Assembly: GCA_013360395.1 (NCBI GenBank)
Contig: JABWBQ010000042.1
Span: 1 to 64,000, forward strand
Reading direction: 5' to 3'
Length of the DNA stretch: 64,000 nt
DNA from: Flavobacteriales bacterium
GTDB lineage: Bacteria > Bacteroidota > Bacteroidia > Flavobacteriales_F > PHOS-HE28
The translations under genes and the position numbers were made by a program. The notes beneath the pieces are model-generated. The model was not told the origin of the DNA and ran no database searches. It worked only from the letters and a program-made list of their open reading frames with translations. Of the stretch, positions 1-64,000 are shown in pieces (the stretch's first letter is position 1; every line of letters starts with the position of its first letter).

Positions 1-1253
1 CCACCACGCCCATCCCGGGCACCTTCCTTGCGCGGGGCCGCCTGCCGCACCTCGCCGCCCGCCCCATCGGCCTTGGGCTTGGGGCCGGGGAGCCGGTCCG
101 CGGACTTGCGCTTCTTGCCACCGCGCCGGGCCGTTCCGCGCGATCTCATCTTCTGATCGAAGCGCGTGAGATCGTCCTGGCCCACCACGTTCTCGTAATC
201 GGGCGCCTTCTCCTCGGGGCCCGCAGGGGCCGCCACCATGTTCAGGTCCACCTCGGGCTCGATGCCCTGCTTGTTCTGGGCCAGGATCTCCCGCACGGTC
301 TCCACCGGGAAGGAGGCCATGACAAAAGGCTCGCCCGGCCGCTTGAACCCATAGTACATCCGTTCGGTGAAGATGTCCGTCTTGATGTGCGTGCCAGTGC
401 CCTGACGGGTCTTGAGCTTGGCGTTCTGCGAGGGGTAGCTCTTGATCGCCTCGATGTACATGTCGAGCTCGTAGTTCAGGCAGCACTTGAGCTTGCCGCA
501 CTGCCCGGCGAGCTTCTGGGGGTTGAGGGCCAGTTGCTGGTACCGCGCGGCGCCGGTGGTCACGCTGCGCAGGTCGGTGAGCCAGGTGCTGCAGCACAGC
601 TCGCGCCCGCAACTGCCGATGCCGCCGATGCGGCCCGCCTCCTGCCGCGCTCCGATCTGCTTCATCTCCACCCGCACATGGAAACGGTCCGCCAGCCGGC
701 GCACCAGGTCGCGGAAATCGACCCGCTCCTCGGCGGTGTAATAGAAGGTGGCCTTGGTGCCGTCGCCCTGATACTCCACATCGGTCATCTTCAGGTCCAG
801 GCGGGACTCCCGGACGATGCTGCGCGCGGCCAGCAGCGTCCCGTCCTCCTGTTCGCGCGCGATGTGCCAGCGGTCCAGGTCGTCCTGCGAGGCCTTGCGC
901 AGCACCTTGCGCAGCTCGAAGGTGTCCTGCGACTTCTCCTTGCGGTCCATCTGGGCCCGGACCAGTTCACCGGCCAGGCTCACCACCCCGATGTCGTATC
1001 CGTGTCCGGTCTCGACCACCACGGCATCGCCGGCCAGGGCCCCGATGGAGGGAGGGCAGCGGTAGAAAGCCTTGCGGGTGTTCTTGAAGCGCACCTCCAC
1101 CGCATCGAAAGGCTGTTGGCCGGCGGCCAGGGGGACGCCGGTCAACCAGTCGAAGACGCCCAGCTTGTTGCAGCCGCTGCTGCTGCAATACCCGTTGTTC
1201 TGGCATCCGGCCGGCCGACCCCCGGCACCGCTGCTGCAGCTGGCGCATCCCAT
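1..1253 (-). CDS. ricT: RicT/YaaT-like PSP1-domain protein (3' end cut by window edge)
   Basis: About 417 residues are visible and the reading frame stays open to the left edge. The N-terminus is Cys-rich (MGCASCSSG, then CQNNGYC and [11 protein letters not shown]), as in Bacteroidota members of this family. The PSP1 core follows, with [28 protein letters not shown], the cysteine signature [12 protein letters not shown] and [13 protein letters not shown]. In Bacillus, RicT acts with RicA and RicF as a [4Fe-4S] complex needed for RNase Y-dependent mRNA maturation; the role in Bacteroidota is not established. The tail after roughly residue 330 is basic and low-complexity (Arg, Lys, Gly, Pro). 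ATG at 1253 was chosen because it gives the family's MGC start; the frame extends a little upstream. A TATCTTCG promoter box lies about 51 bp upstream. The next gene upstream, holB, is often its neighbour in this phylum. Confidence 0.93.
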
Positions 1254-1382
1254 TCCCTTGCCGTTCTGGTGGTGGCGGCCCCGAAGCCGGGGGCCGTCCG
1301 GGCACGAAGATACTTCGGGCCGGCGCACCGGTGGCCCACGCGCGGTATGGCGGGCGGAATCCGCAGGCCGCCGGGCCCGGGG

Positions 1383-2501
1383 TCACGCGCGCAGCAACCG
1401 GTGCACGCCGTAGCTCAGGTCCATGAACAGCACCTTGGGATTGGCGTTGCGCTCCAAGTGCTGGTGGGCGGTCTCGAGCTCCTGGCGCAACCGGTCGGCA
1501 CGGGCACCGCCGAGCATGGTGGAGAAGCGGTGGACGAAATCCGCCTCCTGGCCTTCGGCACGCACCAGGGCCGTTGCGCCGACCGTGTGCATCAGGCTCA
1601 TGCGCAGCACGTGCAGGCCGTAACGCATCAAGGCCTTCTGCCGCTCACGGCCCATGCGGGCGAAATGCTCGGCGAGCTCCACCGCCTCCGGCATCTTGAG
1701 CGCATAGCTGGCCCGCATCCAGTCGCGGAACAGCACGAAAAGCTCCTCCTCGTTCTTCTCGGCCATGGCCATGGCCTCCAGCAGGTCGCCGCCGCTGCGC
1801 ACGGCACAGGCGCGGGCCTCCTCCGGCCTCAGGTCGGGGTGGCGCGCCAACAGCGCCTGCGCCAGGTCCTCCTCGTGCAGCGCGGGCACCTTCACCAACT
1901 GGGTGCGGCTCAGGATGGTGGGCAGCACCGCATCGGCCTCGGAGCCCACCAGCAGGCACACCGTGCCGGGCTCCGGCTCCTCCAACACCTTGAGCAGCTT
2001 GTTGGCCGCCTGTTCGTCCATCAATTCGGGCAGCCACAGGAGCAAAACCTTCCACCGTCCCGCGTACGCTTTCAGGCCCAGCCTGCGAGAGACCTCCAGG
2101 GCGATGTCCACGCCCATGCGCAACTGCTTGTTCTCTCCCGTCAGTTGGTCGCGCCAGATGGCCGCGTCCAGGAAGGGCTCTTTCAGCACCGCCGCCCGCC
2201 ATTCGGGCAAAAGGTGTTCGCAGGTCTTCGGCTTCTTTTCCTGGAAGAAGATCGGGAAGCTCAGGTGCAGGTCGGGGTGGGCCAGCTTGTCCATCTGCTT
2301 GCAGGCCGAGCACTCCCCGCAGCTGTCGGCCGGGCCGGGGGACGCGCAGAACAGGTAGCGCGCATAGGCCAGCGCCAGGGCCAGGTTGCCGCTTCCCCGC
2401 GGCCCCAGGAAGAACTGTGCATGCGCCACACGACCCTCGCGCACCGTGCCGATGAGCCGGGCCTTCAGGGCGGTTTGACCGATGAGCTGTCCGAAGCGCA
2501 C
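1383..2501 (-). CDS. holB: DNA polymerase III delta' subunit
   Basis: This is the clamp-loader subunit that, with delta and DnaX, loads the sliding clamp at replication forks. The 372-residue protein begins with the AAA+ entry [11 protein letters not shown] and has the modified nucleotide site [16 protein letters not shown]. The zinc module cysteines are visible in CASPG...[40 protein letters not shown] and a sensor-type SRTQ follow. The C-terminal part (about 230-372) is helical, as in the oligomerisation domain. The start is taken as GTG 2501: homology begins there, and a TACCTTCG box sits only 4 nt upstream. The much longer open frame continuing upstream runs antisense to pgk and is not coding. 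It is divergent from pgk. Confidence 0.93.
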
Positions 2502-2505
2502 GGGG

Positions 2506-2513
2506 CGAAGGTA
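2506..2513 (-). promoter_or_regulatory. -7 promoter box of holB, leaderless spacing
   Basis: TACCTTCG on the minus strand, separated from the GTG start by only 4 nt (CCCC). It matches the Bacteroidota -7 form TAnnTTTG. At this spacing the transcript would begin at or next to the start codon. Confidence 0.5.
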
Positions 2514-2654
2514 GAAGCGGGGTGCGTGCGGCGAGCTGGCGCATTGGTCCGATCGGGCATGCGAGCACGCCGCGATCCGGCACGCTGCCATCCGCCACCG
2601 GCCAGTATTTTCGCGCCTCGTTCGCCGAAGCGTCACATCGCGAAGGCGCCCGCC

Positions 2655-3845
2655 ATGCTCACCATGGACACCTTCTCCTTCGCCGGCCGGAAAGCCCTGG
2701 TCCGCGTGGACCTCAACGTGCCCCAGGACGCCACCGGCAAGGTGACGGACGACACGCGCGCCCGCGCCATCGTGCCCACCGTGAACAAGATCCTCCAGGA
2801 CGGCGGCAGCGCCATCCTCATGAGCCACCTGGGCCGCCCCAAGGGCAAGGTGAACCCGGCGATGAGCCTGAAGCCCGTGGCCGAACACCTGAGCACCCTG
2901 CTCGGCCGGCCCGTGCTCTTCGCCACCGATTGCGTGGGCCCGGACGCCAAGGCCAAGGCCGCAGCGCTGAAGCCCGGCGAGGTGCTGGTGCTGGAGAACC
3001 TGCGCTTCCACTCCGAGGAGGAGGGCGGCGATGAGGCCTTCAGCAAGAGCCTGAGCGAGCTGGGTGATGTGTACGTGAACGACGCCTTCGGCACGGCCCA
3101 CCGCGCCCACGCCAGCACCACCATCGTGGCGAAGTTCTTCCCCGCCGCCAGGCTGTTCGGCTACCTCATGCAGGCCGAGATCGACAGCGTGGGCAAGGTG
3201 CTGGGGGACCCGCAGCGCCCCATGACCGCCATCGTGGGTGGCAGCAAGGTGAGCAGCAAGATCGAGGTGCTGCAGAACCTCATCGGCAAGTGCGACGAGC
3301 TGATCATCGGCGGCGGCATGGCCAACACCTTCGTGAAGGCCATGGGCGGCCAGACCGGCGCCAGCCTCGTGGAGGACGACCTGCTCGACACCGCGCGCAG
3401 CATCCTCAAGGAGGCCGAAGCCAAGGGCGTGAAGCTCCACATCCCCACCGACGCCGTGGTGGCCGACGCCTTCGCCGAGACCGCCAACACCGACCAGTGC
3501 GCGGCCAACGCGGTGCCCGACGGTTGGATGGCGCTGGACATCGGCCCGAAGAGCATCGAGGCCTGCCGGGCCGCCATCCTGCGCAGCAGGACACTGTTGT
3601 GGAACGGCCCCATGGGCGTGTTCGAGATGAAGCCGTTCCAGCAGGGCACCATCGCCATCGCACAGGCCGTGGCCGAAGCGACCGGCAGGGGTGCCTTCTC
3701 CCTCGTGGGCGGCGGTGACAGCGTGGCCGCCGTGAACCAGTTCGGTCTGGCCGACAAGATCAGCTACGTGAGCACCGGCGGCGGGGCCATGCTCGAGTAC
3801 CTGGAGGGCAAGGTGCTGCCGGGGATCGCGGCGATCGCCGGTTGA
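2655..3845 (+). CDS. pgk: Phosphoglycerate kinase
   Basis: It converts 1,3-bisphosphoglycerate plus ADP to 3-phosphoglycerate plus ATP in glycolysis. The product is 396 residues, the normal length. The N-lobe signature [11 protein letters not shown] is near residue 15, followed by the substrate-binding [40 protein letters not shown], the hinge region with [15 protein letters not shown], and the nucleotide-binding end [18 protein letters not shown] 2655 is used; ATG 2664 (MDTFSF) is an equally plausible start three codons later. A TATTTTCG promoter box lies about 40 bp upstream near 2607, and a GC-rich hairpin follows the stop. The long open frame upstream of 2655 is antisense to holB and is not part of the gene. 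Confidence 0.97.
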
Positions 3846-3878
3846 TCGGGCCTTGCCCTGCGGGCGTGGCACCGCACC

Positions 3879-3899
3879 ACCGCCCCTGCGGCGGGCGGT
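3879..3899 (+). terminator. Hairpin after pgk
   Basis: ACCGCCC (3879-3885) pairs perfectly with GGGCGGT (3893-3899) around a 7-nt loop. The plus strand then continues CGCCCATTTTCGG, giving a short T run. It lies about 35 nt after the pgk stop. Confidence 0.45.
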
Positions 3900-4046
3900 C
3901 GCCCATTTTCGGTCATCACCCACCACTCCTGCGTCCCGCGCGTATCTTCGTCTCACCGAACCCTGCAACACGCCACCGCACGGCCGTGCCCCGCGGACCC
4001 GGCGGCGTCGCTGCACAACCACTCGGTGAAGGACCAACCACCACGC

Positions 4047-4481
4047 ATGGCCGATTCGTTCAACAAACGCGAGCAGGAGAAACGCCGCCAACAGAAACAG
4101 GAGGAGAAAGCGCGCCGCAAAGCGGAACGCAAGGCCAACAGTCCGGGTGGCGGGCTGGACAACATGATCGCGTACGTGGACGAGTTCGGCCGCATCACGG
4201 ACACCCCGCCCGACCCCGCCAAACGCCAGGAGATCAAGGCCGAGGACATCGAGATCGGCGTGCCGCGGCGCGAGGATGTGGCCCCCGAACCGCTCACCGG
4301 TCGGCTGGACCGCTTCGACGAAGGCCGGGGCTTCGGCTTCATCCAACAGAGCGGCGGTGGTGAGCGCTATTTCGTGCACATCAGCGCATTCTTGGAAGAG
4401 GTGCGGGTGGGCGACACGGTCACCTTCGAGCTGGAGCGTGGTCCGCGCGGCATGAACGCCGTGCAGGTGCGCAAGGCTTGA
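4047..4481 (+). CDS. Cold-shock-domain protein with basic N-terminal region
   Basis: The product is 144 residues. Residues 1-35 are strongly charged (NKREQEKRRQQKQEEKARR), then comes the conserved stretch GGGLDNMIAYVDEFG and the TDTPPDP motif typical of Bacteroidota CSD proteins of this subgroup. The cold-shock domain is at about 85-144, with RNP1 GRGFGFIQ and RNP2 YFVHISAF, which bind single-stranded nucleic acid. It is longer than a bare CspA (about 70 residues). ATG 4047 gives the expected MADSFNK start; an upstream in-frame start would add seven unconserved residues. TATCTTCG near 3944 is a possible promoter about 95 bp upstream. Confidence 0.88.
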   Translation: MADSFNKREQEKRRQQKQEEKARRKAERKANSPGGGLDNMIAYVDEFGRITDTPPDPAKRQEIKAEDIEIGVPRREDVAPEPLTGRLDRFDEGRGFGFIQQSGGGERYFVHISAFLEEVRVGDTVTFELERGPRGMNAVQVRKA

Positions 4482-4487
4482 GCCGGT

Positions 4488-5009
4488 TCAGGGCTTCTCC
4501 CGCACCTGCTCCTCCACCGTCCCCAAGGCCTGGCCCAGCCACTTGGCCTCGCCCAAGGCCGGCACCAGCAGGGGGGCGAACGGCCGCAACGATCCGGCGA
4601 CCACGGATCCGTCCAGGACCTCCTGCACCTGCGCACGCGAGGAGCCCGGCCAGGCACCGGCCAGGTTGATCAGCACGCTCAGGACGAAGGCCTTCCGCAC
4701 CAGCGCGAACACCGCGCCGGCCGCCTTGTTGGGCAGTCCGAGCTGTGCCGCGTCGATGGCCGCCGTCAGGGCCCGCCCCAGCAAATGCACCAGCAGGAGC
4801 ACCAGCACGAACGTGACCACGAAGCTGAGCACTTCCTGGGCCGGGTCCAGTCCGAGCCAGGCCGCCGTCCGGTCGTTGAGGTGGATGCCCGCCCAGATGC
4901 CCACCACCCACGCCACCAGGCCCGCCAGCTCCCGCACAAAGCCATGCATGAAGCCCTGCACTGCGGCTATCGCGAGCAGCCCGGCCAGCACCCAGTCCAA
5001 CCAGTTCAC
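4488..5009 (-). CDS. CvpA family membrane protein
   Basis: A 173-residue protein with about four hydrophobic helices: VNWLDWVLAGLLAIAAVQGF near the N-terminus, VRELAGLVAWVVGIWAG, LSFVVTFVLVLLLVHLLGRAL, and a weaker one around AVFALVRKAFVLSVLINLAGA. The opening NWLDWVL and the G-rich second helix fit the CvpA family. This family is linked to colicin V production in E. coli and, in other bacteria, to envelope homeostasis; the molecular function is unclear. GTG 5009 is used because it gives the family's V/M-NWLD start; the open frame upstream is not hydrophobic or conserved. It is convergent with the cold-shock gene, 6 nt from its stop. Confidence 0.8.
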   Translation of the reverse strand: MNWLDWVLAGLLAIAAVQGFMHGFVRELAGLVAWVVGIWAGIHLNDRTAAWLGLDPAQEVLSFVVTFVLVLLLVHLLGRALTAAIDAAQLGLPNKAAGAVFALVRKAFVLSVLINLAGAWPGSSRAQVQEVLDGSVVAGSLRPFAPLLVPALGEAKWLGQALGTVEEQVREKP

Positions 5010-5120
5010 GGTGGTGAAGGTGGGAAAAGCACGCCACGTGGCAATCGCACGCTTCGCATGGCATCTTTGCACGCCGTTCGACCCGGGGCGGCGTACCTGT
5101 CCCCGCATCCATCACTGCCC

Positions 5121-5450
5121 GTGGACCTCACCTTCGAAAAGCGCTGGCGTAATCTGCTCAAGCGGATGGAACAACGCTTCGAAGCGCCCGTGGACCTGAA
5201 CGGGTTGGTCTTCCTGGTGGGGGTTCAGGAACTGGGGCAGCACGCCCGCGCGTTCAAGAAGGACGAAAAGGTGAACCTGATGCACATCGGCATCTGTGTG
5301 CTCCTGCTGCCCTACGGGTACTATCGTGAACTGGGGCGCGATGCGGACGGGTGGCCGCACTTCGAAAGAGACCGGGAGCTGCCACCCCTGACGGGCAAGG
5401 AGCAGGAGCGCCTCATGAAGGAGGCACTGCTGGATTACTTCGAACGCTGA
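5121..5450 (+). CDS. Conserved hypothetical small protein
   Basis: A 109-residue soluble protein with no signal peptide or membrane segment. Visible conserved-looking patches are DLNGLVFLVGVQELGQ, KDEKVNLMHIGICVLLLPYGYY, DGWPHFER and a C-terminal LLDYFER. I recognise the pattern as one common in Bacteroidota genomes but know no function for it. GTG 5121 is chosen because the sequence before it is low-complexity and GC-driven. It starts divergently from the CvpA-like gene with 111 bp between. Confidence 0.7.
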   Translation: MDLTFEKRWRNLLKRMEQRFEAPVDLNGLVFLVGVQELGQHARAFKKDEKVNLMHIGICVLLLPYGYYRELGRDADGWPHFERDRELPPLTGKEQERLMKEALLDYFER

Positions 5451-5478
5451 GCGGTCCGGCGTGTCGCCACGGAAGGCT

Positions 5479-5871
5479 TTACGGGGTCACCGGCACCAGC
5501 GTCACCACCTCTTCGGCGGTCTCCTCCTCCACGATCTTGATGATGCCCTCACCCACGGCGCTGTCCTTGAAGCTCACGATGTCCAGCACGGCGAATCCCG
5601 CCTGGCCCTGCTCGTAAAAGCCGCTGTAGTCGAACTCCGCCCAGCCGTCGTTGCCGGTGAGCTTTTCCTGGGTGAGGCGCGTGGGGTCGCCCAGCGGGTA
5701 AACCGGATCGGCATAGAGCTTCACGTAAGCCTGCGGGACGGCACTGCCGTCCTCGTCCACGATGCGAACGCGGGCGATGGTGGGCTTCTCCTTGTTGCAG
5801 GAGGGCAGCAGGGGCCAGCACAGCAGCGCGGCCAGCAACATCAGCGGGGCACGGAGGGTCGATCGCCTCAT
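5479..5871 (-). CDS. Putative lipoprotein
   Basis: A 130-residue protein with a lipoprotein signal: hydrophobic APLMLLAALLCWPLL followed by the lipobox-like LPSC with Cys at about residue 25. The mature part is short and looks beta-rich (ARVRIVDEDGSAVPQAYVKLYAD, then WAEFDYSGFYEQGQAGFAVLDI), resembling an Ig/CarboxypepD-regulatory-like fold that carries a conserved SFKDSAVGEG patch and an acidic end. The function is unknown. It is divergent from the secreted prolyl isomerase, and the two share a 64-bp intergenic region. Confidence 0.75.
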   Translation of the reverse strand: MRRSTLRAPLMLLAALLCWPLLPSCNKEKPTIARVRIVDEDGSAVPQAYVKLYADPVYPLGDPTRLTQEKLTGNDGWAEFDYSGFYEQGQAGFAVLDIVSFKDSAVGEGIIKIVEEETAEEVVTLVPVTP

Positions 5872-5935
5872 CACAGTACTTTTGGGCGCCCTGCCCTTCC
5901 GGGCCCGGCGAACCTCAAATGTAACGTCCCGCGCG

Positions 5936-6634
5936 ATGTTCCGGCAAATCAACCCGGCCAAGCTGGCCCCCTCCCTGCTGTTCCTGCTGTTCCCCCTGGC
6001 CCTGTGCGCACAGGCCGGAAAGGACGCCAAGCGGCCCCGCGTCGAGGTGCGCACCACCCTGGGCACCATGATCGTGGAGCTGTACAACGAAACGCCTCAG
6101 CACCGGGACAACTTCCTGAAGCTGGCCAGGCAGCACTTCTACGACAGCCTGATCTTTCACCGGGTGATCCCGGGCTTCATGGTGCAGGGCGGTGACCCGG
6201 ACAGCAAACGCGCCGCCGCCGGCATGCCGCTGGGGATGGGCGGCCCGGGCTACACGGTGCCGGCCGAGATCCTGCCGGGGATGTACCACACCAAGGGTGT
6301 TTTGGCCGCAGCCCGGCAGGGCGACCAGGTGAACCCCACCAAGGCCAGCAGCGGCAGCCAGTTCTACATCGTTCAGGGGCGCACCTACCAACCCCAGGAA
6401 ATGGACATGATCGCCAAGCGGAACGCCAGCATGGGCACCCCGGTCACCTACGACGAGGCCGCGAAGGCCCGGTACGCCAGCGTGGGCGGGGCCCCGCACC
6501 TGGACGGTGCCTACACCGTGTTCGGGGAGGTGGTGGAGGGACTGGACGTGGTGGACAAGATCGCGGCGGTGCAGCGCGATGCCCGCGACCGGCCCGTCGA
6601 GGACATCCGCATGTGGGTCAAAGTGCTGCCATGA
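5936..6634 (+). CDS. Secreted cyclophilin-type peptidyl-prolyl isomerase
   Basis: A 232-residue protein with a signal peptide (LAPSLLFLLFPLALCAQA). The cyclophilin fold follows: TTLGTMIVELYNETPQHRDNFLKL, the catalytic FHRVIPGFMVQGGDP, SSGSQFYIVQG and TVFGEVVEGLDVVDKI. It catalyses cis-trans isomerisation of prolyl bonds, here probably in the periplasm. An insertion around residues 150-185 (YQPQEMDMIAKRNASMGTP) is common in Bacteroidota homologues. The stop overlaps the pheS start as ATGA, so the two are translationally coupled. A TACTTTTG promoter box is at 5877-5884. Confidence 0.92.
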   Translation: MFRQINPAKLAPSLLFLLFPLALCAQAGKDAKRPRVEVRTTLGTMIVELYNETPQHRDNFLKLARQHFYDSLIFHRVIPGFMVQGGDPDSKRAAAGMPLGMGGPGYTVPAEILPGMYHTKGVLAAARQGDQVNPTKASSGSQFYIVQGRTYQPQEMDMIAKRNASMGTPVTYDEAAKARYASVGGAPHLDGAYTVFGEVVEGLDVVDKIAAVQRDARDRPVEDIRMWVKVLP

Positions 6635-7686
6635 GCCTGCTGGAGCGCATCGCTGCGCTGGAGGCCGAACTGCGTGCCGCCACCGCCGGCACGGCCGACG
6701 AGGTGGAACGTTTCCGCATCGCCTTCCTGGGCCGCAACGGGTCGGTCACGGCCCTGTTCGATGCCTTCAAGCAGGTGTCCGCCGAAGAGAAGCGCGCCCT
6801 CGGTCAGCGGCTCAACCAGCTGAAACAGGCCGCGCAGGCCCGCTGGGAGGAGCTCCGACAAGGTGCGACCGCAGGCCCCGCCACCGCCGACCATGCGCTG
6901 GACCCCACGCGTCCGGCGGCCCTGGACCCCGCAGGCACACTGCACCCCATCACCCTGGTGCGCGGCCGCATCGTGGACATCTTCGCACGGATCGGCTTCA
7001 CGGTGAGCGAAGGCCCCGAGGTGGAGGACGACCGCCACAACTTCGGTGCGCTCAACTTCCCGCCCGACCATCCGGCGCGCGACATGCAGGACACCTTCTT
7101 CATGGAGGTCCCCGGCGGCACCCCGGCCGAAGGCGCGCTCGCCTTGCGCACCCACACCAGCAGTGTGCAGGTGCGCGTGATGGAGGGACGGCGACCACCG
7201 ATCCGCACCGTGAGCCCCGGGCGTGTCTACCGCAACGAGGCCATCAGCGCCCGTGCCCATTGCATGTTCCACCAGGTGGAGGGGCTGTACGTGGACCGGG
7301 ACGTGAGCTTCGCCGAGCTCAAGGGCACCCTGGACCATTTCGCCAAGGCCATGTTCGGTCCGGAGGTGGTCATCCGCATGCGGCCCAGCTATTTCCCCTT
7401 CACCGAACCCAGCGCCGAGGTGGACATGAGCTGCACGATATGCGGAGGCGGCGGCTGCAACGTGTGCAAGCACAGCGGCTGGGTGGAGATCATGGGCTGC
7501 GGCATGGTGGACCCCGCCGTGCTGGCCAACTGCGGGATCGATCCGGATCTGTACAGCGGCTTCGCCTTCGGCATGGGCGTGGAACGCATCGCCCAGTTGC
7601 ACTACCGCGTGCCCGACCTGCGGCTGTACTGGGAGAACGACGTCCGCTTCCTGGAGCAGTTCAACGCCGAAGCCTTCCGCAGCTGA
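6631..7686 (+). CDS. pheS: Phenylalanyl-tRNA synthetase alpha subunit
   Basis: The 351-residue catalytic subunit of the heterotetrameric class II enzyme that charges tRNA-Phe. The N-terminal coiled coil (1-85) is followed by HPITLVRGRIVDIFARIGF, the motif 2 region VSPGRVYRNEAISARAH and the motif 3 region YSGFAFGMGVERIAQL. A Cys-rich insert, CTICGGGGCNVCKHSGW, near residue 270 is seen in many bacterial PheS. pheT is not in the window. ATG 6631 overlaps the stop of the isomerase gene. Confidence 0.96.
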   Translation: MSLLERIAALEAELRAATAGTADEVERFRIAFLGRNGSVTALFDAFKQVSAEEKRALGQRLNQLKQAAQARWEELRQGATAGPATADHALDPTRPAALDPAGTLHPITLVRGRIVDIFARIGFTVSEGPEVEDDRHNFGALNFPPDHPARDMQDTFFMEVPGGTPAEGALALRTHTSSVQVRVMEGRRPPIRTVSPGRVYRNEAISARAHCMFHQVEGLYVDRDVSFAELKGTLDHFAKAMFGPEVVIRMRPSYFPFTEPSAEVDMSCTICGGGGCNVCKHSGWVEIMGCGMVDPAVLANCGIDPDLYSGFAFGMGVERIAQLHYRVPDLRLYWENDVRFLEQFNAEAFRS

Positions 7687-7694
7687 CCACCGGC

Positions 7695-8999
7695 ATGCAC
7701 GCCAGCGCCCGAACCGCAGCACCGGGCAACGGGCAGGCGGCGCCCGTCCACACCACCGATGTGCTCATCGTGGGCGGCGGTCCCGGCGGCTGTGCCGCGG
7801 CGCTCCGTGCCGCCACGCACGGCCTGCGCACGGTGCTGGTGGAGAAGGCCGTGTTCCCCCGCGACAAGGTGTGCGGCGATGCTCTGAGCGGCAAGGTGAT
7901 GCGGGCGCTCGACCGCATCGACCCGGCATTGGCCGCGCAGGTGAACGCCGACCCCCGGCGGATGCCGAGCTGGGGGGTGACCTTCGTGGCGCCGGGGGGC
8001 CGGGCCCTGCGCGTACCCTTCTCGCGCAACACCGGTGCCGGGGAGGCTCCGGGCGCCATCCTGCCCCGGCTGGCCTTCGACGCCTTGCTCTTCGCGGCCG
8101 TGCAGCGGAACAGGAACGTCCGGGTGTTCGAAGGCGCACCGGCGAGATCCTACGAACGCACCGCCACCGGATGGCGGGTGACCCTCGAAGGCGGCACCGT
8201 CATCCACGGCCGATTGGTGCTCGCCGCCGATGGTGCGAACTCCCATTTCGCACGCCATGTGGCAGGTCTGCCCATGAAGCCACGCCACCACGCGGCCGGT
8301 GTGCGGGCCTACTACCGGGGCATCCAGGGCCTTGACCCTCAGGGCTTCATCGAACTGCACTTCCTGCGGGAGCTGCTGCCCGGCTACCTCTGGATCTTCC
8401 CGCTGCCCGATGGCCGGGCGAACGTGGGCCTCGGCCTGCGCGGAGACCGGGTGCGCGAGCGTCGCCTGGACCTGAAAGCCGAGCTCCTGCGGCTGATCGC
8501 CACGCACCCCACCCTGAAGGACCGTTTCGACGGGGCCGAACCCGAAGGCCCGGTGCAGGGCATGGGCCTGCCGCTCGGAAGCGAACGCCATCGGCTCAGC
8601 GGTGACGGCTACATGCTGATCGGCGATGCCGGCCACCTGATCGACCCGTTCACCGGCGAAGGCATCAGCCATGCGATGATCAGCGGTGCGCACGCGGCCG
8701 ACGTGGCGCATGAGGCCCTTGCGTCGGGCCGCACCGATGCCGGCTTCCTGAGGACCTACGACGCCCGTGTGTGGAGGCGGCTCGGCCAGGAGCTCGCCAT
8801 CAGCACCCGGCTGCAGGACCTCGCCCACCAGGCCTGGCTCTTCGACTTCGTAGTGCGGCGCGCCAACAACAACCCCGCCCTGGCCGACACCATCAGCAGC
8901 ATGTTCACCGACCTGGACCTGCGCGCACGCCTCAAGCAGCCCGGCTTTTACATGGACCTGGTGCTCGGTCGGCGGCTCTCGAAGCGGGGGCCGGCCTGA
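7695..8999 (+). CDS. Geranylgeranyl-reductase-family FAD-dependent oxidoreductase
   Basis: A 434-residue flavoprotein. The Rossmann signature is DVLIVGGGPGGCAAALRAA (about 23-41), followed by EKAVFPRDKVCGDALSG, which is typical of the geranylgeranyl reductase group. LVLAADGANSHFARH and the second FAD motif YMLIGDAGHLIDPFTGEGI are also present. Members saturate isoprenoid chains or act on related lipids or quinones; the substrate here cannot be read from sequence. It starts 8 nt after pheS and is probably co-transcribed. It has no signal peptide. Confidence 0.87.
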   Translation: MHASARTAAPGNGQAAPVHTTDVLIVGGGPGGCAAALRAATHGLRTVLVEKAVFPRDKVCGDALSGKVMRALDRIDPALAAQVNADPRRMPSWGVTFVAPGGRALRVPFSRNTGAGEAPGAILPRLAFDALLFAAVQRNRNVRVFEGAPARSYERTATGWRVTLEGGTVIHGRLVLAADGANSHFARHVAGLPMKPRHHAAGVRAYYRGIQGLDPQGFIELHFLRELLPGYLWIFPLPDGRANVGLGLRGDRVRERRLDLKAELLRLIATHPTLKDRFDGAEPEGPVQGMGLPLGSERHRLSGDGYMLIGDAGHLIDPFTGEGISHAMISGAHAADVAHEALASGRTDAGFLRTYDARVWRRLGQELAISTRLQDLAHQAWLFDFVVRRANNNPALADTISSMFTDLDLRARLKQPGFYMDLVLGRRLSKRGPA

Positions 9000-9002
9000 G
9001 GG

Positions 9003-9749
9003 TCACCGCACCCGGCGCGCCTCCACGAACCAATCCCAGGGATAGGGAGCCTTCATCCAGCCCGGGGGTTCCAGGAACTCCGTGTCCCAACCGTATTCGA
9101 GTTTCTCGATCCGTTCCAGGGCGAACCCCCGGTCGGACAAGAGCACTTCGAGCTCCTCGGGAGAGAAGTGTTTGGTGGGCACGGAATCCACCAGGAACAC
9201 CCCGAGCCCGCGCGCCGCGACCTGGTCCAGGGCCCGCCGTTCGGCATCGACGGGGTCCATGCCCTGCGCCCTGTTGAGCTGCACCTGGCGGAGGGTGGTG
9301 AGACGCACCGAGCCCACGGCCGGCACCACGAGGACGAGATGGCCACCGCGCACCACACTGCGGCAGGTCGTGCTCACCAAACCCTCGCGCAGCACGGGAT
9401 CGGCGCTCAACCATGTGTTGATGCAAAGCACCAGATCGGTCTGCGGGAATCCCTTGCGTCCGTTCGAGAGGTCGGCATGCACGTAGCGGATGTTGGCCAG
9501 CCCCGCACAGTGCTCGCGGGCGACGGCCAGGCAGGCGCTGCTGATGTCCACCGCGTTCACCCGGGCATAGTGCCGTGCGAGCAGGGGCAGGGTTCGGCCC
9601 ACGCCGCAGCCCAGGTCGGTGGCCGTGGCCCCGGGCTTCGCATGCCGCACGACGGCGCCTTCGATCAGGCCGCGGCGGTCGTTGGCGGGCACGTTGAAGA
9701 CCTCCTCCTCGAAGGTGGCCGCCACACTATCCCACTCCTTTTCCTGCAT
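9003..9749 (-). CDS. Class I SAM-dependent methyltransferase
   Basis: A 248-residue soluble protein. The SAM-binding motif I is ATDLGCGVGRTLPLLA (about 42-57), motif II is VNAVDISSACLAVARE, and the post-II acidic region is YVHADLSN. The substrate is unknown; the C-terminal part ends with aromatic residues (PYPWDWFVEARR). The start is ATG 9749; the open frame continues upstream without conservation. It is convergent with the oxidoreductase gene, 3 nt from its stop. Confidence 0.85.
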   Translation of the reverse strand: MQEKEWDSVAATFEEEVFNVPANDRRGLIEGAVVRHAKPGATATDLGCGVGRTLPLLARHYARVNAVDISSACLAVAREHCAGLANIRYVHADLSNGRKGFPQTDLVLCINTWLSADPVLREGLVSTTCRSVVRGGHLVLVVPAVGSVRLTTLRQVQLNRAQGMDPVDAERRALDQVAARGLGVFLVDSVPTKHFSPEELEVLLSDRGFALERIEKLEYGWDTEFLEPPGWMKAPYPWDWFVEARRVR

Positions 9750-9848
9750 TGGTCGCGCGTTCGCAGAACAAGGTAGTGCGCGACCGCCGGCCGGGCACCG
9801 GGTCCCGGCCCTCACTTTCCACGATCGTGCGTGGACGAAGGCGCCGAC

Positions 9849-11276
9849 CTACGCCGGGCTCAGCTTCAGCATGTTCGCCATGCCCTTCTCGGCAATGGGC
9901 ATGCTGGCGATGTTGATCACCAGGTCGCCCTTCCGCACGTGATCGCGCTTGCGCAGCAGGTGCTTGATGTCGGCGATGGTGTGGTCGGTGCTCACCGTCT
10001 TGTCGTAGTAGTGCGCACGCACGCCCCACACCAGGTTCAGCATGCACAGGATGGCCGGGTTGCTGGTGAAGGCGTAGATGTTCGCCTTCGGCCTCATGCT
10101 GCTGATCTTGAAGGCGGTGTATCCGCTGTGGGTCATCGTCACGATGGCCTTCACGGGCATGGCCTCGGTCATGCGCACGGCGGCGATGCTGATGGCGTCG
10201 CTGATGGTGCGTTCGTTGTTCTCCAACGGCGGGTTCGGCACGTTGTACATGCCCTCGGCCGTCTCCATCTCCACCAGGATCCGGTTCATGGCCTTCACCA
10301 CTTCCACCGGGTGCCGGCCCACGCTGGTCTCGGCGCTGAGCATCACCGCATCGGCATGGTCGAGCACGGCGTTGGCCACGTCGTTCACTTCCGCGCGGGT
10401 GGGGGTGATGTTGGTGATCATGCTCTCCATCATCTGGGTGGCCACGATCACCGGCTTGTGGTGGGCCAGGCAACGCTGGATGATGTCCTTCTGGACCAGC
10501 GGCACCTTCTCCATGGGGATCTCCACGCCCAGGTCACCGCGGGCCACCATCAACGCATCGGCCTCGCGCACAATGTCGTCGATCTCCTGCAGGGCCTCGG
10601 GTTTCTCGATCTTGGCGATCACGCGGGCGTGCTTGCTCCGGGCCTGGACCAGGTGCCGGAGCTCGATGATGTCGCTGGCGCTGCGCACGAAGCTCAGGCC
10701 CACCCAATCCACATCCTGGTCCAGGGCGAACTCCAGGTCCCGCAGGTCCTTTTCCGTCAGGCAGGGCAGGCTCACCTTGGTGTTGGGCAGGTTCAGGCCC
10801 TTGTTGGCACCGAGCGGTCCGCCATTGATCACGCGGGTGGTCACCCGGCTGCGCCCGTCCGTGGCCGTCACCTCCAGACGGATCTTGCCGTCGTCCATCA
10901 GCACGATCTCCCCCGGCTTGACGTCCTGGGGGAACTGGGTGTAGGTGGTGCTCACCAGGCCGGGTCGGCCTTTCACCCCGTCCGTGGTGATCACCAGCTC
11001 ACTGCCGTCGGGCAGGTCGATGGCACCGTTCTCCATTTCGCCCACGCGCAGCTTGGGGCCCTGCAGGTCGGCCAGGATGGCGGTGTGGAGGCCCAGCTCC
11101 CGGTTGAGCTCACGGATGTCGGCAATGAGCTTGTGATAGAAGTCGTAGGAGCCGTGGCTGAAGTTGAGCCGGGCCACGTCCATGCCGGCGCGCAACAGTT
11201 CGCGCAGCACCTGGGGCGATGCGCTGGCCGGGCCGATGGTGGCCACGATCTTGGTCTTGGGGTCGCTATGGGACAT
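9849..11276 (-). CDS. pyk: Pyruvate kinase
   Basis: A 475-residue glycolytic enzyme transferring phosphate from phosphoenolpyruvate to ADP. Landmarks are TKIVATIGPAS, MDVARLNFSHGS, ILADLQGPKLRVG, IAKIEKPEAL with the catalytic lysine, MVARGDLGVEIP and ATQMMESMI...PTRAEVNDVANAVLDHADAVMLSAETS. The C-terminal allosteric domain extends from about 350. It lies directly downstream of the IPExxxVDY-like gene (6 nt), in the order rnc - IPExxxVDY - pyk that is common in this phylum. Confidence 0.97.
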   Translation of the reverse strand: MSHSDPKTKIVATIGPASASPQVLRELLRAGMDVARLNFSHGSYDFYHKLIADIRELNRELGLHTAILADLQGPKLRVGEMENGAIDLPDGSELVITTDGVKGRPGLVSTTYTQFPQDVKPGEIVLMDDGKIRLEVTATDGRSRVTTRVINGGPLGANKGLNLPNTKVSLPCLTEKDLRDLEFALDQDVDWVGLSFVRSASDIIELRHLVQARSKHARVIAKIEKPEALQEIDDIVREADALMVARGDLGVEIPMEKVPLVQKDIIQRCLAHHKPVIVATQMMESMITNITPTRAEVNDVANAVLDHADAVMLSAETSVGRHPVEVVKAMNRILVEMETAEGMYNVPNPPLENNERTISDAISIAAVRMTEAMPVKAIVTMTHSGYTAFKISSMRPKANIYAFTSNPAILCMLNLVWGVRAHYYDKTVSTDHTIADIKHLLRKRDHVRKGDLVINIASMPIAEKGMANMLKLSPA

Positions 11277-11282
11277 CGGGTT

Positions 11283-11705
11283 TCACTGCAGGAGTTTGTG
11301 GCCGGCGCGGAGCTGGTCGAACGGCACCCGGTAAGCGGCCAGGACGAAATCCGCTGCACGCACACGCTCCAGCAGGACCTCGGGCGCCACGGGCGCCTGT
11401 TCGTCCACCACCAGGAAAAAGTCGGCCGAGCGCTGGTCCTTGAGCAACAGACCAGCCCCGCCGCGGTTGCTCACCAGGGTGTACCGCACCAGGGTCTCGG
11501 GGTCGTCGTGGTCGAAGGCCGCATGGCGCGAGGTGCCCTCCGGGGCGATGTCCAGGATGTCGCGGTCGCGTCGGGCCAGGGCGATGCCCAGGCTCAGGTT
11601 CAGGGCCCAGCAGAGCCGGTAGTCGTTCACATGGCTGCTGATCCCGATCACATGCACTTCGGGATCGGGCTCCACGTCGAGGCGTATACGCGTGGTCTTG
11701 GCCAT
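11283..11705 (-). CDS. IPExxxVDY family-like protein
   Basis: A 140-residue soluble protein between rnc and pyk, the usual location of the IPExxxVDY family in Bacteroidota. It has INDY-type features (HVNDYRLCWALNLSLGI) near residue 28, YTLVSNRGG, and SADFFLVVDEQAP, which corresponds to the family's VDYFLVI region. The literal IPE motif is not obvious, so the name rests on position and partial similarity. The function is unknown. A TACCTTTG promoter box lies 6 nt before ATG 11705, so the IPExxxVDY-pyk pair probably has its own leaderless promoter. Confidence 0.68.
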   Translation of the reverse strand: MAKTTRIRLDVEPDPEVHVIGISSHVNDYRLCWALNLSLGIALARRDRDILDIAPEGTSRHAAFDHDDPETLVRYTLVSNRGGAGLLLKDQRSADFFLVVDEQAPVAPEVLLERVRAADFVLAAYRVPFDQLRAGHKLLQ

Positions 11706-11711
11706 GGCCGC

Positions 11712-11719
11712 CAAAGGTA
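11712..11719 (-). promoter_or_regulatory. -7 promoter box before the IPExxxVDY-like gene
   Basis: TACCTTTG on the minus strand, 6 nt upstream of ATG 11705. It is a perfect match to TAnnTTTG and would drive the IPExxxVDY-like gene and pyk. Confidence 0.5.
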
Positions 11720-11793
11720 GGTTCACCGCGAGGGGGCGGGCGTTCCGGACGTCATTCGGCCTTTGCACCGGCCGCTGTTGCTCGCGGGGCGGT

Positions 11794-12585
11794 TCACGCG
11801 GCCTGCGGGGGGTCCTGCCCGGCGTTGCGGTCCCGCGTTCGGCGTGCCCGGCCCCGGCCACTGCCGCGGCGCTTCTCCATGGCGCGGAAGGCCGCGTCGG
11901 CGGCCTCCTGCTCGGCTTTCTTCTTGCTGGGCCCACGCCCCGTGCCCCGCACCTCGCCATCCACCTTGGCCTCGCACAGGTAGGTCTTACCCCGACCGCC
12001 CCGACCACCCTCCTCGGTGATGTGGAAATCGATCCGCCGGCGGTGTTTCTGGCCCCACTCCAGCAGGCGGCTCTTGTTGTCGCGGTCCTCTTTCTCCAGC
12101 TCGCGCAGGTCGTACTGGCTGATGATCAGCTTCACGATGGCCTTGCGGGCACGCTCGAACCCCTGCTCCAGGTAAATGGCGCCGAAGGTGGCCTCCAGGG
12201 CGTTGCCGGGCACGCTGGTCTCATGCCCGCGGGTGACGTTGCTTTCCATCACCTGTACGATGTCCACCCGCCGGGCCAGCTCACTGAGCTGCTGGCGGCT
12301 CACCAGCTTGCTGCGCATGCGGGTGAGGAAACCCTCGCCCTCCTTGGGATAGCGCTCGAACAGGAGGCTCCCCACCACGGCGTCCAGGATGGCATCGCCC
12401 AGGAACTCCAGGCGCTCGTTGTCCGGCAGGTCCGGACGGTCGTCGGGCACCGCGCTGCTGTGCCGCAGGGCCTGCTTGTAAAGGGCCAGGTCGGCCGGGC
12501 GTATGCCGAAGGAGCGCTTCACCCAGGCCAGGATGCGCCTGTCCTCGGAGGAGGAGCGCGCACGGAGCAGGAGCGAGCGGATCAA
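11794..12585 (-). CDS. rnc: Ribonuclease III
   Basis: A 263-residue double-stranded RNA endonuclease for rRNA and mRNA processing. The catalytic signature NERLEFLGDAILDAVVG is near residue 57 and the second acidic site is in GNALEATFGAIYLEQG. The C-terminal dsRBD spans about 170-240 (LLEWGQKHRRRIDFHI ... GKTYLCEAKVDGEVRGTGRGPSKKKAEQEAADAA). An Arg/Gly-rich tail follows. It is 6 nt downstream of fabF, in an operon with acpP and fabF. Confidence 0.97.
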   Translation of the reverse strand: MIRSLLLRARSSSEDRRILAWVKRSFGIRPADLALYKQALRHSSAVPDDRPDLPDNERLEFLGDAILDAVVGSLLFERYPKEGEGFLTRMRSKLVSRQQLSELARRVDIVQVMESNVTRGHETSVPGNALEATFGAIYLEQGFERARKAIVKLIISQYDLRELEKEDRDNKSRLLEWGQKHRRRIDFHITEEGGRGGRGKTYLCEAKVDGEVRGTGRGPSKKKAEQEAADAAFRAMEKRRGSGRGRARRTRDRNAGQDPPQAA

Positions 12586-12591
12586 GTGGAC

Positions 12592-13842
12592 CTAGCGGTA
12601 CTTGCGGAAGATCACCGCCGTGTTGTGGCCGCCGAAGCCGAAGGTGTTGCTCATGGCGGCGTTCACCGTGCGCTGCTGCGCCTTGTTGAACGTGAAGTTC
12701 AATCCGGGGTCGATCTCGGGATCGTCCGTGAAGTGGTTGATCGTGGGCGGCACCGTATCGGTGTGCACGGCCATGATGGCGGCCACGCCCTCCACGGCGC
12801 CCGCGCCGCCGAGCAGGTGGCCGGTCATGCTCTTGGTGGCGCTGATGTTCAGCTTGTAGGCCTGTTCCCCGAACAGCCGCTGGATGGCCTTCACCTCCTG
12901 CGGATCGCCGATGGGGGTGCTGGTCCCGTGGGTGTTGATGTAGTCGATGTCGGCGGGGGTGATCCCGGCGTCGCGTAAGGCGAACTTCATGCACAGTTCC
13001 GCACCCAGGCCTTCGGGGTGCGGTGCGGTGATGTGGTAGGCGTCGCTGCTCATGCCACCACCGATGACCTCGGCGTAGATCCTGGCACCACGGGCCAGGG
13101 CGTGCTCCAAGTCCTCCAGCACGATGGCCGCACCGCCCTCCCCCAGCACGAAGCCGTCGCGGTCCTTGTCGTAGGGCCGCGAGGCCGTGGCCGGGTCCTC
13201 GTTGCGGGTGCTCATGGCGTGCAGAGCGTTGAAGCCGCCCACACCCGCCTCATAGATCGCCGCCTCGCTGCCGCCGGTGACCACGGCCGGGCACAGGCCC
13301 AGACGGATGGCGTTGAAGGCGTCGATCAGGGCGTTGTTGCTGCTGGCGCACGCGCTGGCGGTCACGTAGCTGGGGCCGCGCAGGTTGTGCTTCATGCTGA
13401 TGAGCCCCGCCGCGCTGTCGGCGATCATCTTGGGGATGAAGAACGGGTTGAAGCGCGGGGTGCCGTCGCCCTTGGCGAAGCCGACGCACTCATCCTGGAA
13501 GGTCTTGAGCCCGCCGATGCCGCTGCCCCAGATCACCCCCACCCGGTCGCGGTCCAGTGCGTCCGTCAGCAGGCCGCTGTCGGTGAGGGCCTCTTCGGCG
13601 CACACCAGGGCGAACTGCGCGTAGGGGTCGGTCTTGCGGGCCTCCTTGCGGTCCATGAAGGCCTCGGGATCGAAGCCCTTGACCTCGCACGCGAAGCGGG
13701 TCTTGAACTTCGAGGCATCGAAGCGCGTGATGGGCGCAGCCCCGCTGCGGCCGCTCACCAACCCCTCCCAGTAGGCGGCAAGCGTGTTGCCGATGGGGGT
13801 GAGCGCGCCCAGACCGGTCGCTACAACGCGTCTGAGCTGCAT
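12592..13842 (-). CDS. fabF: 3-oxoacyl-[acyl-carrier-protein] synthase II
   Basis: A 416-residue condensing enzyme that extends acyl-ACP with malonyl-ACP. The active-site Cys is in the segment VTASACASSNNALIDAF near residue 165. The two catalytic histidines are in NTHGTSTPIGD (about 305) and MTGHLLGGAGAVEG (about 340). The start MQLRRVVATGLGALTPIGNT is standard. It is directly downstream of acpP (24 nt) and upstream of rnc. Confidence 0.97.
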   Translation of the reverse strand: MQLRRVVATGLGALTPIGNTLAAYWEGLVSGRSGAAPITRFDASKFKTRFACEVKGFDPEAFMDRKEARKTDPYAQFALVCAEEALTDSGLLTDALDRDRVGVIWGSGIGGLKTFQDECVGFAKGDGTPRFNPFFIPKMIADSAAGLISMKHNLRGPSYVTASACASSNNALIDAFNAIRLGLCPAVVTGGSEAAIYEAGVGGFNALHAMSTRNEDPATASRPYDKDRDGFVLGEGGAAIVLEDLEHALARGARIYAEVIGGGMSSDAYHITAPHPEGLGAELCMKFALRDAGITPADIDYINTHGTSTPIGDPQEVKAIQRLFGEQAYKLNISATKSMTGHLLGGAGAVEGVAAIMAVHTDTVPPTINHFTDDPEIDPGLNFTFNKAQQRTVNAAMSNTFGFGGHNTAVIFRKYR

Positions 13843-13866
13843 GGGAGGAGCCCTACGGGCCCGGGC

Positions 13867-14103
13867 TTACTTCGCGTTCTTCTCCACGTAGTCCACGGCC
13901 TGACCCACGGTCTGGATCTTCTCGGCCTGGTCGTCGGGGATGGCGATGTTGAACTCTTTCTCGAACTCCATGATGAGCTCGACGGTATCGAGGCTGTCAG
14001 CGCCAAGGTCGTTGGTGAAGCTCGCCTCCATGGTGACCTCGCCCTGGTCCACCCCGAGCTTGTCCACGATGATCGCGATGACCCTGGATTTGATGTCCGA
14101 CAT
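13867..14103 (-). CDS. acpP: Acyl carrier protein
   Basis: A 78-residue acidic protein. Ser37 in [11 protein letters not shown] is the 4'-phosphopantetheine attachment site. The four-helix pattern is complete, with the acidic helix [12 protein letters not shown]. The codon use is less GC-rich, as expected for this conserved protein. TTTCCTTTGCA about 27 nt upstream is a plausible -7 box. It is the first gene of acpP-fabF-rnc and is divergent from purN. Confidence 0.97.
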
Positions 14104-14214
14104 GACAGTGTCGTTTAGTTGATGAGGCTGCAAAGGAAACACTTTTTCGGTGTGGCCTCCTTCGGGATGGGGAATACGGGCCGTCCTGGTGGTGAACGGG
14201 GTGCCGGCGGTTGT

Positions 14215-14802
14215 ATGCACCTTCGTCCCGTGGTACGCATCGCCATCCTGGCCTCCGGCGGCGGCAGCAATGCCCAAAGGCTCATCGAGCACTTCCGGGG
14301 GTCGGCCGTGGCCGGGGTGGTGCTGGTGGCCGGCGACCGCCCGCAGGCCGGCGTGTTCGCACGGGCCTGGGACCTGGGGGTGCCGGCCTACCGGTTCACG
14401 GCGGTGCAGCTGCGGGACGGCACCCTGCTGCGCGAACTGCAGGCCCAGAAGGTGGACCTGGTGGTGCTGGCGGGCTTCCTGCGCCTGGTCCCGGTGGAAC
14501 TGCTGCGGGCCTTCCCGGACCGGGTCCTCAACATCCACCCGGCCCTGCTGCCCCGGCACGGCGGCAAGGGCATGTGGGGCCACCACGTGCATGCGGCGGT
14601 GCTGGCGGCCGGGGACAACGAGAGCGGCATCACCATCCACCGGGTGAACGAGCGCTACGACGAGGGGGAGCACCTTTTCCAAGCCCGCTGCCCGGTGCTG
14701 CCCACCGACACACCCGGGACGCTGGCCGCGCGGGTGCTGGCCCTGGAGCACGCCCACTATCCCCCGGTGGTGGAGCGGGTGGCCCTGACCCTGGGCCGGT
14801 AG
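14215..14802 (+). CDS. purN: Phosphoribosylglycinamide formyltransferase
   Basis: A 195-residue enzyme of purine synthesis that formylates GAR using 10-formyl-THF. Landmarks are [49 protein letters not shown] with the catalytic Asn and His, and [20 protein letters not shown] with the catalytic Asp. ATG 14215 gives a six-residue leader; GTG 14230, closer to the homologous start, is an alternative. It is divergent from acpP. Confidence 0.93.
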
Positions 14803-14874
14803 GAAGGACCTCCGCCTTCGGGCACCAACGCACGCCCCCGCAGGCCATGGTGCCGGCCGCCGTTCCTTTGCGCC

Positions 14875-15483
14875 ATGCAGTTCGATCTCGCACAGGTCGG
14901 CAAGGCCTTTTTGGTGCTCTTCGCGGTCATCGATATCGTGGGCGGCATTCCGCTCATCCTGCAGGTGCGGCAGAAGGCCGGGCGCATCTACCCCCTGCGC
15001 GCCACCCTGGTCAGCCTGGGCATCATGGTCACCTTCCTCTTTGTGGGCGAGCGCATCCTGGAGGTCGTGGGGGTGGATGTGCGCTCCTTCGCCGTGGCGG
15101 GCGCACTGGTGCTGTTCTTCATCGCCCTGGAGATGACCCTCGGCATCCGGCTTTTCAAGGAGGACACCTCCGCCCCGGGCCTTCCCAGCGACGACCCCAA
15201 GGTGTACAGCATCGTGCCGCTGGCCTTCCCGGTGATCGCGGGTGCGGGCACCATCACCACCATCCTGTCGCTGCGTGCCGAATACGCATCGGTGAACATC
15301 CTGGCGGCCATCGTGCTTAACATGGTGCCCGTGCTGCTGGTGCTCTTTCTCACCAACCGCATCGAGCGGATGCTCGGTCGTGTGGGCCTCATCGTCATCC
15401 GCAAGGCCTTCGGGGTCATCCTGTTGGCCATCAGCGTCAAGCTCTTCACCGGCAACATCACCTACCTGTTCCCCGGGGCATGA
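14875..15483 (+). CDS. MarC family integral membrane protein
   Basis: A 202-residue protein with six predicted hydrophobic helices, starting at [19 protein letters not shown] and ending at [21 protein letters not shown]. The family motifs VIDIVG(G)IP and [17 protein letters not shown] are clear. Despite the name, the family is not established as a drug exporter; transport of small molecules is only inferred. The stop overlaps the rnhA start (ATGA), so the two are translationally coupled. Confidence 0.88.
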
Positions 15484-15944
15484 GCGTGACGCTCTATTCG
15501 GATGGCGCAGCCAGCGGCAATCCCGGTCCCGGGGGCTACGGCGTGGTGCTGGAGAGCGGTCCGCACCGCCGTGAGCTCTGGGGCGGTTACCGGCTCACCA
15601 CCAACAACCGCATGGAACTGCTTGCGGTGATCGCCGGGCTGGAGGCGCTCAAGCGGCCGGGCACGGAGGTGACCGTGGTGAGCGACAGCAAGTATGTGGT
15701 GGACAGCGTGGAGAAGGGCTGGGTGTTCGACTGGGAGAAGAAGGGCTTTGCCAAGCGCAAGAACCCCGATCTCTGGCGGCGTTTCCTGAAGGTGTACCGC
15801 CAGCACCGGGTGCGGTTCCATTGGATACGCGGCCACAACGGGCACCCGCAGAACGAGCTGTGCGACCGCCTGGCCGTGGCCGCGCGCGAGCAACCCGACC
15901 TGCCGGCGGACGAGGTTTATGAGCAGCTCGGCGAGGGCGCCTGA
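15480..15944 (+). CDS. rnhA: Ribonuclease HI
   Basis: A 154-residue endonuclease that removes RNA from RNA-DNA hybrids. The active-site carboxylates are Asp in [17 protein letters not shown], Glu in [12 protein letters not shown], Asp in [12 protein letters not shown] and Asp in [11 protein letters not shown] near the C-terminus. [20 protein letters not shown] is the basic handle. Overlap with the MarC gene indicates coupling. Confidence 0.95.
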
Positions 15945-15967
15945 CCGTGCGCTGCCGCGCCACCACC

Positions 15968-15975
15968 TATTTTCG
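15968..15975 (+). promoter_or_regulatory. -7 promoter box of the biotin-carrier gene
   Basis: TATTTTCG, ending 6 nt before ATG 15982. It fits TAnnTTTG with the common final C-G variant seen throughout this window. Confidence 0.48.
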
Positions 15976-15981
15976 CCGTCC

Positions 15982-16506
15982 ATGGCGCGCAAACTCTACG
16001 CCCACATCAACCAGGGCGCCGCTCCGCTGGTGCTGGAACGCCGGCTGCCGGACGGCCCCTGGGTGCCCGAGGGTGTTCAACAGCTGGATGTCGCCGCCGC
16101 CGGCAGGGGATCCTTCAGTGTGCTGGTGGACGGCCGTTCGGTGCGAGCCACGGTGGTGAAGGAGGATCGCGCCGCGGGCACGTTGAAACTGCGCATCGGC
16201 GGCAAGCTGTACACGGTGCGCATGGAGGATGAGCGCGCCCGCCTGGTGCATGCCCTGGGGCTGGACAAGGCGCGCGGCGGCGTGGTCCCCGACCTCAAGG
16301 CGCCGATGCCCGGGCTGGTCCTCAACGTGCTCGTGAAGGCGGGCGACGTGGTGAAGAAGAACGATGCCCTGCTGGTGTTGGAGGCCATGAAGATGGAGAA
16401 CGTGATCAAGGCGCCCGGCGATGCGGTGGTGGCCCAGGTGCATGCCGTGCAGGGCCGGGCGGTGGAGAAGGGTCAGTTGCTCCTGGGCTTCGCGCCGGTG
16501 AGCTGA
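15982..16506 (+). CDS. Biotin carboxyl carrier (biotin/lipoyl-domain) protein
   Basis: A 174-residue protein. The first 95 residues form a less conserved domain with SFSVLVDGRSVRATVV and LRIGGKLYTVRMEDE. The C-terminal biotinyl domain (about 100-174) begins at DLKAPMPGLVLNVLVKAGD and has the biotinylation motif EAMKMEN, with the Lys about 35 residues from the end of the domain. It is probably the carrier of a propionyl-, methylmalonyl- or acetyl-CoA carboxylase. The PccB-like subunit at 57248-58789 is a candidate partner, but the two are not adjacent. Confidence 0.88.
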   Translation: MARKLYAHINQGAAPLVLERRLPDGPWVPEGVQQLDVAAAGRGSFSVLVDGRSVRATVVKEDRAAGTLKLRIGGKLYTVRMEDERARLVHALGLDKARGGVVPDLKAPMPGLVLNVLVKAGDVVKKNDALLVLEAMKMENVIKAPGDAVVAQVHAVQGRAVEKGQLLLGFAPVS

Positions 16507-16576
16507 GGCTCACGGTCGCGGTCCGGCGCGGTTCTTGCCGACAAGGGCCGATCAACGCCCCGCTTGCCGGGGGAAG

Positions 16577-16585
16577 TATCTTTCG
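16577..16585 (+). promoter_or_regulatory. -7 promoter box of the SOD gene
   Basis: TATCTTTCG, ending 3 nt before ATG 16589. This is the tightest spacing seen in the window and implies transcription starting at the start codon. Confidence 0.5.
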
Positions 16586-16588
16586 CAC

Positions 16589-17296
16589 ATGGACCGCAAA
16601 CATTTCCTCTCGCGCTCGCTGCAAGCCGCCGCGGGCATGGCCCTGGCCCCCTCCATCCTGCGCGCCGCCTCATCGACCGCCGCCCCCGGCGGGGAGGGGC
16701 TCCGTTTCGAGCAGGCCCCCCTCCCCTACCCCTTCGAAGCGCTGGAGCCCCACATCGACACGCTCACCATGCAGGTCCACTATGGCAAACACCATGCGGC
16801 CTATGTGAAGAACGCCAACGAGGCCCTGGCCGCCGAGGCCGTGCCTGCCACCAGCGCCGAGCAGCTTTTCGGCACCATCGGCGCGGTGAGCACCAAGCTG
16901 CGCAACAATGCCGGAGGTGCCTGGAACCACGACCTGTTCTGGAGCAGCATGGCGCCTGGCAAGGGCGGCACCCCCCTGGGCAAGGTGGGCGATGCCCTCA
17001 ACGGGGCATTCGGCTCGTTCGACAAGTTCAAGGAGGTCTTCACCGGGGCGGCCATGAGCCGGTTCGGCAGCGGTTGGGCCTGGTTGGTGGTGCATGAGGG
17101 CAACCTTACCATCGGCAGCACGCCCAACCAGGACAACCCCCTGATGGAGGTGAGCGAACTGAAGGGCCGGCCGCTGCTCGGGCTCGACGTCTGGGAGCAC
17201 GCCTACTACCTCAAGTACCAGAACAAGCGCAACGAGTACGTCGCCGCCTGGTGGAACCTGGTGAACTGGGACGCGGTGGCCGGGCGGCTGGGCTAG
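16589..17296 (+). CDS. Secreted Fe/Mn superoxide dismutase
   Basis: A 235-residue enzyme that converts superoxide to oxygen and peroxide. The N-terminus has an Arg-containing n-region followed by AAAGMALAPSILRAASS, consistent with an export signal of uncertain (possibly Tat-like) type. The SOD fold starts at about residue 35 with FEQAPLPYPFEALEPHID. The four metal ligands are visible: His in VHYGKHHAAYV, His in GGAWNHDLFW, and Asp and His in LLGLDVWEHAYYLKY. The GGTPLGKV...FGSFDKFKEVF region is standard. Export suggests a periplasmic role against external superoxide. Confidence 0.93.
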   Translation: MDRKHFLSRSLQAAAGMALAPSILRAASSTAAPGGEGLRFEQAPLPYPFEALEPHIDTLTMQVHYGKHHAAYVKNANEALAAEAVPATSAEQLFGTIGAVSTKLRNNAGGAWNHDLFWSSMAPGKGGTPLGKVGDALNGAFGSFDKFKEVFTGAAMSRFGSGWAWLVVHEGNLTIGSTPNQDNPLMEVSELKGRPLLGLDVWEHAYYLKYQNKRNEYVAAWWNLVNWDAVAGRLG

Positions 17297-17306
17297 AGGA
17301 AAGCCC

Positions 17307-18236
17307 TTATTCCTCCACCAGCTCGATATCGAAGTCCACCAGTTCCACGAACTGCTGCACGCGCCGGTCGATGTCCTCGCGGGTGACCTCCGCCAGGCGT
17401 TCGATGCCGAACTTCTCGCAGGTGAAACTGGCCAGTGCGCTGCCCACGATGATGGCGCGCTTGAGGTTGTCGAAGCTGTGGTCCTGTGTGCGGGCCAGGT
17501 AGCCGATGAAGCCCCCGGCGAAGGTGTCGCCGGCACCGGTGGGGTCCACCACATCCTCCAGCGGCAGTGCGGGCGCGAAGAACACGCGGTCGGGACCAAA
17601 GAGCAGGGCGCCGTGCTCCCCCTTCTTCACCACCAGGTACTTGGGGCCCATGCCCAGGATCTTGCCGGCGGCCTTCACCAGGCTGTGCTCCCCGCTCAAC
17701 TGGCGGGCCTCGGCGTCGTTGATGGCCAGGATGTCCACCCGCCGGATCACCTGTTTGAGCTCCTCCAGGGCGCTGTCCATCCAAAAGTTCATGGTGTCCA
17801 TCACCACCAGGGCCGGTCGTTCGGCCATCTGATCCAACACCTTGGCCTGCACCTTGGGGTCCAGGTTGCCCAGCATCACGTAGGGGGCATGGGTGAAGGC
17901 GGTGGGCAGCTTGGGGTCCAGGTCCAGCAGCACGTTCAGCCGGGTCTCCAGCGTGTCGCGGCTGTTCATGTCGTAGTGGTAGCGGCCGGCCCAGAAGAAG
18001 CTCTCCTTGCCCGGCAGCACCTCCAGGCCCGCGAGGTCCACCCCGCGCCGGCGCAGGTCGTCCATCACCGGGACAGGGAAGTCGTCCCCCACCACGCTCA
18101 CCAACCCGATCTTATCCAGAAAGATGCTGGCCGCCAGGGAGATGTAGGTGGCTGCCCCACCCACGGTCTTCTCGGCCACGCCGAAGGGGGTCTCGATGCG
18201 GTCAAAGGCCACGGTGCCAACGGTCACAAGCTGCAT
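17307..18236 (-). CDS. PfkB family carbohydrate kinase
   Basis: A 309-residue ribokinase-like sugar/nucleoside kinase. Signature 1 is in VGGAATYISLAASIF near residue 28, and signature 2 is DPTGAGDTFAGGFIGYLA near 230 with the catalytic Asp. VVKKGEHGALLF is the usual strand before it. The substrate cannot be inferred. MQLVTVGTVAFD is taken as the start (ATG 18236); an in-frame start ten codons upstream is possible. It is convergent with the SOD gene. Confidence 0.88.
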   Translation of the reverse strand: MQLVTVGTVAFDRIETPFGVAEKTVGGAATYISLAASIFLDKIGLVSVVGDDFPVPVMDDLRRRGVDLAGLEVLPGKESFFWAGRYHYDMNSRDTLETRLNVLLDLDPKLPTAFTHAPYVMLGNLDPKVQAKVLDQMAERPALVVMDTMNFWMDSALEELKQVIRRVDILAINDAEARQLSGEHSLVKAAGKILGMGPKYLVVKKGEHGALLFGPDRVFFAPALPLEDVVDPTGAGDTFAGGFIGYLARTQDHSFDNLKRAIIVGSALASFTCEKFGIERLAEVTREDIDRRVQQFVELVDFDIELVEE

Positions 18237-18309
18237 GGGAGTGGGGTCGGGGTGGTTCTCGCGCACGGCCTTACCACAGGGTCGGTACGCCGCGGTGCTT
18301 GAAATGAAG

Positions 18310-18330
18310 GAGGCCGCTCACCGCGGCCTC
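18310..18330 (-). terminator. Hairpin after tRNA-Asn
   Basis: GAGGCCGC and GCGGCCTC form a perfect 8-bp stem around a 5-nt loop. It lies 6 nt past the tRNA 3' end and is followed on the minus strand by CTTCATTTC. It probably ends the tRNA transcript. Confidence 0.6.
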
Positions 18331-18335
18331 TTCTG

Positions 18336-18409
18336 CTCCCCGGGCTGGACTTGAACCAGCGACCCCATGATTAACAGTCATGTGCTCTAACCAGCTGAGC
18401 TACCAGGGA
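18336..18409 (-). tRNA. tRNA-Asn (GTT)
   Basis: All arms fold. The acceptor is TCCCTGG with CCGGGGA. The D arm is GCTC-AGCTGGTTA-GAGC, and the anticodon loop is CTGTTAA with anticodon GTT. The T arm is GCTGG-TTCAAGT-CCAGC, and the discriminator is G. No CCA is encoded. A TACCTTTG box with an upstream TTG precedes it by 24 nt. Confidence 0.95.
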
Positions 18410-18433
18410 AGGTCTCCGTTGGAAAACGGAGCG

Positions 18434-18464
18434 CAAAGGTAATCGGCGGCGCAGCATCGGCCAA
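18434..18464 (-). promoter_or_regulatory. Bacteroidota-type promoter of tRNA-Asn
   Basis: The minus strand has TTG at 18464-18462, a 20-nt spacer, then TACCTTTG at 18441-18434, 24 nt before the tRNA 5' end. This matches the -33 TTTG / -7 TAnnTTTG arrangement known for the phylum's primary sigma factor. Confidence 0.6.
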
Positions 18465-18600
18465 GTGGCATCGCCGGGAGGGGCCCCGGGGAGGGGGTGC
18501 CACCACTTGCTATGCCCCGCCCGCCACTTGCTCATCCTCCCTATGGCAGGGCCCGGTGCCACGGCAGTTTTGCCCCATCGAACGCCAACGACACCGCCCC

Positions 18601-19080
18601 ATGAACGCCCGCCACCTCCTCGCCACCGCCATCGCCCTGCTCGCCGCCGGATGCCTCTTCGCCAGCAAGCAGGTCACCTTCCACGGCAAGATCGAGACCC
18701 TGGATGGCGGTGCCCGCCGCACCGTGGTGCTGGTGGAACACGCCGATGGTCGCCTCGACAGCATGGTGGTGAACGGCCAAGGCGGCTTCAAACTGACCGT
18801 CGAGGCCGACAGCCAGCTGCGCCTTCGCTTCCGCCAGGACGGCTACATCACCAAGGTCGTGGAGGTCAACACCCTCCACGCCTTCCCGAAGTTCAAGGAC
18901 GAGCACGACCGCGATGTGCGCTTCACCGTGGAGCTGATGCCGCAAAGCCCGTCCAACGACCTGGCCTTCGCCTCCCCGGTGGGGCACATCACCTTCACCA
19001 AGGGCAGCGGCCTGATGAAGGTGCACTACGACCACACCCTGGTGACCGTGCCGACCGCGGACGTCACCGCGGCCCGCTGA
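18601..19080 (+). CDS. Putative lipoprotein
   Basis: A 159-residue protein with a lipoprotein signal (LLATAIALLAAGC, Cys about 18). The mature part has an Ig-like or CarboxypepD-regulatory-like start (VTFHGKIETLDGGARRTVVLVEH), then GGFKLTVEADSQLRLRFRQDGYITKVVEVNT, which resembles surface-anchored carboxypeptidase-regulatory domains. The C-terminal part is short. The function is unknown. It is separated from the ssb genes by a bidirectional-looking hairpin. Confidence 0.7.
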   Translation: MNARHLLATAIALLAAGCLFASKQVTFHGKIETLDGGARRTVVLVEHADGRLDSMVVNGQGGFKLTVEADSQLRLRFRQDGYITKVVEVNTLHAFPKFKDEHDRDVRFTVELMPQSPSNDLAFASPVGHITFTKGSGLMKVHYDHTLVTVPTADVTAAR

Positions 19081-19170
19081 TCGCGACCGGGTACAGGACG
19101 GGGGTCCTGTGGACGATGGGGAGGGGCTGCCGGGGGGTGGCCCCTCTCTGGTTCCGGGGGGTATCAAGCA

Positions 19171-19200
19171 AAGGGGCCGCCCCTTGCGGAACGGCCCCTT
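19171..19200 (-). terminator. Hairpin between the lipoprotein and ssb genes
   Basis: AAGGGGCCG (19171-19179) pairs with CGGCCCCTT (19192-19200), a 9-bp stem with a 12-nt loop. It lies 19 nt past the ssb stop at 19219 and could serve both converging genes. Confidence 0.5.
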
Positions 19201-19218
19201 CTCCGGATCGCTGTCCGC

Positions 19219-19566
19219 CTACGCGGCCTTGGCGGCGGCGGTGAGCAGCTGGAAGTCGTGCATCACGACCTCGCTCACCTGCCGCTTCTGCCCGTCCTTG
19301 CCGTCGTAGCTGCGGTGCTGGAGCTTGCCCTCCACGGCCACCTGCATGCCCTTGCGCAGCATGCGCTCCACCATTTCGGCGGTGCGGCCCCAGGCCACCA
19401 GGGTGTGCCACTGGGTGCTGCTCACACGGTCGCCGTTGGCGTTGCGGTGGCTGCTGTGGGTGGCCAGGCTCACCCGGGCCACTTTGCGTCCGGGAGCGAT
19501 CTCCCGCACCTCTGGATCGTAACCGAGATGGCCGATCAACTGCACTTTGTTCTTCAGGGTGTTCAT
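19219..19566 (-). CDS. Single-stranded DNA-binding protein, second tandem copy
   Basis: A 115-residue OB-fold protein: NKVQLIGHLGYDPEVRE, ARVSLATHSSHRNANGD, TQWHTLVAWGRTAEMVERML and VAVEGKLQHRSYDGKDGQKRQVSEVV. It lacks the long Gly/Pro tail and the acidic DDDxPF tip of housekeeping SSB, ending instead in LLTAAAKAA. It lies 31 bp downstream of a paralogue with about half of its residues in common. Both probably bind ssDNA during recombination, repair or uptake rather than replacing the main SSB. Confidence 0.88.
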   Translation of the reverse strand: MNTLKNKVQLIGHLGYDPEVREIAPGRKVARVSLATHSSHRNANGDRVSSTQWHTLVAWGRTAEMVERMLRKGMQVAVEGKLQHRSYDGKDGQKRQVSEVVMHDFQLLTAAAKAA

Positions 19567-19597
19567 GATGTTGGGGGTGTTGGGGTCTGTTGGGGGA

Positions 19598-19957
19598 TCA
19601 GGCGGCGGCCTCCACGAGGGCTTCGTTCTTGTTCACCACTTGGAACTCGCTCAGCACCACCTCGGTGATGTAGCGTTTCTGGCCGTCCTTGCCTTCGTAG
19701 CTGCGGTGCGTGAGCTTGCCTTGCAGGGCCACGCGGCTGCCCTTGTGCAACAACTGGCCCACCTGGTCGGCCTGTGCGCCCCAGGCCACCACCGTGTGCC
19801 ACTGGGTGTCGGTGATGCGCTCCCCGCTCTTGTTGGTGTAGCTCTCGCTGGTGGCCACGCTCATGCGGGCCATGCGGCGCCCGCCGCTCACCTCCTTCAC
19901 TTCCGGGTCGTTGCCCAGGTTGCCGATCAGCTGCACAAGGTTCTTCATCGTGTTCAT
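19598..19957 (-). CDS. Single-stranded DNA-binding protein, first tandem copy
   Basis: A 119-residue SSB fold with NLVQLIGNLGNDPEVKE, SVATSESYTNKSGERITDTQWHTVVAWG, VALQGKLTHRSYEGKDGQKRYITEVVL and the tail NEALVEAAA. It is compact, with no Gly-rich linker or acidic tip. ATG 19957 gives the standard MNTMKNLVQLIG start; the open frame upstream is not conserved. It lies upstream of a second ssb in the same direction, so the pair looks like a tandem duplication within one transcript. Confidence 0.9.
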   Translation of the reverse strand: MNTMKNLVQLIGNLGNDPEVKEVSGGRRMARMSVATSESYTNKSGERITDTQWHTVVAWGAQADQVGQLLHKGSRVALQGKLTHRSYEGKDGQKRYITEVVLSEFQVVNKNEALVEAAA

Positions 19958-20224
19958 GGTCTCAGGTGTGTTTGAGGGTTTGTGTGTTCGTTCCAGGTCG
20001 GCTTTCCGTCGAAGCCGATGCAAACCTTCACCCGTCGTGTCCCGGAACTCGGTAAGTCATCATTTGTATGCGACAGCAGTCGTTTGTCACCGTTTGTTGT
20101 ACGGATAATGATCCCAAGAAGCTTCTGATGTTCAGTACCTTTCGGATGCTTTGCGCGCCGTTGGCCGACCCCAGGCAGCGCCAGCGGCACGGGAAGCGTC
20201 AACGGCTACGGAAACCACCCACCG

Positions 20225-20791
20225 GTGCGTGAGCTCACCGAGCGCGAGCTGGTGGAGGGCTGCCTGCGCGAGGACCGTCGTTGCCAGGAAGCCCTTTACC
20301 GGCGGTATGCACGGCGCATGTACGCCGTGTGCCTTCGTTATGCCCGGCACGAACTGGAGGCGCAGGACATGATGCAGGAGGGCTTCGTACGGGTCTTCGA
20401 CAAGCTCGGCAGCTTCCGGCAGGACGGCTCTTTGGAAGGGTGGGTCCGCCGCATCATGGTCCACACGGCCATCAACCACTATCGCCGCAAAGCGTTCCAA
20501 CAAGAGCGTTTCGGCTTGGAAAAACTGCCGGAGGACCCGGTGGCGGCGACCGCATTGGCCGAATTGGGCGAGCAGGAACTGCTGGCCCTGGTGGCCGGTC
20601 TGCCGGACGGTTACCGCACCGTTTTCAACCTGTTCGCCATCGAGGGGTACGACCATGCGGAAATAGCCGCCCTGCTGGGCTGCGGGGAGAGCACCTCGCG
20701 CAGCCAGCTGGCCAAGGCACGGCGCATGCTGCAGGAGCGTTTCCAAGCCATACAACTGACCGCCCATGAGGGAAAGGCATCCGATCGATGA
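20225..20791 (+). CDS. ECF-type RNA polymerase sigma factor
   Basis: A 188-residue sigma-70 family protein. Region 2 (about 8-80) contains EALYRRYARRMYAVCLRYARHELEAQDMMQEGFVRVFD and LEGWVRRIMVHTAINHYR. Region 4 (about 125-180) contains LVAGLPDGYRTVFNLFAIEGYDHAEIAALLGCGESTSRSQLAKAR. The start is taken as GTG 20225. A TACCTTTC box lies about 85 bp upstream. The gene overlaps the next one by 26 nt, a layout usual for a sigma/anti-sigma pair. Confidence 0.92.
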   Translation: MRELTERELVEGCLREDRRCQEALYRRYARRMYAVCLRYARHELEAQDMMQEGFVRVFDKLGSFRQDGSLEGWVRRIMVHTAINHYRRKAFQQERFGLEKLPEDPVAATALAELGEQELLALVAGLPDGYRTVFNLFAIEGYDHAEIAALLGCGESTSRSQLAKARRMLQERFQAIQLTAHEGKASDR

Positions 20792-22178
20792 GGTCTTCCG
20801 ACGCGGCCTTTCGGCCGCCGAGGTGGAGCCCCCCGCCGCCGTGTGGGAGGGCGTGGTGCGGCAACGCTCGGAGCGGCGGCGCAAGCTCTTCGCCTGGCGG
20901 CGGAAGCGCTGGGCGGTCCTCCTGGCCGTGCCGGCGGTAGGGGCCGCCTTGTGGTGGGCGTTGGGCACATCGCCCGGCGGTACCACGGACGGACAAGGCC
21001 CCTCCCCCACCGGACCAACTGCAACTTCCACCCTCCCGCCTCCCCGGCCTGCCATCGACCGTACCACGCCGCTGGACGTCGCGCCATCGACCGTACCGAC
21101 CCGCCCCCAGGCGGGGCCGGGAAGCGCTGCGCAAGCGACGACACCGACCGCCACACTCCCTGTATCCCCCGGAATGGCCCGCGAAAGCACGGCAGCGACC
21201 CGGGTCCGGGCCGGAAGCACCGCAGCGCAGGAGGCCGCTCCGGGACCGACCGCCAAGGTGCCGGGTGCTGAGCAGCGCGGCACCCTCGGCATCCCCTCGG
21301 GCAGCACCTGGAACGGAACGGTGATGCTTAAGGAACGGCTCGACGACCTGGACCCGCAACGGATGGACCGGAGGCGCTGCACCTACGCCCGGGCGTTGAG
21401 CGCGGCCGGACCGCAGGCCGGGACCGCGCCCACCGGCTATCTGCTGCCGCACGGGGAATGGTGGCTCGCCGTGGTGGCGGCCGGCCATGACCGCACCCGC
21501 CGCTGGCAGGGCAGCGACCCCGAGCTGGTGTATGCCCGGTCCACGCTGGAGGACCACGCGGCGGAATGGCATTTCGGCCTTTGGGCGGGACGTCGCTGGC
21601 GCTCGGGCTTCTGGATGGGGCTGGGCCTTGAGCATGCCGGAGGGCGGGCCATGAAGGAGCACCTCGAGCACGACCGGCTGTTGTCCACCCAGGTGAACAC
21701 CACCATCGTGGTGTTCGACAACGCGGTGCTGTCCACGCTGAGCGATACCGTGCAATCGGTGCAGGAACGTACCGGCACCACGGCCATCACCGGAAGGTCG
21801 TCCACCTGGCGGTCGCCCCTGCTGCTGGGCTGGGAGCGCAGTGTGCGCCGCTGGGCCTTCGGCGCGCACGTCGGCCTGGCCGTCGAATGGCAACGCATGC
21901 GCGATGGCTATCTGTTCCGGGAGGAGGTGAGCGAGAGCGGCCTGGTGCTGCATCGCACCGAGCGGGTCAGGGATTCCGATCGTTCCTTCGGGCTGCTCGC
22001 CGCCCAACTGGGCCTGGACGCGGGCTTCCAGCTCACGGAGCACTGGCGTATCACGGCCGGTCCGGTCTTCCATTCCGGGCTTGGTGTGGTGGCGGGCCAG
22101 GGTGCCGTGCAGGCCCTGCCGACACGCTGGGGTGGACAAGTGCGTTTGTGCGTCGATCTTTCCGGCCGACCCCGATGA
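20766..22178 (+). CDS. Anti-sigma-like membrane protein with C-terminal beta-barrel-like domain
   Basis: A 470-residue protein. Residues 1-48 are cytoplasmic and basic, with the PPAAVWEGVVRQ motif seen in Bacteroidota anti-sigma/porin hybrids. A single membrane segment follows (AVLLAVPAVGAALWWALG, about 49-66), then a Thr/Pro/Ala-rich linker (about 70-180). The C-terminal part (about 220-470) has alternating aromatic strands such as WHFGLWAGRRWRSGFWMGLGLEHAGG and FGAHVGLAVEWQRMRDG, resembling outer-membrane beta-barrel proteins. It overlaps the ECF sigma gene and couples to the next gene by ATGA. Binding to the sigma factor is inferred from position and topology only. Confidence 0.78.
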   Translation: MRERHPIDEVFRRGLSAAEVEPPAAVWEGVVRQRSERRRKLFAWRRKRWAVLLAVPAVGAALWWALGTSPGGTTDGQGPSPTGPTATSTLPPPRPAIDRTTPLDVAPSTVPTRPQAGPGSAAQATTPTATLPVSPGMARESTAATRVRAGSTAAQEAAPGPTAKVPGAEQRGTLGIPSGSTWNGTVMLKERLDDLDPQRMDRRRCTYARALSAAGPQAGTAPTGYLLPHGEWWLAVVAAGHDRTRRWQGSDPELVYARSTLEDHAAEWHFGLWAGRRWRSGFWMGLGLEHAGGRAMKEHLEHDRLLSTQVNTTIVVFDNAVLSTLSDTVQSVQERTGTTAITGRSSTWRSPLLLGWERSVRRWAFGAHVGLAVEWQRMRDGYLFREEVSESGLVLHRTERVRDSDRSFGLLAAQLGLDAGFQLTEHWRITAGPVFHSGLGVVAGQGAVQALPTRWGGQVRLCVDLSGRPR

Positions 22179-23341
22179 AGCACCTGGGACACACCTCCCG
22201 CCATCGCCTGCTGAGCACCCTTGCCGGGCTGCTGGGCCTCGCCCTGACCGTGGCACAGGCCCAGCCGTGCGGTGGTGGCGTCACCGTGGAGGTGCAGGCC
22301 ACGCACACCGGCGCGAACGCGTGGAGTTTCGTGGCCACCGTGCTCGGTGCCCAGGCCGTTTACGGCCAGCAATGGGATGCGGGCGACGGGCTGGGGCCGG
22401 CCGGCTCGGGCAGCACCCTGGCGTACTATTTCACAGCCCCGGGGACCTACCTGGTGTGTGTGAGCGTGGACGTCCTGGACCAACAGGGCCTCCCCTGCAC
22501 GGCCACGGGCTGCGTGCTGGTGGAGAACAGCGGCCAGCCACCCATGGTCTGCGATTCCGCCGTGGTGGATTTCACGGGCAGTTTCGACAGCGGCACCTTC
22601 GCCTTCACCTTGGAGACCGTCCTCACGGCCATGGTCACCAGCATCGCCTGGGATTTCGGCGACGGCACCACGGGGTCGGGCATGACGGTATCCCACACCT
22701 TCGCCGGCAACGGCCCCTACGCGGTGTGCATGACCGCCTGGTTCTTCGACCAGGTGCAGCAGGACAGCTGTCCGGTACAAACGTGCAACTGGGTGTATTT
22801 CGGTCCCGACACCATTCCCTGCGAACAGGTGCTCCAGCCCGATTTCAGCCATACGGTGAACGGGAACGCGGTGGCCTTTGTCAACACCTCGGTGACCTCC
22901 GGCGCCCTGCCCGCGCTGCTGTGGGACTTCGGTGACGGAAGCAGCAGCACGGACCAGGCGCCCATTCACGTCTATGCCGCGCCGGGCCAGTACGACGTGT
23001 GCCTGACCGTGACGGTCGATGGAGCGCTCGCGCCCGACACCTGTGTGCTCTCCGCATGCCTGCCTGTGGACCTGATCCCACTGGTCGGCCTCGGCGAAGC
23101 GGGGGCGTTGGTGGGCGGGCTGGCGCCCAATCCATGCCACACCGAACTGCAGGTGCGCATCGAGGATGGCTCCGGCCCTTTCACCGCGGAGGTGCTCGAT
23201 GCGCAAGGCCGGTCCTGGGGGTCGTACCGCATGGACCAGCGTTCCGGCCGGGTGGACGTGCGCGACCTGGCCCCGGGCCCCTACCTGCTGCGCATCCGCG
23301 ACGACCGGCGGACAGCGACCCTGCGCTTCATCCGGGAATGA
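22175..23341 (+). CDS. Secreted PKD-domain protein with type IX sorting domain
   Basis: A 388-residue protein. It has a signal peptide (STLAGLLGLALTVAQAQP), then three PKD-like repeats whose cores are YGQQWDAGDGLG (partial), IAWDFGDGTTGSGMTVSHTF and LLWDFGDGSSSTDQAPIHVYAAPGQYDVCLTV, and many paired cysteines. The C-terminal about 80 residues (GLAPNPCHTELQVRIED ... DLAPGPYLLRIRDD ... TLRFIRE) form a type A T9SS sorting domain, implying export and attachment at the cell surface. It is coupled to the anti-sigma/barrel gene by ATGA, so its synthesis may be under that ECF sigma factor. Confidence 0.85.
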   Translation: MKHLGHTSRHRLLSTLAGLLGLALTVAQAQPCGGGVTVEVQATHTGANAWSFVATVLGAQAVYGQQWDAGDGLGPAGSGSTLAYYFTAPGTYLVCVSVDVLDQQGLPCTATGCVLVENSGQPPMVCDSAVVDFTGSFDSGTFAFTLETVLTAMVTSIAWDFGDGTTGSGMTVSHTFAGNGPYAVCMTAWFFDQVQQDSCPVQTCNWVYFGPDTIPCEQVLQPDFSHTVNGNAVAFVNTSVTSGALPALLWDFGDGSSSTDQAPIHVYAAPGQYDVCLTVTVDGALAPDTCVLSACLPVDLIPLVGLGEAGALVGGLAPNPCHTELQVRIEDGSGPFTAEVLDAQGRSWGSYRMDQRSGRVDVRDLAPGPYLLRIRDDRRTATLRFIRE

Positions 23342-23445
23342 GGATGGCCGGTGGTGTGCAGAACGTGGTACACCTCCCGCGTCCGGGGTAAAGTACCGAT
23401 GCGTGGCGTCGCCTATCTTGGGCCCCCTAACCTGCGAACGCGCCG

Positions 23446-24285
23446 ATGAGCAAGCGCAAGACGATCCTGGTCCCAACGGATTTCACCAAGGTGGCCGATT
23501 GTGCCATGAACCATGCCACCAAGCTGGCCGAACGCGTTGATGCGGGGGTCACGCTGCTGCACATCGTGGACAAACCCGCCCAAGTGGAGGAGGCCCGCAC
23601 CAAGCTGGACAGGGAGGCCAAGCGCATGGCCGCGACCGCCAAGGACATCAAGGTGGACACCCTGGTGCGGGTGGGCAGTGTGTATGAGGACATCGGGGAG
23701 GCCGCCGCGGAGATCGGTGCCGTCATGATCATCATGGGCACCCACGGCATGCGGGGCATGCAGTTCATCACCGGCAGCCGGGCGCTGCGGGTGATCACCA
23801 ACAGCCGAGTACCCTTCATCGTGGTGCAGGAGCGCAACATCCGAGCGAACGGATACAGGGACATCGTGGTGCCGCTGGACCTGCACAAGGAGAGCCGCCA
23901 CAAGCTGAGCTTGGTGGCCGACATGGCCAGGTACTTCAAGAGCAAGGTGCACGTGGTGGTGCCGCGCGAGAGCGATGAGTTCCTGCAGAACCAGCTGCAC
24001 AACCACATCAAGTTCGCCGGTCAATTCCTGGGCGAACGCGGCATCGAGCACGAGGCGCACATTCTCGAGGAGGACAGCGGCGATTTCGTCAAGGGTGTGA
24101 TCCGGCAGGCCGTGCGTGTGGATGCGGACCTGATCGCCATCGTGAACACGCTGCAGAACAGCCTGTTCGGCGTGCTGGGCGTGCCCAACGAGCAGGAGAT
24201 CATCACCAACGATCCGATGATCCCCGTGATGTGCATGAACCCGCTGAACAACACCACCTCGGACATGCCGATCTGGGACACCTAA
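23446..24285 (+). CDS. Universal stress protein (tandem UspA-like domains)
   Basis: A 279-residue protein. The first UspA domain (about 1-140) starts KTILVPTDFTKVADCAMNHATKLAE and contains VMIIMGTHGMRGMQFITGS with the nucleotide-binding G-x2-G-x9-G-S pattern. The second domain (from about 142, RDIVVPLDLHKESRHKLSLV) is more divergent. A TATCTTGG box near 23412 is a possible promoter. No partner gene is evident; single UspA genes are common stress proteins of unknown target. Confidence 0.9.
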   Translation: MSKRKTILVPTDFTKVADCAMNHATKLAERVDAGVTLLHIVDKPAQVEEARTKLDREAKRMAATAKDIKVDTLVRVGSVYEDIGEAAAEIGAVMIIMGTHGMRGMQFITGSRALRVITNSRVPFIVVQERNIRANGYRDIVVPLDLHKESRHKLSLVADMARYFKSKVHVVVPRESDEFLQNQLHNHIKFAGQFLGERGIEHEAHILEEDSGDFVKGVIRQAVRVDADLIAIVNTLQNSLFGVLGVPNEQEIITNDPMIPVMCMNPLNNTTSDMPIWDT

Positions 24286-24374
24286 GGGTGACCCGGAGAG
24301 CCGTGCCCCGTCGGTGTTCGCGCAGCGCATCGCCCGGTCCTCCGACCGGGGCGGGCGGAGAACGGCGCTGTTGT

Positions 24375-26165
24375 TCAGGCGCGCATCCCGATCACCAGGA
24401 TGTCGTCCACTTGTTCGTGGGCGCCCTTCCAGTCCATGAAGGCCTCCAGCAAGGCCCTTCGCTGCGCCTCGAGGGGTTCGTTGCTGATGGCCACCAGCAA
24501 CTCGCGGAAGCGCCTGTAGAGGAACTTCTTGCCCTTGGGCCCGCCGAACTGGTCGGCATACCCATCGCTGAAGATATACACCCCGTCGCCCTCCCGCAGC
24601 TGGATGTGGTGGTCGGTGAAGGGCTGACCATGCAGCTCGAACCCGCCGATCGGTGTCTTGTTGGGCGTGTATTGGATGACCTCACGGTCGCGCACCAGGT
24701 ATAGCGGGCAGTTGGCCCCGGCATACTCCAGGGACCGGGTGGCGGGGTCGTAAACGCACAGGGCCATGTCCATGCCGTCGCGCACGATGTTCTGGTCGCG
24801 GTCCTTGTGCAGGGCGTCGAAGGCGATGCGGTTGAGATTGCGCAGGATGGTGCTGGGCCGAAGGTCGTCGCTCTCGCGTACCGCCTGGTTCAGTCCGTTG
24901 TGGCCCACCAGGCTCATGAACGCACCGGGCACGCCGTGCCCGGTGCAGTCCACCGCCGCGAACACCGTTCGCGACCCCACCTGCTCGAACCAGTAGAAGT
25001 CGCCCGAGACGATGTCCTTGGGCCGGTAAAAGACGAAGGAGCGCGGCAGCAGTTCGCGGATCTTGCGCTCGGGTGGGAGGATGGACTCCTGCAGGCGTTT
25101 GGCGTAGCGGATGCTGTCGGTGACGTTCTTGTACAGTTCGACCACCTTGCGGCTTTGGCGTTCCACCTCCTCCTTCTGGCGCACCACCTCCTCGGTGCGT
25201 TCGCGCACCTTCTGTTCCAGGACCCGCTCACGCTGACCGAGCTCGGCGCGCATCTTCAACAGGGCGTGGCCCAGCACGTCCTCATCGCTCAGGGGCTTGT
25301 ACTCCGCGTCGAAATCCCCGGCGGCCACCGCATGGCTGAAATCGGTGGTGCGTTTAAGGCCCTCGATGAGCCCCAGCAGGGCGCTGGTCATCTCGCCGAT
25401 CTCGTCGTTGCCGGTGCGGATCCGGCCGCGCGGGAACACGCCGCGCCCCAGGCCCAGCAGCACGGTGCGCAGGCGTTGCACGGGCCCCACGATGCCCCGG
25501 ATGATGACCACCGCCACGATGAGGCCGACGGCGATGAGCCCCATGCCCAGGTAGAGCACGAAGAACTTCAGGGAGCCGAAGCTGCGCACCATGCCGCCGC
25601 TGAGCTGCCGCCGCTTGCTCTCCTGCATGGCCAGCAGCACGTCCAGGTCGGCCAGCACCTTGTCGGTCTGTTCGTCCAGCGGCCCTCCTTCCTCGGCCAG
25701 GTCGTTGCGTTCCAGGAAGACGAGGGGATCGCTGTAGCTCTCCATGTCCGGCAGCATCTCCTTGATGCGGGTATGCAGCAGGAACATGGCGTCCATCTCC
25801 CCGAACACCCGGTTGGCGAGCTCCATCTCCTCGCGGTCCCAACTGGAGGAGAGGGTGTCGATGCGATCGAGCAGGGCCGGCAGCTCCTCGCCGGTGACCT
25901 CCACCAGGGCGGTCTTTTCGCGCGCATCCGGCCGGCTTTCGACCAGGGCCCAGTGCTTGATCAGCATGTGGGCGTTCACCACCAGGTTGCGCAGGCGCAC
26001 CAGGGCATCCACGCTGGGGCTGTACACCTGGTTGATCTCGTCGTTGATCTGGCGGCTGCGCTCCAGGGTGCGGTTGGTGAGCAGCAGCACCAGGGCGGCG
26101 AAGAAGATGAACAGGCCGAAGCCCATCCCGATCTTCCTGCCGATGGTCATGCGCAGCCGGGCCAT
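24375..26165 (-). CDS. Membrane sensor with HAMP and SpoIIE-type phosphatase domain
   Basis: A 596-residue protein. TM1 is MGFGLFIFFAALVLLL (about 14-29). A helical sensor region spans about 35-200, TM2 is FFVLYLGMGLIAVGLIVAVVIIR near 210, then a HAMP domain (PVQRLRTVLLGLGRG...), a long coiled coil (ERVLEQKVRERTEEVVRQKEE) and a C-terminal PP2C/SpoIIE domain. The metal-binding acids are in GDFYWFE, AAVDCTGHGVPGAFMS, FSDGYADQFGG and VDDILVIGMR. Such enzymes dephosphorylate Ser/Thr sites, often on anti-sigma antagonists. It is the last gene of a YfiR - TPR - phosphatase operon, 5 nt after the TPR gene. Confidence 0.9.
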   Translation of the reverse strand: MARLRMTIGRKIGMGFGLFIFFAALVLLLTNRTLERSRQINDEINQVYSPSVDALVRLRNLVVNAHMLIKHWALVESRPDAREKTALVEVTGEELPALLDRIDTLSSSWDREEMELANRVFGEMDAMFLLHTRIKEMLPDMESYSDPLVFLERNDLAEEGGPLDEQTDKVLADLDVLLAMQESKRRQLSGGMVRSFGSLKFFVLYLGMGLIAVGLIVAVVIIRGIVGPVQRLRTVLLGLGRGVFPRGRIRTGNDEIGEMTSALLGLIEGLKRTTDFSHAVAAGDFDAEYKPLSDEDVLGHALLKMRAELGQRERVLEQKVRERTEEVVRQKEEVERQSRKVVELYKNVTDSIRYAKRLQESILPPERKIRELLPRSFVFYRPKDIVSGDFYWFEQVGSRTVFAAVDCTGHGVPGAFMSLVGHNGLNQAVRESDDLRPSTILRNLNRIAFDALHKDRDQNIVRDGMDMALCVYDPATRSLEYAGANCPLYLVRDREVIQYTPNKTPIGGFELHGQPFTDHHIQLREGDGVYIFSDGYADQFGGPKGKKFLYRRFRELLVAISNEPLEAQRRALLEAFMDWKGAHEQVDDILVIGMRA

Positions 26166-26170
26166 GGCGA

Positions 26171-27058
26171 TCAGCGGTCCTCCTGCGGACCCAGCTCCTC
26201 GAACAGTTTTCGGTAGTGCTCGGACCGCTCGGCGTCCTGCAGACTGTAGTAGATGCCTTCCAGCCCGAGCAGTGTTTCCCGGCGCCCGGGGTTCATGGCG
26301 AAGGCCTTCAGCATGTACGGCAATGCCTGGAGGAAGAACTCGCGGCTCACTTCCTGGATGCTCTGCAGGCTGGGTATGTCGTTCTCGGCACCCACGCGCT
26401 GGATGTTGTACACCCCGCGGTTGTAGTACAGGGTGGCCAGGTTGTAGTTGGCGCCGTAGTTGCCGGTGTCAAGCTGCAGCACATGCCGGTAGGTGGCCAC
26501 GGCCTTGTCGTACCACTGCAGCTGTTCGCGGTCCTGGTTGTAGAGCTTGGTGTAGACCGTGCCGAGCGCATTGTGGAACTCCACGTTCCGCGCCGTGCTG
26601 TCCGGCGGCGCGCCCCGGCGACCGATGGCGGCCCTGTACTTGCCGTGGTACACCACGGCCTCGTCGGGCTTGAGCTCATTGAGGGCCCGGGCTGCATCGT
26701 TGTAATAGGTCTTGGCCAGGAATTCGTGGGCCTGTCCGGCGTTCTCGGCGTAGAGGCCGGTGCTGTCGAAGGTCAGGCAGCGGTCCAGGCTCAATAGCGC
26801 GCTGTCGCGGTCGGCCTCCCCCTTTGGGGTGCCGCTGCCGGCCTTGTACAGGTCCTTGAGGATGAATCCGCGCAGCAGCCACGCCTCCGGGTCGCGCTGG
26901 TGGGCCGGCTCCAGCACGGCCTCGTCCACGAGCGCCCGGGCCTCGTTGAGGGCGCCGGCCTGGTACTTGCGCAGGGCTTCGCTCAGCAGGTCCGACTGGG
27001 CCCGGCCGGTGGTCGCCAGGGCGAGCAGGAGCAACGCGGTATGGAGGCGGCCGCTCAT
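26171..27058 (-). CDS. Secreted TPR-type protein
   Basis: A 295-residue protein with a signal peptide (TALLLLALATTGRAQ). Degenerate TPR helices include LLSEALRKYQAGALNEARALVDEA, PEAWLLRGFILKDLY, VEFHNALGTVYTKLYNQDREQLQWYDKAVATYRHVLQLD and NYGANYNLATLYYNRGV. It is probably periplasmic, where it could bridge the YfiR-like protein upstream (1-nt gap) and the sensor domain of the phosphatase downstream. That role is inferred from operon order. Confidence 0.8.
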   Translation of the reverse strand: MSGRLHTALLLLALATTGRAQSDLLSEALRKYQAGALNEARALVDEAVLEPAHQRDPEAWLLRGFILKDLYKAGSGTPKGEADRDSALLSLDRCLTFDSTGLYAENAGQAHEFLAKTYYNDAARALNELKPDEAVVYHGKYRAAIGRRGAPPDSTARNVEFHNALGTVYTKLYNQDREQLQWYDKAVATYRHVLQLDTGNYGANYNLATLYYNRGVYNIQRVGAENDIPSLQSIQEVSREFFLQALPYMLKAFAMNPGRRETLLGLEGIYYSLQDAERSEHYRKLFEELGPQEDR

Positions 27059-27059
27059 G

Positions 27060-27590
27060 TCATTCCACCACCCGGTGGGCCAGTTGTTTGAGGGTGAGCG
27101 CCACTTCCAATTTGTGCTTGCGGGCGTTGGCCACGCTCAGTTCGTACTTCAGGGTGTTGGCCACCTTCACGAAGTTGGCCACCGCACCGTCCTCCAGCGC
27201 GTCGGCGTACTCGGTGACGATCAGGGTGGGCTTGCCGGCCAGGTTGCGGTAGATCTCCGGCATCAACGCCAGGTCCGAGCGACCCACGAAAAGGATGTGG
27301 CACCGGGCCACGTCGGTCGATCGGGGCAGCTTCCGCACCTCGATCGGCTGCTTGCCGATGGCCTTGGTACTGTACTTCTTGATCAGTTCCTGGTACAGGT
27401 TGGACCCCCCGATCACCCCGATCACGAAGGTGCCGGAGCTCATCGCCGGGTCCTTCCACTCCACCAGCTTGGCGATGTTGTAGATGTAGCTGGCCTGCAC
27501 GATGGCCGAGGTGTCCTTCTCGGTGTCCACCTGGGGCGGGGCTGCCGCCAGGGCCGGCCATGCCAGGGCGAGCGCCAGCACCCGCCACAT
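27060..27590 (-). CDS. YfiR family periplasmic protein
   Basis: A 176-residue protein of the YfiR (DUF4154) type: KDTSAIVQASYIYNIAKLVEWKDPAM, FVIGVIGGSNLYQELIKKYS, IEVRKLP and CHILFVGRSDLALMPEIYRNLAGKPTLIVTEYADALEDGAVANFV. The signal peptide is WRVLALALAWPALAAA. In Pseudomonas, YfiR holds the cyclase YfiN inactive in the periplasm. Here the downstream partner has a phosphatase output instead of GGDEF. ATG 27590 gives a normal signal peptide; ATG 27644 would add 18 residues. Confidence 0.83.
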   Translation of the reverse strand: MWRVLALALAWPALAAAPPQVDTEKDTSAIVQASYIYNIAKLVEWKDPAMSSGTFVIGVIGGSNLYQELIKKYSTKAIGKQPIEVRKLPRSTDVARCHILFVGRSDLALMPEIYRNLAGKPTLIVTEYADALEDGAVANFVKVANTLKYELSVANARKHKLEVALTLKQLAHRVVE

Positions 27591-27613
27591 CCGTGCAGGC
27601 GGCTTGTGCGGGC

Positions 27614-27621
27614 TACTTTTG
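27614..27621 (+). promoter_or_regulatory. -7 promoter box before the M28 peptidase
   Basis: TACTTTTG, 15 nt before ATG 27637, matching TAnnTTTG. The divergent YfiR operon starts within about 40 bp on the other strand. Confidence 0.45.
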
Positions 27622-27636
27622 CCCGCCCGGTCCACA

Positions 27637-29196
27637 ATGGCCATGGTCTTCCCCAACAGCGGGCAAAGTAGATGCCGATCCCTGGCGGCGGCGGCGCTGA
27701 TCCTGGGCATCTGTTCACACCCGGGTGTTCACGGTCAGCTCGACATGCTGAAGCGTTTCGAGGTCGAGGCCCGGGAGAACGCCAGGGGCTTCGAGTGGCT
27801 CACTTGGAGCAGTGCGCACATCGGTCACCGGCTCACGGGCAGCCCGCAGGGGGTTCGCGCCGAAGAGGTGGCCGACAGTCTGCTCCGCCTGTGCGGTACG
27901 CCCCGGCTGTCCTATCACCCCTTCGCCGCCACCGCTTGGTCGCGCGGCAGCGTGATGCTGCGCCTCAGTGATGGCGAAGGCACGGAGCACCTGGCGGCCG
28001 TGGCCCTGGCCCAGACCCCGGACAGTGCCGCGGTGGAGGGCGAGCTCCTGGACCTGGGCAACGGACTGGCCGAGCAGTTCACCCGCCTCCAGGAGCGTGT
28101 GGCCGGTCGGGTGGTGCTGATGAACATCGGGCTGGTGGACGCCCCGGAGGGCACGGGCAACCTGCACCGCAGCGAGAAGGCCGCGCTGGCGATCCGCCAC
28201 GGGGCCATCGGCATCGTGTTCGTGAACAACGTGGAGGGCGGGGTGCTGCTCACCGGCACGGCCTCGATCGATGGGGCGCCCATCCCGGTGCCGGCGGCAT
28301 GCATCGCCTCGGAGGATGGCCTGCGCATCCGCGAGCGCCTGCGCTCCGGCGCCCCGCTGCGCATGGCCCTGCGCATGACCAACCGCACGGGCAGCGTGCA
28401 GGCCCGCAACGTGGTGGCCGAGGTCCCCGGCACCGACCTGGCGCACGAGATGGTGCTGGTGGGCGGGCACCTGGACAGCTGGGACCTGGCCACGGGCGCC
28501 ACCGACAACGGCCTGGGCGCGTTCTCCATCGTGGACATGGCCCGCGCCGTGGTGGCCAGCGGACATCGCCCGCGGCGCACCCTGCGCTTCGTGCTTTTCA
28601 TGGGCGAGGAGCAGGGCCTGCTGGGTTCCGAGGCCATGGTTTCCGATCTGCGGTCCACCGGCGAGCTGGCCCGGGTGCGGTGCATGATCAACCTGGACAT
28701 GACCGGCGACCCGTTCGGCTTCGGCGTGGTCGGGCCCGCGGGGTGGGCCACCACGGTGGATTCCATGATGCGGCCGATCCAGGCGGTGGACACAGCCTTC
28801 CGGGGAACGCTTCGCGAGGGGGCCTGGCTGCACAGCGATCACCAACCCTTCCTGCTGGCGGGCGTACCGGTGATCAACCCGCTATGCGACCTGGGCGGGC
28901 ACGTGTACGGCTGTTACCACAGCAGCTGCGACGACGTGCACCTGGTGGACCCCATGGACATGGTGAACAACGTGCGCTTCGTGGGGATGCTGCTGCTGCA
29001 ACTGGCCGACGCGCCCACCCTGCCGCGTGCTTTCACCGAACAGGAGCTCGGTGCACGCCTTCGCCGCGAGGGATTGGAAGAGAAGCTCCGGATGGCCGGG
29101 CTGTGGCGCGGCCCGGGGCCACCAAGCCCTCCAGGTCGCGGTCGAAGAGGTAAAGTCCGCCCTTGTCGTTGCCGATCAGGTTCAGCTTGTCGATGA
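27637..29196 (+). CDS. Secreted M28 family metallopeptidase with PA domain
   Basis: A 519-residue zinc aminopeptidase-type enzyme. After a signal region (RSLAAAALILGICSHPGVHGQ) there is the substrate-domain start FEWLTWSSAHIGHRLTGSPQG, a PA-like insert (VAGRVVLMNIG...) and the M28 core. The core has VGGHLDSWDLATGATDNGLGA, FMGEEQGLLGSEAM, INLDMTGDPFGF and SDHQPFLLAGVPV with zinc ligands His, Asp, Glu, Asp and a distal His. The last about 30 residues (after LRMAGLWRG) are Pro/Arg/Cys-rich and unlike the family; they overlap the ferritin gene on the other strand by 164 nt. A second M28 gene lies at 40559. Confidence 0.88.
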   Translation: MAMVFPNSGQSRCRSLAAAALILGICSHPGVHGQLDMLKRFEVEARENARGFEWLTWSSAHIGHRLTGSPQGVRAEEVADSLLRLCGTPRLSYHPFAATAWSRGSVMLRLSDGEGTEHLAAVALAQTPDSAAVEGELLDLGNGLAEQFTRLQERVAGRVVLMNIGLVDAPEGTGNLHRSEKAALAIRHGAIGIVFVNNVEGGVLLTGTASIDGAPIPVPAACIASEDGLRIRERLRSGAPLRMALRMTNRTGSVQARNVVAEVPGTDLAHEMVLVGGHLDSWDLATGATDNGLGAFSIVDMARAVVASGHRPRRTLRFVLFMGEEQGLLGSEAMVSDLRSTGELARVRCMINLDMTGDPFGFGVVGPAGWATTVDSMMRPIQAVDTAFRGTLREGAWLHSDHQPFLLAGVPVINPLCDLGGHVYGCYHSSCDDVHLVDPMDMVNNVRFVGMLLLQLADAPTLPRAFTEQELGARLRREGLEEKLRMAGLWRGPGPPSPPGRGRRGKVRPCRCRSGSACR

Positions 29197-29605
29197 GCGT
29201 GCGCGCCAGGGCCTCCTCCTCGATCTGCTCGCTGACGTACCACTGCATGAAGTTGTGCGTGGTGTAATCCTTCTCCTTCAGGCAGGTGTCCACCACTTGG
29301 TTGATGGTGGCCGTGACGTGGGTCTCATGCTCCAGCAGGCTGCTGAAGATGTCGGTGATGCTCTTGAAGTCCGTGGAGGGGCGCTTGAGGGCCGGGACCA
29401 CGGCGCGGCCCCCGCGCTCGTTCACGAACCGGATCAGCTTGAGCATGTGCATGCGCTCCTCGTCGCTGTGGCGGTACAGGAAGGCCGCCGTGCCGCTCAG
29501 TCCCTGGTTCTCGGCCCAGCTGGCCATGGCCAGGTACGCCTGGCTGCTGTCGGCCTCGATGGCGATCTGCCCGTTGAGGGCGGTCTCGATCTTCTTGGAA
29601 AGCAT
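29033..29605 (-). CDS. Ferritin (bacterial non-heme type)
   Basis: A 190-residue iron-storage protein forming 24-mer cages with ferroxidase activity. The site residues are visible: Glu17 and Tyr24 in IEADSSQAYLAM, Glu50 and His53 in SDEERMHM, Glu94 in LLEHETH and Gln127 in YVSEQIEEE. The conserved fold ends near residue 160 (LYLFDRDLEG); the remaining about 30 residues run antisense into the M28 gene and look non-native. A TACCTTTG box sits 4 nt before the ATG, at the boundary of a repeat element. Confidence 0.93.
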   Translation of the reverse strand: MLSKKIETALNGQIAIEADSSQAYLAMASWAENQGLSGTAAFLYRHSDEERMHMLKLIRFVNERGGRAVVPALKRPSTDFKSITDIFSSLLEHETHVTATINQVVDTCLKEKDYTTHNFMQWYVSEQIEEEALARTLIDKLNLIGNDKGGLYLFDRDLEGLVAPGRATARPSGASLPIPRGEGVHRAPVR

Positions 29606-29609
29606 GGTG

Positions 29610-29617
29610 CAAAGGTA
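29610..29617 (-). promoter_or_regulatory. -7 promoter box of ferritin, formed at a repeat boundary
   Basis: TACCTTTG on the minus strand, 4 nt before ATG 29605. Its first TA is also the terminal TA of the repeat element beginning at 29616, so everything upstream of the box is repeat sequence. Confidence 0.5.
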
Positions 29618-29777
29618 GAGGCTATCTCAAAACACCCTTGGGGCCGCGCTCAGGGTCTTTCGCGCCCATGCTTCGTTGTGCAAAACCCTACAGCGCTTCC
29701 GGCCATGCTCGTTTCTCACGCCCCGCCTGGACGCGAAATACCGCTCGCTCGCTTCCAGAAGCATTATTGAGATAGCC
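29616..29777. repeat. MITE-like element with TAGAGGC ends, copy 1
   Basis: About 162 bp. The ends are a perfect 11-bp inverted repeat, GGCTATCTCAA at 29620-29630 and TTGAGATAGCC at 29767-29777. Its body is about 85% alike to 42126-42291 by eye, including an identical run around GACGCGAAATACCGCTCGCT. There is no coding frame. It fills almost all of the gap between ferritin and pth. Confidence 0.85.
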
Positions 29778-29798
29778 GCCAGGTCGCCTTCCGGACGG

Positions 29799-30362
29799 TC
29801 AGCGGTTATTGAAATGGTTCATGGCCTGGGCGACGCCCAGCAGGCCGACCTGCACCACGGCCTTGGCGGCCACCTCCACCCGGTCGGGAAGCACCGCGGC
29901 CTCCTCCGCGCTCCAGCGACCCAGGACGAACTCGCTCTGCCGCCCCCTGGGGAAGGCATTGCCGATGCCGAAACGCAGGCGGGGAAAAGCCTCCGTGCCC
30001 AGCACTTCGATGATGTGGGCGAGCCCGTTGTGCCCGCCGGCGCCACCGCCCGAGCGCAGGCGCACCTTGCCGTACGGCAGGGCCAGGTCATCGCTCACCA
30101 CCAGCACGCGCTCCAGGGGCACATCCTCCTGGTCCATCCAGTAGCGCACGGCCTTGCCGCTCAGGTTCATGAACGTCTGCGGCTTCAGCAGGATGAAGGT
30201 GCGTCCCTTGTGTCTGAACTCGGTGTGGTCCGCATAACGCGCGGGGACGAAGCGCACCTCGAACGTGCGGGCCAGGTGGTCCAGCACTTCGAACCCGACG
30301 TTATGCCTGGTGCCGGCGTACTCCGGGCCGGGGTTGCCAAGGCCGACGATCAGGTGCTTCAT
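29799..30362 (-). CDS. pth: Peptidyl-tRNA hydrolase
   Basis: A 187-residue esterase that recycles peptidyl-tRNA. The start KHLIVGLGNPGPEYAGTRHNVGFEVLD contains Asn10 and catalytic His20. LLKPQTFMNLSGKAV, VVSDDLALPYGKVRLRSGGGAGGHNGL and FGIGNAFPRGRQSEFVLG complete the active site. It is downstream of rplY in the common prs-rplY-pth order. Confidence 0.96.
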   Translation of the reverse strand: MKHLIVGLGNPGPEYAGTRHNVGFEVLDHLARTFEVRFVPARYADHTEFRHKGRTFILLKPQTFMNLSGKAVRYWMDQEDVPLERVLVVSDDLALPYGKVRLRSGGGAGGHNGLAHIIEVLGTEAFPRLRFGIGNAFPRGRQSEFVLGRWSAEEAAVLPDRVEVAAKAVVQVGLLGVAQAMNHFNNR

Positions 30363-30378
30363 GGGCTGTAATGCACGC

Positions 30379-30400
30379 GGACCCCGTTGTGGCGGGGTCC
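30379..30400 (-). terminator. Hairpin between rplY and pth
   Basis: GGACCCCG (30379-30386) and CGGGGTCC (30393-30400) form a perfect 8-bp stem with a 6-nt loop. No clear T run follows on the minus strand, so it may attenuate rather than end transcription into pth. Confidence 0.4.
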
Positions 30401-30434
30401 GGGCGGAGGATGTGCGGCCATGGCGGCCGGTTCA

Positions 30435-31094
30435 CTATTTCTTGGCGGCGGGCTTGGCCTCGGGCTTCTTGGCGTCCCCGGCGGCAGGTGCAGCAGCGGG
30501 AGCGGCACCAGCGGCAGGTGCAGCGGCGGCGGCGGGAGCGGCCTCAGCCTCCTTCTTGGGCATGCTCACCTTCAGCACCACTTCCTCGGGCTTGTTCAGC
30601 AGCTCCAGGCCGGAGAACTTCAGGTCGCGCACCCGCACGTTCTGGCCCAGTTCCACATGCTCCACGTCGTATTCCAGATGCTCGGGGAGCTGACCGGGCA
30701 GGCCCTTCACTTCCAGCTTGCGGAGGGTCTGGTTCAGTTTACCGCCCTTGCGCACACCGGCGGGCTGCCCCTTGAGGCGCAGGCTCAGCGACACACGTGC
30801 GGGCTTGTCCTCGGCCAGTTCGATGAAGTCGGCGTGGAGGATCTTGTCGGACACCGGGTGGAACTGGGTCTCCTGGAGCTTGGCCATCACCTTGCGGCCC
30901 CCCAGGTCGAGCTCGATCCGGTAGGCTTCGGGGGTGTGGACCACTTTGCCCAGTGCCGCCTCGTCGGTGGCGAAGTGGGTGACACTGCCGCCGCCGTACA
31001 GTACGCAGGGCACCTGCTTCGCGCGGCGCAGCTGGTCGGCGTTCCTGGTGCCGGTGGCGTTGCGCACGGCGCCGGTGAGTTCTACCTTCTTCAT
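30435..31094 (-). CDS. rplY: 50S ribosomal protein L25/general stress protein Ctc
   Basis: A 219-residue long-form bL25 that binds 5S rRNA. The N-terminal 5S-binding domain spans 1-95 (VELTGAVRNATGTRNADQLR, LYGGGSVTHFATDE, QETQFHPVSDKILHADFIEL). The C-terminal TL5-type domain runs to about 185 (GGKLNQTLRKLEVKGLP...). An Ala/Pro/Lys-rich tail of about 35 residues follows. It is 12 nt downstream of prs. Confidence 0.95.
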   Translation of the reverse strand: MKKVELTGAVRNATGTRNADQLRRAKQVPCVLYGGGSVTHFATDEAALGKVVHTPEAYRIELDLGGRKVMAKLQETQFHPVSDKILHADFIELAEDKPARVSLSLRLKGQPAGVRKGGKLNQTLRKLEVKGLPGQLPEHLEYDVEHVELGQNVRVRDLKFSGLELLNKPEEVVLKVSMPKKEAEAAPAAAAAPAAGAAPAAAPAAGDAKKPEAKPAAKK

Positions 31095-31106
31095 GGGTCG
31101 GGGGTG

Positions 31107-32054
31107 TTAGGCGATGATGAAATGGCTGCTGATGCTCTCGTGGCTGCGCACGCGCTGGATGACGTTGGCGAACAGGCCGGCCACGGTGAGCTGCTTGATC
31201 TTGCTGGTGCGGGCCAGTTTCTCGGGCCCGATGGGGATGGTGTCCGTGACGATGAGCTCCGCCAGGCTGGAGCGCTCCACGCGGTCGCAGGCATCGCCGC
31301 TGAGCACGGCGTGGGTGCACACGGCCCGCACGCTCTTGGCGCCCAGTTCGGTCATCATGCCGGCGGCCTTGGTCAACGTGCCGGCCGTGTCCACCATGTC
31401 GTCGATCAGCACCACGTCCTTGTCCTTGACGTCGCCGATCACGGTCATCTTCTCGATCTGGTTGGCCACCTTGCGCTGCTTGTAGCAGATGGCCATGTCA
31501 CAGCCCAGGTGCTTGCTGTACGCGTTGGCCCGTTTGGTGCCCCCGGTGTCGGGCGCGGCCATCACCAGGTCCTTCAGGCCGAGGTCCTTGATGTGGGGCA
31601 GGAAGATGCTGCTGGCGAACAGGTGGTCCACCGGCACCTCGAAGAAGCCCTGGATCTGGTCGGCGTGCAGGTCCATGGTCATCACCCGGTCCACGCCGGC
31701 GGCCGTGAGCATGTTGGCCACCAGCTTGGCGCCGATGCTCACACGCGGCTTGTCCTTGCGGTCCTGGCGGGCGAAGCCGAAGTAGGGCATCACGGCCACG
31801 ATGCGCTTGGCGCTGGCGCGTTTGGCGGCATCCACCATCATCAGCAGCTCGAACAGGTTGTCGCTGGGCGGGAAGGTGCTCTGCACGATGAAGACCAGCT
31901 GGCCGCGGACGGTCTCCTCGAAGCTGGGCTGGAACTCCCCGTCGCTGAACCGGCTGACGGTGACGTCCCCGAGCCGCTCGCCGGAACTCTGGGCGATCTT
32001 CTCGGCCAGGTACCGGGTGGCGGTTCCGCTGAAGATCTTGGCCGGCTCGATCAT
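31107..32054 (-). CDS. prs: Ribose-phosphate pyrophosphokinase
   Basis: A 315-residue enzyme making PRPP from ribose 5-phosphate and ATP. Landmarks are RFSDGEFQPSFEETVRGQLVFIVQST, MPYFGFARQDRKDKPR, MDLHADQIQGFFEVPVDHLFA, and the PRPP-binding loop VVLIDDMVDTAGTLTKAA. It heads the prs-rplY-pth cluster. A promoter with both -33 and -7 elements lies just upstream. Confidence 0.97.
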   Translation of the reverse strand: MIEPAKIFSGTATRYLAEKIAQSSGERLGDVTVSRFSDGEFQPSFEETVRGQLVFIVQSTFPPSDNLFELLMMVDAAKRASAKRIVAVMPYFGFARQDRKDKPRVSIGAKLVANMLTAAGVDRVMTMDLHADQIQGFFEVPVDHLFASSIFLPHIKDLGLKDLVMAAPDTGGTKRANAYSKHLGCDMAICYKQRKVANQIEKMTVIGDVKDKDVVLIDDMVDTAGTLTKAAGMMTELGAKSVRAVCTHAVLSGDACDRVERSSLAELIVTDTIPIGPEKLARTSKIKQLTVAGLFANVIQRVRSHESISSHFIIA

Positions 32055-32074
32055 GGCATCCCGCTAAGGGGGTG

Positions 32075-32104
32075 CAAAGGTAGAGATCTCCGGGAGGTTA
32101 TCAA
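32075..32104 (-). promoter_or_regulatory. Bacteroidota-type promoter of prs
   Basis: On the minus strand there is TTG at 32104-32102, a 19-nt spacer and TACCTTTG at 32082-32075, 20 nt before the prs ATG. It is one of the clearest -33/-7 pairs in the window. Confidence 0.62.
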
Positions 32105-32173
32105 CGATCGTTGGTGGAACCCTGCCGGCGTTGGCGGGGCTTTGTCCGACCTTCGTCGCCCACCCACCACCGG

Positions 32174-34354
32174 ATGCCCCGCCGAAGCACCTCCCCCGCC
32201 CCGGACGATCTGGCCGGCCGCGTACTGGCCGCCGTGCGACGGGCCGGTCATGCGGGCGTCACCAGCCAGCAACTGGCCCTTCAGCTGGGCTTTCGCGACA
32301 AGGACGTCCGCTACCGGCTGTACGACGCCCTGGAAGCCCTGTTGGACGAGGGCCGCATCCGCAGCGGTAAAAAGGGCCGCTACATCGCCCCGGGCGGTGC
32401 CGACACCCTGGAGGGCACCATCGATATCATCGGCAGCGGGGGCGGCTACGTACGACCCGATCCGGCCTCCCGCGCGGGCCAGGGCGACGTCTTCGTGCAT
32501 CCCCGCAACGTGGGCACGGCCCTGCACGGCGACACGGTGCGCGTGAAGCTCGTCGGGGGGCGGGGTGTGCGGCCCGAAGGCCGCGTGCTGGAGGTGCTGC
32601 GCCGCCGCCGCACCGAGTTCGTGGGCACCGTGCACCTGAAGCAGGGACGGTTGATGCTGGTGGCCGACGACCAGCGGGTGCAGCGGCCATTCCTGATCCC
32701 GGCCAACGAAGGCCGGGGCGCCCGCGAGGGCGACAAGGCCATCATCGCCCTGGGCGAGTGGAAGGACGCGCACGACCTGCCCCGCGGCCGCGTGGTGCGC
32801 GTGTTGGGCCGGGCCGGCGAGCACCACGTGGAGATGCACGCCATCCTGGCGGAGTTCGGCCTTCCGCTGGAGTTCCCCGAAAGCGTGCTGGCGGCGGCGG
32901 CCGACATCCCCGACGGGTGCACCCCCGAAGAGGTGGCCCTTCGCCGCGACATGCGCGGCATACCCACGCTCACCATCGACCCCGACGACGCCAAGGACCT
33001 GGACGACGCCCTGAGCGTGCGCCCGCTGCCGAACGGCCACTGGGAGGTGGGGGTGCACATCGCCGACGTGAGCCACTATGTGCGGCCAGGGTCGGTGGTC
33101 GACCTGGAGGGTGCCGCACGCGCCACCAGCGTGTACCTGGTGGACCGCGTGGTGCCCATGCTGCCCGAGCGGCTCAGCAACGACCTGTGCTCACTGAACC
33201 CCCACACCGACAAGCTGAGCTTCAGCGCCATCTTCGAACTGGACGACCGCGCGCAGGTGAAGGCCGAATGGTTCGGGCGCACGGTGATGCGGTCGCAACG
33301 GCGGTTCGCCTATGCCGAGGCCCAGGCCATCATCGACGGCAAAGGCGAGGGTCCCTGGCAGGACGAGGTGTTGCTGCTCCACCGGCTGGCGCAGGTGTTG
33401 CGCAGGGACCGTATCGCCAACGGCGCCTTGGAGATCGGCGGCAACGAGGTGAAGTTCAGGCTGGACGACAAGGGGCGGCCCCTGGAGGTGTACGAGAAGG
33501 TGATGGGCCCGGCCAACTGGCTGATCGAGGAGTTCATGCTGCTGGCCAACAAGCGGGTGGCCGCCTGGGTGGGCCGGCGGCGCAAGGGGGGTGTACCGCC
33601 CTTCGTGTACCGCGTGCACGACCTGCCGGACACCGAGAAGGTGGAGCAGTTGCGCGCCCTGGCACGCAGTTTCGGCCATGACCTCCAGCTCGGCAAGGGC
33701 GAGGAGCTGCCGCACGCCATCAACCGGTTGCTGCGCGCCGTGAAGGGCCGCGAGGAGGAGAACATCATCAAGCAGGTGGCCATCCGCAGCATGGCCAAGG
33801 CCATTTACAGCACCGACAACATCGGCCACTACGGCCTGGCCTTCGAGCACTACACGCACTTCACCAGCCCCATCCGCCGCTACCCCGACCTGCTGGTGCA
33901 CCGCGCCTTGGCGCACTACCTGGGCGGTGGCCGGCATCTGGACAAGGAGCAGCTGGAAGTGAGCTGCCGGCACAGCTCCAACATGGAAAAGCGGGCCGCC
34001 GACGCCGAGCGGGCCAGCATCCGCTACAAGCAGGCCGAATACCTGCTGGCGCGGGTGGGCGAGCGCTTCGAGGGCAGCATCAGCGGCCTCACCAACTGGG
34101 GGGTCTATGTGGAACTGAAGGCCAACCACTGCGAGGGCATGGTGCCCCTGCGCGAGCTGCCGGGCGATGCCTACCGTTTCGACCCCGAGCGCTACCAAGT
34201 GGTGGGCCTGCGCACCGGCAGGCGGTTCCGGCTTGGCGACGAGGTGGCCGTACGGATAAAGGCGGTGGACATGGACCGCCGCACCGTGGACCTGGTGCTG
34301 GACGAGGCCCGCACCGCACGCCCTGCCGGGCGTGGCCGCACTAAACGAGCTTGA
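32174..34354 (+). CDS. rnr: Ribonuclease R
   Basis: A 726-residue 3'-5' exoribonuclease. The N-terminal winged-helix region (AGRVLAAVRRAGHAGVTSQQLA) is followed by cold-shock domains from about 75. The RNB catalytic core starts at about 265 with LTIDPDDAKDLDDALSVR (the metal-binding Asp cluster), then VGVHIADVSHYVRPGS, LPERLSNDLCSLNP and HYTHFTSPIRRYPDLLVHRAL. The C-terminal S1 domain is GERFEGSISGLTNWGVYVEL near 630. ATG 32174 is used; its last 14 nt overlap the convergent response-regulator gene. Confidence 0.95.
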   Translation: MPRRSTSPAPDDLAGRVLAAVRRAGHAGVTSQQLALQLGFRDKDVRYRLYDALEALLDEGRIRSGKKGRYIAPGGADTLEGTIDIIGSGGGYVRPDPASRAGQGDVFVHPRNVGTALHGDTVRVKLVGGRGVRPEGRVLEVLRRRRTEFVGTVHLKQGRLMLVADDQRVQRPFLIPANEGRGAREGDKAIIALGEWKDAHDLPRGRVVRVLGRAGEHHVEMHAILAEFGLPLEFPESVLAAAADIPDGCTPEEVALRRDMRGIPTLTIDPDDAKDLDDALSVRPLPNGHWEVGVHIADVSHYVRPGSVVDLEGAARATSVYLVDRVVPMLPERLSNDLCSLNPHTDKLSFSAIFELDDRAQVKAEWFGRTVMRSQRRFAYAEAQAIIDGKGEGPWQDEVLLLHRLAQVLRRDRIANGALEIGGNEVKFRLDDKGRPLEVYEKVMGPANWLIEEFMLLANKRVAAWVGRRRKGGVPPFVYRVHDLPDTEKVEQLRALARSFGHDLQLGKGEELPHAINRLLRAVKGREEENIIKQVAIRSMAKAIYSTDNIGHYGLAFEHYTHFTSPIRRYPDLLVHRALAHYLGGGRHLDKEQLEVSCRHSSNMEKRAADAERASIRYKQAEYLLARVGERFEGSISGLTNWGVYVELKANHCEGMVPLRELPGDAYRFDPERYQVVGLRTGRRFRLGDEVAVRIKAVDMDRRTVDLVLDEARTARPAGRGRTKRA

Positions 34355-35096
34355 GCCGGCGGGACAGGTCGTCCTTGTAGCTGCCGCCGATGGGGATCAC
34401 CTTCTTGTCGTTCTCCAGGATCAGGTTGGGCTGCTCGATGGCCACGATCTTGTCGATGCGCACGATGAAGGAGCGGTGCACCCGCACGAACTCGCTCTCG
34501 GGCAGCTTGCTCTCGATGTCCTTCATGGTGCTGTGCACCGTGTACCTCGCGTTGAGCGTGTTGATCACCACGTAATCCTTCAGCGCCTCGATGAAATAGA
34601 TGTCGCTGATCCGCAGCTTCACCAGGCGGCTGTTGCTCTTCACGAAAAGCAGGTCGTTGGCGCTGCCCTGGTTCTCCACCAGGTTGAACAGCAGGTCGCG
34701 CTCCTTGAGCACCTCGGCCTCCTTCTTGTGCTTGTACAGGGCCATTTCGATCGACGTGTGGATGTCGATCTCCTTGAACGGCTTGATGATGTATCCGTAG
34801 GGTTGGGTGACCTTGGCCTTGTTGAGGGTGCTCTCGTCGGCGTAAGCCGTCAGGAAGATCACCGGGATGTTGGTCTCCTGCCGGATCTGCGTGGCGGCCT
34901 CGATCCCGTTCATCTCCCCCTTGAGCATGATGTCCATGAGGATGATGTCCGGCTGCGTCTCCACAGCGAGCTTCACGGCCTGTTCGCCCGTGGCCGCCGC
35001 ACCCACGACATGGTAGCCCAGCTTCTTGAGGCTGTGCTGGATGTCCTTGCTCACGATGCTCTCGTCCTCTACGACCAGGACATTGGTCTGGGCCAT
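34341..35096 (-). CDS. LytTR-type response regulator
   Basis: A 251-residue regulator. The receiver domain is at 1-120: acidic pocket Glu10-Asp11, phosphoacceptor Asp55 (IILMDIML), Thr83 (IFLTAYAD) and Lys105 (IIKPFKE). A linker helix (KHKKEAEVLKERDLLFN) leads to a LytTR DNA-binding domain at about 150-250 (LVKLRISDIYFIEALKDYVVI ... FVRVHRSFIVRIDKI ... IPIGGSYKDDL). It is 9 nt downstream of the multi-PAS histidine kinase, its likely partner. Amino-acid composition is richer in Ile, Lys and Asn than that of its neighbours. Confidence 0.94.
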   Translation of the reverse strand: MAQTNVLVVEDESIVSKDIQHSLKKLGYHVVGAAATGEQAVKLAVETQPDIILMDIMLKGEMNGIEAATQIRQETNIPVIFLTAYADESTLNKAKVTQPYGYIIKPFKEIDIHTSIEMALYKHKKEAEVLKERDLLFNLVENQGSANDLLFVKSNSRLVKLRISDIYFIEALKDYVVINTLNARYTVHSTMKDIESKLPESEFVRVHRSFIVRIDKIVAIEQPNLILENDKKVIPIGGSYKDDLSRRLKLV

Positions 35097-35105
35097 GTGC
35101 GCACG

Positions 35106-38100
35106 CTACTTGATACGGTCAAAAGTAAGCAAATAGCGCACCCCGGGTCCATCGTGGCGCTCCAGGCGCGCGTCGAGCTGTTCGCTCAGCGAGGCCACCA
35201 GTTGCAGCCCCAGGTTGGCGTCCCGACCGGGGTCGAAACCCTTGGGCATGCCGATGCCGTCGTCGGCCACACCGATGGTGACACGGTCCCCGTCGCTGCC
35301 CAGCGTGATGCCGATGGTCCCGCCGGCGCCGTCGGGGTAGCCGTGCTTGAGGGCGTTGCTGATGAGCTCGTTGAGGATCAGACCGCAGGGGATGGCCTGG
35401 TCCAGCACGAGCTGCACCGCCTGCAGTTCGGTGTGCAGCGCCACCTTGCCGCCCAGGCTGTAGCTGATCACCAGGTTGCGGGCCAGGCGGTCGATGTAGG
35501 AGGCCAGGTCCACGCTGCTGAAGGTCTTGTTCTGGTATAGGCTCTCGTGGATGAAGCTCATGGAGCGGATGCGGTCCTGGCTTTCGCGGATCAGGTCGAG
35601 CATGCGCTGGTCATGGCCCACGTAGGCGGTCTGCAGGTTGAGGATGCTGCTGATGATCTGCAGGTTGTTCTTCACCCGGTGATGCACCTCCTTGAGCAGC
35701 ACCTCGTTCTCCCGGAGGCGTTCGATCAACTGGCGCTGCGCCTCCTTCTTGCCGGTGATGCCGTAGGCCAGGCAGCTGATCTCGGCCACCCGGCCGTCCA
35801 CGCGGATGGGGTTCAGGAAGTTCTCGACCCAGCGCGTGCGGCCGTCGTTGTCGCGCATCTCCACCTCGAACTGGCGGGGCGAGCCCTTCATGGCGGCCTG
35901 GTAGTGGGCCCGGATCGCACGGCGTTCGGCCGGTGCCACGCGGTCCAGCATGTGCTCCAGGAACGCATCGCCCACCTGCGGGGTGTAGCCCAGGGCCTCG
36001 GTGCTGCTGTCGCGGAAATGGTCGTTGAGCGCGGTGATGCGGAAGTCGCGGTCCAGCGTCCAGACCATCATGTTGGCGCTGTTCTCGAAGATCGCCGTGA
36101 GGCGGGCGGCCTGTTCGCGCACAGTGCGCTCGGCCAGTTTCTGCTCGGTGATCTCGTGCCCCACGCCGAACACCTCGCGCACCTTGCCGTCGGCGCTCAG
36201 CACCGGGCTCAGGAAGACCTCGTTGCTGACGAACCGCCCCTGGGTGTCGGTGAGCTCGGTCTCGAACCGCAGCGGCTTCCCGGCGAAGGCCTCCCGGTAC
36301 TTCCCTTCCCAGAAGTCATGGTATTCGTCGCTGGCGAAGCGCTTGCGGGGGCCCCTGCCCCCGGGGTCCAGCTCCGGGCTTTTGCCGTACAGACGCACGA
36401 TCATCTGCTCGTAGCCCTTGTTGAAGCTGGTGAGCGCGATGCGTTCGTCCACGCTCCAGAACATGTGCTCACTGCTCTCGAACAGCGCACGCAGCTTGGC
36501 CTCCTGCCGCTCGGCCGAACGGCGGGCCTCCTCTTCACGGGTGACGTTGCGGTAGATACCGCGGGTGGCCACCGGGAGCCCGTCCACGAAACGCACGTTG
36601 CGATTGCCCTCCACGGTGACCTCGCGACCGTCCTTGCCCACGAGCACGGTGGTGGTGGTCCCGGTGGCGCGGCCCTTCAGGCCCTCCTCGAACTGCGCCC
36701 GGAAGGTGGAGAGGTACGCCGGATGCACCACATCCCACACGGTGAGGCCGGCGACCTCCTCTTCCGCATAGCCCAGGGTGTCCCGCCAGGCTTTGTTCAC
36801 GTACTCGAACCGTCCTTCGGGCGTCACGCTCTGGATCAGATCGGTGGCGTTCTCGAAAAGGTCGCGGTAGCGCTCTTCGCTGGCACGCAGGGCCTCCTGG
36901 TCCCTTTTGGCATGTGTGATGTCGCGGCTCACGCCCATGCTGCCCAGCAGCGTGCCCTGCTCGTCGTACTGCCGTGATGCTGCCAGGAAAGTGAGGAACA
37001 CCCCGCCGTGGCGGTCGATGTTCCGGACCTCGCCGGCGAAGGCCCCGTGGGCGTTGAGCTCCGCCTGGACGCGCTGGTAATCCTCGGGGCTGGCATAGAG
37101 CATGCGCGAGGACCTGCCCATCACCTCCTCGGCCTCGTAGCCGAAGCGCACCATGGCGGCCGGGTTGAACTCGGTGATGTGGCCGGTCTCGTCCACGGCG
37201 ATGATCATGTCCAGGGAACTGTCCACCAGGCTGCGCGCGAAACGGCGCGACCGGCGGAGGTCCTCCTGGGTCTTCCGGTGGTCCATGATCTCCTGGCGGA
37301 GCACGCGGTTCACCTCCTCGGCCATCTGGGCGCGCATGCCCACCTGCAGGGTGGCGCGCATCCGCACGGCGTCATGCAACTGCACCTGAAGCGCCGGCGC
37401 ACCCTCATGGAAACTGCGCATGGCCGACAGCAGCACCAGGGAGGTGGAACCATTGGCACGCCGCAGTTCAAGCTCCACCGCAGGGCTCTCGCCGGTGCGG
37501 TAGGCCAGTTCCAGGTTGCCGGCCAGGACGTCGCGTTGCGAAGGTTCCACGGCGTCGGCCAGCAGCGTTCCGGTGAAGGGGTGTTCCACCAGCTGATCGG
37601 CGGCGGGGTTGGCGTACCGCACCAGGCCCTCCTGCACGATGAGGATGCCCTCGGGGGCCTGCTCCACCAGGCGGCGGTAATTGTCCAGCAGGGCCTGCTG
37701 CTCCAGCTCGGCCTGCACCTGCTGCGAACGGTCGATCAGCGTTCCGGCGATGGTGGTGATCCCCTCCTGCGACCGGTCCAGGAACACGTTCTCCAGCGCA
37801 TGCACGGTGCGGCCGCTCGCATGGCGCAGGCGGATGGTGTGATTGACAAGATGCCCGCGTTCGGTGAGTTCCTGCAGGTATTCGGCGCGGTCCTGCTCGT
37901 CCACGTAAAGCGTCCGTGTGTCCACGCGCATCAAGGCCTCGCGGTCGGGGTAGCCCAGGATGCGCGCCAGGGACGCATTGCACTCCAGGAACCGCCCGTC
38001 CAGCGTGGTCCGGAAGACCCCGGCCATGTTGCGTTCCACCAGGTCCTCGTACTGCCTGCGCAGATGCAGGTACGCCTTGGCCAGTTCCTGGCTGCGCTCC

Positions 38101-38126
38101 CCTTCGTCCCCCTCCCTTCGGCTCAT
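35106..38126 (-). CDS. Multi-PAS sensor histidine kinase (HisKA_2/HWE-like)
   Basis: A 1006-residue soluble sensor kinase with no membrane segment. About six PAS domains follow each other: starting near YEDLVERNMAGVFRTT, LLDNYRRLVEQAPEGIL, SRRFARSLVDSSLDMIIAVD, SEERYRDLFENATDLI, ALFESSEHMFWSVDERI and LTAIFENSANMMVWTLDRD. The kinase core has the H-box [22 protein letters not shown] (phosphoacceptor His), then the N-box LILNELISNALKHG and the G-box VADDGIGMPKGFD. The start ATG 38126 is supported by TAAGTTCG 5 nt upstream. It probably phosphorylates the LytTR regulator directly downstream. Confidence 0.93.
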   Translation of the reverse strand: MSRREGDEGERSQELAKAYLHLRRQYEDLVERNMAGVFRTTLDGRFLECNASLARILGYPDREALMRVDTRTLYVDEQDRAEYLQELTERGHLVNHTIRLRHASGRTVHALENVFLDRSQEGITTIAGTLIDRSQQVQAELEQQALLDNYRRLVEQAPEGILIVQEGLVRYANPAADQLVEHPFTGTLLADAVEPSQRDVLAGNLELAYRTGESPAVELELRRANGSTSLVLLSAMRSFHEGAPALQVQLHDAVRMRATLQVGMRAQMAEEVNRVLRQEIMDHRKTQEDLRRSRRFARSLVDSSLDMIIAVDETGHITEFNPAAMVRFGYEAEEVMGRSSRMLYASPEDYQRVQAELNAHGAFAGEVRNIDRHGGVFLTFLAASRQYDEQGTLLGSMGVSRDITHAKRDQEALRASEERYRDLFENATDLIQSVTPEGRFEYVNKAWRDTLGYAEEEVAGLTVWDVVHPAYLSTFRAQFEEGLKGRATGTTTTVLVGKDGREVTVEGNRNVRFVDGLPVATRGIYRNVTREEEARRSAERQEAKLRALFESSEHMFWSVDERIALTSFNKGYEQMIVRLYGKSPELDPGGRGPRKRFASDEYHDFWEGKYREAFAGKPLRFETELTDTQGRFVSNEVFLSPVLSADGKVREVFGVGHEITEQKLAERTVREQAARLTAIFENSANMMVWTLDRDFRITALNDHFRDSSTEALGYTPQVGDAFLEHMLDRVAPAERRAIRAHYQAAMKGSPRQFEVEMRDNDGRTRWVENFLNPIRVDGRVAEISCLAYGITGKKEAQRQLIERLRENEVLLKEVHHRVKNNLQIISSILNLQTAYVGHDQRMLDLIRESQDRIRSMSFIHESLYQNKTFSSVDLASYIDRLARNLVISYSLGGKVALHTELQAVQLVLDQAIPCGLILNELISNALKHGYPDGAGGTIGITLGSDGDRVTIGVADDGIGMPKGFDPGRDANLGLQLVASLSEQLDARLERHDGPGVRYLLTFDRIK

Positions 38127-38131
38127 GGGGT

Positions 38132-38139
38132 CGAACTTA
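38132..38139 (-). promoter_or_regulatory. -7 promoter box of the multi-PAS kinase
   Basis: TAAGTTCG on the minus strand, 5 nt before ATG 38126. It fits TAnnTTTG with the C-for-T variant at the third T. Confidence 0.42.
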
Positions 38140-38170
38140 CAGCGCGGACCCGCGCCGCCGAACAGCGGCT

Positions 38171-39700
38171 TCAAGGGGCGACGGCATCGGCGCCGTACGG
38201 CGGTGGCACCCGTGTGCCGTCGATACGCACCTCCTGCCCGTCCTTGTAACGTATGGTGATCACCAGCTGCCCCTCGGGCGACCAGTGTTCGAAATCGCCC
38301 TGTTGCAGACCCATGGCATAGCGGCCTTCCAGGCGCAGCTGACCGTTGGGCCACCAGTACCGGTGGCGGCCGTTGGGTTCGCCGCCCACAAAGGCGCCCT
38401 CGAAGCTGCGCCGACCGTTCTCGTAGGTGTGGCGCCACTCCCCTTCCTTCAGGCCGTCGCGGTAGGAACCCTCCTCGGTGTGGTCGCCCACCCGGTAGGA
38501 CCAACGGCCCTCGCGTTTGCCGTCGATGTACTCACCCTGGGTGATCACCCCGCCCTCTTCATCGTATTCCACGGAAGCGCCGTCCTCGCGCCCCTTGCGG
38601 TAGTTCTCCTCACGGTGCAGCTTTCCGCTTTCGTAGAACCACTTCCAAAGGTTCTGGGCCAGGCCCGCCTGGTACCGTCCCTTCTGTTCCACGGCGCCAC
38701 TGCGGTGGAAGAAGGTCCACTCCCCCTCGCGTTTGCCGTCCTTGTACTCCCCTTCGGCGCGCTTCTCACCCGTGGCGTAGTACTCCGTCCAGGCACCCTG
38801 GGGCACGCCGCGTTCGTCCACGGGCCCCTCGCGCATCAGGCGGTCATCGGTGTAGATCGCCGCCGAGCGCACATGGCCCTGCGCGTCGAATTCCCTGAAC
38901 AGCCCTTCCCGGCGGCCCTGCTTGCTGTAGCTACCGATGCTGGCCACGCGGCCGTTGGGGTGGTACGTGTTCTTGATGGTGAGCGTCATGGCCGCACGTG
39001 ATCCGGTGTCCACCTGGTCCTGATCGTACTTCACCATCTCCTTGAGGCTTCCACCGCTGTCGTACTCCTTGTAGATGCCCTGGCGCTTGCCGTCCACGTA
39101 GGTGCACTCCCATTTCACCTTGCCGTTGGGGTGGAACTCCTTCCAGGGCCCCTGCTTCAGGCCGGCCTCGTCGATGCGGTTGATCGCCTCGCGCTTGCGC
39201 AGCATGCCCGCACCATAGGTGAGCAGGGCCACCAAGCGACCATCCTCGGCGTACTCGTAGCCACGTCCATCCTCCACCCCGGCCTTGAAGGGCACCACCT
39301 TGTGCACCTGTCCATTGCCATGGTAGTACGTGCTGTTGCCTTCGCGTACATCGGCCGCGAACAGCTCCTCGCTAACCAGCTGGCCCGATGCATCATACTT
39401 GCGCTGGGCGCCGTTCTTGCGGCCATCGGCGTACTGGATCGTGGAGCTCAGCCAGCCCTCCGGTGCATAGAACTTCCAAAGGCTGTCCAGTTGAAAGTGC
39501 CTGCGACCACCTTCGGACCGCAACACCCCGTTCTCGTAGTAGGTCTTCCAGTAGCCCTCCGGTTTGCCGTCCACCAACATCCCTTCGCTGCTGACGGTCC
39601 CATTGGCATGGTGGTATTGGGTGAAGCCGTCCTGACCGGCCGCTGCAAAGGTGTGCCCCAGGAGGCCGAAGGCGATGATCACCCGGCTCCATGCAGGCAT
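38171..39700 (-). CDS. Secreted MORN-type (YwqK-like) repeat protein
   Basis: A 509-residue protein with a signal peptide (VIIAFGLLGHTFAAAGQ). It is almost wholly made of about 20 short repeats of the type YxNGxxxxEGxYxxGxxxGxW, for example YYENGVLRSEGG, YYHGNGQVHKVVPF, FHPNGKVKWECTYVDGKRQG, YYATGEKRAEGEYKDGKREGEW and YWWPNGQLRLEGRYAMGLQQGDF. Such repeats form an extended beta structure; in Bacteroidota they are common in exported proteins of unknown function. No sorting domain is visible at the C-terminus. It lies upstream of the kinase-regulator pair in the same direction with 44 bp between. Confidence 0.85.
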   Translation of the reverse strand: MPAWSRVIIAFGLLGHTFAAAGQDGFTQYHHANGTVSSEGMLVDGKPEGYWKTYYENGVLRSEGGRRHFQLDSLWKFYAPEGWLSSTIQYADGRKNGAQRKYDASGQLVSEELFAADVREGNSTYYHGNGQVHKVVPFKAGVEDGRGYEYAEDGRLVALLTYGAGMLRKREAINRIDEAGLKQGPWKEFHPNGKVKWECTYVDGKRQGIYKEYDSGGSLKEMVKYDQDQVDTGSRAAMTLTIKNTYHPNGRVASIGSYSKQGRREGLFREFDAQGHVRSAAIYTDDRLMREGPVDERGVPQGAWTEYYATGEKRAEGEYKDGKREGEWTFFHRSGAVEQKGRYQAGLAQNLWKWFYESGKLHREENYRKGREDGASVEYDEEGGVITQGEYIDGKREGRWSYRVGDHTEEGSYRDGLKEGEWRHTYENGRRSFEGAFVGGEPNGRHRYWWPNGQLRLEGRYAMGLQQGDFEHWSPEGQLVITIRYKDGQEVRIDGTRVPPPYGADAVAP

Positions 39701-39708
39701 CCCATGAA

Positions 39709-40112
39709 CATGTTTTTTAAAAAGAATGGATGATATGATAGGGGCTGTGGACAAGGTGGATGATCGGTTGGCCGCTCGCTTGCAGGAACGGGTTATCAAA
39801 AGTAGTTCACCGCAAGGGTGGTCCCTGTTGATCGTGCGATCCCCGGCAAGGCAAGGTGGACGGGGAACGGGCATCGGTCATTCACGATCGTGGAAAAATG
39901 GTGCGGTGTGTCCTGGTTGAGAACTCAATGGTTCCGTGCGGGTTCCTGGTGGTGCATGGAGCGGTGGACATCCCGGTAGAACATCTTGTTGCTGTTGACA
40001 AGACGATCGCGTATGGGATCGTGGAAAGATCAAGGGACGGAAAAGTTGTTGGGTGTTCTTCAACGGTCGTCCACAGGGATCGACATGGGGATCGTGAACA
40101 AGTGCGCCGGGG
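39709..40112. other. Candidate replication-origin-like intergenic region
   Basis: A non-coding gap, unusually AT-rich at its left end (39709-39740 is mostly A and T). It has nine GATC sites between 39762 and 40093. DnaA-box-like 9-mers are TGTGGACAA (39746), TGTTGACAA (39993), TCGTCCACA (40067) and CGTGGAAAA (39890). The right end carries the rpiB promoter. It could instead be a long regulatory region; no dnaA or dnaN gene is in the window. Confidence 0.3.
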
Positions 40113-40120
40113 TATCTTTG
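40113..40120 (+). promoter_or_regulatory. -7 promoter box of rpiB
   Basis: TATCTTTG, ending 4 nt before ATG 40125, a perfect TAnnTTTG match with leaderless spacing. Confidence 0.52.
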
Positions 40121-40124
40121 AGGC

Positions 40125-40562
40125 ATGGCACAGCACATCGCCATTGGCAGCGACCATGCGGGCGTGGACCTCAAGCATGCGGTGAAGGAACACCTGCGGG
40201 CCCGTGGGGCGGAGGTGATCGACAAGGGCACGCACGTACGCGAGAGCGTGGACTACCCCGACCATGCCCATGCCGTGGCCGCCGCGGTGGCCGGGAACCA
40301 GGTGGAACTGGGCATTCTGATCTGCGGTAGCGGCAACGGGGTGGCCATCACCGCCAACAAGCACAAGGGCATCCGTGCAGCCCTGGCCTGGACGCCCGAG
40401 CTCGGGCGGCTGGCGCGGGAGCACAACAACGCCAATGTGCTGGCCCTGCCGGCGCGGTTCGTGGCCACCGAGCAGGCCCTGGCCATCGTGGACGCCTTCC
40501 TGGACGCCCATTTCGAGGGGGGGCGCCATCAGTTGCGGGTGGCCAAGATCGAGCAGGCATGA
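40125..40562 (+). CDS. rpiB: Ribose 5-phosphate isomerase B
   Basis: A 145-residue enzyme interconverting ribose 5-phosphate and ribulose 5-phosphate. Landmarks are IAIGSDHAGVDLKHAVKEHL, DYPDHAHAVAAAV, the active-site loop LGILICGSGNGVAITANKHKGIRAAL and REHNNANVLALPARFV. The active-site Cys in ICGSGNG is present. The stop overlaps the next gene's ATG (ATGA). Confidence 0.95.
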   Translation: MAQHIAIGSDHAGVDLKHAVKEHLRARGAEVIDKGTHVRESVDYPDHAHAVAAAVAGNQVELGILICGSGNGVAITANKHKGIRAALAWTPELGRLAREHNNANVLALPARFVATEQALAIVDAFLDAHFEGGRHQLRVAKIEQA

Positions 40563-42121
40563 AGGCGGGTTCCTGGTGGGCCTGGGTCTGGCCGGCGGTG
40601 CTTTGCCTGCCCGCCAAGGCTCAAGTGGACAGCGTGGCCCTGCGCTACGCGAACACCATCACAGCGACCGACCTGATGCGGCACCTCACCGTACTGGCGA
40701 GCGATGCCTACGAGGGGCGCGAGACAGGCCAGCGGGGGCAGAAGATGGCCGCGGAATACCTGCGGGAACAGTTCCGGTCGTACGGCATCCCACCGGTGCC
40801 CGGAGGCGATACGCTGGGGGTCGAGGACGGATATTTCCAACCCTTTGTACTGGAAGTGCGGCGCCCGGGCGGTGTCGTGCTCACCGTGGCCGGCAGGTCC
40901 TATCGCTACATGGATGGCATGTTCTATTTCAACGAGCGGCTGGAAGGGGAACTGCGTGTGCAGGAGCTGGTGGTGGTGGTGGCCACGGCGGCACGGCCAT
41001 CGGACCTGCTGAAAGGCACCGACCTGAAGGGCAGGGGCCTGTTGGTGCTGCAGGACGGTCGCACCGGTGAGCCGGCGTTGGAGGTGCTGAGCCGCTGGAC
41101 CGCCGCCGCCGAGGGTGCCGGGGCGGCCACCTTGCTGTTCGCGCCCGCGGAGTACGAGGAACTGCGTTTCACGTACAACCACTACCTCTCCGGCACGCGG
41201 ATGCGGCTGGCCGACGCGGATGGGACCAACGGGGACAAGGGCCATCGAACCGGCCTGCAGGCCCTGCTGGTGAACGATGCGCTGGGCGATGACCTCTTGG
41301 AGCGTCTGGGTCTGGATCACCGGAAGGTGCTGCGCAAGGCGCGTCGGCGGCCCTTCGTGCATGCGGGCCCCATCGAGCTGGCGATGAACGGCACGCCGTT
41401 GCGCAGCAGGCTCGTCAGCGAGAATGTGCTGGCGTATGTGGAAGGCGGCGACCGCAGGGACGAGCTTGTGGTGGTGACGGCGCACTACGATCACATCGGC
41501 AAGGATGGCGATGAGGTGTACAACGGCGCCGATGACGATGGCAGCGGCACGGTGGCGGTGCTGGAAATGGCCGAGGCCTTCGCCAAGGCCAGGGCCGAGG
41601 GGCATGGACCAAGGCGCAGTGTGCTCTTCATGCCGGTGAGCGCCGAGGAAAAAGGATTGCTGGGTTCGCTGTATTACAGCCTGCATCCGGTCTTCTCCCT
41701 GGAACGTACGGTGGCCGACCTGAACATCGACATGATCGGACGGCGGGACAGCGCCCACGCCTCCGGCGCCCCGTATGTCTATGTGATCGGCAGCGACCGG
41801 ATGAGCACCGAACTGCACGCCGTCAACGAGCAGGCGAACAGCACCTACACCGGCCTGGAGCTCGACTACACCTTCAACGCGCCGGACGACCCCAACAAGT
41901 ACTACTACCGGAGCGACCACTACAACTTCGCGCGCAACGGCGTACCGGCCATCTTCTATTTCAGCGGGGTGCACGAGGACTACCACGGCCCCGGCGACGA
42001 GGTGGACAAGATCCTGCCCGACCTGCTGGAGCAGCGGACGCGGCTGGTGTTCCACACAGCCTGGCTGCTGGCCAACCGTCCGGAACGGATCGTCGTGGAC
42101 CGCCCCGAGGGCGGCAAGTGA
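40559..42121 (+). CDS. Secreted M28 family metallopeptidase
   Basis: A 520-residue protein with a signal peptide (WAWVWPAVLCLPAKAQ). An N-terminal region LMRHLTVLASDAYEGRETGQRGQKMAAEYL is followed by a PA-type domain and the M28 core. The core has VTAHYDHIGKDGDEVYNGADDDGSGTVAV, MPVSAEEKGLLGS, LNIDMIGRRD and YRSDHYNFARNGVPAIFYFSG with the usual zinc ligands and catalytic Glu. It is distinct from the M28 gene at 27637. It is coupled to rpiB by ATGA. Confidence 0.92.
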   Translation: MKAGSWWAWVWPAVLCLPAKAQVDSVALRYANTITATDLMRHLTVLASDAYEGRETGQRGQKMAAEYLREQFRSYGIPPVPGGDTLGVEDGYFQPFVLEVRRPGGVVLTVAGRSYRYMDGMFYFNERLEGELRVQELVVVVATAARPSDLLKGTDLKGRGLLVLQDGRTGEPALEVLSRWTAAAEGAGAATLLFAPAEYEELRFTYNHYLSGTRMRLADADGTNGDKGHRTGLQALLVNDALGDDLLERLGLDHRKVLRKARRRPFVHAGPIELAMNGTPLRSRLVSENVLAYVEGGDRRDELVVVTAHYDHIGKDGDEVYNGADDDGSGTVAVLEMAEAFAKARAEGHGPRRSVLFMPVSAEEKGLLGSLYYSLHPVFSLERTVADLNIDMIGRRDSAHASGAPYVYVIGSDRMSTELHAVNEQANSTYTGLELDYTFNAPDDPNKYYYRSDHYNFARNGVPAIFYFSGVHEDYHGPGDEVDKILPDLLEQRTRLVFHTAWLLANRPERIVVDRPEGGK

Positions 42122-42125
42122 AGCT

Positions 42126-42291
42126 TAGAGGCTGTCTCAAAAACACCCTTTGGGCTGCGCGAGGGTCTTTGGCGCCCAGGCTTCGTTGTGAAAAGCCTTA
42201 CAGAGCCACCGGCTATGCTCGGGTTTCACGCCTCGCCTGGACGCGAAATACCGCTCGCTCGCTTCCAAAAGCATTATTGAGACAGCCTCTA
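42126..42291. repeat. MITE-like element with TAGAGGC ends, copy 2
   Basis: 166 bp with perfect 15-bp inverted ends: TAGAGGCTGTCTCAA at 42126-42140 and TTGAGACAGCCTCTA at 42277-42291. It is homologous to 29616-29777 but has G:C where copy 1 has A:T at one position of each end. It fills the gap between converging genes, and its last CTA is the stop codon of the redoxin-like gene. Confidence 0.88.
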
Positions 42292-43539
42292 GAGCGCTGG
42301 AGCCTCCTCGGCCAGGAGGTCCTGGAGGAAACGTTCCAGGTTGCGCTTGTAATGCGTGTAGTGCTCGCCGGTGCCGGGGCCGTAGAAACCCGTGCGGATG
42401 CGGCGCACCCGGCCCCCGCGATCGATGAAGATGCAGGTGGGATAGCTCATCACGTGGTCCAGGAAGGGCAGCTTCGCACTGGCCACCTCCTTGTTGGCGT
42501 TGCCGGCGTACACGATGGGGTATTTCACCTGCAACCGGTCACGGAAATGGCGCAGGGCGGCCAGGGAGCGGGCTTCGTCCTCGTACTTCTCGAAGGCGAT
42601 GGCGATCACCTCCAGCCCGTTGGACCGGTACTTTCCATAAAGTTCGTCCAGCAGCCGGGTCTCGTCCACGCAGTTGGGGCACCAGCTGCCCATCACCTGC
42701 ACCATGAGCACCTTGCCGGCGAAGCGCGGGTCCTTGGGGCTCACGTTGCCACCGTCGATGGAGGGGAAGCGGAAGTCCACCATGGCATGGCCCTCCTTGA
42801 GGAAGGTGAGGGAATCCGGGTCGCGCAGGCGGAATGCCGGATCGCGCACCGCCACCCAGGGCTCCTGCCAGTGGGTGCCGCTCCAATAGCGCCCCAGCAG
42901 GCTGTCGTGGCGCAGCAGGGCCTTGAACAAGAAGGCGTGCGAGCCGTCGAAGCAGGAGAGCTTCAGGGAGTCGCCGTCCATCACGCCCTCCAGGAAGCGG
43001 TAGTCACCGGTCTCCGTACCGAACGTGCCGGTGAGCCGCTCGTGCTGCTGCACGAAAAGGCCCAGGGCGTCGTAGCCATCGGGTGCGCCCGGGCTGAAGC
43101 GGGTGCGCCACTGCCCCGAAAGGTCGCCCGTGGGCTTGGCCGTGCGGGTGAACCGGTCGGCGCCGCCGGCGCGGGCGACGAACGCGATGCGGTAGTCGGG
43201 CCCCTTGAGGTGGTTGTGCCAGTGGCCTGTGATGGTGCTGTCGTTGGGCAGGTGGCCTCGGAACTCCGAATCGAACAAGGGCATGCGCACGCGGATCGAA
43301 TCGCCCATCAGCACGATATCGTCCACCGCGATGCGTTCCTCGCCGTTGTGCACCACCAGGCGCCAGGCGCCACTGTCGCGGTGCAGGTCGAACAGGAAGG
43401 GCAGTTCCTGACCGTTGAGGTCGAGCGCCATGCGCCAGGGGCCGGTGCGTGGCAGCGTGGGGTGGTCGGCGACCCCGGTGGTGCAGCCGCACCAGGCCAG
43501 GGCGGCGACCAGCGGGAACAACAGGGAGCGCGGGGCCAT
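42289..43539 (-). CDS. Thioredoxin-fold lipoprotein (TlpA-like)
   Basis: A 416-residue protein. The lipoprotein signal LLFPLVAALAWCGC puts the lipidated Cys near residue 19. A beta-rich N-terminal domain (about 30-240) resembles the DUF4369-like region of Bacteroidota TlpA proteins (GPWRMALDLNGQELPFLFDL). The C-terminal thioredoxin domain (about 275-416) has VLMVQVMGSWCPNCVDETRLLDELY with the redox CPNC, and the cis-Pro segment YPTCIFID. It is probably an envelope thiol reductase. Its TAG stop lies in the end of a repeat element. TAGTTTTG about 12 nt upstream is a plausible promoter. Confidence 0.88.
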   Translation of the reverse strand: MAPRSLLFPLVAALAWCGCTTGVADHPTLPRTGPWRMALDLNGQELPFLFDLHRDSGAWRLVVHNGEERIAVDDIVLMGDSIRVRMPLFDSEFRGHLPNDSTITGHWHNHLKGPDYRIAFVARAGGADRFTRTAKPTGDLSGQWRTRFSPGAPDGYDALGLFVQQHERLTGTFGTETGDYRFLEGVMDGDSLKLSCFDGSHAFLFKALLRHDSLLGRYWSGTHWQEPWVAVRDPAFRLRDPDSLTFLKEGHAMVDFRFPSIDGGNVSPKDPRFAGKVLMVQVMGSWCPNCVDETRLLDELYGKYRSNGLEVIAIAFEKYEDEARSLAALRHFRDRLQVKYPIVYAGNANKEVASAKLPFLDHVMSYPTCIFIDRGGRVRRIRTGFYGPGTGEHYTHYKRNLERFLQDLLAEEAPAL

Positions 43540-43611
43540 GGACAAGGCCGACAAAACTATCCGGACACGGCCGATGGACCACGGTCGCAAGTGCCCGTGC
43601 TCGTGGAAGCC

Positions 43612-43806
43612 TAGAGGCCGCCCCCAAAGAGCCTCGTCCGGACGAATGAGCGCGGCGCGCCATCCGTTCGAGGTTCTTGGAGGCACCCCGGAGGCTTGTT
43701 CAAGAGCGCCCTGCGGGCGGCGCCGGGTACGCGTACACTTCGTGGCGGAACGCCCTTTTGTGCGATCGGCCCGCGCGACCCAAAGCCTCGGGGGTGGCGG
43801 CCTCTA
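43612..43806. repeat. Inverted-end element with TAGAGGC ends, different body
   Basis: 195 bp bounded by TAGAGGCCGCC (43612-43622) and GGCGGCCTCTA (43796-43806), a perfect 11-bp inverted repeat. The ends start with the same TAGAGGC as the other two elements, but the body is unrelated by eye. The last CTA is the stop codon of the aldehyde dehydrogenase gene. No coding frame inside is supported. Confidence 0.65.
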
Positions 43807-45363
43807 CAGGTCGAAGCTGATGCCCTGGGCCAGCGGCAGCTTGGTGCCGTGGTTGATGGTGTTGGTCTGGCGGCGCATGTAAGCCTTCCAGGCATCACTG
43901 CCGCTCTCGCGCCCGCCGCCGGTCTCCTTCTCCCCGCCGAAGGCCCCGCCGATCTCGGCGCCGCTGGTGCCGATGTTCACGTTGGCGATTCCGCAATCGC
44001 TGCCGGCGGCGCCCAGGAAGCGCTCGGCCTCGCGCAGGTCGAGGGTCATGATCGCGCTGCTCAGGCCCTGTTTCACGTTGTTCTGGATGGCGATGGCCGC
44101 GTCGATGTCGCCTTCGTAGCGCAGCAGGTAGAGGATGGGCGCGAAGGTCTCCTCCTGCACGATGGCCATGTCCGGCGTGGCCTCCACCACGGCGGGCTTC
44201 ACGTAACAGCCGCTCTCGAAAGGGGCGCCGTTCAGCACGCCGCCTTCCACCACCACCCGCCCACCCTGCTCCCGTGCGGCCTGCAAAGCGGCCTGGTACA
44301 GGGCCACGGCCGCCTTGTCGATCAGCGGGCCCACGTGGTTGCGCTCATCCAGCGGGTCGCCGATGCGCAGTTGGGCGTAGGCGTTCACCAGTTTCTGCTT
44401 GAAGGCATCGTACACCTTGTGGTGGATGATGAGGCGGCGGGTGGTGGTGCAGCGCTGGCCGGCCGTGCCCACCGCACCGAACACGCAGCCGATCAAAGCC
44501 ATGTCCAGGTCGGCCTTGTCGCTGATGATGATGGCGTTGTTGCCGCCCAGCTCCAGCAGGGAGCGTCCCAGGCGCTGGCCCACGGCGGCGCCCACGGCCT
44601 TGCCCATGCGCGTGCTGCCCGTGGCGCTCACCAGCGGCAGGCGCACGTCGTGGCTCATCCACTCCCCCACTTCGCGGCCGCCGTTCACGATGCAGCTCAC
44701 GCCCTCCGGCACACCGTTGCGTTCGAAGACACGGGCGGTGATCTGCTGGCAGGCCACGCTGCACAGCGGGGTCTTCTCGCTGGGCTTCCAGAGGGTGACA
44801 TCGCCGCAAACCCAGGCCAGCGCGGTGTTCCAGCTCCACACGGCCACCGGGAAGTTGAAGGCCGTGATGATGCCCACGGGGCCGAGGGGATGCCACTGCT
44901 CGTACATGCGATGGTCGGGACGCTCGCTGTGCATGGTGAGGCCGTGCAACTGCCGGCTCAGGCCCACCGCCAGGTCGCAGATGTCGATCATCTCCTGCAC
45001 CTCGCCCAGCCCCTCCTGATAGCTCTTGCCCATTTCATAGCTCACCAGCTTGCCGAGGTCCGCTTTGTGCGCGCGCAGCTCCTCGCCCAGTTGCCTCACC
45101 ACTTCCCCGCGTTTGGGTGCCGGCCAGCTGCGCCATTCCGCGAAAGCCTTTTGGGCGATGGCCACCACCTGTTCGTATTCGACCTGTGTGGCGCTCCGCA
45201 CTGTGCCGATCAAGGCGCCGTCCACCGGGCTGTGGCTCTCCAGCACTGCACCGGCCCCCTTCAGCCAGACCTTGCCGGTGGACACACCGCTGTTGTCCGC
45301 CTGCACCCCGAGGCGCTCGAGCAGGTTCGCGATGCGGTTCACGGGTGCGGTCAGGGTGCTCAT
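43804..45363 (-). CDS. Aldehyde dehydrogenase, ALDH7 (aminoadipate-semialdehyde) type
   Basis: A 519-residue NAD(P)-dependent dehydrogenase. The antiquitin-like stretch SERPDHRMYEQWHPLGPVGIITAFNFPVAVWSWNTALAWVCGD, the catalytic Glu in LLELGGNNAII and the catalytic Cys in GTAGQRCTTTRRL are all present. The C-terminal signature is GAEIGGAFGGEKETGGGRESGSDAWKAYMRRQTNTIN. It probably oxidises alpha-aminoadipate semialdehyde in lysine breakdown, based on family resemblance. A TTACCTTTGCGG promoter box lies 18 nt upstream. Its stop is in an inverted-end element. Confidence 0.93.
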   Translation of the reverse strand: MSTLTAPVNRIANLLERLGVQADNSGVSTGKVWLKGAGAVLESHSPVDGALIGTVRSATQVEYEQVVAIAQKAFAEWRSWPAPKRGEVVRQLGEELRAHKADLGKLVSYEMGKSYQEGLGEVQEMIDICDLAVGLSRQLHGLTMHSERPDHRMYEQWHPLGPVGIITAFNFPVAVWSWNTALAWVCGDVTLWKPSEKTPLCSVACQQITARVFERNGVPEGVSCIVNGGREVGEWMSHDVRLPLVSATGSTRMGKAVGAAVGQRLGRSLLELGGNNAIIISDKADLDMALIGCVFGAVGTAGQRCTTTRRLIIHHKVYDAFKQKLVNAYAQLRIGDPLDERNHVGPLIDKAAVALYQAALQAAREQGGRVVVEGGVLNGAPFESGCYVKPAVVEATPDMAIVQEETFAPILYLLRYEGDIDAAIAIQNNVKQGLSSAIMTLDLREAERFLGAAGSDCGIANVNIGTSGAEIGGAFGGEKETGGGRESGSDAWKAYMRRQTNTINHGTKLPLAQGISFDL

Positions 45364-45607
45364 GGGTCTTGAAAAGGGCCGCAAAGGTAACGACCCTCGG
45401 AAGGGTGGCGGCGGCGTTAGGGGTCCCGAAGGGAGGGTGATTGGCCCCGAGCCCCGGTCGTTTCGATTAACAAGCTGAACATCAGCCTATTGTGTCTGTG
45501 ATTGAACAACCTCGTCAGATGCCCGGAATCGCGCGTTCGTCAAGTGGGAACAGGTGCACTACTGTCCAGCACACCCGAACGCACCAGCGGGCAAAAAAAC
45601 AGCCTTG

Positions 45608-46537
45608 TCAGGCCGATGCCTTTTTGAACAGGAAGAGTGAGCTCGAGGTCGGCTTGTCCGAAAAGGCGCTGACCAAGTTGGACCAGGTCCCGATCGCCAA
45701 ACCGCGTAAGAGGGCTCCTGCGGTTCCCCGACCGCGGTAGCGTTCGCTGAGCAGGGCGATGTAGGGGGCATCGAGCCAAAGCCGTCGCACCGCCACGGGT
45801 TCGAACCCGTGTTCCGCCACCAAACGTTGCAGGTCCCTGCGGCGGAAATGGGAAAGGTGGCGGGGCACGTCGTAGGCGGCCCAGTCCGTGCCGTAGTACG
45901 CCGCATCCCAGCTCTCCCGGTCGGGCACGGCGATCACCAGCAGCCCGTCCTTGGCCAGGAGGGCGAAGAGCCGTTTCAGGGTGCTGCGCAGGTCGGGCAC
46001 ATGTTCCAGCACGTGCCAGAGCGTGGCGATGTGCAGTTGTTCCGAACCCGGCACCTGGTCCAGGTCCGGGTACACTTGGATGGCGTGGTTGGCGATGGCC
46101 TGTTCGCGCGCTTTCAGCGAAGGCTCCACCCCGGTGACCAGGTAGCCCTTGCGTTTGAGGTAGCCCAGGAATTCGCCGGTGCCGCAGCCCACGTCGAGCA
46201 CCCGACCGTTGGAACGGAACCGGGCCACAAGGGCGTGTTTCCGGGACAGCGCCCAGCGCCGTGCCAGCTGGTACAGCCGGTCGGTGAGCGAGTGATGGCT
46301 GTTGCTGTGGCTGATGTAGGAAGCGCTCTCGTAGTAGCGGCCCAGGTGTTGCGGGGCGGGGCGTGGGTTGGTGAACCGGAAGCCGCAGGCACGGCAGTCC
46401 ACCAGGGTGAAATGTTCGTGCGAGATGGAATGGTCCTTCACCTCCAGGGTCACGGGGAGGTCGGTACCGGTGCACAAGGGGCAGCGGACCAAGGTATCGG
46501 AGCGGTGGGGTTCCACGTGGAACGATCGGTCGGTCAT
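45608..46537 (-). CDS. Methyltransferase with N-terminal zinc-ribbon (class I SAM)
   Basis: A 309-residue protein. The N-terminal Cys pairs CPLCTG and CRACGF bracket a small zinc-ribbon typical of this SAM family. Motif I is [16 protein letters not shown] near residue 110 and motif II is [24 protein letters not shown] is the conserved post-motif. The substrate is unknown, though such proteins often occur with glycan or cell-envelope genes. The start overlaps the mnmG stop (ATGA). Codons 6-10 (SFHVE) contain one of the parS-like palindromes. Confidence 0.87.
46510..46523. promoter_or_regulatory. parS-like site 1
   Basis: GTTCCACGTGGAAC, a perfect 14-bp palindrome matching the parS form used by ParB in Pseudomonas. 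It is followed by GATCG, as at the other two sites, and lies inside the methyltransferase coding start. Confidence 0.75.
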
Positions 46538-48414
46538 CGGCCCATGTACACAAGCAGTACGCTGATATCGGCCGGCGACACACCGCTGATGCGGCTGGCC
46601 TGGCCGAGGTTGGCAGGCCGGATGCGGTCCAGTTTCTGGCGCGCTTCCATGCTCAGGGAGGTCAAACGCAGGTAGTCCAGGTCGTGATCCAGGGGGACGT
46701 GGTCCAGGCGCCCCAACCGGTCGGCCAGGTCGCGTTCCCGTTCCAGATAGCCCTGGTATTTCACTTGGATCTCGGCTTGCTCGACGGCCTCCTCGCCGAG
46801 GTCTCCGGCTTGTTCGCGCCATGCGGAGGCGCCTGCGAACAGCGGCTCTAGGTCGGCATAGGTCAGCTGGGGTCGGGCGAGCAGTTCGAACAGCGGCGTG
46901 CGTTGTTTCACCGGGGTGGTTCCACGTGGAACGATCGCCGCATTGAGGGCCTCGGCGGATGGGCTTTCGGCCTTGAGCCCGTCCTCCAGGGCCCGGGTGA
47001 GCTGCATCTTGCGCTCCACCCTGCGCAGACGTTCGTCATCGGCCAAGCCCAAAGCATGGCTCCGGGGGGTCAGCCGCAGGTCGGCGTTGTCCTGCCGCAA
47101 CAGGATGCGGTATTCGGCACGGCTGGTGAACATCCGGTAGGGTTCCTCGGTGCCCTTGGTGATCAGGTCGTCCACCAACACTCCGATGTAGGCTTCGTCG
47201 CGGCCCAGCACAAAGGTCTCCCGGTCGTTCAGCTTCAGATGCGCGTTTATACCCGCCATCAAACCCTGGCAGGCCGCTTCCTCGTAGCCGGTGGTGCCGT
47301 TGATCTGCCCGGCAAAGTAGAGGCCATCGACCAGCTTGGTCTCCAGGGTATGCCGCAGCTGGGTGGGTGGGAAGTAGTCGTATTCCACCGCGTAGCCGGG
47401 ACGGAACATGCGGGCATGCGCGAAGCCGGGGATCCGGCGCAGGGCGGCCAGTTGCACCTCTTCCGGCAGGCTGGTGCTGAAGCCGTTGATGTAGGTCTCC
47501 ACCGTATCCCAGCCCTCGGGCTCCACGAAGATCTGGTGGCGGTCCTTGTCGGCGAAGCGGTCGATCTTGTCCTCGATGCTCGGGCAATAGCGGGGGCCGA
47601 TACCTCGGATACGCCCGTTGAACATGGGGCTCCGGTCGAAGCCTGTGCGCAGGATGTCGTGCACCTCGGGGCTGGTGTAGGTCATCCAGCAGCTCAGCTG
47701 CCGGGTCGGCGGCGCCGTGGCGGGGGAGTAGCTGAACTTGCCGGGGTGCTGGTCGCCGGGCTGTTCCTCCATGACGGAATGGTCGATGCTGCGGCCATCC
47801 ACGCGGGGCGGGGTGCCGGTCTTCATGCGGCCGGCCTCGAAGCCCAGTTCCACCAGCTGCTCCGTGATGCCGTGGCTGGCCTTCTCGCCGGCGCGTCCAC
47901 CCCCGATCTGGCGCTCACCGATGTGCATCACCCCGTTCATGAAGGTGCCGCTGGTGAGCACCACGGCCCGGCAGGGGATCCGCATGCCCAGGCCGGTGAC
48001 CACACCCGCCACACGACCACCCTCCAGGAGTATCCGGGTCACCGTATCCTGCCAGAAATGGACGTTGGGGGTTTGCTCCAGCAGGCGGCGCCATTCGGCG
48101 GCGAAGCGGTTGCGGTCGTTCTGGGTGCGGGGGCTCCACATGGCGGGGCCCTTGCTGCGATTCAGCATGCGGAACTGCACGGCGCTGCGGTCGCTCACCA
48201 GGCCGCTGTATCCGCCCAGCGCGTCGATCTCGCGCACGATCTGCCCCTTGGCCACGCCGCCCATGGCCGGGTTGCAGCTCATCTGGCCGATCACGCCCAT
48301 GTTCATGGTGACCAGCAGCACGCGCGACCCCAGGTTGGCTGCGGCTGCGGCCGCCTCGCATCCGGCGTGCCCGCCGCCCACCACCACCACATCGTAGGGC
48401 TCGGTCCAGCTCAT
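46534..48414 (-). CDS. mnmG: tRNA uridine-5-carboxymethylaminomethyl modification enzyme MnmG (GidA)
   Basis: A 626-residue FAD enzyme that, with MnmE, modifies wobble U34 of several tRNAs. The FAD motif [92 protein letters not shown], and the C-terminal [14 protein letters not shown] are all present. ATG 48414 is used. Two parS-like palindromes lie within and just upstream of the gene; gidA is a classic origin neighbour in many bacteria. Confidence 0.97.
46919..46932. promoter_or_regulatory. parS-like site 2
   Basis: GTTCCACGTGGAAC followed by GATCG. It is inside mnmG, encoding IVPRGT in a variable part of the C-terminal domain where codons are free to drift. Confidence 0.75.
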
Positions 48415-48439
48415 GCTGCGATCGTGGAAAACCCGGTGT

Positions 48440-48453
48440 GTTCCACGTGGAAC
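48440..48453. promoter_or_regulatory. parS-like site 3
   Basis: GTTCCACGTGGAAC followed by GATCG, in the intergenic region upstream of mnmG. It is flanked on both sides by the 16-bp direct repeat CGATCGTGGAAAACCC (48419-48434 and 48453-48468). Confidence 0.8.
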
Positions 48454-48519
48454 GATCGTGGAAAACCCACAGCCCAAGCGGTGGTCCCGGTAGTGATCAT
48501 CGGTTGTTCAGCCGGTGGA

Positions 48520-49047
48520 TCAACGGCTGTGGTAGAAAATGAGGCTGGCCTTGGCCAGGGTGTTGGCCCGCGCGCAGAAGCCCACCATGGCCGGGCTGGC
48601 CTGGGCATCCAAGCCCAGCCGTTCCACCCCCAGGGCGTACACCGTCACGATATACGCGTGCGGCCCATGGCCGGGAGGGGGGCAGGGGCCCCCATAGCCC
48701 ATCGCGCCGTAGTCGTTGCGCACCTGCACGGCCGATGCGGGCAGGCCGGTCTGGCCGGGACTGCCGGCGCCGGTGGGCAAGGTGTGGATGTCGGCCGGGA
48801 TGTCGAAGACCACCCAGTGCCACCAGCCGCTGCCCGAGGGTGCATCGGGGTCGAACAGGGTGACCACGAAGCTCTTGGTGCCGGCCGGAGCGTTGGACCA
48901 GCTGAGCTGGGGGCTCTGGTTCCTGCCGTTGCAACCCGACCCGTTGAACAGCTGCAGTTCGGTGGCCTGGCCACCCAGGTCGCTGCTGGTGAGGGTGAAG
49001 GTGCGGTCCGGAGCGTTCGTGGGCCTGGGATCCGAAGGGGCGGGCAT
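48520..49047 (-). CDS. YbhB/YbcL family (PEBP-like) protein
   Basis: A 175-residue protein of the phosphatidylethanolamine-binding family. Visible motifs are NGRNQSPQLSWSNAPAGTKSFVVTLFDPDAPSGSGWWHWVVFDIPADI, the PEBP signature with DPDAP and WHWV, then YGGPCPPPGHGPHAYIVTVYAL. No signal peptide is visible. The function in bacteria is unclear. TATCTTCG lies about 19 nt upstream. Confidence 0.92.
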   Translation of the reverse strand: MPAPSDPRPTNAPDRTFTLTSSDLGGQATELQLFNGSGCNGRNQSPQLSWSNAPAGTKSFVVTLFDPDAPSGSGWWHWVVFDIPADIHTLPTGAGSPGQTGLPASAVQVRNDYGAMGYGGPCPPPGHGPHAYIVTVYALGVERLGLDAQASPAMVGFCARANTLAKASLIFYHSR

Positions 49048-49086
49048 GGGCGGCGAATGGATCCCCGAAGATAACCCCCGGGGGCC

Positions 49087-50355
49087 TCAGGGCTCATCCA
49101 GCCGCCACCAGGTGGCGCTGCGCGGGTGCAGGGCCATGCCGTACACGAAGGCGCCGATCAGGCTGCCCATGGCGATGCCCGTCATGGCGAACAGCAGGGC
49201 GAAGACATCGGTGACATCGCCCTGCCCCACGGCCAGGCCGGTGACGCTGCGCAGGCCGAAGCTGCCGGGTGCCAGCAGCCAGAAGGCCGGCAGCAGGGTG
49301 ACGATGGCCGGTGGGCCTTTGAAACGGAACTCGATCACCAGGGCGGTGATGGTCATGGCCGCCGCGCCGAAGAAGGCCGTGCTGGCCCCTTGGATCAGCT
49401 GGCCGCTGATGGACTGTGCGGCATAGGCCGCCACGGTGGTCACCAGCATCCACCCGAAGGAGCGGCGGTCGCTGCTCTGGTGCAGGTGCAGGCCCAGGGC
49501 GAAGAGCAGCACCCCCAGCCAGGGCAGCGCGGCGTTGATGCGGCCCGGCCAGGCCGGAAGGTCCACCGGGCGTTCGGCATGTTCGAAAAGGCCGATGCCG
49601 CCCAGCACGCCAAAGGCCAGCAGCACCAGTTGGGCGAAGCCGGCCACCAGGCGACTGGCGCCGCTGATGGTGTTGCTGTAGGCCAGTTCGATCACGGCCA
49701 CCGTGAGGGTCAACCCGGGCAGGAAGGTGATAAGCGGGGGGATCAGCAGGTTGGTGGCCCGCTCGGGGAAGCCGTGGTGCAGCGCGTAGGCCACGGCGGC
49801 GCTCAGGACGAAAGAGGCCACCACGGGGATCACCGCGGACCAGGCGGGCCGTTTGCGCACGGCGTGCAGCAGCAGGGCGCACACCAGTGCCAGCAGGGTG
49901 CTCAGCGCCAGGCCGTGCGGGGTGGGGCGCAACAGCACGGCCACCCCCAGGCTGGTGAGCATGTATCCGCCGATGCCGCCCCAGGCCCCGTAGCGGTGGG
50001 GCCAGTGCCATACGGCATCCAGCCGCTGCAAGCCCTCCACCGCCCCGAGAGCCCCCTGTCGTGCCTCGCGGGCGATCACCATCACCTCCTCGATCTGGTC
50101 GAAACGCAGGGTGCCGCTGCGGTAGGGGCCCGTGGCCAGGTCCACCTTGTGCTGGCCCCCTTCGTCCAGCTCCAGGAAGAGCACCGTGGGCAGTACGAAG
50201 GCCGTGAAGCCCTGCACCCCATGGGCACGGGCGATCAGCCCCAGGTCGCGCTCCACAAAAGGGGCCGCGTTGCCGGCCGCCAGCTCCGCCTGGCCCAGCC
50301 GCGCCAGAAAGCGCAGCAACAGCTCCCGGTCCACCGGGGTAGCGGGCGTTCCCAC
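49087..50355 (-). CDS. ThrE-like threonine/serine exporter family protein
   Basis: A 422-residue protein. The cytoplasmic N-terminal domain (about 1-120) contains LLRFLARLGQAELAAGNAAPFVERDL and FTAFVLPTVLFLEL, as in the ThrE N-terminal domain. About ten membrane helices follow, including GGIGGYMLTSLGVAVLL, LLALVCALLLHAV, IPPLITFLPGLTLTVAVIEL and FGAAAMTITALVIEF. It is the long single-chain form with both halves. Export of threonine or serine is inferred from family. GTG 50355 is supported by TACTTTCG 4 nt upstream. Confidence 0.85.
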   Translation of the reverse strand: MGTPATPVDRELLLRFLARLGQAELAAGNAAPFVERDLGLIARAHGVQGFTAFVLPTVLFLELDEGGQHKVDLATGPYRSGTLRFDQIEEVMVIAREARQGALGAVEGLQRLDAVWHWPHRYGAWGGIGGYMLTSLGVAVLLRPTPHGLALSTLLALVCALLLHAVRKRPAWSAVIPVVASFVLSAAVAYALHHGFPERATNLLIPPLITFLPGLTLTVAVIELAYSNTISGASRLVAGFAQLVLLAFGVLGGIGLFEHAERPVDLPAWPGRINAALPWLGVLLFALGLHLHQSSDRRSFGWMLVTTVAAYAAQSISGQLIQGASTAFFGAAAMTITALVIEFRFKGPPAIVTLLPAFWLLAPGSFGLRSVTGLAVGQGDVTDVFALLFAMTGIAMGSLIGAFVYGMALHPRSATWWRLDEP

Positions 50356-50359
50356 GGGC

Positions 50360-50367
50360 CGAAAGTA
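50360..50367 (-). promoter_or_regulatory. -7 promoter box of the ThrE-like gene
   Basis: TACTTTCG on the minus strand, 4 nt before GTG 50355. Confidence 0.45.
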
Positions 50368-50425
50368 GGGGAGGGGACGCCGGACGGGTCTGCCATGGAT
50401 CCCGGGTGAGGTCGCGCGACCTGAC

Positions 50426-50589
50426 GCGGCCTCCGGCCGCAACACGGCATCCCGCTTCGTTGCCGCGCGCGTCAGCGGGTGCGACGGGCCGTGCATCGTG
50501 AGCGGCTTTGAAGCATGGGCGGGCCGGAGGCCCCAGGCCCGACCTCACTCGGCACGCCCGAACGCAGCCCTCGCGCGGGCGGAGCCGAG
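50426..50589. repeat. Accessory-patch repeat, unit Y-Z (copy A)
   Basis: About 164 bp running from GCGGCCTCCGGCCGCAACAC to the GGAGCCGAG end. It is nearly identical to 51416-51579. The part from CTTCGTTGCC onward recurs a third time at 51590-51706. There is no supported coding frame; the long minus frames over it are shadows. Confidence 0.85.
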
Positions 50590-50647
50590 TGCCTGGCACG
50601 GAGCGTCGTGCTTGGCGTTGAAATACAGGGCGGGCCGGGAACCGATA

Positions 50648-50730
50648 CGTAAGCAGCACCGAAGCCTGCCTGATCAACGACCTGGAAGGCTTGGCCGAAG
50701 ACGTGGCCAGGTTCCACGCGAACGGATAGC
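50648..50730 (+). pseudogene. Possible C-terminal remnant of a lost gene
   Basis: One plus-strand frame reads YVSSTEACLINDLEGLAEDV then ARFHANG and a stop. It looks like the tail of a real protein (helical, normal composition), but the frame has no start nearby and runs into repeat sequence upstream. I cannot name the parent. It could be chance. Confidence 0.25.
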
Positions 50731-50763
50731 ACCGTCCTAACTTTACCAGGCAATCACGAAGCC

Positions 50764-51003
50764 ATGGACATCGCACTGAAGAAGCTGGACCTGATGCACC
50801 GCTTGATGTTGATCTGGGATGAAGCGGCCCTGCAGCGCGTGGCCAAGGTGATCGAGAAGGAGGTTCCCGAAGTGGAAGGAGACTTTACCGATGAGGAGGT
50901 GGCCGAGTTGGAGCGCCGCCGCGCCCGCTACCTGAGCGGAGAGAGCAAGCCCCATAGCGTGGAGGAATCCATGCGCTTGGCACGAGAGGGCTTCAAGCGA
51001 TGA
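50764..51003 (+). CDS. Antitoxin of a ParE/RelE-type module
   Basis: A 79-residue acidic protein: helical N-terminus (LKKLDLMHRLMLIWDEAALQRVAKVIEKE), acidic centre (VEGDFTDEEVAELERRRARYL) and a C-terminal SVEESMRLAREGFKR typical of antitoxins paired with ParE/RelE. No DNA-binding fold is obvious at the N-terminus. Its stop overlaps the toxin ATG, the usual antitoxin-first order. It lies between two copies of the Y-Z repeat. Confidence 0.72.
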   Translation: MDIALKKLDLMHRLMLIWDEAALQRVAKVIEKEVPEVEGDFTDEEVAELERRRARYLSGESKPHSVEESMRLAREGFKR

Positions 51004-51291
51004 GCTATGCGGTACAGGTCCTGCCCGAAGCAACCGAAGAGGTCGCGGCGATCTTCGCCTACTATGAAGGGGAGAAGCCCGGTCTTGGACATCGCTTCCA
51101 ACAGGCCCTGAACGAATGCTACCAGAGCCTGGCGCTGAACCCATCGGGGCAGAAGCGCAAAGGGGGACTTCCGCCATGCGATGGTCCACAAGTTCCCGTA
51201 CCGCGTGGTGTATGAAGTGCGCGGGCAACTGGTGCTGATCTACCAAGTGAGGCACACCAGCAGGAAACCACATCCGAGGTTCGGGCCGTAG
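51000..51291 (+). pseudogene. ParE/RelE-family toxin, frameshifted
   Basis: The frame opened at ATG 51000 reads SYAVQVLPEATEEVAAIFAY and EKPGLGHRFQQALNECYQSL, the ParE start, then goes off at 51162-51166 in a run of five Gs and ends at 51215. In the +1 frame from 51166 it continues DFRHAMVHKFPYRVVYEV, RGQLVLIYQVRHTSRKP and stops at 51291, giving a full toxin of about 96 residues. One G too many would explain it: a real inactivating mutation, a sequencing error or slippage. The catalytic-type Arg/His tail (VRHTSRKP) is in the shifted part. Confidence 0.8.
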
Positions 51292-51323
51292 CCCCCCGTT
51301 AACGCTCGGGTGCGACCCTCCAC

Positions 51324-51579
51324 GCGTTGTTGGCGCTCGGCTCGGCCTGTGCGAGGCTGGGCTTGCGGGAGCCGAGTGCCTTCCACGGATGCCGGGTGTG
51401 GGCGCAAGACCCATCGCGGCCTCCGGCCGCAACACGGCATCCCGCTTCGTTGCCGCTCGTGTCAGCGGGTGTGACGGGCCGTGCGTCGTGAGCGGCCTTG
51501 AAGCAAAGACGGGCCGGAGGCCCTAGGCCCGACCTCACTCGGCACGCACGAACGCAGCCCTCGGGCGGGCAGAGCCGAG
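51324..51579. repeat. Accessory-patch repeat, unit X-Y-Z (copy B)
   Basis: X (51324-51390) has imperfectly paired arms GGCGCTCGGCTC and GAGCCGAGTGCC, which can form a hairpin. Y and Z follow (51416-51579), nearly identical to copy A. X and Y recur together at 51716-51850. Confidence 0.82.
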
Positions 51580-51589
51580 CGAGAACATC

Positions 51590-51706
51590 GCTTCGTTGCC
51601 GCTCGCGTCAGCGGGTGCGACGGGCCGAGCGTCGTGAGCGGCCTTGAAGCAAAGACGGGCCGGAGGCCCCGGGCTCGACCTCACTCGGCACGCACGAACG
51701 CAGCCC
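51590..51706. repeat. Accessory-patch repeat, unit Z (copy C)
   Basis: About 117 bp, from CTTCGTTGCCGCTCGCGTCA to GCACGAACGCAGCCC, the third copy of Z. It lies 10 bp after copy B and differs from it at only a few positions. Confidence 0.82.
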
Positions 51707-51715
51707 GAGGCGATT

Positions 51716-51850
51716 CGTTGTTGGCGCTCGGCCCGGCCTGTGCGGGGCTGGGCTTGCGGGAGCCGAGTGCCTGCCACGGATCCCAGGTGTATGTACAAGA
51801 CCCATCGCGGCCTCCGGCCGCAACACGGCATCCCGCTTCGTTGCCGCTCG
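51716..51850. repeat. Accessory-patch repeat, unit X-Y (copy D)
   Basis: X (51716-51781) and Y (about 51796-51850) in the same order and spacing as in copy B. Together with copies A-C this makes most of 50.4-51.9 kb repeat DNA. The remaining bases to 51917 hold nothing I can identify. Confidence 0.8.
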
Positions 51851-51917
51851 GCCCGCGCGTCGTTACGCAGCCTTCCCACGAGCGTGGACGGCCGGGTGCA
51901 TCCGCGGGCAAGGCGGC

Positions 51918-53114
51918 TCAGTCCTTCTTCAGCCTGAACACCTTGGTCTCATGCGGTTGCCATGATCCCTTCCATCCTGATGCAACGCCCACATCCGCGT
52001 GCAGCCATAGGTCCCGGATCGCATAGGTGCCTGACAAGCCCAATGTGGAGAACTCCAGCTCGTACGGCCGCTCCTCGTCCGACCGGTTCAGGATGGCCAC
52101 CGCATGATCACCGTTGGCCAAGGGCTTCAAGAAAACATCCCAAGTTTCAGTGTGTACCATCCGAACCGCCTGCTTGCCCAAGGGATCCTGAGCGAGTGCG
52201 ATGACCTCCCCGTTCAGCAGGGTGGTGCGGGTCGCCTCATTCATGTGGCGCAGGTCGTTGCTGGCATACAGGGGGGCGCTCATCATGGCCCAAAGCGAGA
52301 ACTGGGATCGGTATTCCACATCGGTGCAGCCGGTGCCGCCGCCATCGCCCGAAGGGCCGGGCTTGCCGTACAGGCCCGCAATGAGCATGTCGGCATCGTT
52401 CCAACGGCCCGGGCCCGCGTATGCGTCCAAGCCGGCGTTCACGTCCAGGATGTCCAGGATGCCCTCGCCCCAGGTCTCGTCGGGCCGCCGGGCCCATTTG
52501 TCGCGGATGTCATAGGTGCTGCGCCAGAGCTGGCCGCCGACCTGGGCGCCCCACAGCCAGGGCTGGCGCTGGCCCCATTCGCAAATGCCCAGCACGATGT
52601 CCCTGCCCGAAGCGCGCAAGGCGGCGGCCATCGCGGCATAGCGCGCCCTGGCGGTATCGGTATGCTCGGGGGCGTGGCAATAGTCGTACTTCAGGTAGTC
52701 GATGCCCCAGGCGGCGAACATCCGGGCATCCTTTTCCTCGAAGCCGAGGCTGCCGGCAAAGCCCGCACAGGTCAGTGGCGCCGCATCGCTGTACAGGCCC
52801 AGCTTCAAACCCCGGGCATGCAGGTGGTCGGCCAGGGCCTTCATCCCCGACGGGAATTTCACGGGATCGGCCAGGAGGTTGCCCAGGCTGTCCCGGCCGC
52901 CCTGCCAGCCGTCGTCGATGAAGACGTACGAGTAGCCCGCCTGGGCCATGCCGCTGCCGATCATGGCATCGGCCATCTCCCGCAGGTCCTTTTCGTTCAC
53001 GTTCGCCGCCAGCAGGTTCCAGCTCATCCATCCCATGGGCGGGGTGACAGCCAGCGCGCCGGGCTGCGCCAGCAGCGGAACGGGGAGCAGCGCACAAAAG
53101 AGGGTCAGCCTCAT
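51918..53114 (-). CDS. Secreted alpha-galactosidase, GH27 family
   Basis: A 398-residue enzyme with a signal peptide (RLTLFCALLPVPLLAQ). The catalytic barrel begins LAVTPPMGWMSWN and has YVFIDDGWQG, GLYSDAAPLTCAGFAGSLGFEEKDARMFAAWGIDYLKYDYCH with the nucleophile Asp, and GPGRWNDADMLIAGL with the acid/base Asp. A beta domain ends the protein (from about 310). It releases terminal alpha-galactose (or related alpha-linked sugars). It stands alone, with no obvious polysaccharide locus nearby. Confidence 0.93.
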   Translation of the reverse strand: MRLTLFCALLPVPLLAQPGALAVTPPMGWMSWNLLAANVNEKDLREMADAMIGSGMAQAGYSYVFIDDGWQGGRDSLGNLLADPVKFPSGMKALADHLHARGLKLGLYSDAAPLTCAGFAGSLGFEEKDARMFAAWGIDYLKYDYCHAPEHTDTARARYAAMAAALRASGRDIVLGICEWGQRQPWLWGAQVGGQLWRSTYDIRDKWARRPDETWGEGILDILDVNAGLDAYAGPGRWNDADMLIAGLYGKPGPSGDGGGTGCTDVEYRSQFSLWAMMSAPLYASNDLRHMNEATRTTLLNGEVIALAQDPLGKQAVRMVHTETWDVFLKPLANGDHAVAILNRSDEERPYELEFSTLGLSGTYAIRDLWLHADVGVASGWKGSWQPHETKVFRLKKD

Positions 53115-53339
53115 CGGGTCGGGGGGTGGTGGTTCCGCGGTGGCCAAGGACCTGTTCCGGTGGCGGCGTGCCGCGGATGGACCTCAAGATAGCAAGGTCC
53201 TCCACGCTTCGTTCCCCACCGACCCGTCCCGCCCGGTCGGGCGTTCGCGTGTGGTGCACGCCCGCAATGCCGTGCACGCCCGGCGGCGAGGCTGTGGCCA
53301 GGGTGCGAACGCGGCGTTCGTGCGGGGCTTGGGCGCGCT

Positions 53340-54968
53340 TCAGGCGGTGCCGTTCAGCAGCCGGAAGGTGTCGCCGTCGAACAGGCCCTTGTCGCTCAGC
53401 TTCAGGTGGGGGATGACCAGCAGCGCCATGAAGCTCAGCGTCATGTAGGGCGCGGCGAGGGGGCTGCCCAGCGCGCGCGCCTCGCTGTCCATTTCCGCGT
53501 AAGCGTCGGCCACGGTCCAGGCGTCCGCATCGGACATGATGCCCGCCACGGGCAGGGGCAGGATGCGGCGATGCGCCCCGTCCGCCAGGGCGATCCCGCC
53601 CTGGTGCGCGATCACGTCGTTGACGGCCGTGCAGAGGTCGTGGTCGTTGGTGCCCACGGCCACGATGTTGTGGCTGTCGTGGGCCACACTGCCGGCGATG
53701 GCGCCGCGCTTCAGGCCGAAGTTGGTGGCCCAGGCCACGGCCGGAGGGGCGTCGTGGTAGCGGTTCACCACGGCGATCTTCAGCAGGTCCTTGGTGGTGT
53801 CGGCCACGCAGCAGCCATCGGCCACGGTGGGCGGCATCCAGCGCTTGCGGGTCACCAGCTGGCCGTCCAGGACCTCGATCACCAGCAGGTCGCCGGGGGT
53901 GGCGGCCACGCGGAAGTGCTCCGGACGCTTGGGCGTGCAGTGGAACCGGTTGGGCCGGTCGGCGGGCACGCGCGGGATGAGGCTGCGGCCCTCTTCGGCC
54001 ACGGCCACGCCCCGCACCCAGGTGCGCCGCACGCGGAAGTCCTGCAGGTCGTGCACCTGGATGAGGTCGGCGCTGTCGCCGGGCCGCAGCAGGCCCACGG
54101 GCATGCGGTAGTGCTCCACGGGGTTGATGCAGGCGGCGCGCAGGACGTTGAACACGTCGTGCCCCAGGGCCACGGCGCGGGCGCAGAGCCGGTCGATGTG
54201 GCCGGCCACCAGGCCGTCCGGATGTTTGTCGTCGCTGCAGAACATGAGGCGGTCGGCGTGGTCGTGCAGCAGGCCGATCAGGGCGTCGAAGTTGCGGGCG
54301 GCGCTGCCCTCGCGCACCAGGATCTTCATGCCGTGGGCGAGCTTGTCCAGCGCCTCCTCGCGGGTGAAGCATTCGTGGTCCGTGGAGATGCCTGCGGCGA
54401 TGTAGCGCCGGGCGAGGTCGCCCCGCAGGCCCGGAGCGTGCCCGTCGACCGGTTTGCCCAGGCGGTGGGCATGGGCGATGGCGGCCATCACCTGCGGGTC
54501 GCCCTCCAGCACACCGGGGAAGTTCATCATCTCGGCCAGGTAGCCGATGTCCGGATCGGCGAGCAGGGCCCCGATCGCGTCGGCATCGAGGCGGGCGCCG
54601 GCGGTCTCGAAGGGTGTGGCCGGCACACAGCTGGGGGCGCCGAAGTGGAAATGGAAGGGCACCTGCCTGCCGTTGGCGATCATGTAGGCCACCCCGTCGG
54701 CCCCCAGCACGTTGGCGATCTCGTGCGGGTCGCTCACGGTGGCCACCGTGCCGTGCACCACCGCCACACGGGCGAACTCCGAGGGGATGAGCATGCTGCT
54801 CTCCACGTGCACATGGGCATCCACGAAGCCGGGCAGCAGGTAGCCCTCCACCGGGCCGGAGGTCTCGGTGATGGAGGCGATGCGCCCCTGGGCCACACGC
54901 ACCTCGGTCGGGACGATGCGCCGCGCGGGGATGTCCACCAGGTGGCCGCGGATGGTGAGGTCGGACAT
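53340..54968 (-). CDS. ade: Adenine deaminase
   Basis: A 542-residue metal-dependent amidohydrolase converting adenine to hypoxanthine. Landmarks are GYLLPGFVDAHVHVESSMLIPSEFARVAVVHGTVATVSDPHEIANVLG, GHAPGL, ISTDHECFTREEALDKL, LMFCSDDKHPDGLV, and the C-terminal domain GSVAHDSHNIVAVGTNDHD. Metal-binding His and Asp residues are all in place. TACCTTGG lies 4 nt before ATG 54968. It is divergent from a TSUP transporter with only 42 bp between. Confidence 0.95.
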   Translation of the reverse strand: MSDLTIRGHLVDIPARRIVPTEVRVAQGRIASITETSGPVEGYLLPGFVDAHVHVESSMLIPSEFARVAVVHGTVATVSDPHEIANVLGADGVAYMIANGRQVPFHFHFGAPSCVPATPFETAGARLDADAIGALLADPDIGYLAEMMNFPGVLEGDPQVMAAIAHAHRLGKPVDGHAPGLRGDLARRYIAAGISTDHECFTREEALDKLAHGMKILVREGSAARNFDALIGLLHDHADRLMFCSDDKHPDGLVAGHIDRLCARAVALGHDVFNVLRAACINPVEHYRMPVGLLRPGDSADLIQVHDLQDFRVRRTWVRGVAVAEEGRSLIPRVPADRPNRFHCTPKRPEHFRVAATPGDLLVIEVLDGQLVTRKRWMPPTVADGCCVADTTKDLLKIAVVNRYHDAPPAVAWATNFGLKRGAIAGSVAHDSHNIVAVGTNDHDLCTAVNDVIAHQGGIALADGAHRRILPLPVAGIMSDADAWTVADAYAEMDSEARALGSPLAAPYMTLSFMALLVIPHLKLSDKGLFDGDTFRLLNGTA

Positions 54969-54972
54969 GGGG

Positions 54973-54980
54973 CCAAGGTA
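54973..54980 (-). promoter_or_regulatory. -7 promoter box of ade
   Basis: TACCTTGG on the minus strand, 4 nt before ATG 54968. It is one of two opposing boxes in the 42-bp intergenic region. Confidence 0.35.
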
Positions 54981-54998
54981 TCCCGGAAGCGGGGTGGG

Positions 54999-55006
54999 TA
55001 TGTTCG
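54999..55006 (+). promoter_or_regulatory. -7 promoter box of the TSUP gene
   Basis: TATGTTCG, ending 4 nt before GTG 55011. Confidence 0.4.
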
Positions 55007-55010
55007 CGGG

Positions 55011-55775
55011 GTGCAGGCGGAGCTCTTCTTGCCCTTGGTGGCACTGGCGGCCTCGCTGCTCACCTTCGTGAGCGGCTTCGGGCTGGGCACCCTGCTGCTG
55101 CCGGCCTTCGCGCTCTTCCTGCCGTTGCCGCAGGCCGTGGCGCTCACCGCGGTGGTGCACCTGCTGAACAACGCCTTCAAGTTCACGCTGCTGCACACCC
55201 ACGTGCACCGGCCCACCCTGCTGGCCTTCGGGCTGCCCGCCATTGCCGGCGCCTTCCTGGGGGCCTGGCTGCTGGGGCGGCTGGGCACGCTGGAACCCCT
55301 CTACCACGGCGCCCGTCACGCGGTGGGGTCCTTGCAGGTCACCATCGCCCTGCTGATGGCGCTCTTCGCCCTGCTGGAGCTATCGCCTGCGCTCAAGGGT
55401 CTGCGCTTCGATGCGCGCTGGCGCACCGTGGGCGGGCTGGTCAGTGGCCTCTTCGGCGGGCTCAGCGGCCACCAAGGCGCCCTGCGGAGCATGTTCCTGG
55501 TGCATGGTGGGCTCAGCAAGGAAGGCTACGTGGCCACCGGCACGGCCATCGCCCTGCTGGTGGACCTGGCGCGCATCCCGGTGTACCTGGCGGCGTTCGA
55601 CCTGGCGGCGTTGGGCGCCCACGCGGGCCTGCTTGCGGTGTGTGTGCTGGCCGCCTTCGCCGGCGCGTGGTGGGGGCGCAAGCTGCTGCCCTCCCTCACC
55701 TACCGCGGGGTGCAACTGGCCGTGGCGGTGCTGCTGCTGGCCGTCGCGGCGGGCTTGCTGGCGGGGGTGGTTTGA
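55011..55775 (+). CDS. TSUP (TauE/SafE) family membrane transporter
   Basis: A 254-residue protein with about eight hydrophobic helices: LFLPLVALAASLLTFVSGFGLGTLLLPAF, AVALTAVVHLLNNAFKF, FGLPAIAGAFLGAWLLG, TIALLMALFALLEL, GLVSGLFGGLSGHQGALRS (the repeated TSUP motif), ATGTAIALLVDLARIPVYL, and two at the end. Family members export sulfite, sulfonates or organic anions; the substrate is unknown. GTG 55011 is supported by the box 4 nt upstream. It is divergent from ade. Confidence 0.86.
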   Translation: MQAELFLPLVALAASLLTFVSGFGLGTLLLPAFALFLPLPQAVALTAVVHLLNNAFKFTLLHTHVHRPTLLAFGLPAIAGAFLGAWLLGRLGTLEPLYHGARHAVGSLQVTIALLMALFALLELSPALKGLRFDARWRTVGGLVSGLFGGLSGHQGALRSMFLVHGGLSKEGYVATGTAIALLVDLARIPVYLAAFDLAALGAHAGLLAVCVLAAFAGAWWGRKLLPSLTYRGVQLAVAVLLLAVAAGLLAGVV

Positions 55776-55850
55776 GTGGCTGCCGGCCTCATGCCGGAAG
55801 AACGCCTACGCGAGGCCGAGCTGGTGAGCGAGCGTGCTCCTCGGCCGGGT

Positions 55851-57125
55851 CTACATGCGCTCGTTCAACTTGATGATGTACTTGTTCTGCCACCACACCT
55901 CCTTGTTGTAATAGTCATTCACGGTGTCCTTGAACTCCCGCTTGGGCTTCTCCTTGAGATAGTCGTCGAACAGACCATGCTTCTTCAAGAGCTCCTCCAG
56001 GTTCTTCTTCTTGAACCGCTTCGGCTCGCCATTCCACCCGTTCGCCAAAAAGCGCTTCGACTGGTCACCGTACATCGCATAGTGGCTGACCTCCCCAACG
56101 GCCAGGACTATGTAGACCGTTTTGCCGACCGTGCGCATCACCCAGGGCTCTGACGCTGTGGCCGGGGTGTATGTGAAGACCTCACCGGGCAGGTCCTTCA
56201 TCTTCACCCGCTTCGTGTTCCCGTTCTCGTCAATGACCTTCAACGAGTTGAGAAAACCGATCTCCATGGAGCCGGCCTTCGTCCGGAGCCCGGGGATGGG
56301 CTTGTTGTCCACCAGGTCCCGCAGGCTGGCATAGCATCGGCCGGCACCGGACAGATCATCGCCGATGTCCTCCATGGCCAACTCTTCGAGCGGCTGGAGT
56401 TCCTCCAAGCCGGATCCATTGAACGGGATGCGCGCCGAGAACATCTTGCTCGTCATCTTGGTCTCCGGATTGACCATGTGCAGGACGGTGCTGATGTTGC
56501 CCGCATCATCCATGCTGGTCTTCTCCAGGTTGACGATGCGCTTCACCCCATCCACCTTGCCCGGAAAGGTCTGTCGGGACAGTTCCTGGAACGATCCCGT
56601 CTCCAGGATCAGGATCTCCGGATCGTGGTCGTACCCCCGGGACAGGTTGTCCCGAAGGATCGCCATCTTGCTCTTGTCCGGCGAATAGTAGGTCGCGTAC
56701 GGGATCTCGACGTAGCTGAACTTCGTGTTGATCTTGGTCGAATGAGCAAGGCGTCGTGGCTCGGCCTTCTTCGTTCTATCATCCATCACGACGATGTAGC
56801 AGTCCTTGGTCTTGTCCACCGGGTTCCAGAGCGAATAGGTGATGATGACCCTGTCGTTCACGACGTTCACGGTCTCCCCGTTCGTACCGAACAGCAACTC
56901 CATCTTCTGGGATGCCAGGGCACAGGCGATCTCCGCACGGTACACCTGACCGCCGTCCTCCACCCTTGTCTTGGTCACGGTCGCGGTGGCATCAAGCATC
57001 ACAGCTTACTTGTGCTCGGCCGTGGTCACCGTGAGTTGCGCTGCGGCCTCGGAAAGGGACCCCACCGACATCAAGAACAGGGCCGCGGACCCCGACATAC
57101 CCCTGGTCATTCCACCAACGTTCAT
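55851..57125 (-). pseudogene. Secreted protein of unknown function, interrupted by an in-frame stop
   Basis: Reading from ATG 57125 gives a signal peptide (MSGSAALFLMSVGSLSEAAAQ) then LTVTTAEHK and a TAA at 57006-57008. In the same frame it continues AVMLDATATVTKTRVEDGGQ for about 380 more residues to 55851. The downstream part has YYSPDKSKMAILRDNLSRGY, RIVNLEKTSMDDAGNISTVL and PTR-free, Lys-rich patches such as RFKKKNLEELLKKHG. No family is recognised. Codons are visibly less GC-biased than in the neighbours, which may point to transfer. It could also be translated from GTG 57002 or ATG 56999 as an unsecreted protein. The flank from 57126 to 57247 holds only a hairpin. Confidence 0.65.
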
Positions 57126-57187
57126 TGTTCGCGCGTTTGAATGGTCCGCGAAATACTCGGCTCCATGAGGCGATGAAACCCAATGTT

Positions 57188-57205
57188 GCCCGGGGGATCC
57201 CGGGC
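57188..57205 (-). terminator. Hairpin after the carboxylase gene
   Basis: GCCCGGG (57188-57194) pairs with CCCGGGC (57199-57205), a 7-bp stem with a GGAT loop. It lies about 43 nt past the stop of the PccB-like gene; no strong T run follows. Confidence 0.4.
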
Positions 57206-57247
57206 GGTCACCCACGGCATCCCAGGGCCGGACGCGGCCATTCCCGG

Positions 57248-58789
57248 TCACAGCGGGATGTTCCCGTGCTTTTTGCGCGGCAGCTTCTCCACCTTGTTGC
57301 GGAGCATGCGCAGGGCGTGCATCACCTTGATGCGCGTTTCGCTGGGGCGGATCACCTCGTCCACGTAGCCGCGTGCCGCGGCCTCGTACGGGTTGGCGAA
57401 TTGTTCCTTGTACTCGGCCTCCTTCTCCTGCCATTTGGCCTGGGGGTCCTTGGCCTTGGCGATCTCGTTCTTGAAGATGATCTCGGCGGCGCCCTTGGCG
57501 CCCATCACGGCGATCTCCGCGCTGGGCCAGGCGAAGTTCATGTCGCAGCCGATGTGCTTGCTGTTCATCACGTCGTAGGCGCCGCCGTAAGCCTTGCGGG
57601 TGATGATGGTGATGCGGGGCACGGTGGCCTCGCTGAAGGCGTAGAGCAGCTTGGCGCCGTGGTCGATGATGCCGCGCCACTCCTGGTCGGTGCCGGGCAG
57701 GAAGCCGGGCACGTCCACGAACACCAGCAGCGGGATGTTGAAGGCGTCGCAGAAGCGCACGAAGCGTGCGGCCTTGATGCTGGCGTCGATGTCGAGCACG
57801 CCGGCCAGCACGGCGGGCTGGTTGGCCACGCAGCCCACGGTGCGGCCCTCCACGCGGGCGAAGCCGATCACCATGTTGCGGGCGTAGTCGGCGTGCACCT
57901 CCATGCTGCTGTCGGGGTCGATCACCGCGTTCATCACCTGCCGGATGTCGTAGGGCTGGTTGGGGTTGGCCGGGATGATGGTGTCGAGCTCGGGCCGGCG
58001 TTCATCGCCCGGCACATAGGCCAGTGCGGGGGGCTCTTCCTCGCAGTTGCTGGGGATGAAGGACACCAGGCGGCGCAGGGCCTGCAGGGCCTCCAGTTCG
58101 TTGGGTGCGGTGAAGTGGGCCACCCCGCTCTTGCCGGCGTGGGTGGCGGCGCCGCCGAGCTCCTCGGCGGTCACCGTCTCGTGCGTCACGGTCTTCACCA
58201 CGTTGGGCCCGGTGACGAACATGTAGCTGGTGCCCTCCACCATGAGCACGAAGTCCGTGAGCGCCGGGCTGTACACCGCGCCGCCGGCACAGGGCCCCAT
58301 GATGGCGCTGATCTGGGGCACCACCCCGCTGCTGCGCACGTTGCGGAAGAAGATGTCCGCGTAGCCGCCCAGGCTCACCACGCCTTCCTGGATGCGGGCG
58401 CCGCCGCTGTCGTTGAGGCCGATCACCGGGGCCCCGTTCTGCATGGCCAGGTCCATGATGCGGCAGATCTTCTCGGCATGCGCCTCGGCCAGCGAGCCGC
58501 CCAGCACGGTGAAATCCTGGCTGAAAACGTACACGAGCCGCCCCTCGATGGTGCCGTAGCCGGTGACCACTCCGTCGCCCAGGAACACCTGGTCGGCCAG
58601 CCCGAAGTTGGTGCTGCGGTGGGTCACCAGCTGGCCGATCTCCTGGAAGCTGCCCTCGTCCAGGAGCATGTCCACCCGTTCGCGCGCGGTGAGCTTGCCC
58701 TTCTTGTGCTGGGCGGCGATGCGGTCCGGGCCACCGCCCAGGAGGGCCTGTTCGGTGCGTTCGGCGAGGGTCTTGAAGGCGTCGTTCAT
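57248..58789 (-). CDS. Acyl-CoA carboxylase beta (carboxyltransferase) subunit, PccB-type
   Basis: A 513-residue carboxyltransferase. Landmarks are [22 protein letters not shown], the N-domain CoA site [47 protein letters not shown], and the C-domain [51 protein letters not shown]. This fits propionyl- or methylmalonyl-CoA carboxyl transfer. The biotin-carrier protein at 15982 is a possible partner. The start is [12 protein letters not shown] (ATG 58789); the frame upstream is not coding. Confidence 0.93.
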
Positions 58790-58856
58790 CGGCGGTGCGG
58801 GCTGCGGGGGCGGCCAAGTTAACGGGCGACGGGGTGGCCCTGCGCGGCGGGTCGCG

Positions 58857-58863
58857 TACTTTG
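58857..58863 (+). promoter_or_regulatory. -7 promoter box of the NIT-like kinase
   Basis: TACTTTG, ending 5 nt before ATG 58869, a one-base-shorter version of TAnnTTTG. Confidence 0.4.
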
Positions 58864-58868
58864 CGGGC

Positions 58869-60785
58869 ATGACGTGGCGCTTTGCGGACCTGCGGGTGCG
58901 CACCAAGCTGCTGATCACCCTGGGCATCCCGGTGGCGGGGCTGGTGCTGTTGATCGGCAAGCAGGTGGACGGCAGCCTCAAGCGGCGCGATGTGCTGAGC
59001 TACATCAACCTGCAGGCGCGCAACATCGGCCGGCTGAGCGGCCTGCTGCACGAGCTGCAGGAGGAGAACACGGCGGCGATCGCCTACCTGTCGGGCGCGC
59101 AGGACAACCAGGCCCGGCTGTCGCTGCAGCACGTGCGCACCGACGCGGCGGCCGATGCGCTGAACGATCCGGAGCTGGTGCTGGGCCAGGATGTGGAGGG
59201 CGCGGCATCGCTCGCAGGCCTGGGCCTGCTGCGCCAGCGCGTGCAGGAACGGCGGATCACCAGTGGCGATGCGGACATGGCCTACCGCGCCATGCGCGGC
59301 GCCCTGCTCAACGACCTGAGCCGGGTGGCCAAGCTGGCGCTGGACCCCGAGACCAAGGACCGCCTGTACTCGCACCTCAGTCTGTTGAACGCGATCGACG
59401 CCCAGGCGGGGGTGTGCATCACCCTGGGTCGCGGTTTCGGCAAGGGCTGGCTGCCAGCGGCCGAGCTGGGGGCGTTGGGCGATGCCCTGGCGCGTTATGC
59501 CACGAACATGTTCCTCTTTGAGCGGGACGCCCCGGTCGAGGTGCTGGCGGCCTACCAACGGACCTTCCATGGCCCCGAGGTGAATTTCGTGCGCACCGTC
59601 ATGGGCACCGTGCAGGAGAAGCGTGCGCTGGAGGGCCTCAACGTGGACGCTGCCGAGTGGCGCACCAGCAGCGAGCGGGCCGTGGCCCTGCTGAACGCGG
59701 TGGCCGCCCTGTCGCTCACGCGGATCGTGGAATCCACCGAGGCCAACCGGCGGGACGCTGAAAAGCGGCTCGGCCTGGTCGTCGCGGCCTTCATCGGGGT
59801 GCTGGTGGCCGTGGTGGCCATGGCCTGGGCCCTGCTGCAGTCCATGCAACGCACGGTGAACGAGGTGACCCGCGCGGCGGGTGCGTTGGCCGAGGGCGAC
59901 ATCCGGGTGAAGGTGCCCGTGACCAGCAACGACGAGTTCGGCCGAATGGCCCGCAGCATCAACCGCATGATCGAGAACGTGGGGGCCCTGAGCGCCAGCG
60001 CCGAATCCATCGGCAAGGGGAACTACGGCACGGTGGTGCCGGTGCGCGGCGCCGCCGATGTGCTGGGCGTGGCGCTGACCCGCATGAAGGAGAACCTGCG
60101 CACGGCCCGCGACCTGGATGCCGAGCAGAAGAAAGCCCTCGAGGAGGAGAAGGCCAAGCTGCAGCAGGCCAACGACCGCATCAACGTGCTCATCAAGGAG
60201 ATCCACCACCGGGTGAAGAACAACCTGCAGGTGATCGCCAGCCTGCTGCGCCTGCAGCGCGCCACCATCGACGACGAGCGGCTGCAGCATGTGTTCGACC
60301 AGAGCCAGAGCCGGGTGGCGTCCATGGCCCTGATCCACGAAAAGCTCTACCGCGGCGACGAGCTGGTGCATCTGGACCTGGCCCAGTACATCCGGGAGCT
60401 GTTCGCCGAGCTGGTGCAGCTGAACAACGTGCGCGACACGATCACCTACAAGGCCGAGGTGGACCCCGGGGTCACCTTCGACCTCAACACCATGGTGCCG
60501 TTGGGGCTGGTGCTCAACGAGCTCATCACCAACTCGTTCAAGCACGCCTTCAAGGACCGGCCTGCGGGCCGGATCGTGCTGGCCGTCCGGCGGGTGGGCG
60601 AGCAGGCCTTCGACCTGCTCTATACCGACGACGGGGTGGGCATCCCGCCGCACCGGATCGGGGGCGACGGCAGCACCCTGGGGGTGAGCCTGATCGAGAG
60701 CCTCGTGGAACAGATGAACGGCCTGCTCACGGTGGAGAGCGATGCCGGGGGCACGCGGTACCACATCCGCTTCCGGCCGCGGTAG
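58869..60785 (+). CDS. Membrane histidine kinase with NIT-like sensor, HAMP and HisKA_2 domains
   Basis: A 638-residue kinase. TM1 is [18 protein letters not shown] (about 13-30). A long helical periplasmic region (about 35-300; [52 protein letters not shown]) resembles nitrate/nitrite-sensing (NIT) domains. TM2 is [21 protein letters not shown], followed by HAMP ([33 protein letters not shown]). The kinase core has [22 protein letters not shown] with the phosphoacceptor His, then [15 protein letters not shown] and [13 protein letters not shown]. Nitrate as ligand is only a guess. There is no adjacent response regulator. Confidence 0.9.
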
Positions 60786-60789
60786 GGCC

Positions 60790-61542
60790 TCAGCCCTGGG
60801 CCAGTTCGGCCTCCACCTCGTCGGTGAGCTCCATGTTGTGGAAGACGGCGTTGACGTCGTCGTCCTCCTCCAGCATGTCGATCAGCCGCATCACGTTGCG
60901 CGCCGTGGCCAGGTCCACCGGGACGGTGGTCAGGGGCAGGCGCTTGAGCTCGGCGCTCTTGCTTTCCACGCCCAGCTGGTCCAGCCGTTGTTGCATGGCG
61001 CCGAAGCCTTGGAAGGGCAAGTACACCACGAAGCCCTCCTCGTCGCGCAGCACATCGTCGGCCCCCGCGTCGATCAGCTCCATCTCGAACTCGTCGGCAT
61101 CACGCCCCTTCAAGGCCGCGGTCTCGATGACGAACTCCCCCTTGCGCTCGAACACGTGGGCCAGCGAGCCGTTGGTGCCCAGGTTGCTGTCGCACTTGCT
61201 GAAGTAGCTGCGCACGTTGCCCACCGTACGGTTCACGTTGTTGGTGCTGGCGTCCACGAAGAGGGCCACCCCGCCGGGCGCGTAGCCCTCGTAGGTGATC
61301 TCGGTGTAGTCGGCCTCGCCGCCCCCGGCCGCCTTCTTGATGGCGCGCTCGATGTTGTCCTTGGGCATGTTGGCCCCGCGGGCGTTCTGGATGGCCATGC
61401 GCAGCCGCATGTTGGCCTCGGGGCTGGGCCCCCCGGCCTTCACGGCCATGCTGATCTCCTTGCCGATGCGGGTGAAGAGCTTGCTGAGCTTGGCGTTGCG
61501 GGCGAAGATCTTGTGCTTGCGTTTCTCGAAGATGCGGCCCAT
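60790..61542 (-). CDS. YebC/PmpR family DNA-binding protein
   Basis: A 250-residue protein: GRIFEKRKHKIFARNAKLSKLFTRIGKEI, NMRLRMAIQNARGANMPKDNIERAIKKA, YEGYAPGGVALFVDASTNNVNRTVGNVRSYFSKC and the acidic C-terminus. It is a transcription-regulator family by name; some members also rescue ribosomes stalled on proline-rich sequence. ATG 61542 gives the family's start; the frame extends upstream without conservation. It is convergent with the NIT-like kinase, 4 nt from its stop. Confidence 0.95.
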   Translation of the reverse strand: MGRIFEKRKHKIFARNAKLSKLFTRIGKEISMAVKAGGPSPEANMRLRMAIQNARGANMPKDNIERAIKKAAGGGEADYTEITYEGYAPGGVALFVDASTNNVNRTVGNVRSYFSKCDSNLGTNGSLAHVFERKGEFVIETAALKGRDADEFEMELIDAGADDVLRDEEGFVVYLPFQGFGAMQQRLDQLGVESKSAELKRLPLTTVPVDLATARNVMRLIDMLEEDDDVNAVFHNMELTDEVEAELAQG

Positions 61543-61578
61543 GGCTGCGGCGTTGCGTTCGGTGGGCTGCGAAAATAC

Positions 61579-61606
61579 GCAGGGCCGCCGGGAACGGCGG
61601 CCCTGC
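61579..61606 (-). terminator. Strong hairpin between the outer-membrane protein and yebC
   Basis: GCAGGGCCGCCG and CGGCGGCCCTGC make a perfect 12-bp stem closed by a GGAA tetraloop (a GNRA type). On the minus strand it is followed by GTATTTTC. That same stretch is the TATTTTCG promoter box of yebC, so the terminator of one gene abuts the promoter of the next. Confidence 0.7.
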
Positions 61607-61654
61607 ACGGGCGTGGGCGAACGGATCCCCCTCGTCGCGCGGCCCGGGTCCTGT

Positions 61655-62647
61655 TCAGAAGCCCACCAGGGTGAGGCCCGCGTTCACCGGCACCAGCTCG
61701 GGGCCGCGGCCCTCGCGGAACAGCGGGGTGAGCGCATACTCGGCGAAGAGGTTGAGCCCCCCCCAGCCCACCTGGGCCCGTGCGGCCAGCCGGTGGTCCA
61801 GCAGGTGGAAGGAACCCTTGCTGCGCTCCTTCTGCACGTCGCCGTCCTGGCGGTACTTCACCTTGTACATGGTGTCGAAATACCAGCTGCCCACCAGGCC
61901 GAACGCCAGGTGGAAGTTGTTCTTGCGGGAGAAACCATGGTCCTTCCAGGTGCCGCTGCGCAGGGCATCCTCGGTGGGCAGTGGCGAGCGCTTGGTGTTG
62001 AACTCCAGCATCAGGGGCACGCGCAGACCGATCTGGCGCAGCTTGTTCTTGCGCAGGTCCGGCTCGACCACGGTCTGTGCGAACACCGAGTCCGCATCGT
62101 ACGCCAGGCGCACGTTGTTGCTCAGGCGGTAGTTCACGAACTCCAGGCCCAGGCCGGTGAAGATGCCGGCGTGGTGGCTGCTGAACTCCAGCTTGTATTG
62201 GGCGAGGTTCAGCGCCAGGAAGCGCGAGTTGGCGTCCTCCAGCTGCATGAAGCGGGCCTTCTCGGGCAGGTCGAAGCCGCCGTCGGGGGCCATCAGGTTG
62301 TTGAGCCCGAGCTCCACCCCGGTCCAGTACGTGAAGGCATTGCGCCGTGCGCGCCGCAGCTCGCGCCGCCGCTTGGCCGCCGCCACGCCCGTGGTGTCCA
62401 TCACCTTGTTGGCCGAAAGGATGGTGATGATCTTGCGCCGGGTCTGGAAGGTGATGGTGTCCGGCCGGTCCTCCTCGGGGGTGTCGTCCTTCCCGTTCAC
62501 CTGGGTGTACAGCCCCCGCTCGGCGTCCACGCCGATCTCCAGGGTGTTGCGGCGGGTGGAGGTGCTGTCGTCCTGCGCCCGCACCGGGGAGCGGTGGGCC
62601 AGGAGCGCGGCCACCGTCAGGGTGGCGATGCCGATCGTGTTGCGCAT
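61655..62647 (-). CDS. Putative outer-membrane beta-barrel protein
   Basis: A 330-residue protein with a signal peptide (IGIATLTVAALLAHRSPVRAQ). The mature part has alternating strands with aromatic ends, such as YWTGVELGLNNLMAP, YKLEFSSHHAGIFTGLGLEFVNY, FHLAFGLVGSWYFDTMYKVKY and AARAQVGWGGLNLFAEYALTPLF, ending with LVPVNAGLTLVGF, where the terminal Phe suits BAM-dependent insertion. A basic segment (AAKRRRELRRARRNA) near residue 105 is unusual. The function is unknown. It runs toward yebC in the same direction. Confidence 0.75.
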   Translation of the reverse strand: MRNTIGIATLTVAALLAHRSPVRAQDDSTSTRRNTLEIGVDAERGLYTQVNGKDDTPEEDRPDTITFQTRRKIITILSANKVMDTTGVAAAKRRRELRRARRNAFTYWTGVELGLNNLMAPDGGFDLPEKARFMQLEDANSRFLALNLAQYKLEFSSHHAGIFTGLGLEFVNYRLSNNVRLAYDADSVFAQTVVEPDLRKNKLRQIGLRVPLMLEFNTKRSPLPTEDALRSGTWKDHGFSRKNNFHLAFGLVGSWYFDTMYKVKYRQDGDVQKERSKGSFHLLDHRLAARAQVGWGGLNLFAEYALTPLFREGRGPELVPVNAGLTLVGF

Positions 62648-62750
62648 GTTCCTTGGGTCGTCGACGGCCAAGTGACCGTCATTCCATCGTAGGACGGGCT
62701 GTGCGACCCGTTGTTACAGCACCGGCAGGAAAAGTCCCAGGCCGGAATGC

Positions 62751-62784
62751 GAAAGGGGCCATCCCTGGCGGGACGGCCCCTTTC
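62751..62784 (-). terminator. Hairpin after the TonB-like gene
   Basis: GAAAGGGGCC (62751-62760) pairs with GGCCCCTTTC (62775-62784), a perfect 10-bp stem with a 14-nt loop, 23 nt past the stop at 62808. It matches the style of the hairpin at 19171. Confidence 0.55.
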
Positions 62785-62807
62785 GGCACGGCCGGTGGAA
62801 GGAGGCC

Positions 62808-63182
62808 TCAGACCTTCTCGGGGTGGAACACGAACCGGACCCGGGTGGTGCGCCAAATGCCGTCGAGGTTCTCGCCCACATCCACTTTGGCCAGTTTCTC
62901 AAGCACGTACTGGCGCAGGGCTTCGTTGGTGGACCAGCTGTCCAGGACCACGATCCGGCCCTCGCTGTTCACCACGAAGCTGGCGGTGACCTCGCCGGTC
63001 ATGTCGTGCGTGCGCTCCAGGACGGGGAACACCATGTGGCGGTTCAGCTGGCGTTCCAGTGCGCGTTCCAGGGTGGTGGCGTTGTCGTGCGCGGTGCGCA
63101 GGGGCTCGGCGGCACGGGTGTACCCGTAGGTGAACACGGTGGCGAGCAACAGAAGGCTCTTGCGGAGGATGGCGGCGTTCAT
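62808..63182 (-). CDS. TonB-like C-terminal-domain protein
   Basis: A 124-residue exported protein with a signal peptide (LRKSLLLLATVFTYGYTRAAE). The rest resembles a TonB C-terminal fold: LERQLNRHMVFPVLER, GEVTASFVVNSEGRIVVLDSWSTNEALRQYVLEKLAKV and RVRFVFHPEKV. No membrane anchor beyond the signal and no Pro-rich spacer are present, so it is not a standard TonB. The function is unknown. Confidence 0.7.
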   Translation of the reverse strand: MNAAILRKSLLLLATVFTYGYTRAAEPLRTAHDNATTLERALERQLNRHMVFPVLERTHDMTGEVTASFVVNSEGRIVVLDSWSTNEALRQYVLEKLAKVDVGENLDGIWRTTRVRFVFHPEKV

Positions 63183-63298
63183 GGCGTTGGTGGCTTGTGC
63201 CCATGTGACGGGCTTGGGCGGCACATCGTTACACCGGGGCGGGCGGCTTGTGATGAGCGGAAGCGGGGCGGGGATGAGCGGCCCGGGAGCGGCCCCTT

Positions 63299-64000
63299 TC
63301 AACGACCCCGGCTGGCCGAGACGGTGAGCCCGGGGCCCAGCCGCAGGTCGAACCGTGTGATGCGGCCATCCCGCTGTTCCACGGCAAGGCCGGCCTGCTC
63401 GCCACCCAACCGCCGCAGGCCCTTGTCCACGGCGGCCGCGGCATCAGCCTCGTTCAGCGGCCGCGCATCGGCGTGGGGCTGGTCGAGCACCTTGTGCCGC
63501 AGTTGTTGTGCGATCAGTCCGCCCAAGGTGGGGGGGGCGGTGGGTGGCCCCGTGGGCGTGGTGGCTGCCAGGAACTCCTCGGGCGTGGGGGAGGCTGGTG
63601 CGGGTGCCTTCGCGGCCACCGCAACGGGGGTCTGCACCGCGATCGGAGGAGCTTCCGTCCGGACCGGCTCGAGACGGGCCACCAGGGTGACCTCGCGAAC
63701 CATGTCCGTGGGACGCGCCGTAACGATCGTGGTCGGTGCCGCTGTTCGCTGTACCTCCTGTGCGGCCTGGTCGGTCCGGGGCATCGTCCGGGCCTGAGGC
63801 TCGTGGGCGGGGGGCGCGGGGTGTTGCGTGGCCGCACCGACGGTGACGGGGGGCATGGGCGTGGCCTGCTGTGCGGCCGCTGGTACCTCGGGACGCCCGG
63901 CCAGCGTGGTGCGCTCGCCGTTCGGTAGCTCCAGGAGCGCCCACAGGCCAAGGCTGAGCAGCAAGGCGGCAGCTGCGGCATGGCGCAGAAGGACACCGAC
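63299..64000 (-). CDS. Membrane protein with Pro/Thr-rich periplasmic region (5' end cut by window edge)
   Basis: About 233 residues are visible; the frame is still open at the right edge. A membrane helix (AAAAALLLSLGLWALLELP) comes first, then a low-complexity Pro/Thr/Ala/Val stretch of about 130 residues, then a small C-terminal domain (GGLIAQQLRHKVLDQP...VDKGLRRLGGEQAGLAVEQRDGRITRFDLRLG). The layout is like the anti-sigma protein at 20766 but without the barrel, so an anti-sigma or regulator role for the missing N-terminus is possible but unproven. Confidence 0.6.
   Translation of the reverse strand, partial: VGVLLRHAAAAALLLSLGLWALLELPNGERTTLAGRPEVPAAAQQATPMPPVTVGAATQHPAPPAHEPQARTMPRTDQAAQEVQRTAAPTTIVTARPTDMVREVTLVARLEPVRTEAPPIAVQTPVAVAAKAPAPASPTPEEFLAATTPTGPPTAPPTLGGLIAQQLRHKVLDQPHADARPLNEADAAAAVDKGLRRLGGEQAGLAVEQRDGRITRFDLRLGPGLTVSASRGR

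Follow-up and report, generated by a model that had tools for sequence, protein, structure and literature searches.

The window, by which we mean the whole 64,000-nucleotide stretch that was analysed, is nearly the entire contig (64,094 bp) of an assembly of 3.68 Mb in 139 contigs that is 99.85% complete (genome G000). At 39701–40124 it contains an intergenic gap, which we predict to be oriC, the chromosomal replication origin. To its right is rpiB, encoding ribose-5-phosphate isomerase B (40125–40562, plus strand; PF02502, E 7.2e-57), and to its left is a MORN-repeat gene on the minus strand, which starts at about 39700 and diverges from rpiB. The constant neighbor of the origin is rpiB. It was found in 41 of the 45 genomes sampled from the genus, and the gap is conserved in 41 relatives. 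Rfam has no match within 38–42 kb of the window.

The left part of the gap is a conserved 111-bp core (39704–39812, plus strand), and it begins with an AT-rich stretch (39704–39741; conserved TTTTTTAAAAAA) that is a putative DNA unwinding element. When the 32-mers of the window are ranked by AT content, the top ones all begin between 39690 and 39718, in agreement with the first-pass annotation, which had picked out the left end of the gap as the most AT-rich run in the window. A GAT-repeat with a GGGG spacer, TGGATGATATGATAGGGG (39727–39744, plus strand), is DnaA-trio-like with the phase broken, and its family consensus is TGATGATATAGTATGGG. Two putative DnaA boxes follow in tandem on the minus strand. 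The one proximal to the unwinding element, TTGTCCACA at 39746–39754 (TGTGGACAA on the plus strand), is one mismatch away from TTATCCACA, as had been pointed out in that annotation, and only two other 9-mers in the window come as close; TGTTGA/TGTGGA is conserved there on the plus strand. The second, TCATCCACC at 39755–39763, has two mismatches, overlaps a GATC and is conserved as TGTTGATGATC. Further on is another conserved element, GGTTATCAAAAGTAG (39791–39805, plus strand). The alignment of relatives gives the order of the core as an AT-rich TTTTTTAAAA, then TGATGATATAGTATGGG, the two tandem boxes (CTGTTGA-N4-TGTTGATGATC on the plus strand), a variable stretch and GGTTATCAAAAGTAG.

To the right of the core, a conserved near-palindrome, ATTCACGATCGTGGAA (39880–39895; alignment block 250–350), holds the most conserved GATC, and 9-mer comparison finds the DnaA-box-like sequences TTTTCCACG (39889–39897, minus strand), TTGTCAACA (39993–40001, minus strand) and TCGTCCACA (40067–40075, plus strand). 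No exact DnaA box occurs in the gap; all of the G000 boxes are imperfect, and the other three 9-mers cited in the first-pass annotation have two mismatches each. Across the rpiB gaps of the genus, TTATCMACA occurs 17 times versus 0.3 expected and ATCMACA 77 times versus 8.7 expected, and the DNA-binding domain of DnaA is near-identical across the genus. Judged by its sequence, the gap thus has the conserved cluster of putative DnaA boxes beside an AT-rich region that characterizes a chromosomal oriC.

This arrangement resembles the BUS origin of the Bacillus subtilis type (PMC8287927) in its tandem DnaA boxes, short GC-rich spacer, GAT-like repeats and AT-rich stretch, all in the same order. 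The BUS definition asks for a DnaA box no more than 16 bp from at least three in-phase NAN trios (PMC8287927). Read by hand, the G000 sequence has no more than two in-phase trios beside the box; since the GAT repeats shift phase, the formal trio rule fails. A further difference from the B. subtilis type is that dnaA is not adjacent. The single dnaA of G000 is on a different contig from the gap, and in two relatives with long contigs, they are separated by 1.47 Mb in G002 and by about 1.77 Mb in G037. At 1.5–1.8 Mb from dnaA, the origin would be missed by dnaA-based annotation. The dnaA genes themselves are at G002:C1:1530851 (L181) and G037:C1:438680 (L182), and the one in G037 is closer to the skew maximum (terminus) than to the origin.

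To follow the core among relatives, a sequence-only profile of 111 bp (R1) was made from 38 cores. It scores 80.7 bits (E 2.6e-24) at the copy in the window and has no second match there. It recovers the rpiB gap in 37 of the 38 relatives, with one match in nearly every one. Over 296 genomes of the class, it picks up 20 loci beyond the genus (E 2.6e-6 to 9e-4), of which 15 were read. Nine, from at least five other families of Bacteroidia, are located some 400–550 bp upstream of an rpiB gene, and their own upstream gene varies: the MORN-like gene again, nadA or another. Five others (L223, L224, L226, L232 and L236) fall inside the coding sequence and appear to be chance matches. By a crude gap measure, named Flavobacteriales, among them Flavobacterium aciduliphilum, Gillisia, Polaribacter and Wenyingzhuangia, have a non-coding AT-rich gap of 600–1100 bp with boxes upstream of rpiB, and by the same crude measure, that region is short or box-less in, for example, Chitinophaga and Algoriphagus.

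With G000 in 139 contigs, its own whole-chromosome GC skew is not computable, and the skew was taken from G037 and G002, relatives with complete or nearly complete chromosomes. The local minimum within the window, at 10.9 kb, is 29 kb from the gap and within noise. For G037, skew samples were taken along the 3.86-Mb contig, and the interval 2.30–2.82 Mb was read without breaks. Within that interval, the skew is lowest at 2.616 Mb, inside a broad trough that opens at about 2.53 Mb; the position of the gap is 2.532 Mb. The maximum, allowing for circularity, is at about 0.7 Mb, placing the antipode at 2.63 Mb. The coarse cumulative skew has another dip, at 2.2 Mb, in a part where a single 20-kb sample represents 100 kb. 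In G002, the trough spans 2.75–3.15 Mb, the maximum is at about 1.0 Mb (antipode 2.96 Mb) and the gap is at 3.004 Mb. In both chromosomes, the gap falls inside the trough, within about 0.1–0.25 Mb of the skew minimum and opposite the skew maximum. The parS sites point to the same region. Only three exact copies of GTTCCACGTGGAAC exist in the G000 genome, at 46510, 46919 and 48440, the cluster 6–8 kb away that the first-pass annotation had recognized. In checked genomes with both on one contig, exact parS are 5–9 kb from the gap, as in ParB-parS centromeres with GTTCCACGTGGAAC sites clustered near the origin, and in three other families, five genomes have canonical parS at 3–13 kb from the core.

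Since the gap combines this skew position and proximity to parS with the conservation of its core, we identify it with high confidence as oriC. The first-pass annotation had offered it as an oriC candidate, to be judged by whether the skew minimum lay nearby and the gap was conserved in close relatives, and it has held up on both counts. Among the papers searched, none mentions rpiB and oriC together with Bacteroid-. For uncultured Flavobacteriales, the result supplies an oriC that is defined by its sequence and can be tested, marked by the rpiB gap rather than the far-off dnaA, and knowing its location should aid replication-rate estimates from metagenomes and the correct orientation of genomes.

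The remainder of the gap is rich in GATC. The nine sites listed in the first-pass annotation (39762, 39830, 39838, 39886, 40005, 40017, 40028, 40078 and 40090; span 39762–40093) are all present, and its expectation of about one agrees with the 1.2 or so per 404 bp computed from base composition (GC 0.67); the window's own rate, 341 GATC in 64 kb (223 when shuffled), gives about 2. No 404-bp stretch of the window has more than nine, and one other place (about 56300–56413) reaches the same count, so the excess within the window alone is notable but not unique. The second stretch reaching nine GATC per 404 bp is at about 56300–56700. Comparison among relatives establishes the excess as real. In 41 genomes, the 400-bp stretches upstream of rpiB together contain 428 GATC, versus 111 expected from flanking DNA and 129 from dinucleotide shuffles. 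The strongest hexamer is ACGATC/GATCGT, at 13.1 per kb versus 1.0 in the flanks. Outside the genus, rpiB-upstream regions have no GATC excess, and therefore the cluster was added at the level of the genus to an origin of greater age. The sister genomes G001 and G002 retain the unwinding core, each with a single GATC in the gap.

GATC also marks the parS sites. Each of the three in the window is directly followed by GATC: the one at 46510–46527 is close to where a methyltransferase-domain gene begins, the one at 46919–46936 is within the mnmG coding region and the one at 48440–48457 is a short way upstream of the probable start of mnmG. As these contexts differ (a gene start, coding sequence in another frame and the region upstream of mnmG), they argue against a codon effect, with the homologous sites of relatives not being independent of them. 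In a set of 24 genomes with 68 parS, a GATC directly adjoins 48 of them (offset 0), and each of offsets 1–9 has at most one; because the parS of different genomes are mostly at homologous positions, the 68 sites represent far fewer independent events. The abutting GATC is always on the same side, which is away from oriC where the orientation is known. It is absent from all 11 parS of other families and from both parS in each of G001 and G002. Across genomes, GATC in the gap and GATC at parS are moderately coupled (Spearman 0.44, p 0.03). The coupling is imperfect, since G012 and G016 have GATC in the gap (8 and 6, respectively) and none at parS. The end of parS, GGAAC, together with the abutting GATC gives AACGATC, a word also enriched at oriC. 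The GATC abutting parS is a new observation; the literature titles and abstracts that we searched contain no description of it. The one-sided placement at 48 of 68 sites sets these parS apart from the usual ParB-parS centromere, and we know of no other parS that has it.

A dense GATC cluster together with DnaA boxes recalls oriC of Escherichia coli, and so does the nearby mnmG (gidA), here about 6–8 kb away. In E. coli, Dam methylates the adenine of these sites, and SeqA sequesters the hemimethylated DNA once initiation has taken place. A similar system here would be in keeping with the cluster and with the joint loss of GATC from oriC and parS in G001 and G002. However, no D12-family (Dam-type) GATC adenine methylase is encoded in G000, 99.85% complete as it is, or in 31 of the 45 genomes, and this speaks against the involvement of Dam that the first-pass annotation had left open. 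The N6/N4 methylases are patchy, being missing from 20 of the 45, and several near-complete GATC-rich genomes (among them G003, G018, G023, G034, G039 and G043) have neither family. The origin also differs from that of E. coli in favoring ACGATC and in having GATC at parS. On this inventory of D12 and N6/N4 methylases, we regard regulation of the Dam/SeqA kind as very unlikely. Very unlikely, too, is methylation of GATC or ACGATC by the C5-cytosine methylase widespread in the genus. C5 enzymes (PF00145) are present in 42 of the 45 genomes, and most belong to one group of about 420 aa with roughly 60–72% identity, which speaks in its favor. Yet G002, having no GATC cluster, encodes a member (L375, G002:C1:610478–611677; relatives L337–L373), whereas the G000 assembly, with the cluster, shows C5 enzymes of other kinds only, the 420-aa group being apparently missing. 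As none of the D12, N6/N4 and C5 methylases tracks the cluster, all were rejected as its keeper.

More serious, if still rather unlikely, is the explanation that GATC belongs to extended DnaA sites (ATCMACGATC, GATCMACA) and that DnaA is its sole reader. ACGATC is often preceded by T[CG][AC], as at the end of a DnaA box, and GATCMAC occurs 52 times versus 9 expected. Against this, 252 of 430 GATC have neither AC before nor GT after, and parS is also GATC-marked. Moreover, the DNA-binding domain of DnaA is essentially unchanged in G001 and G002 despite their loss of GATC; its divergence was considered as a cause of that loss and rejected, the sequences being nearly identical. The position between divergent genes also invites the reading that the gap is merely a promoter region shared by rpiB and the MORN-repeat gene. 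We consider this extremely improbable, given that the DnaA-box and unwinding architecture is kept across families even where nadA or another gene is upstream, and given the position relative to skew and parS.

Taking the gap as oriC, we picture initiation as follows. DnaA would bind the tandem boxes at 39746–39763 and be directed leftwards over the GGGG spacer. The GAT-repeat and AT-rich stretch (39704–39741) would then be melted by DnaA, and helicase loading would occur there. The rest of the gap (39762–40093) may serve as a regulatory array, in which GATC is often within ACGATC or DnaA-box-like contexts, and in this genus, the same GATC mark is also set against parS 6–8 kb away. Because GATC is common to oriC and parS, we infer one shared factor; with only moderate coupling across genomes, the case for it is suggestive. 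This putative factor would read GATC sequence-specifically at both places, linking initiation or origin handling with ParB-parS, a proposal that we make tentatively, as a real possibility short of a favored conclusion. It would probably not depend on methylation. With similar reserve, we suggest that it could be unrelated to Dam and SeqA and could coordinate initiation with ParB-parS segregation, the one-sided GATC orienting each parS away from oriC where the direction is known. The occurrence of GATC at both origin and parS in genomes such as G000 that have no Dam-type gene points to a possible link between replication and segregation, and it sets the word GATC at an origin apart from the methylation usually associated with it. 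The core loci of the two sister genomes, L415 (G001:C4) and L221 (G002:C1:3004037–3004137), amount to a natural loss experiment that can be used for finding the GATC reader.
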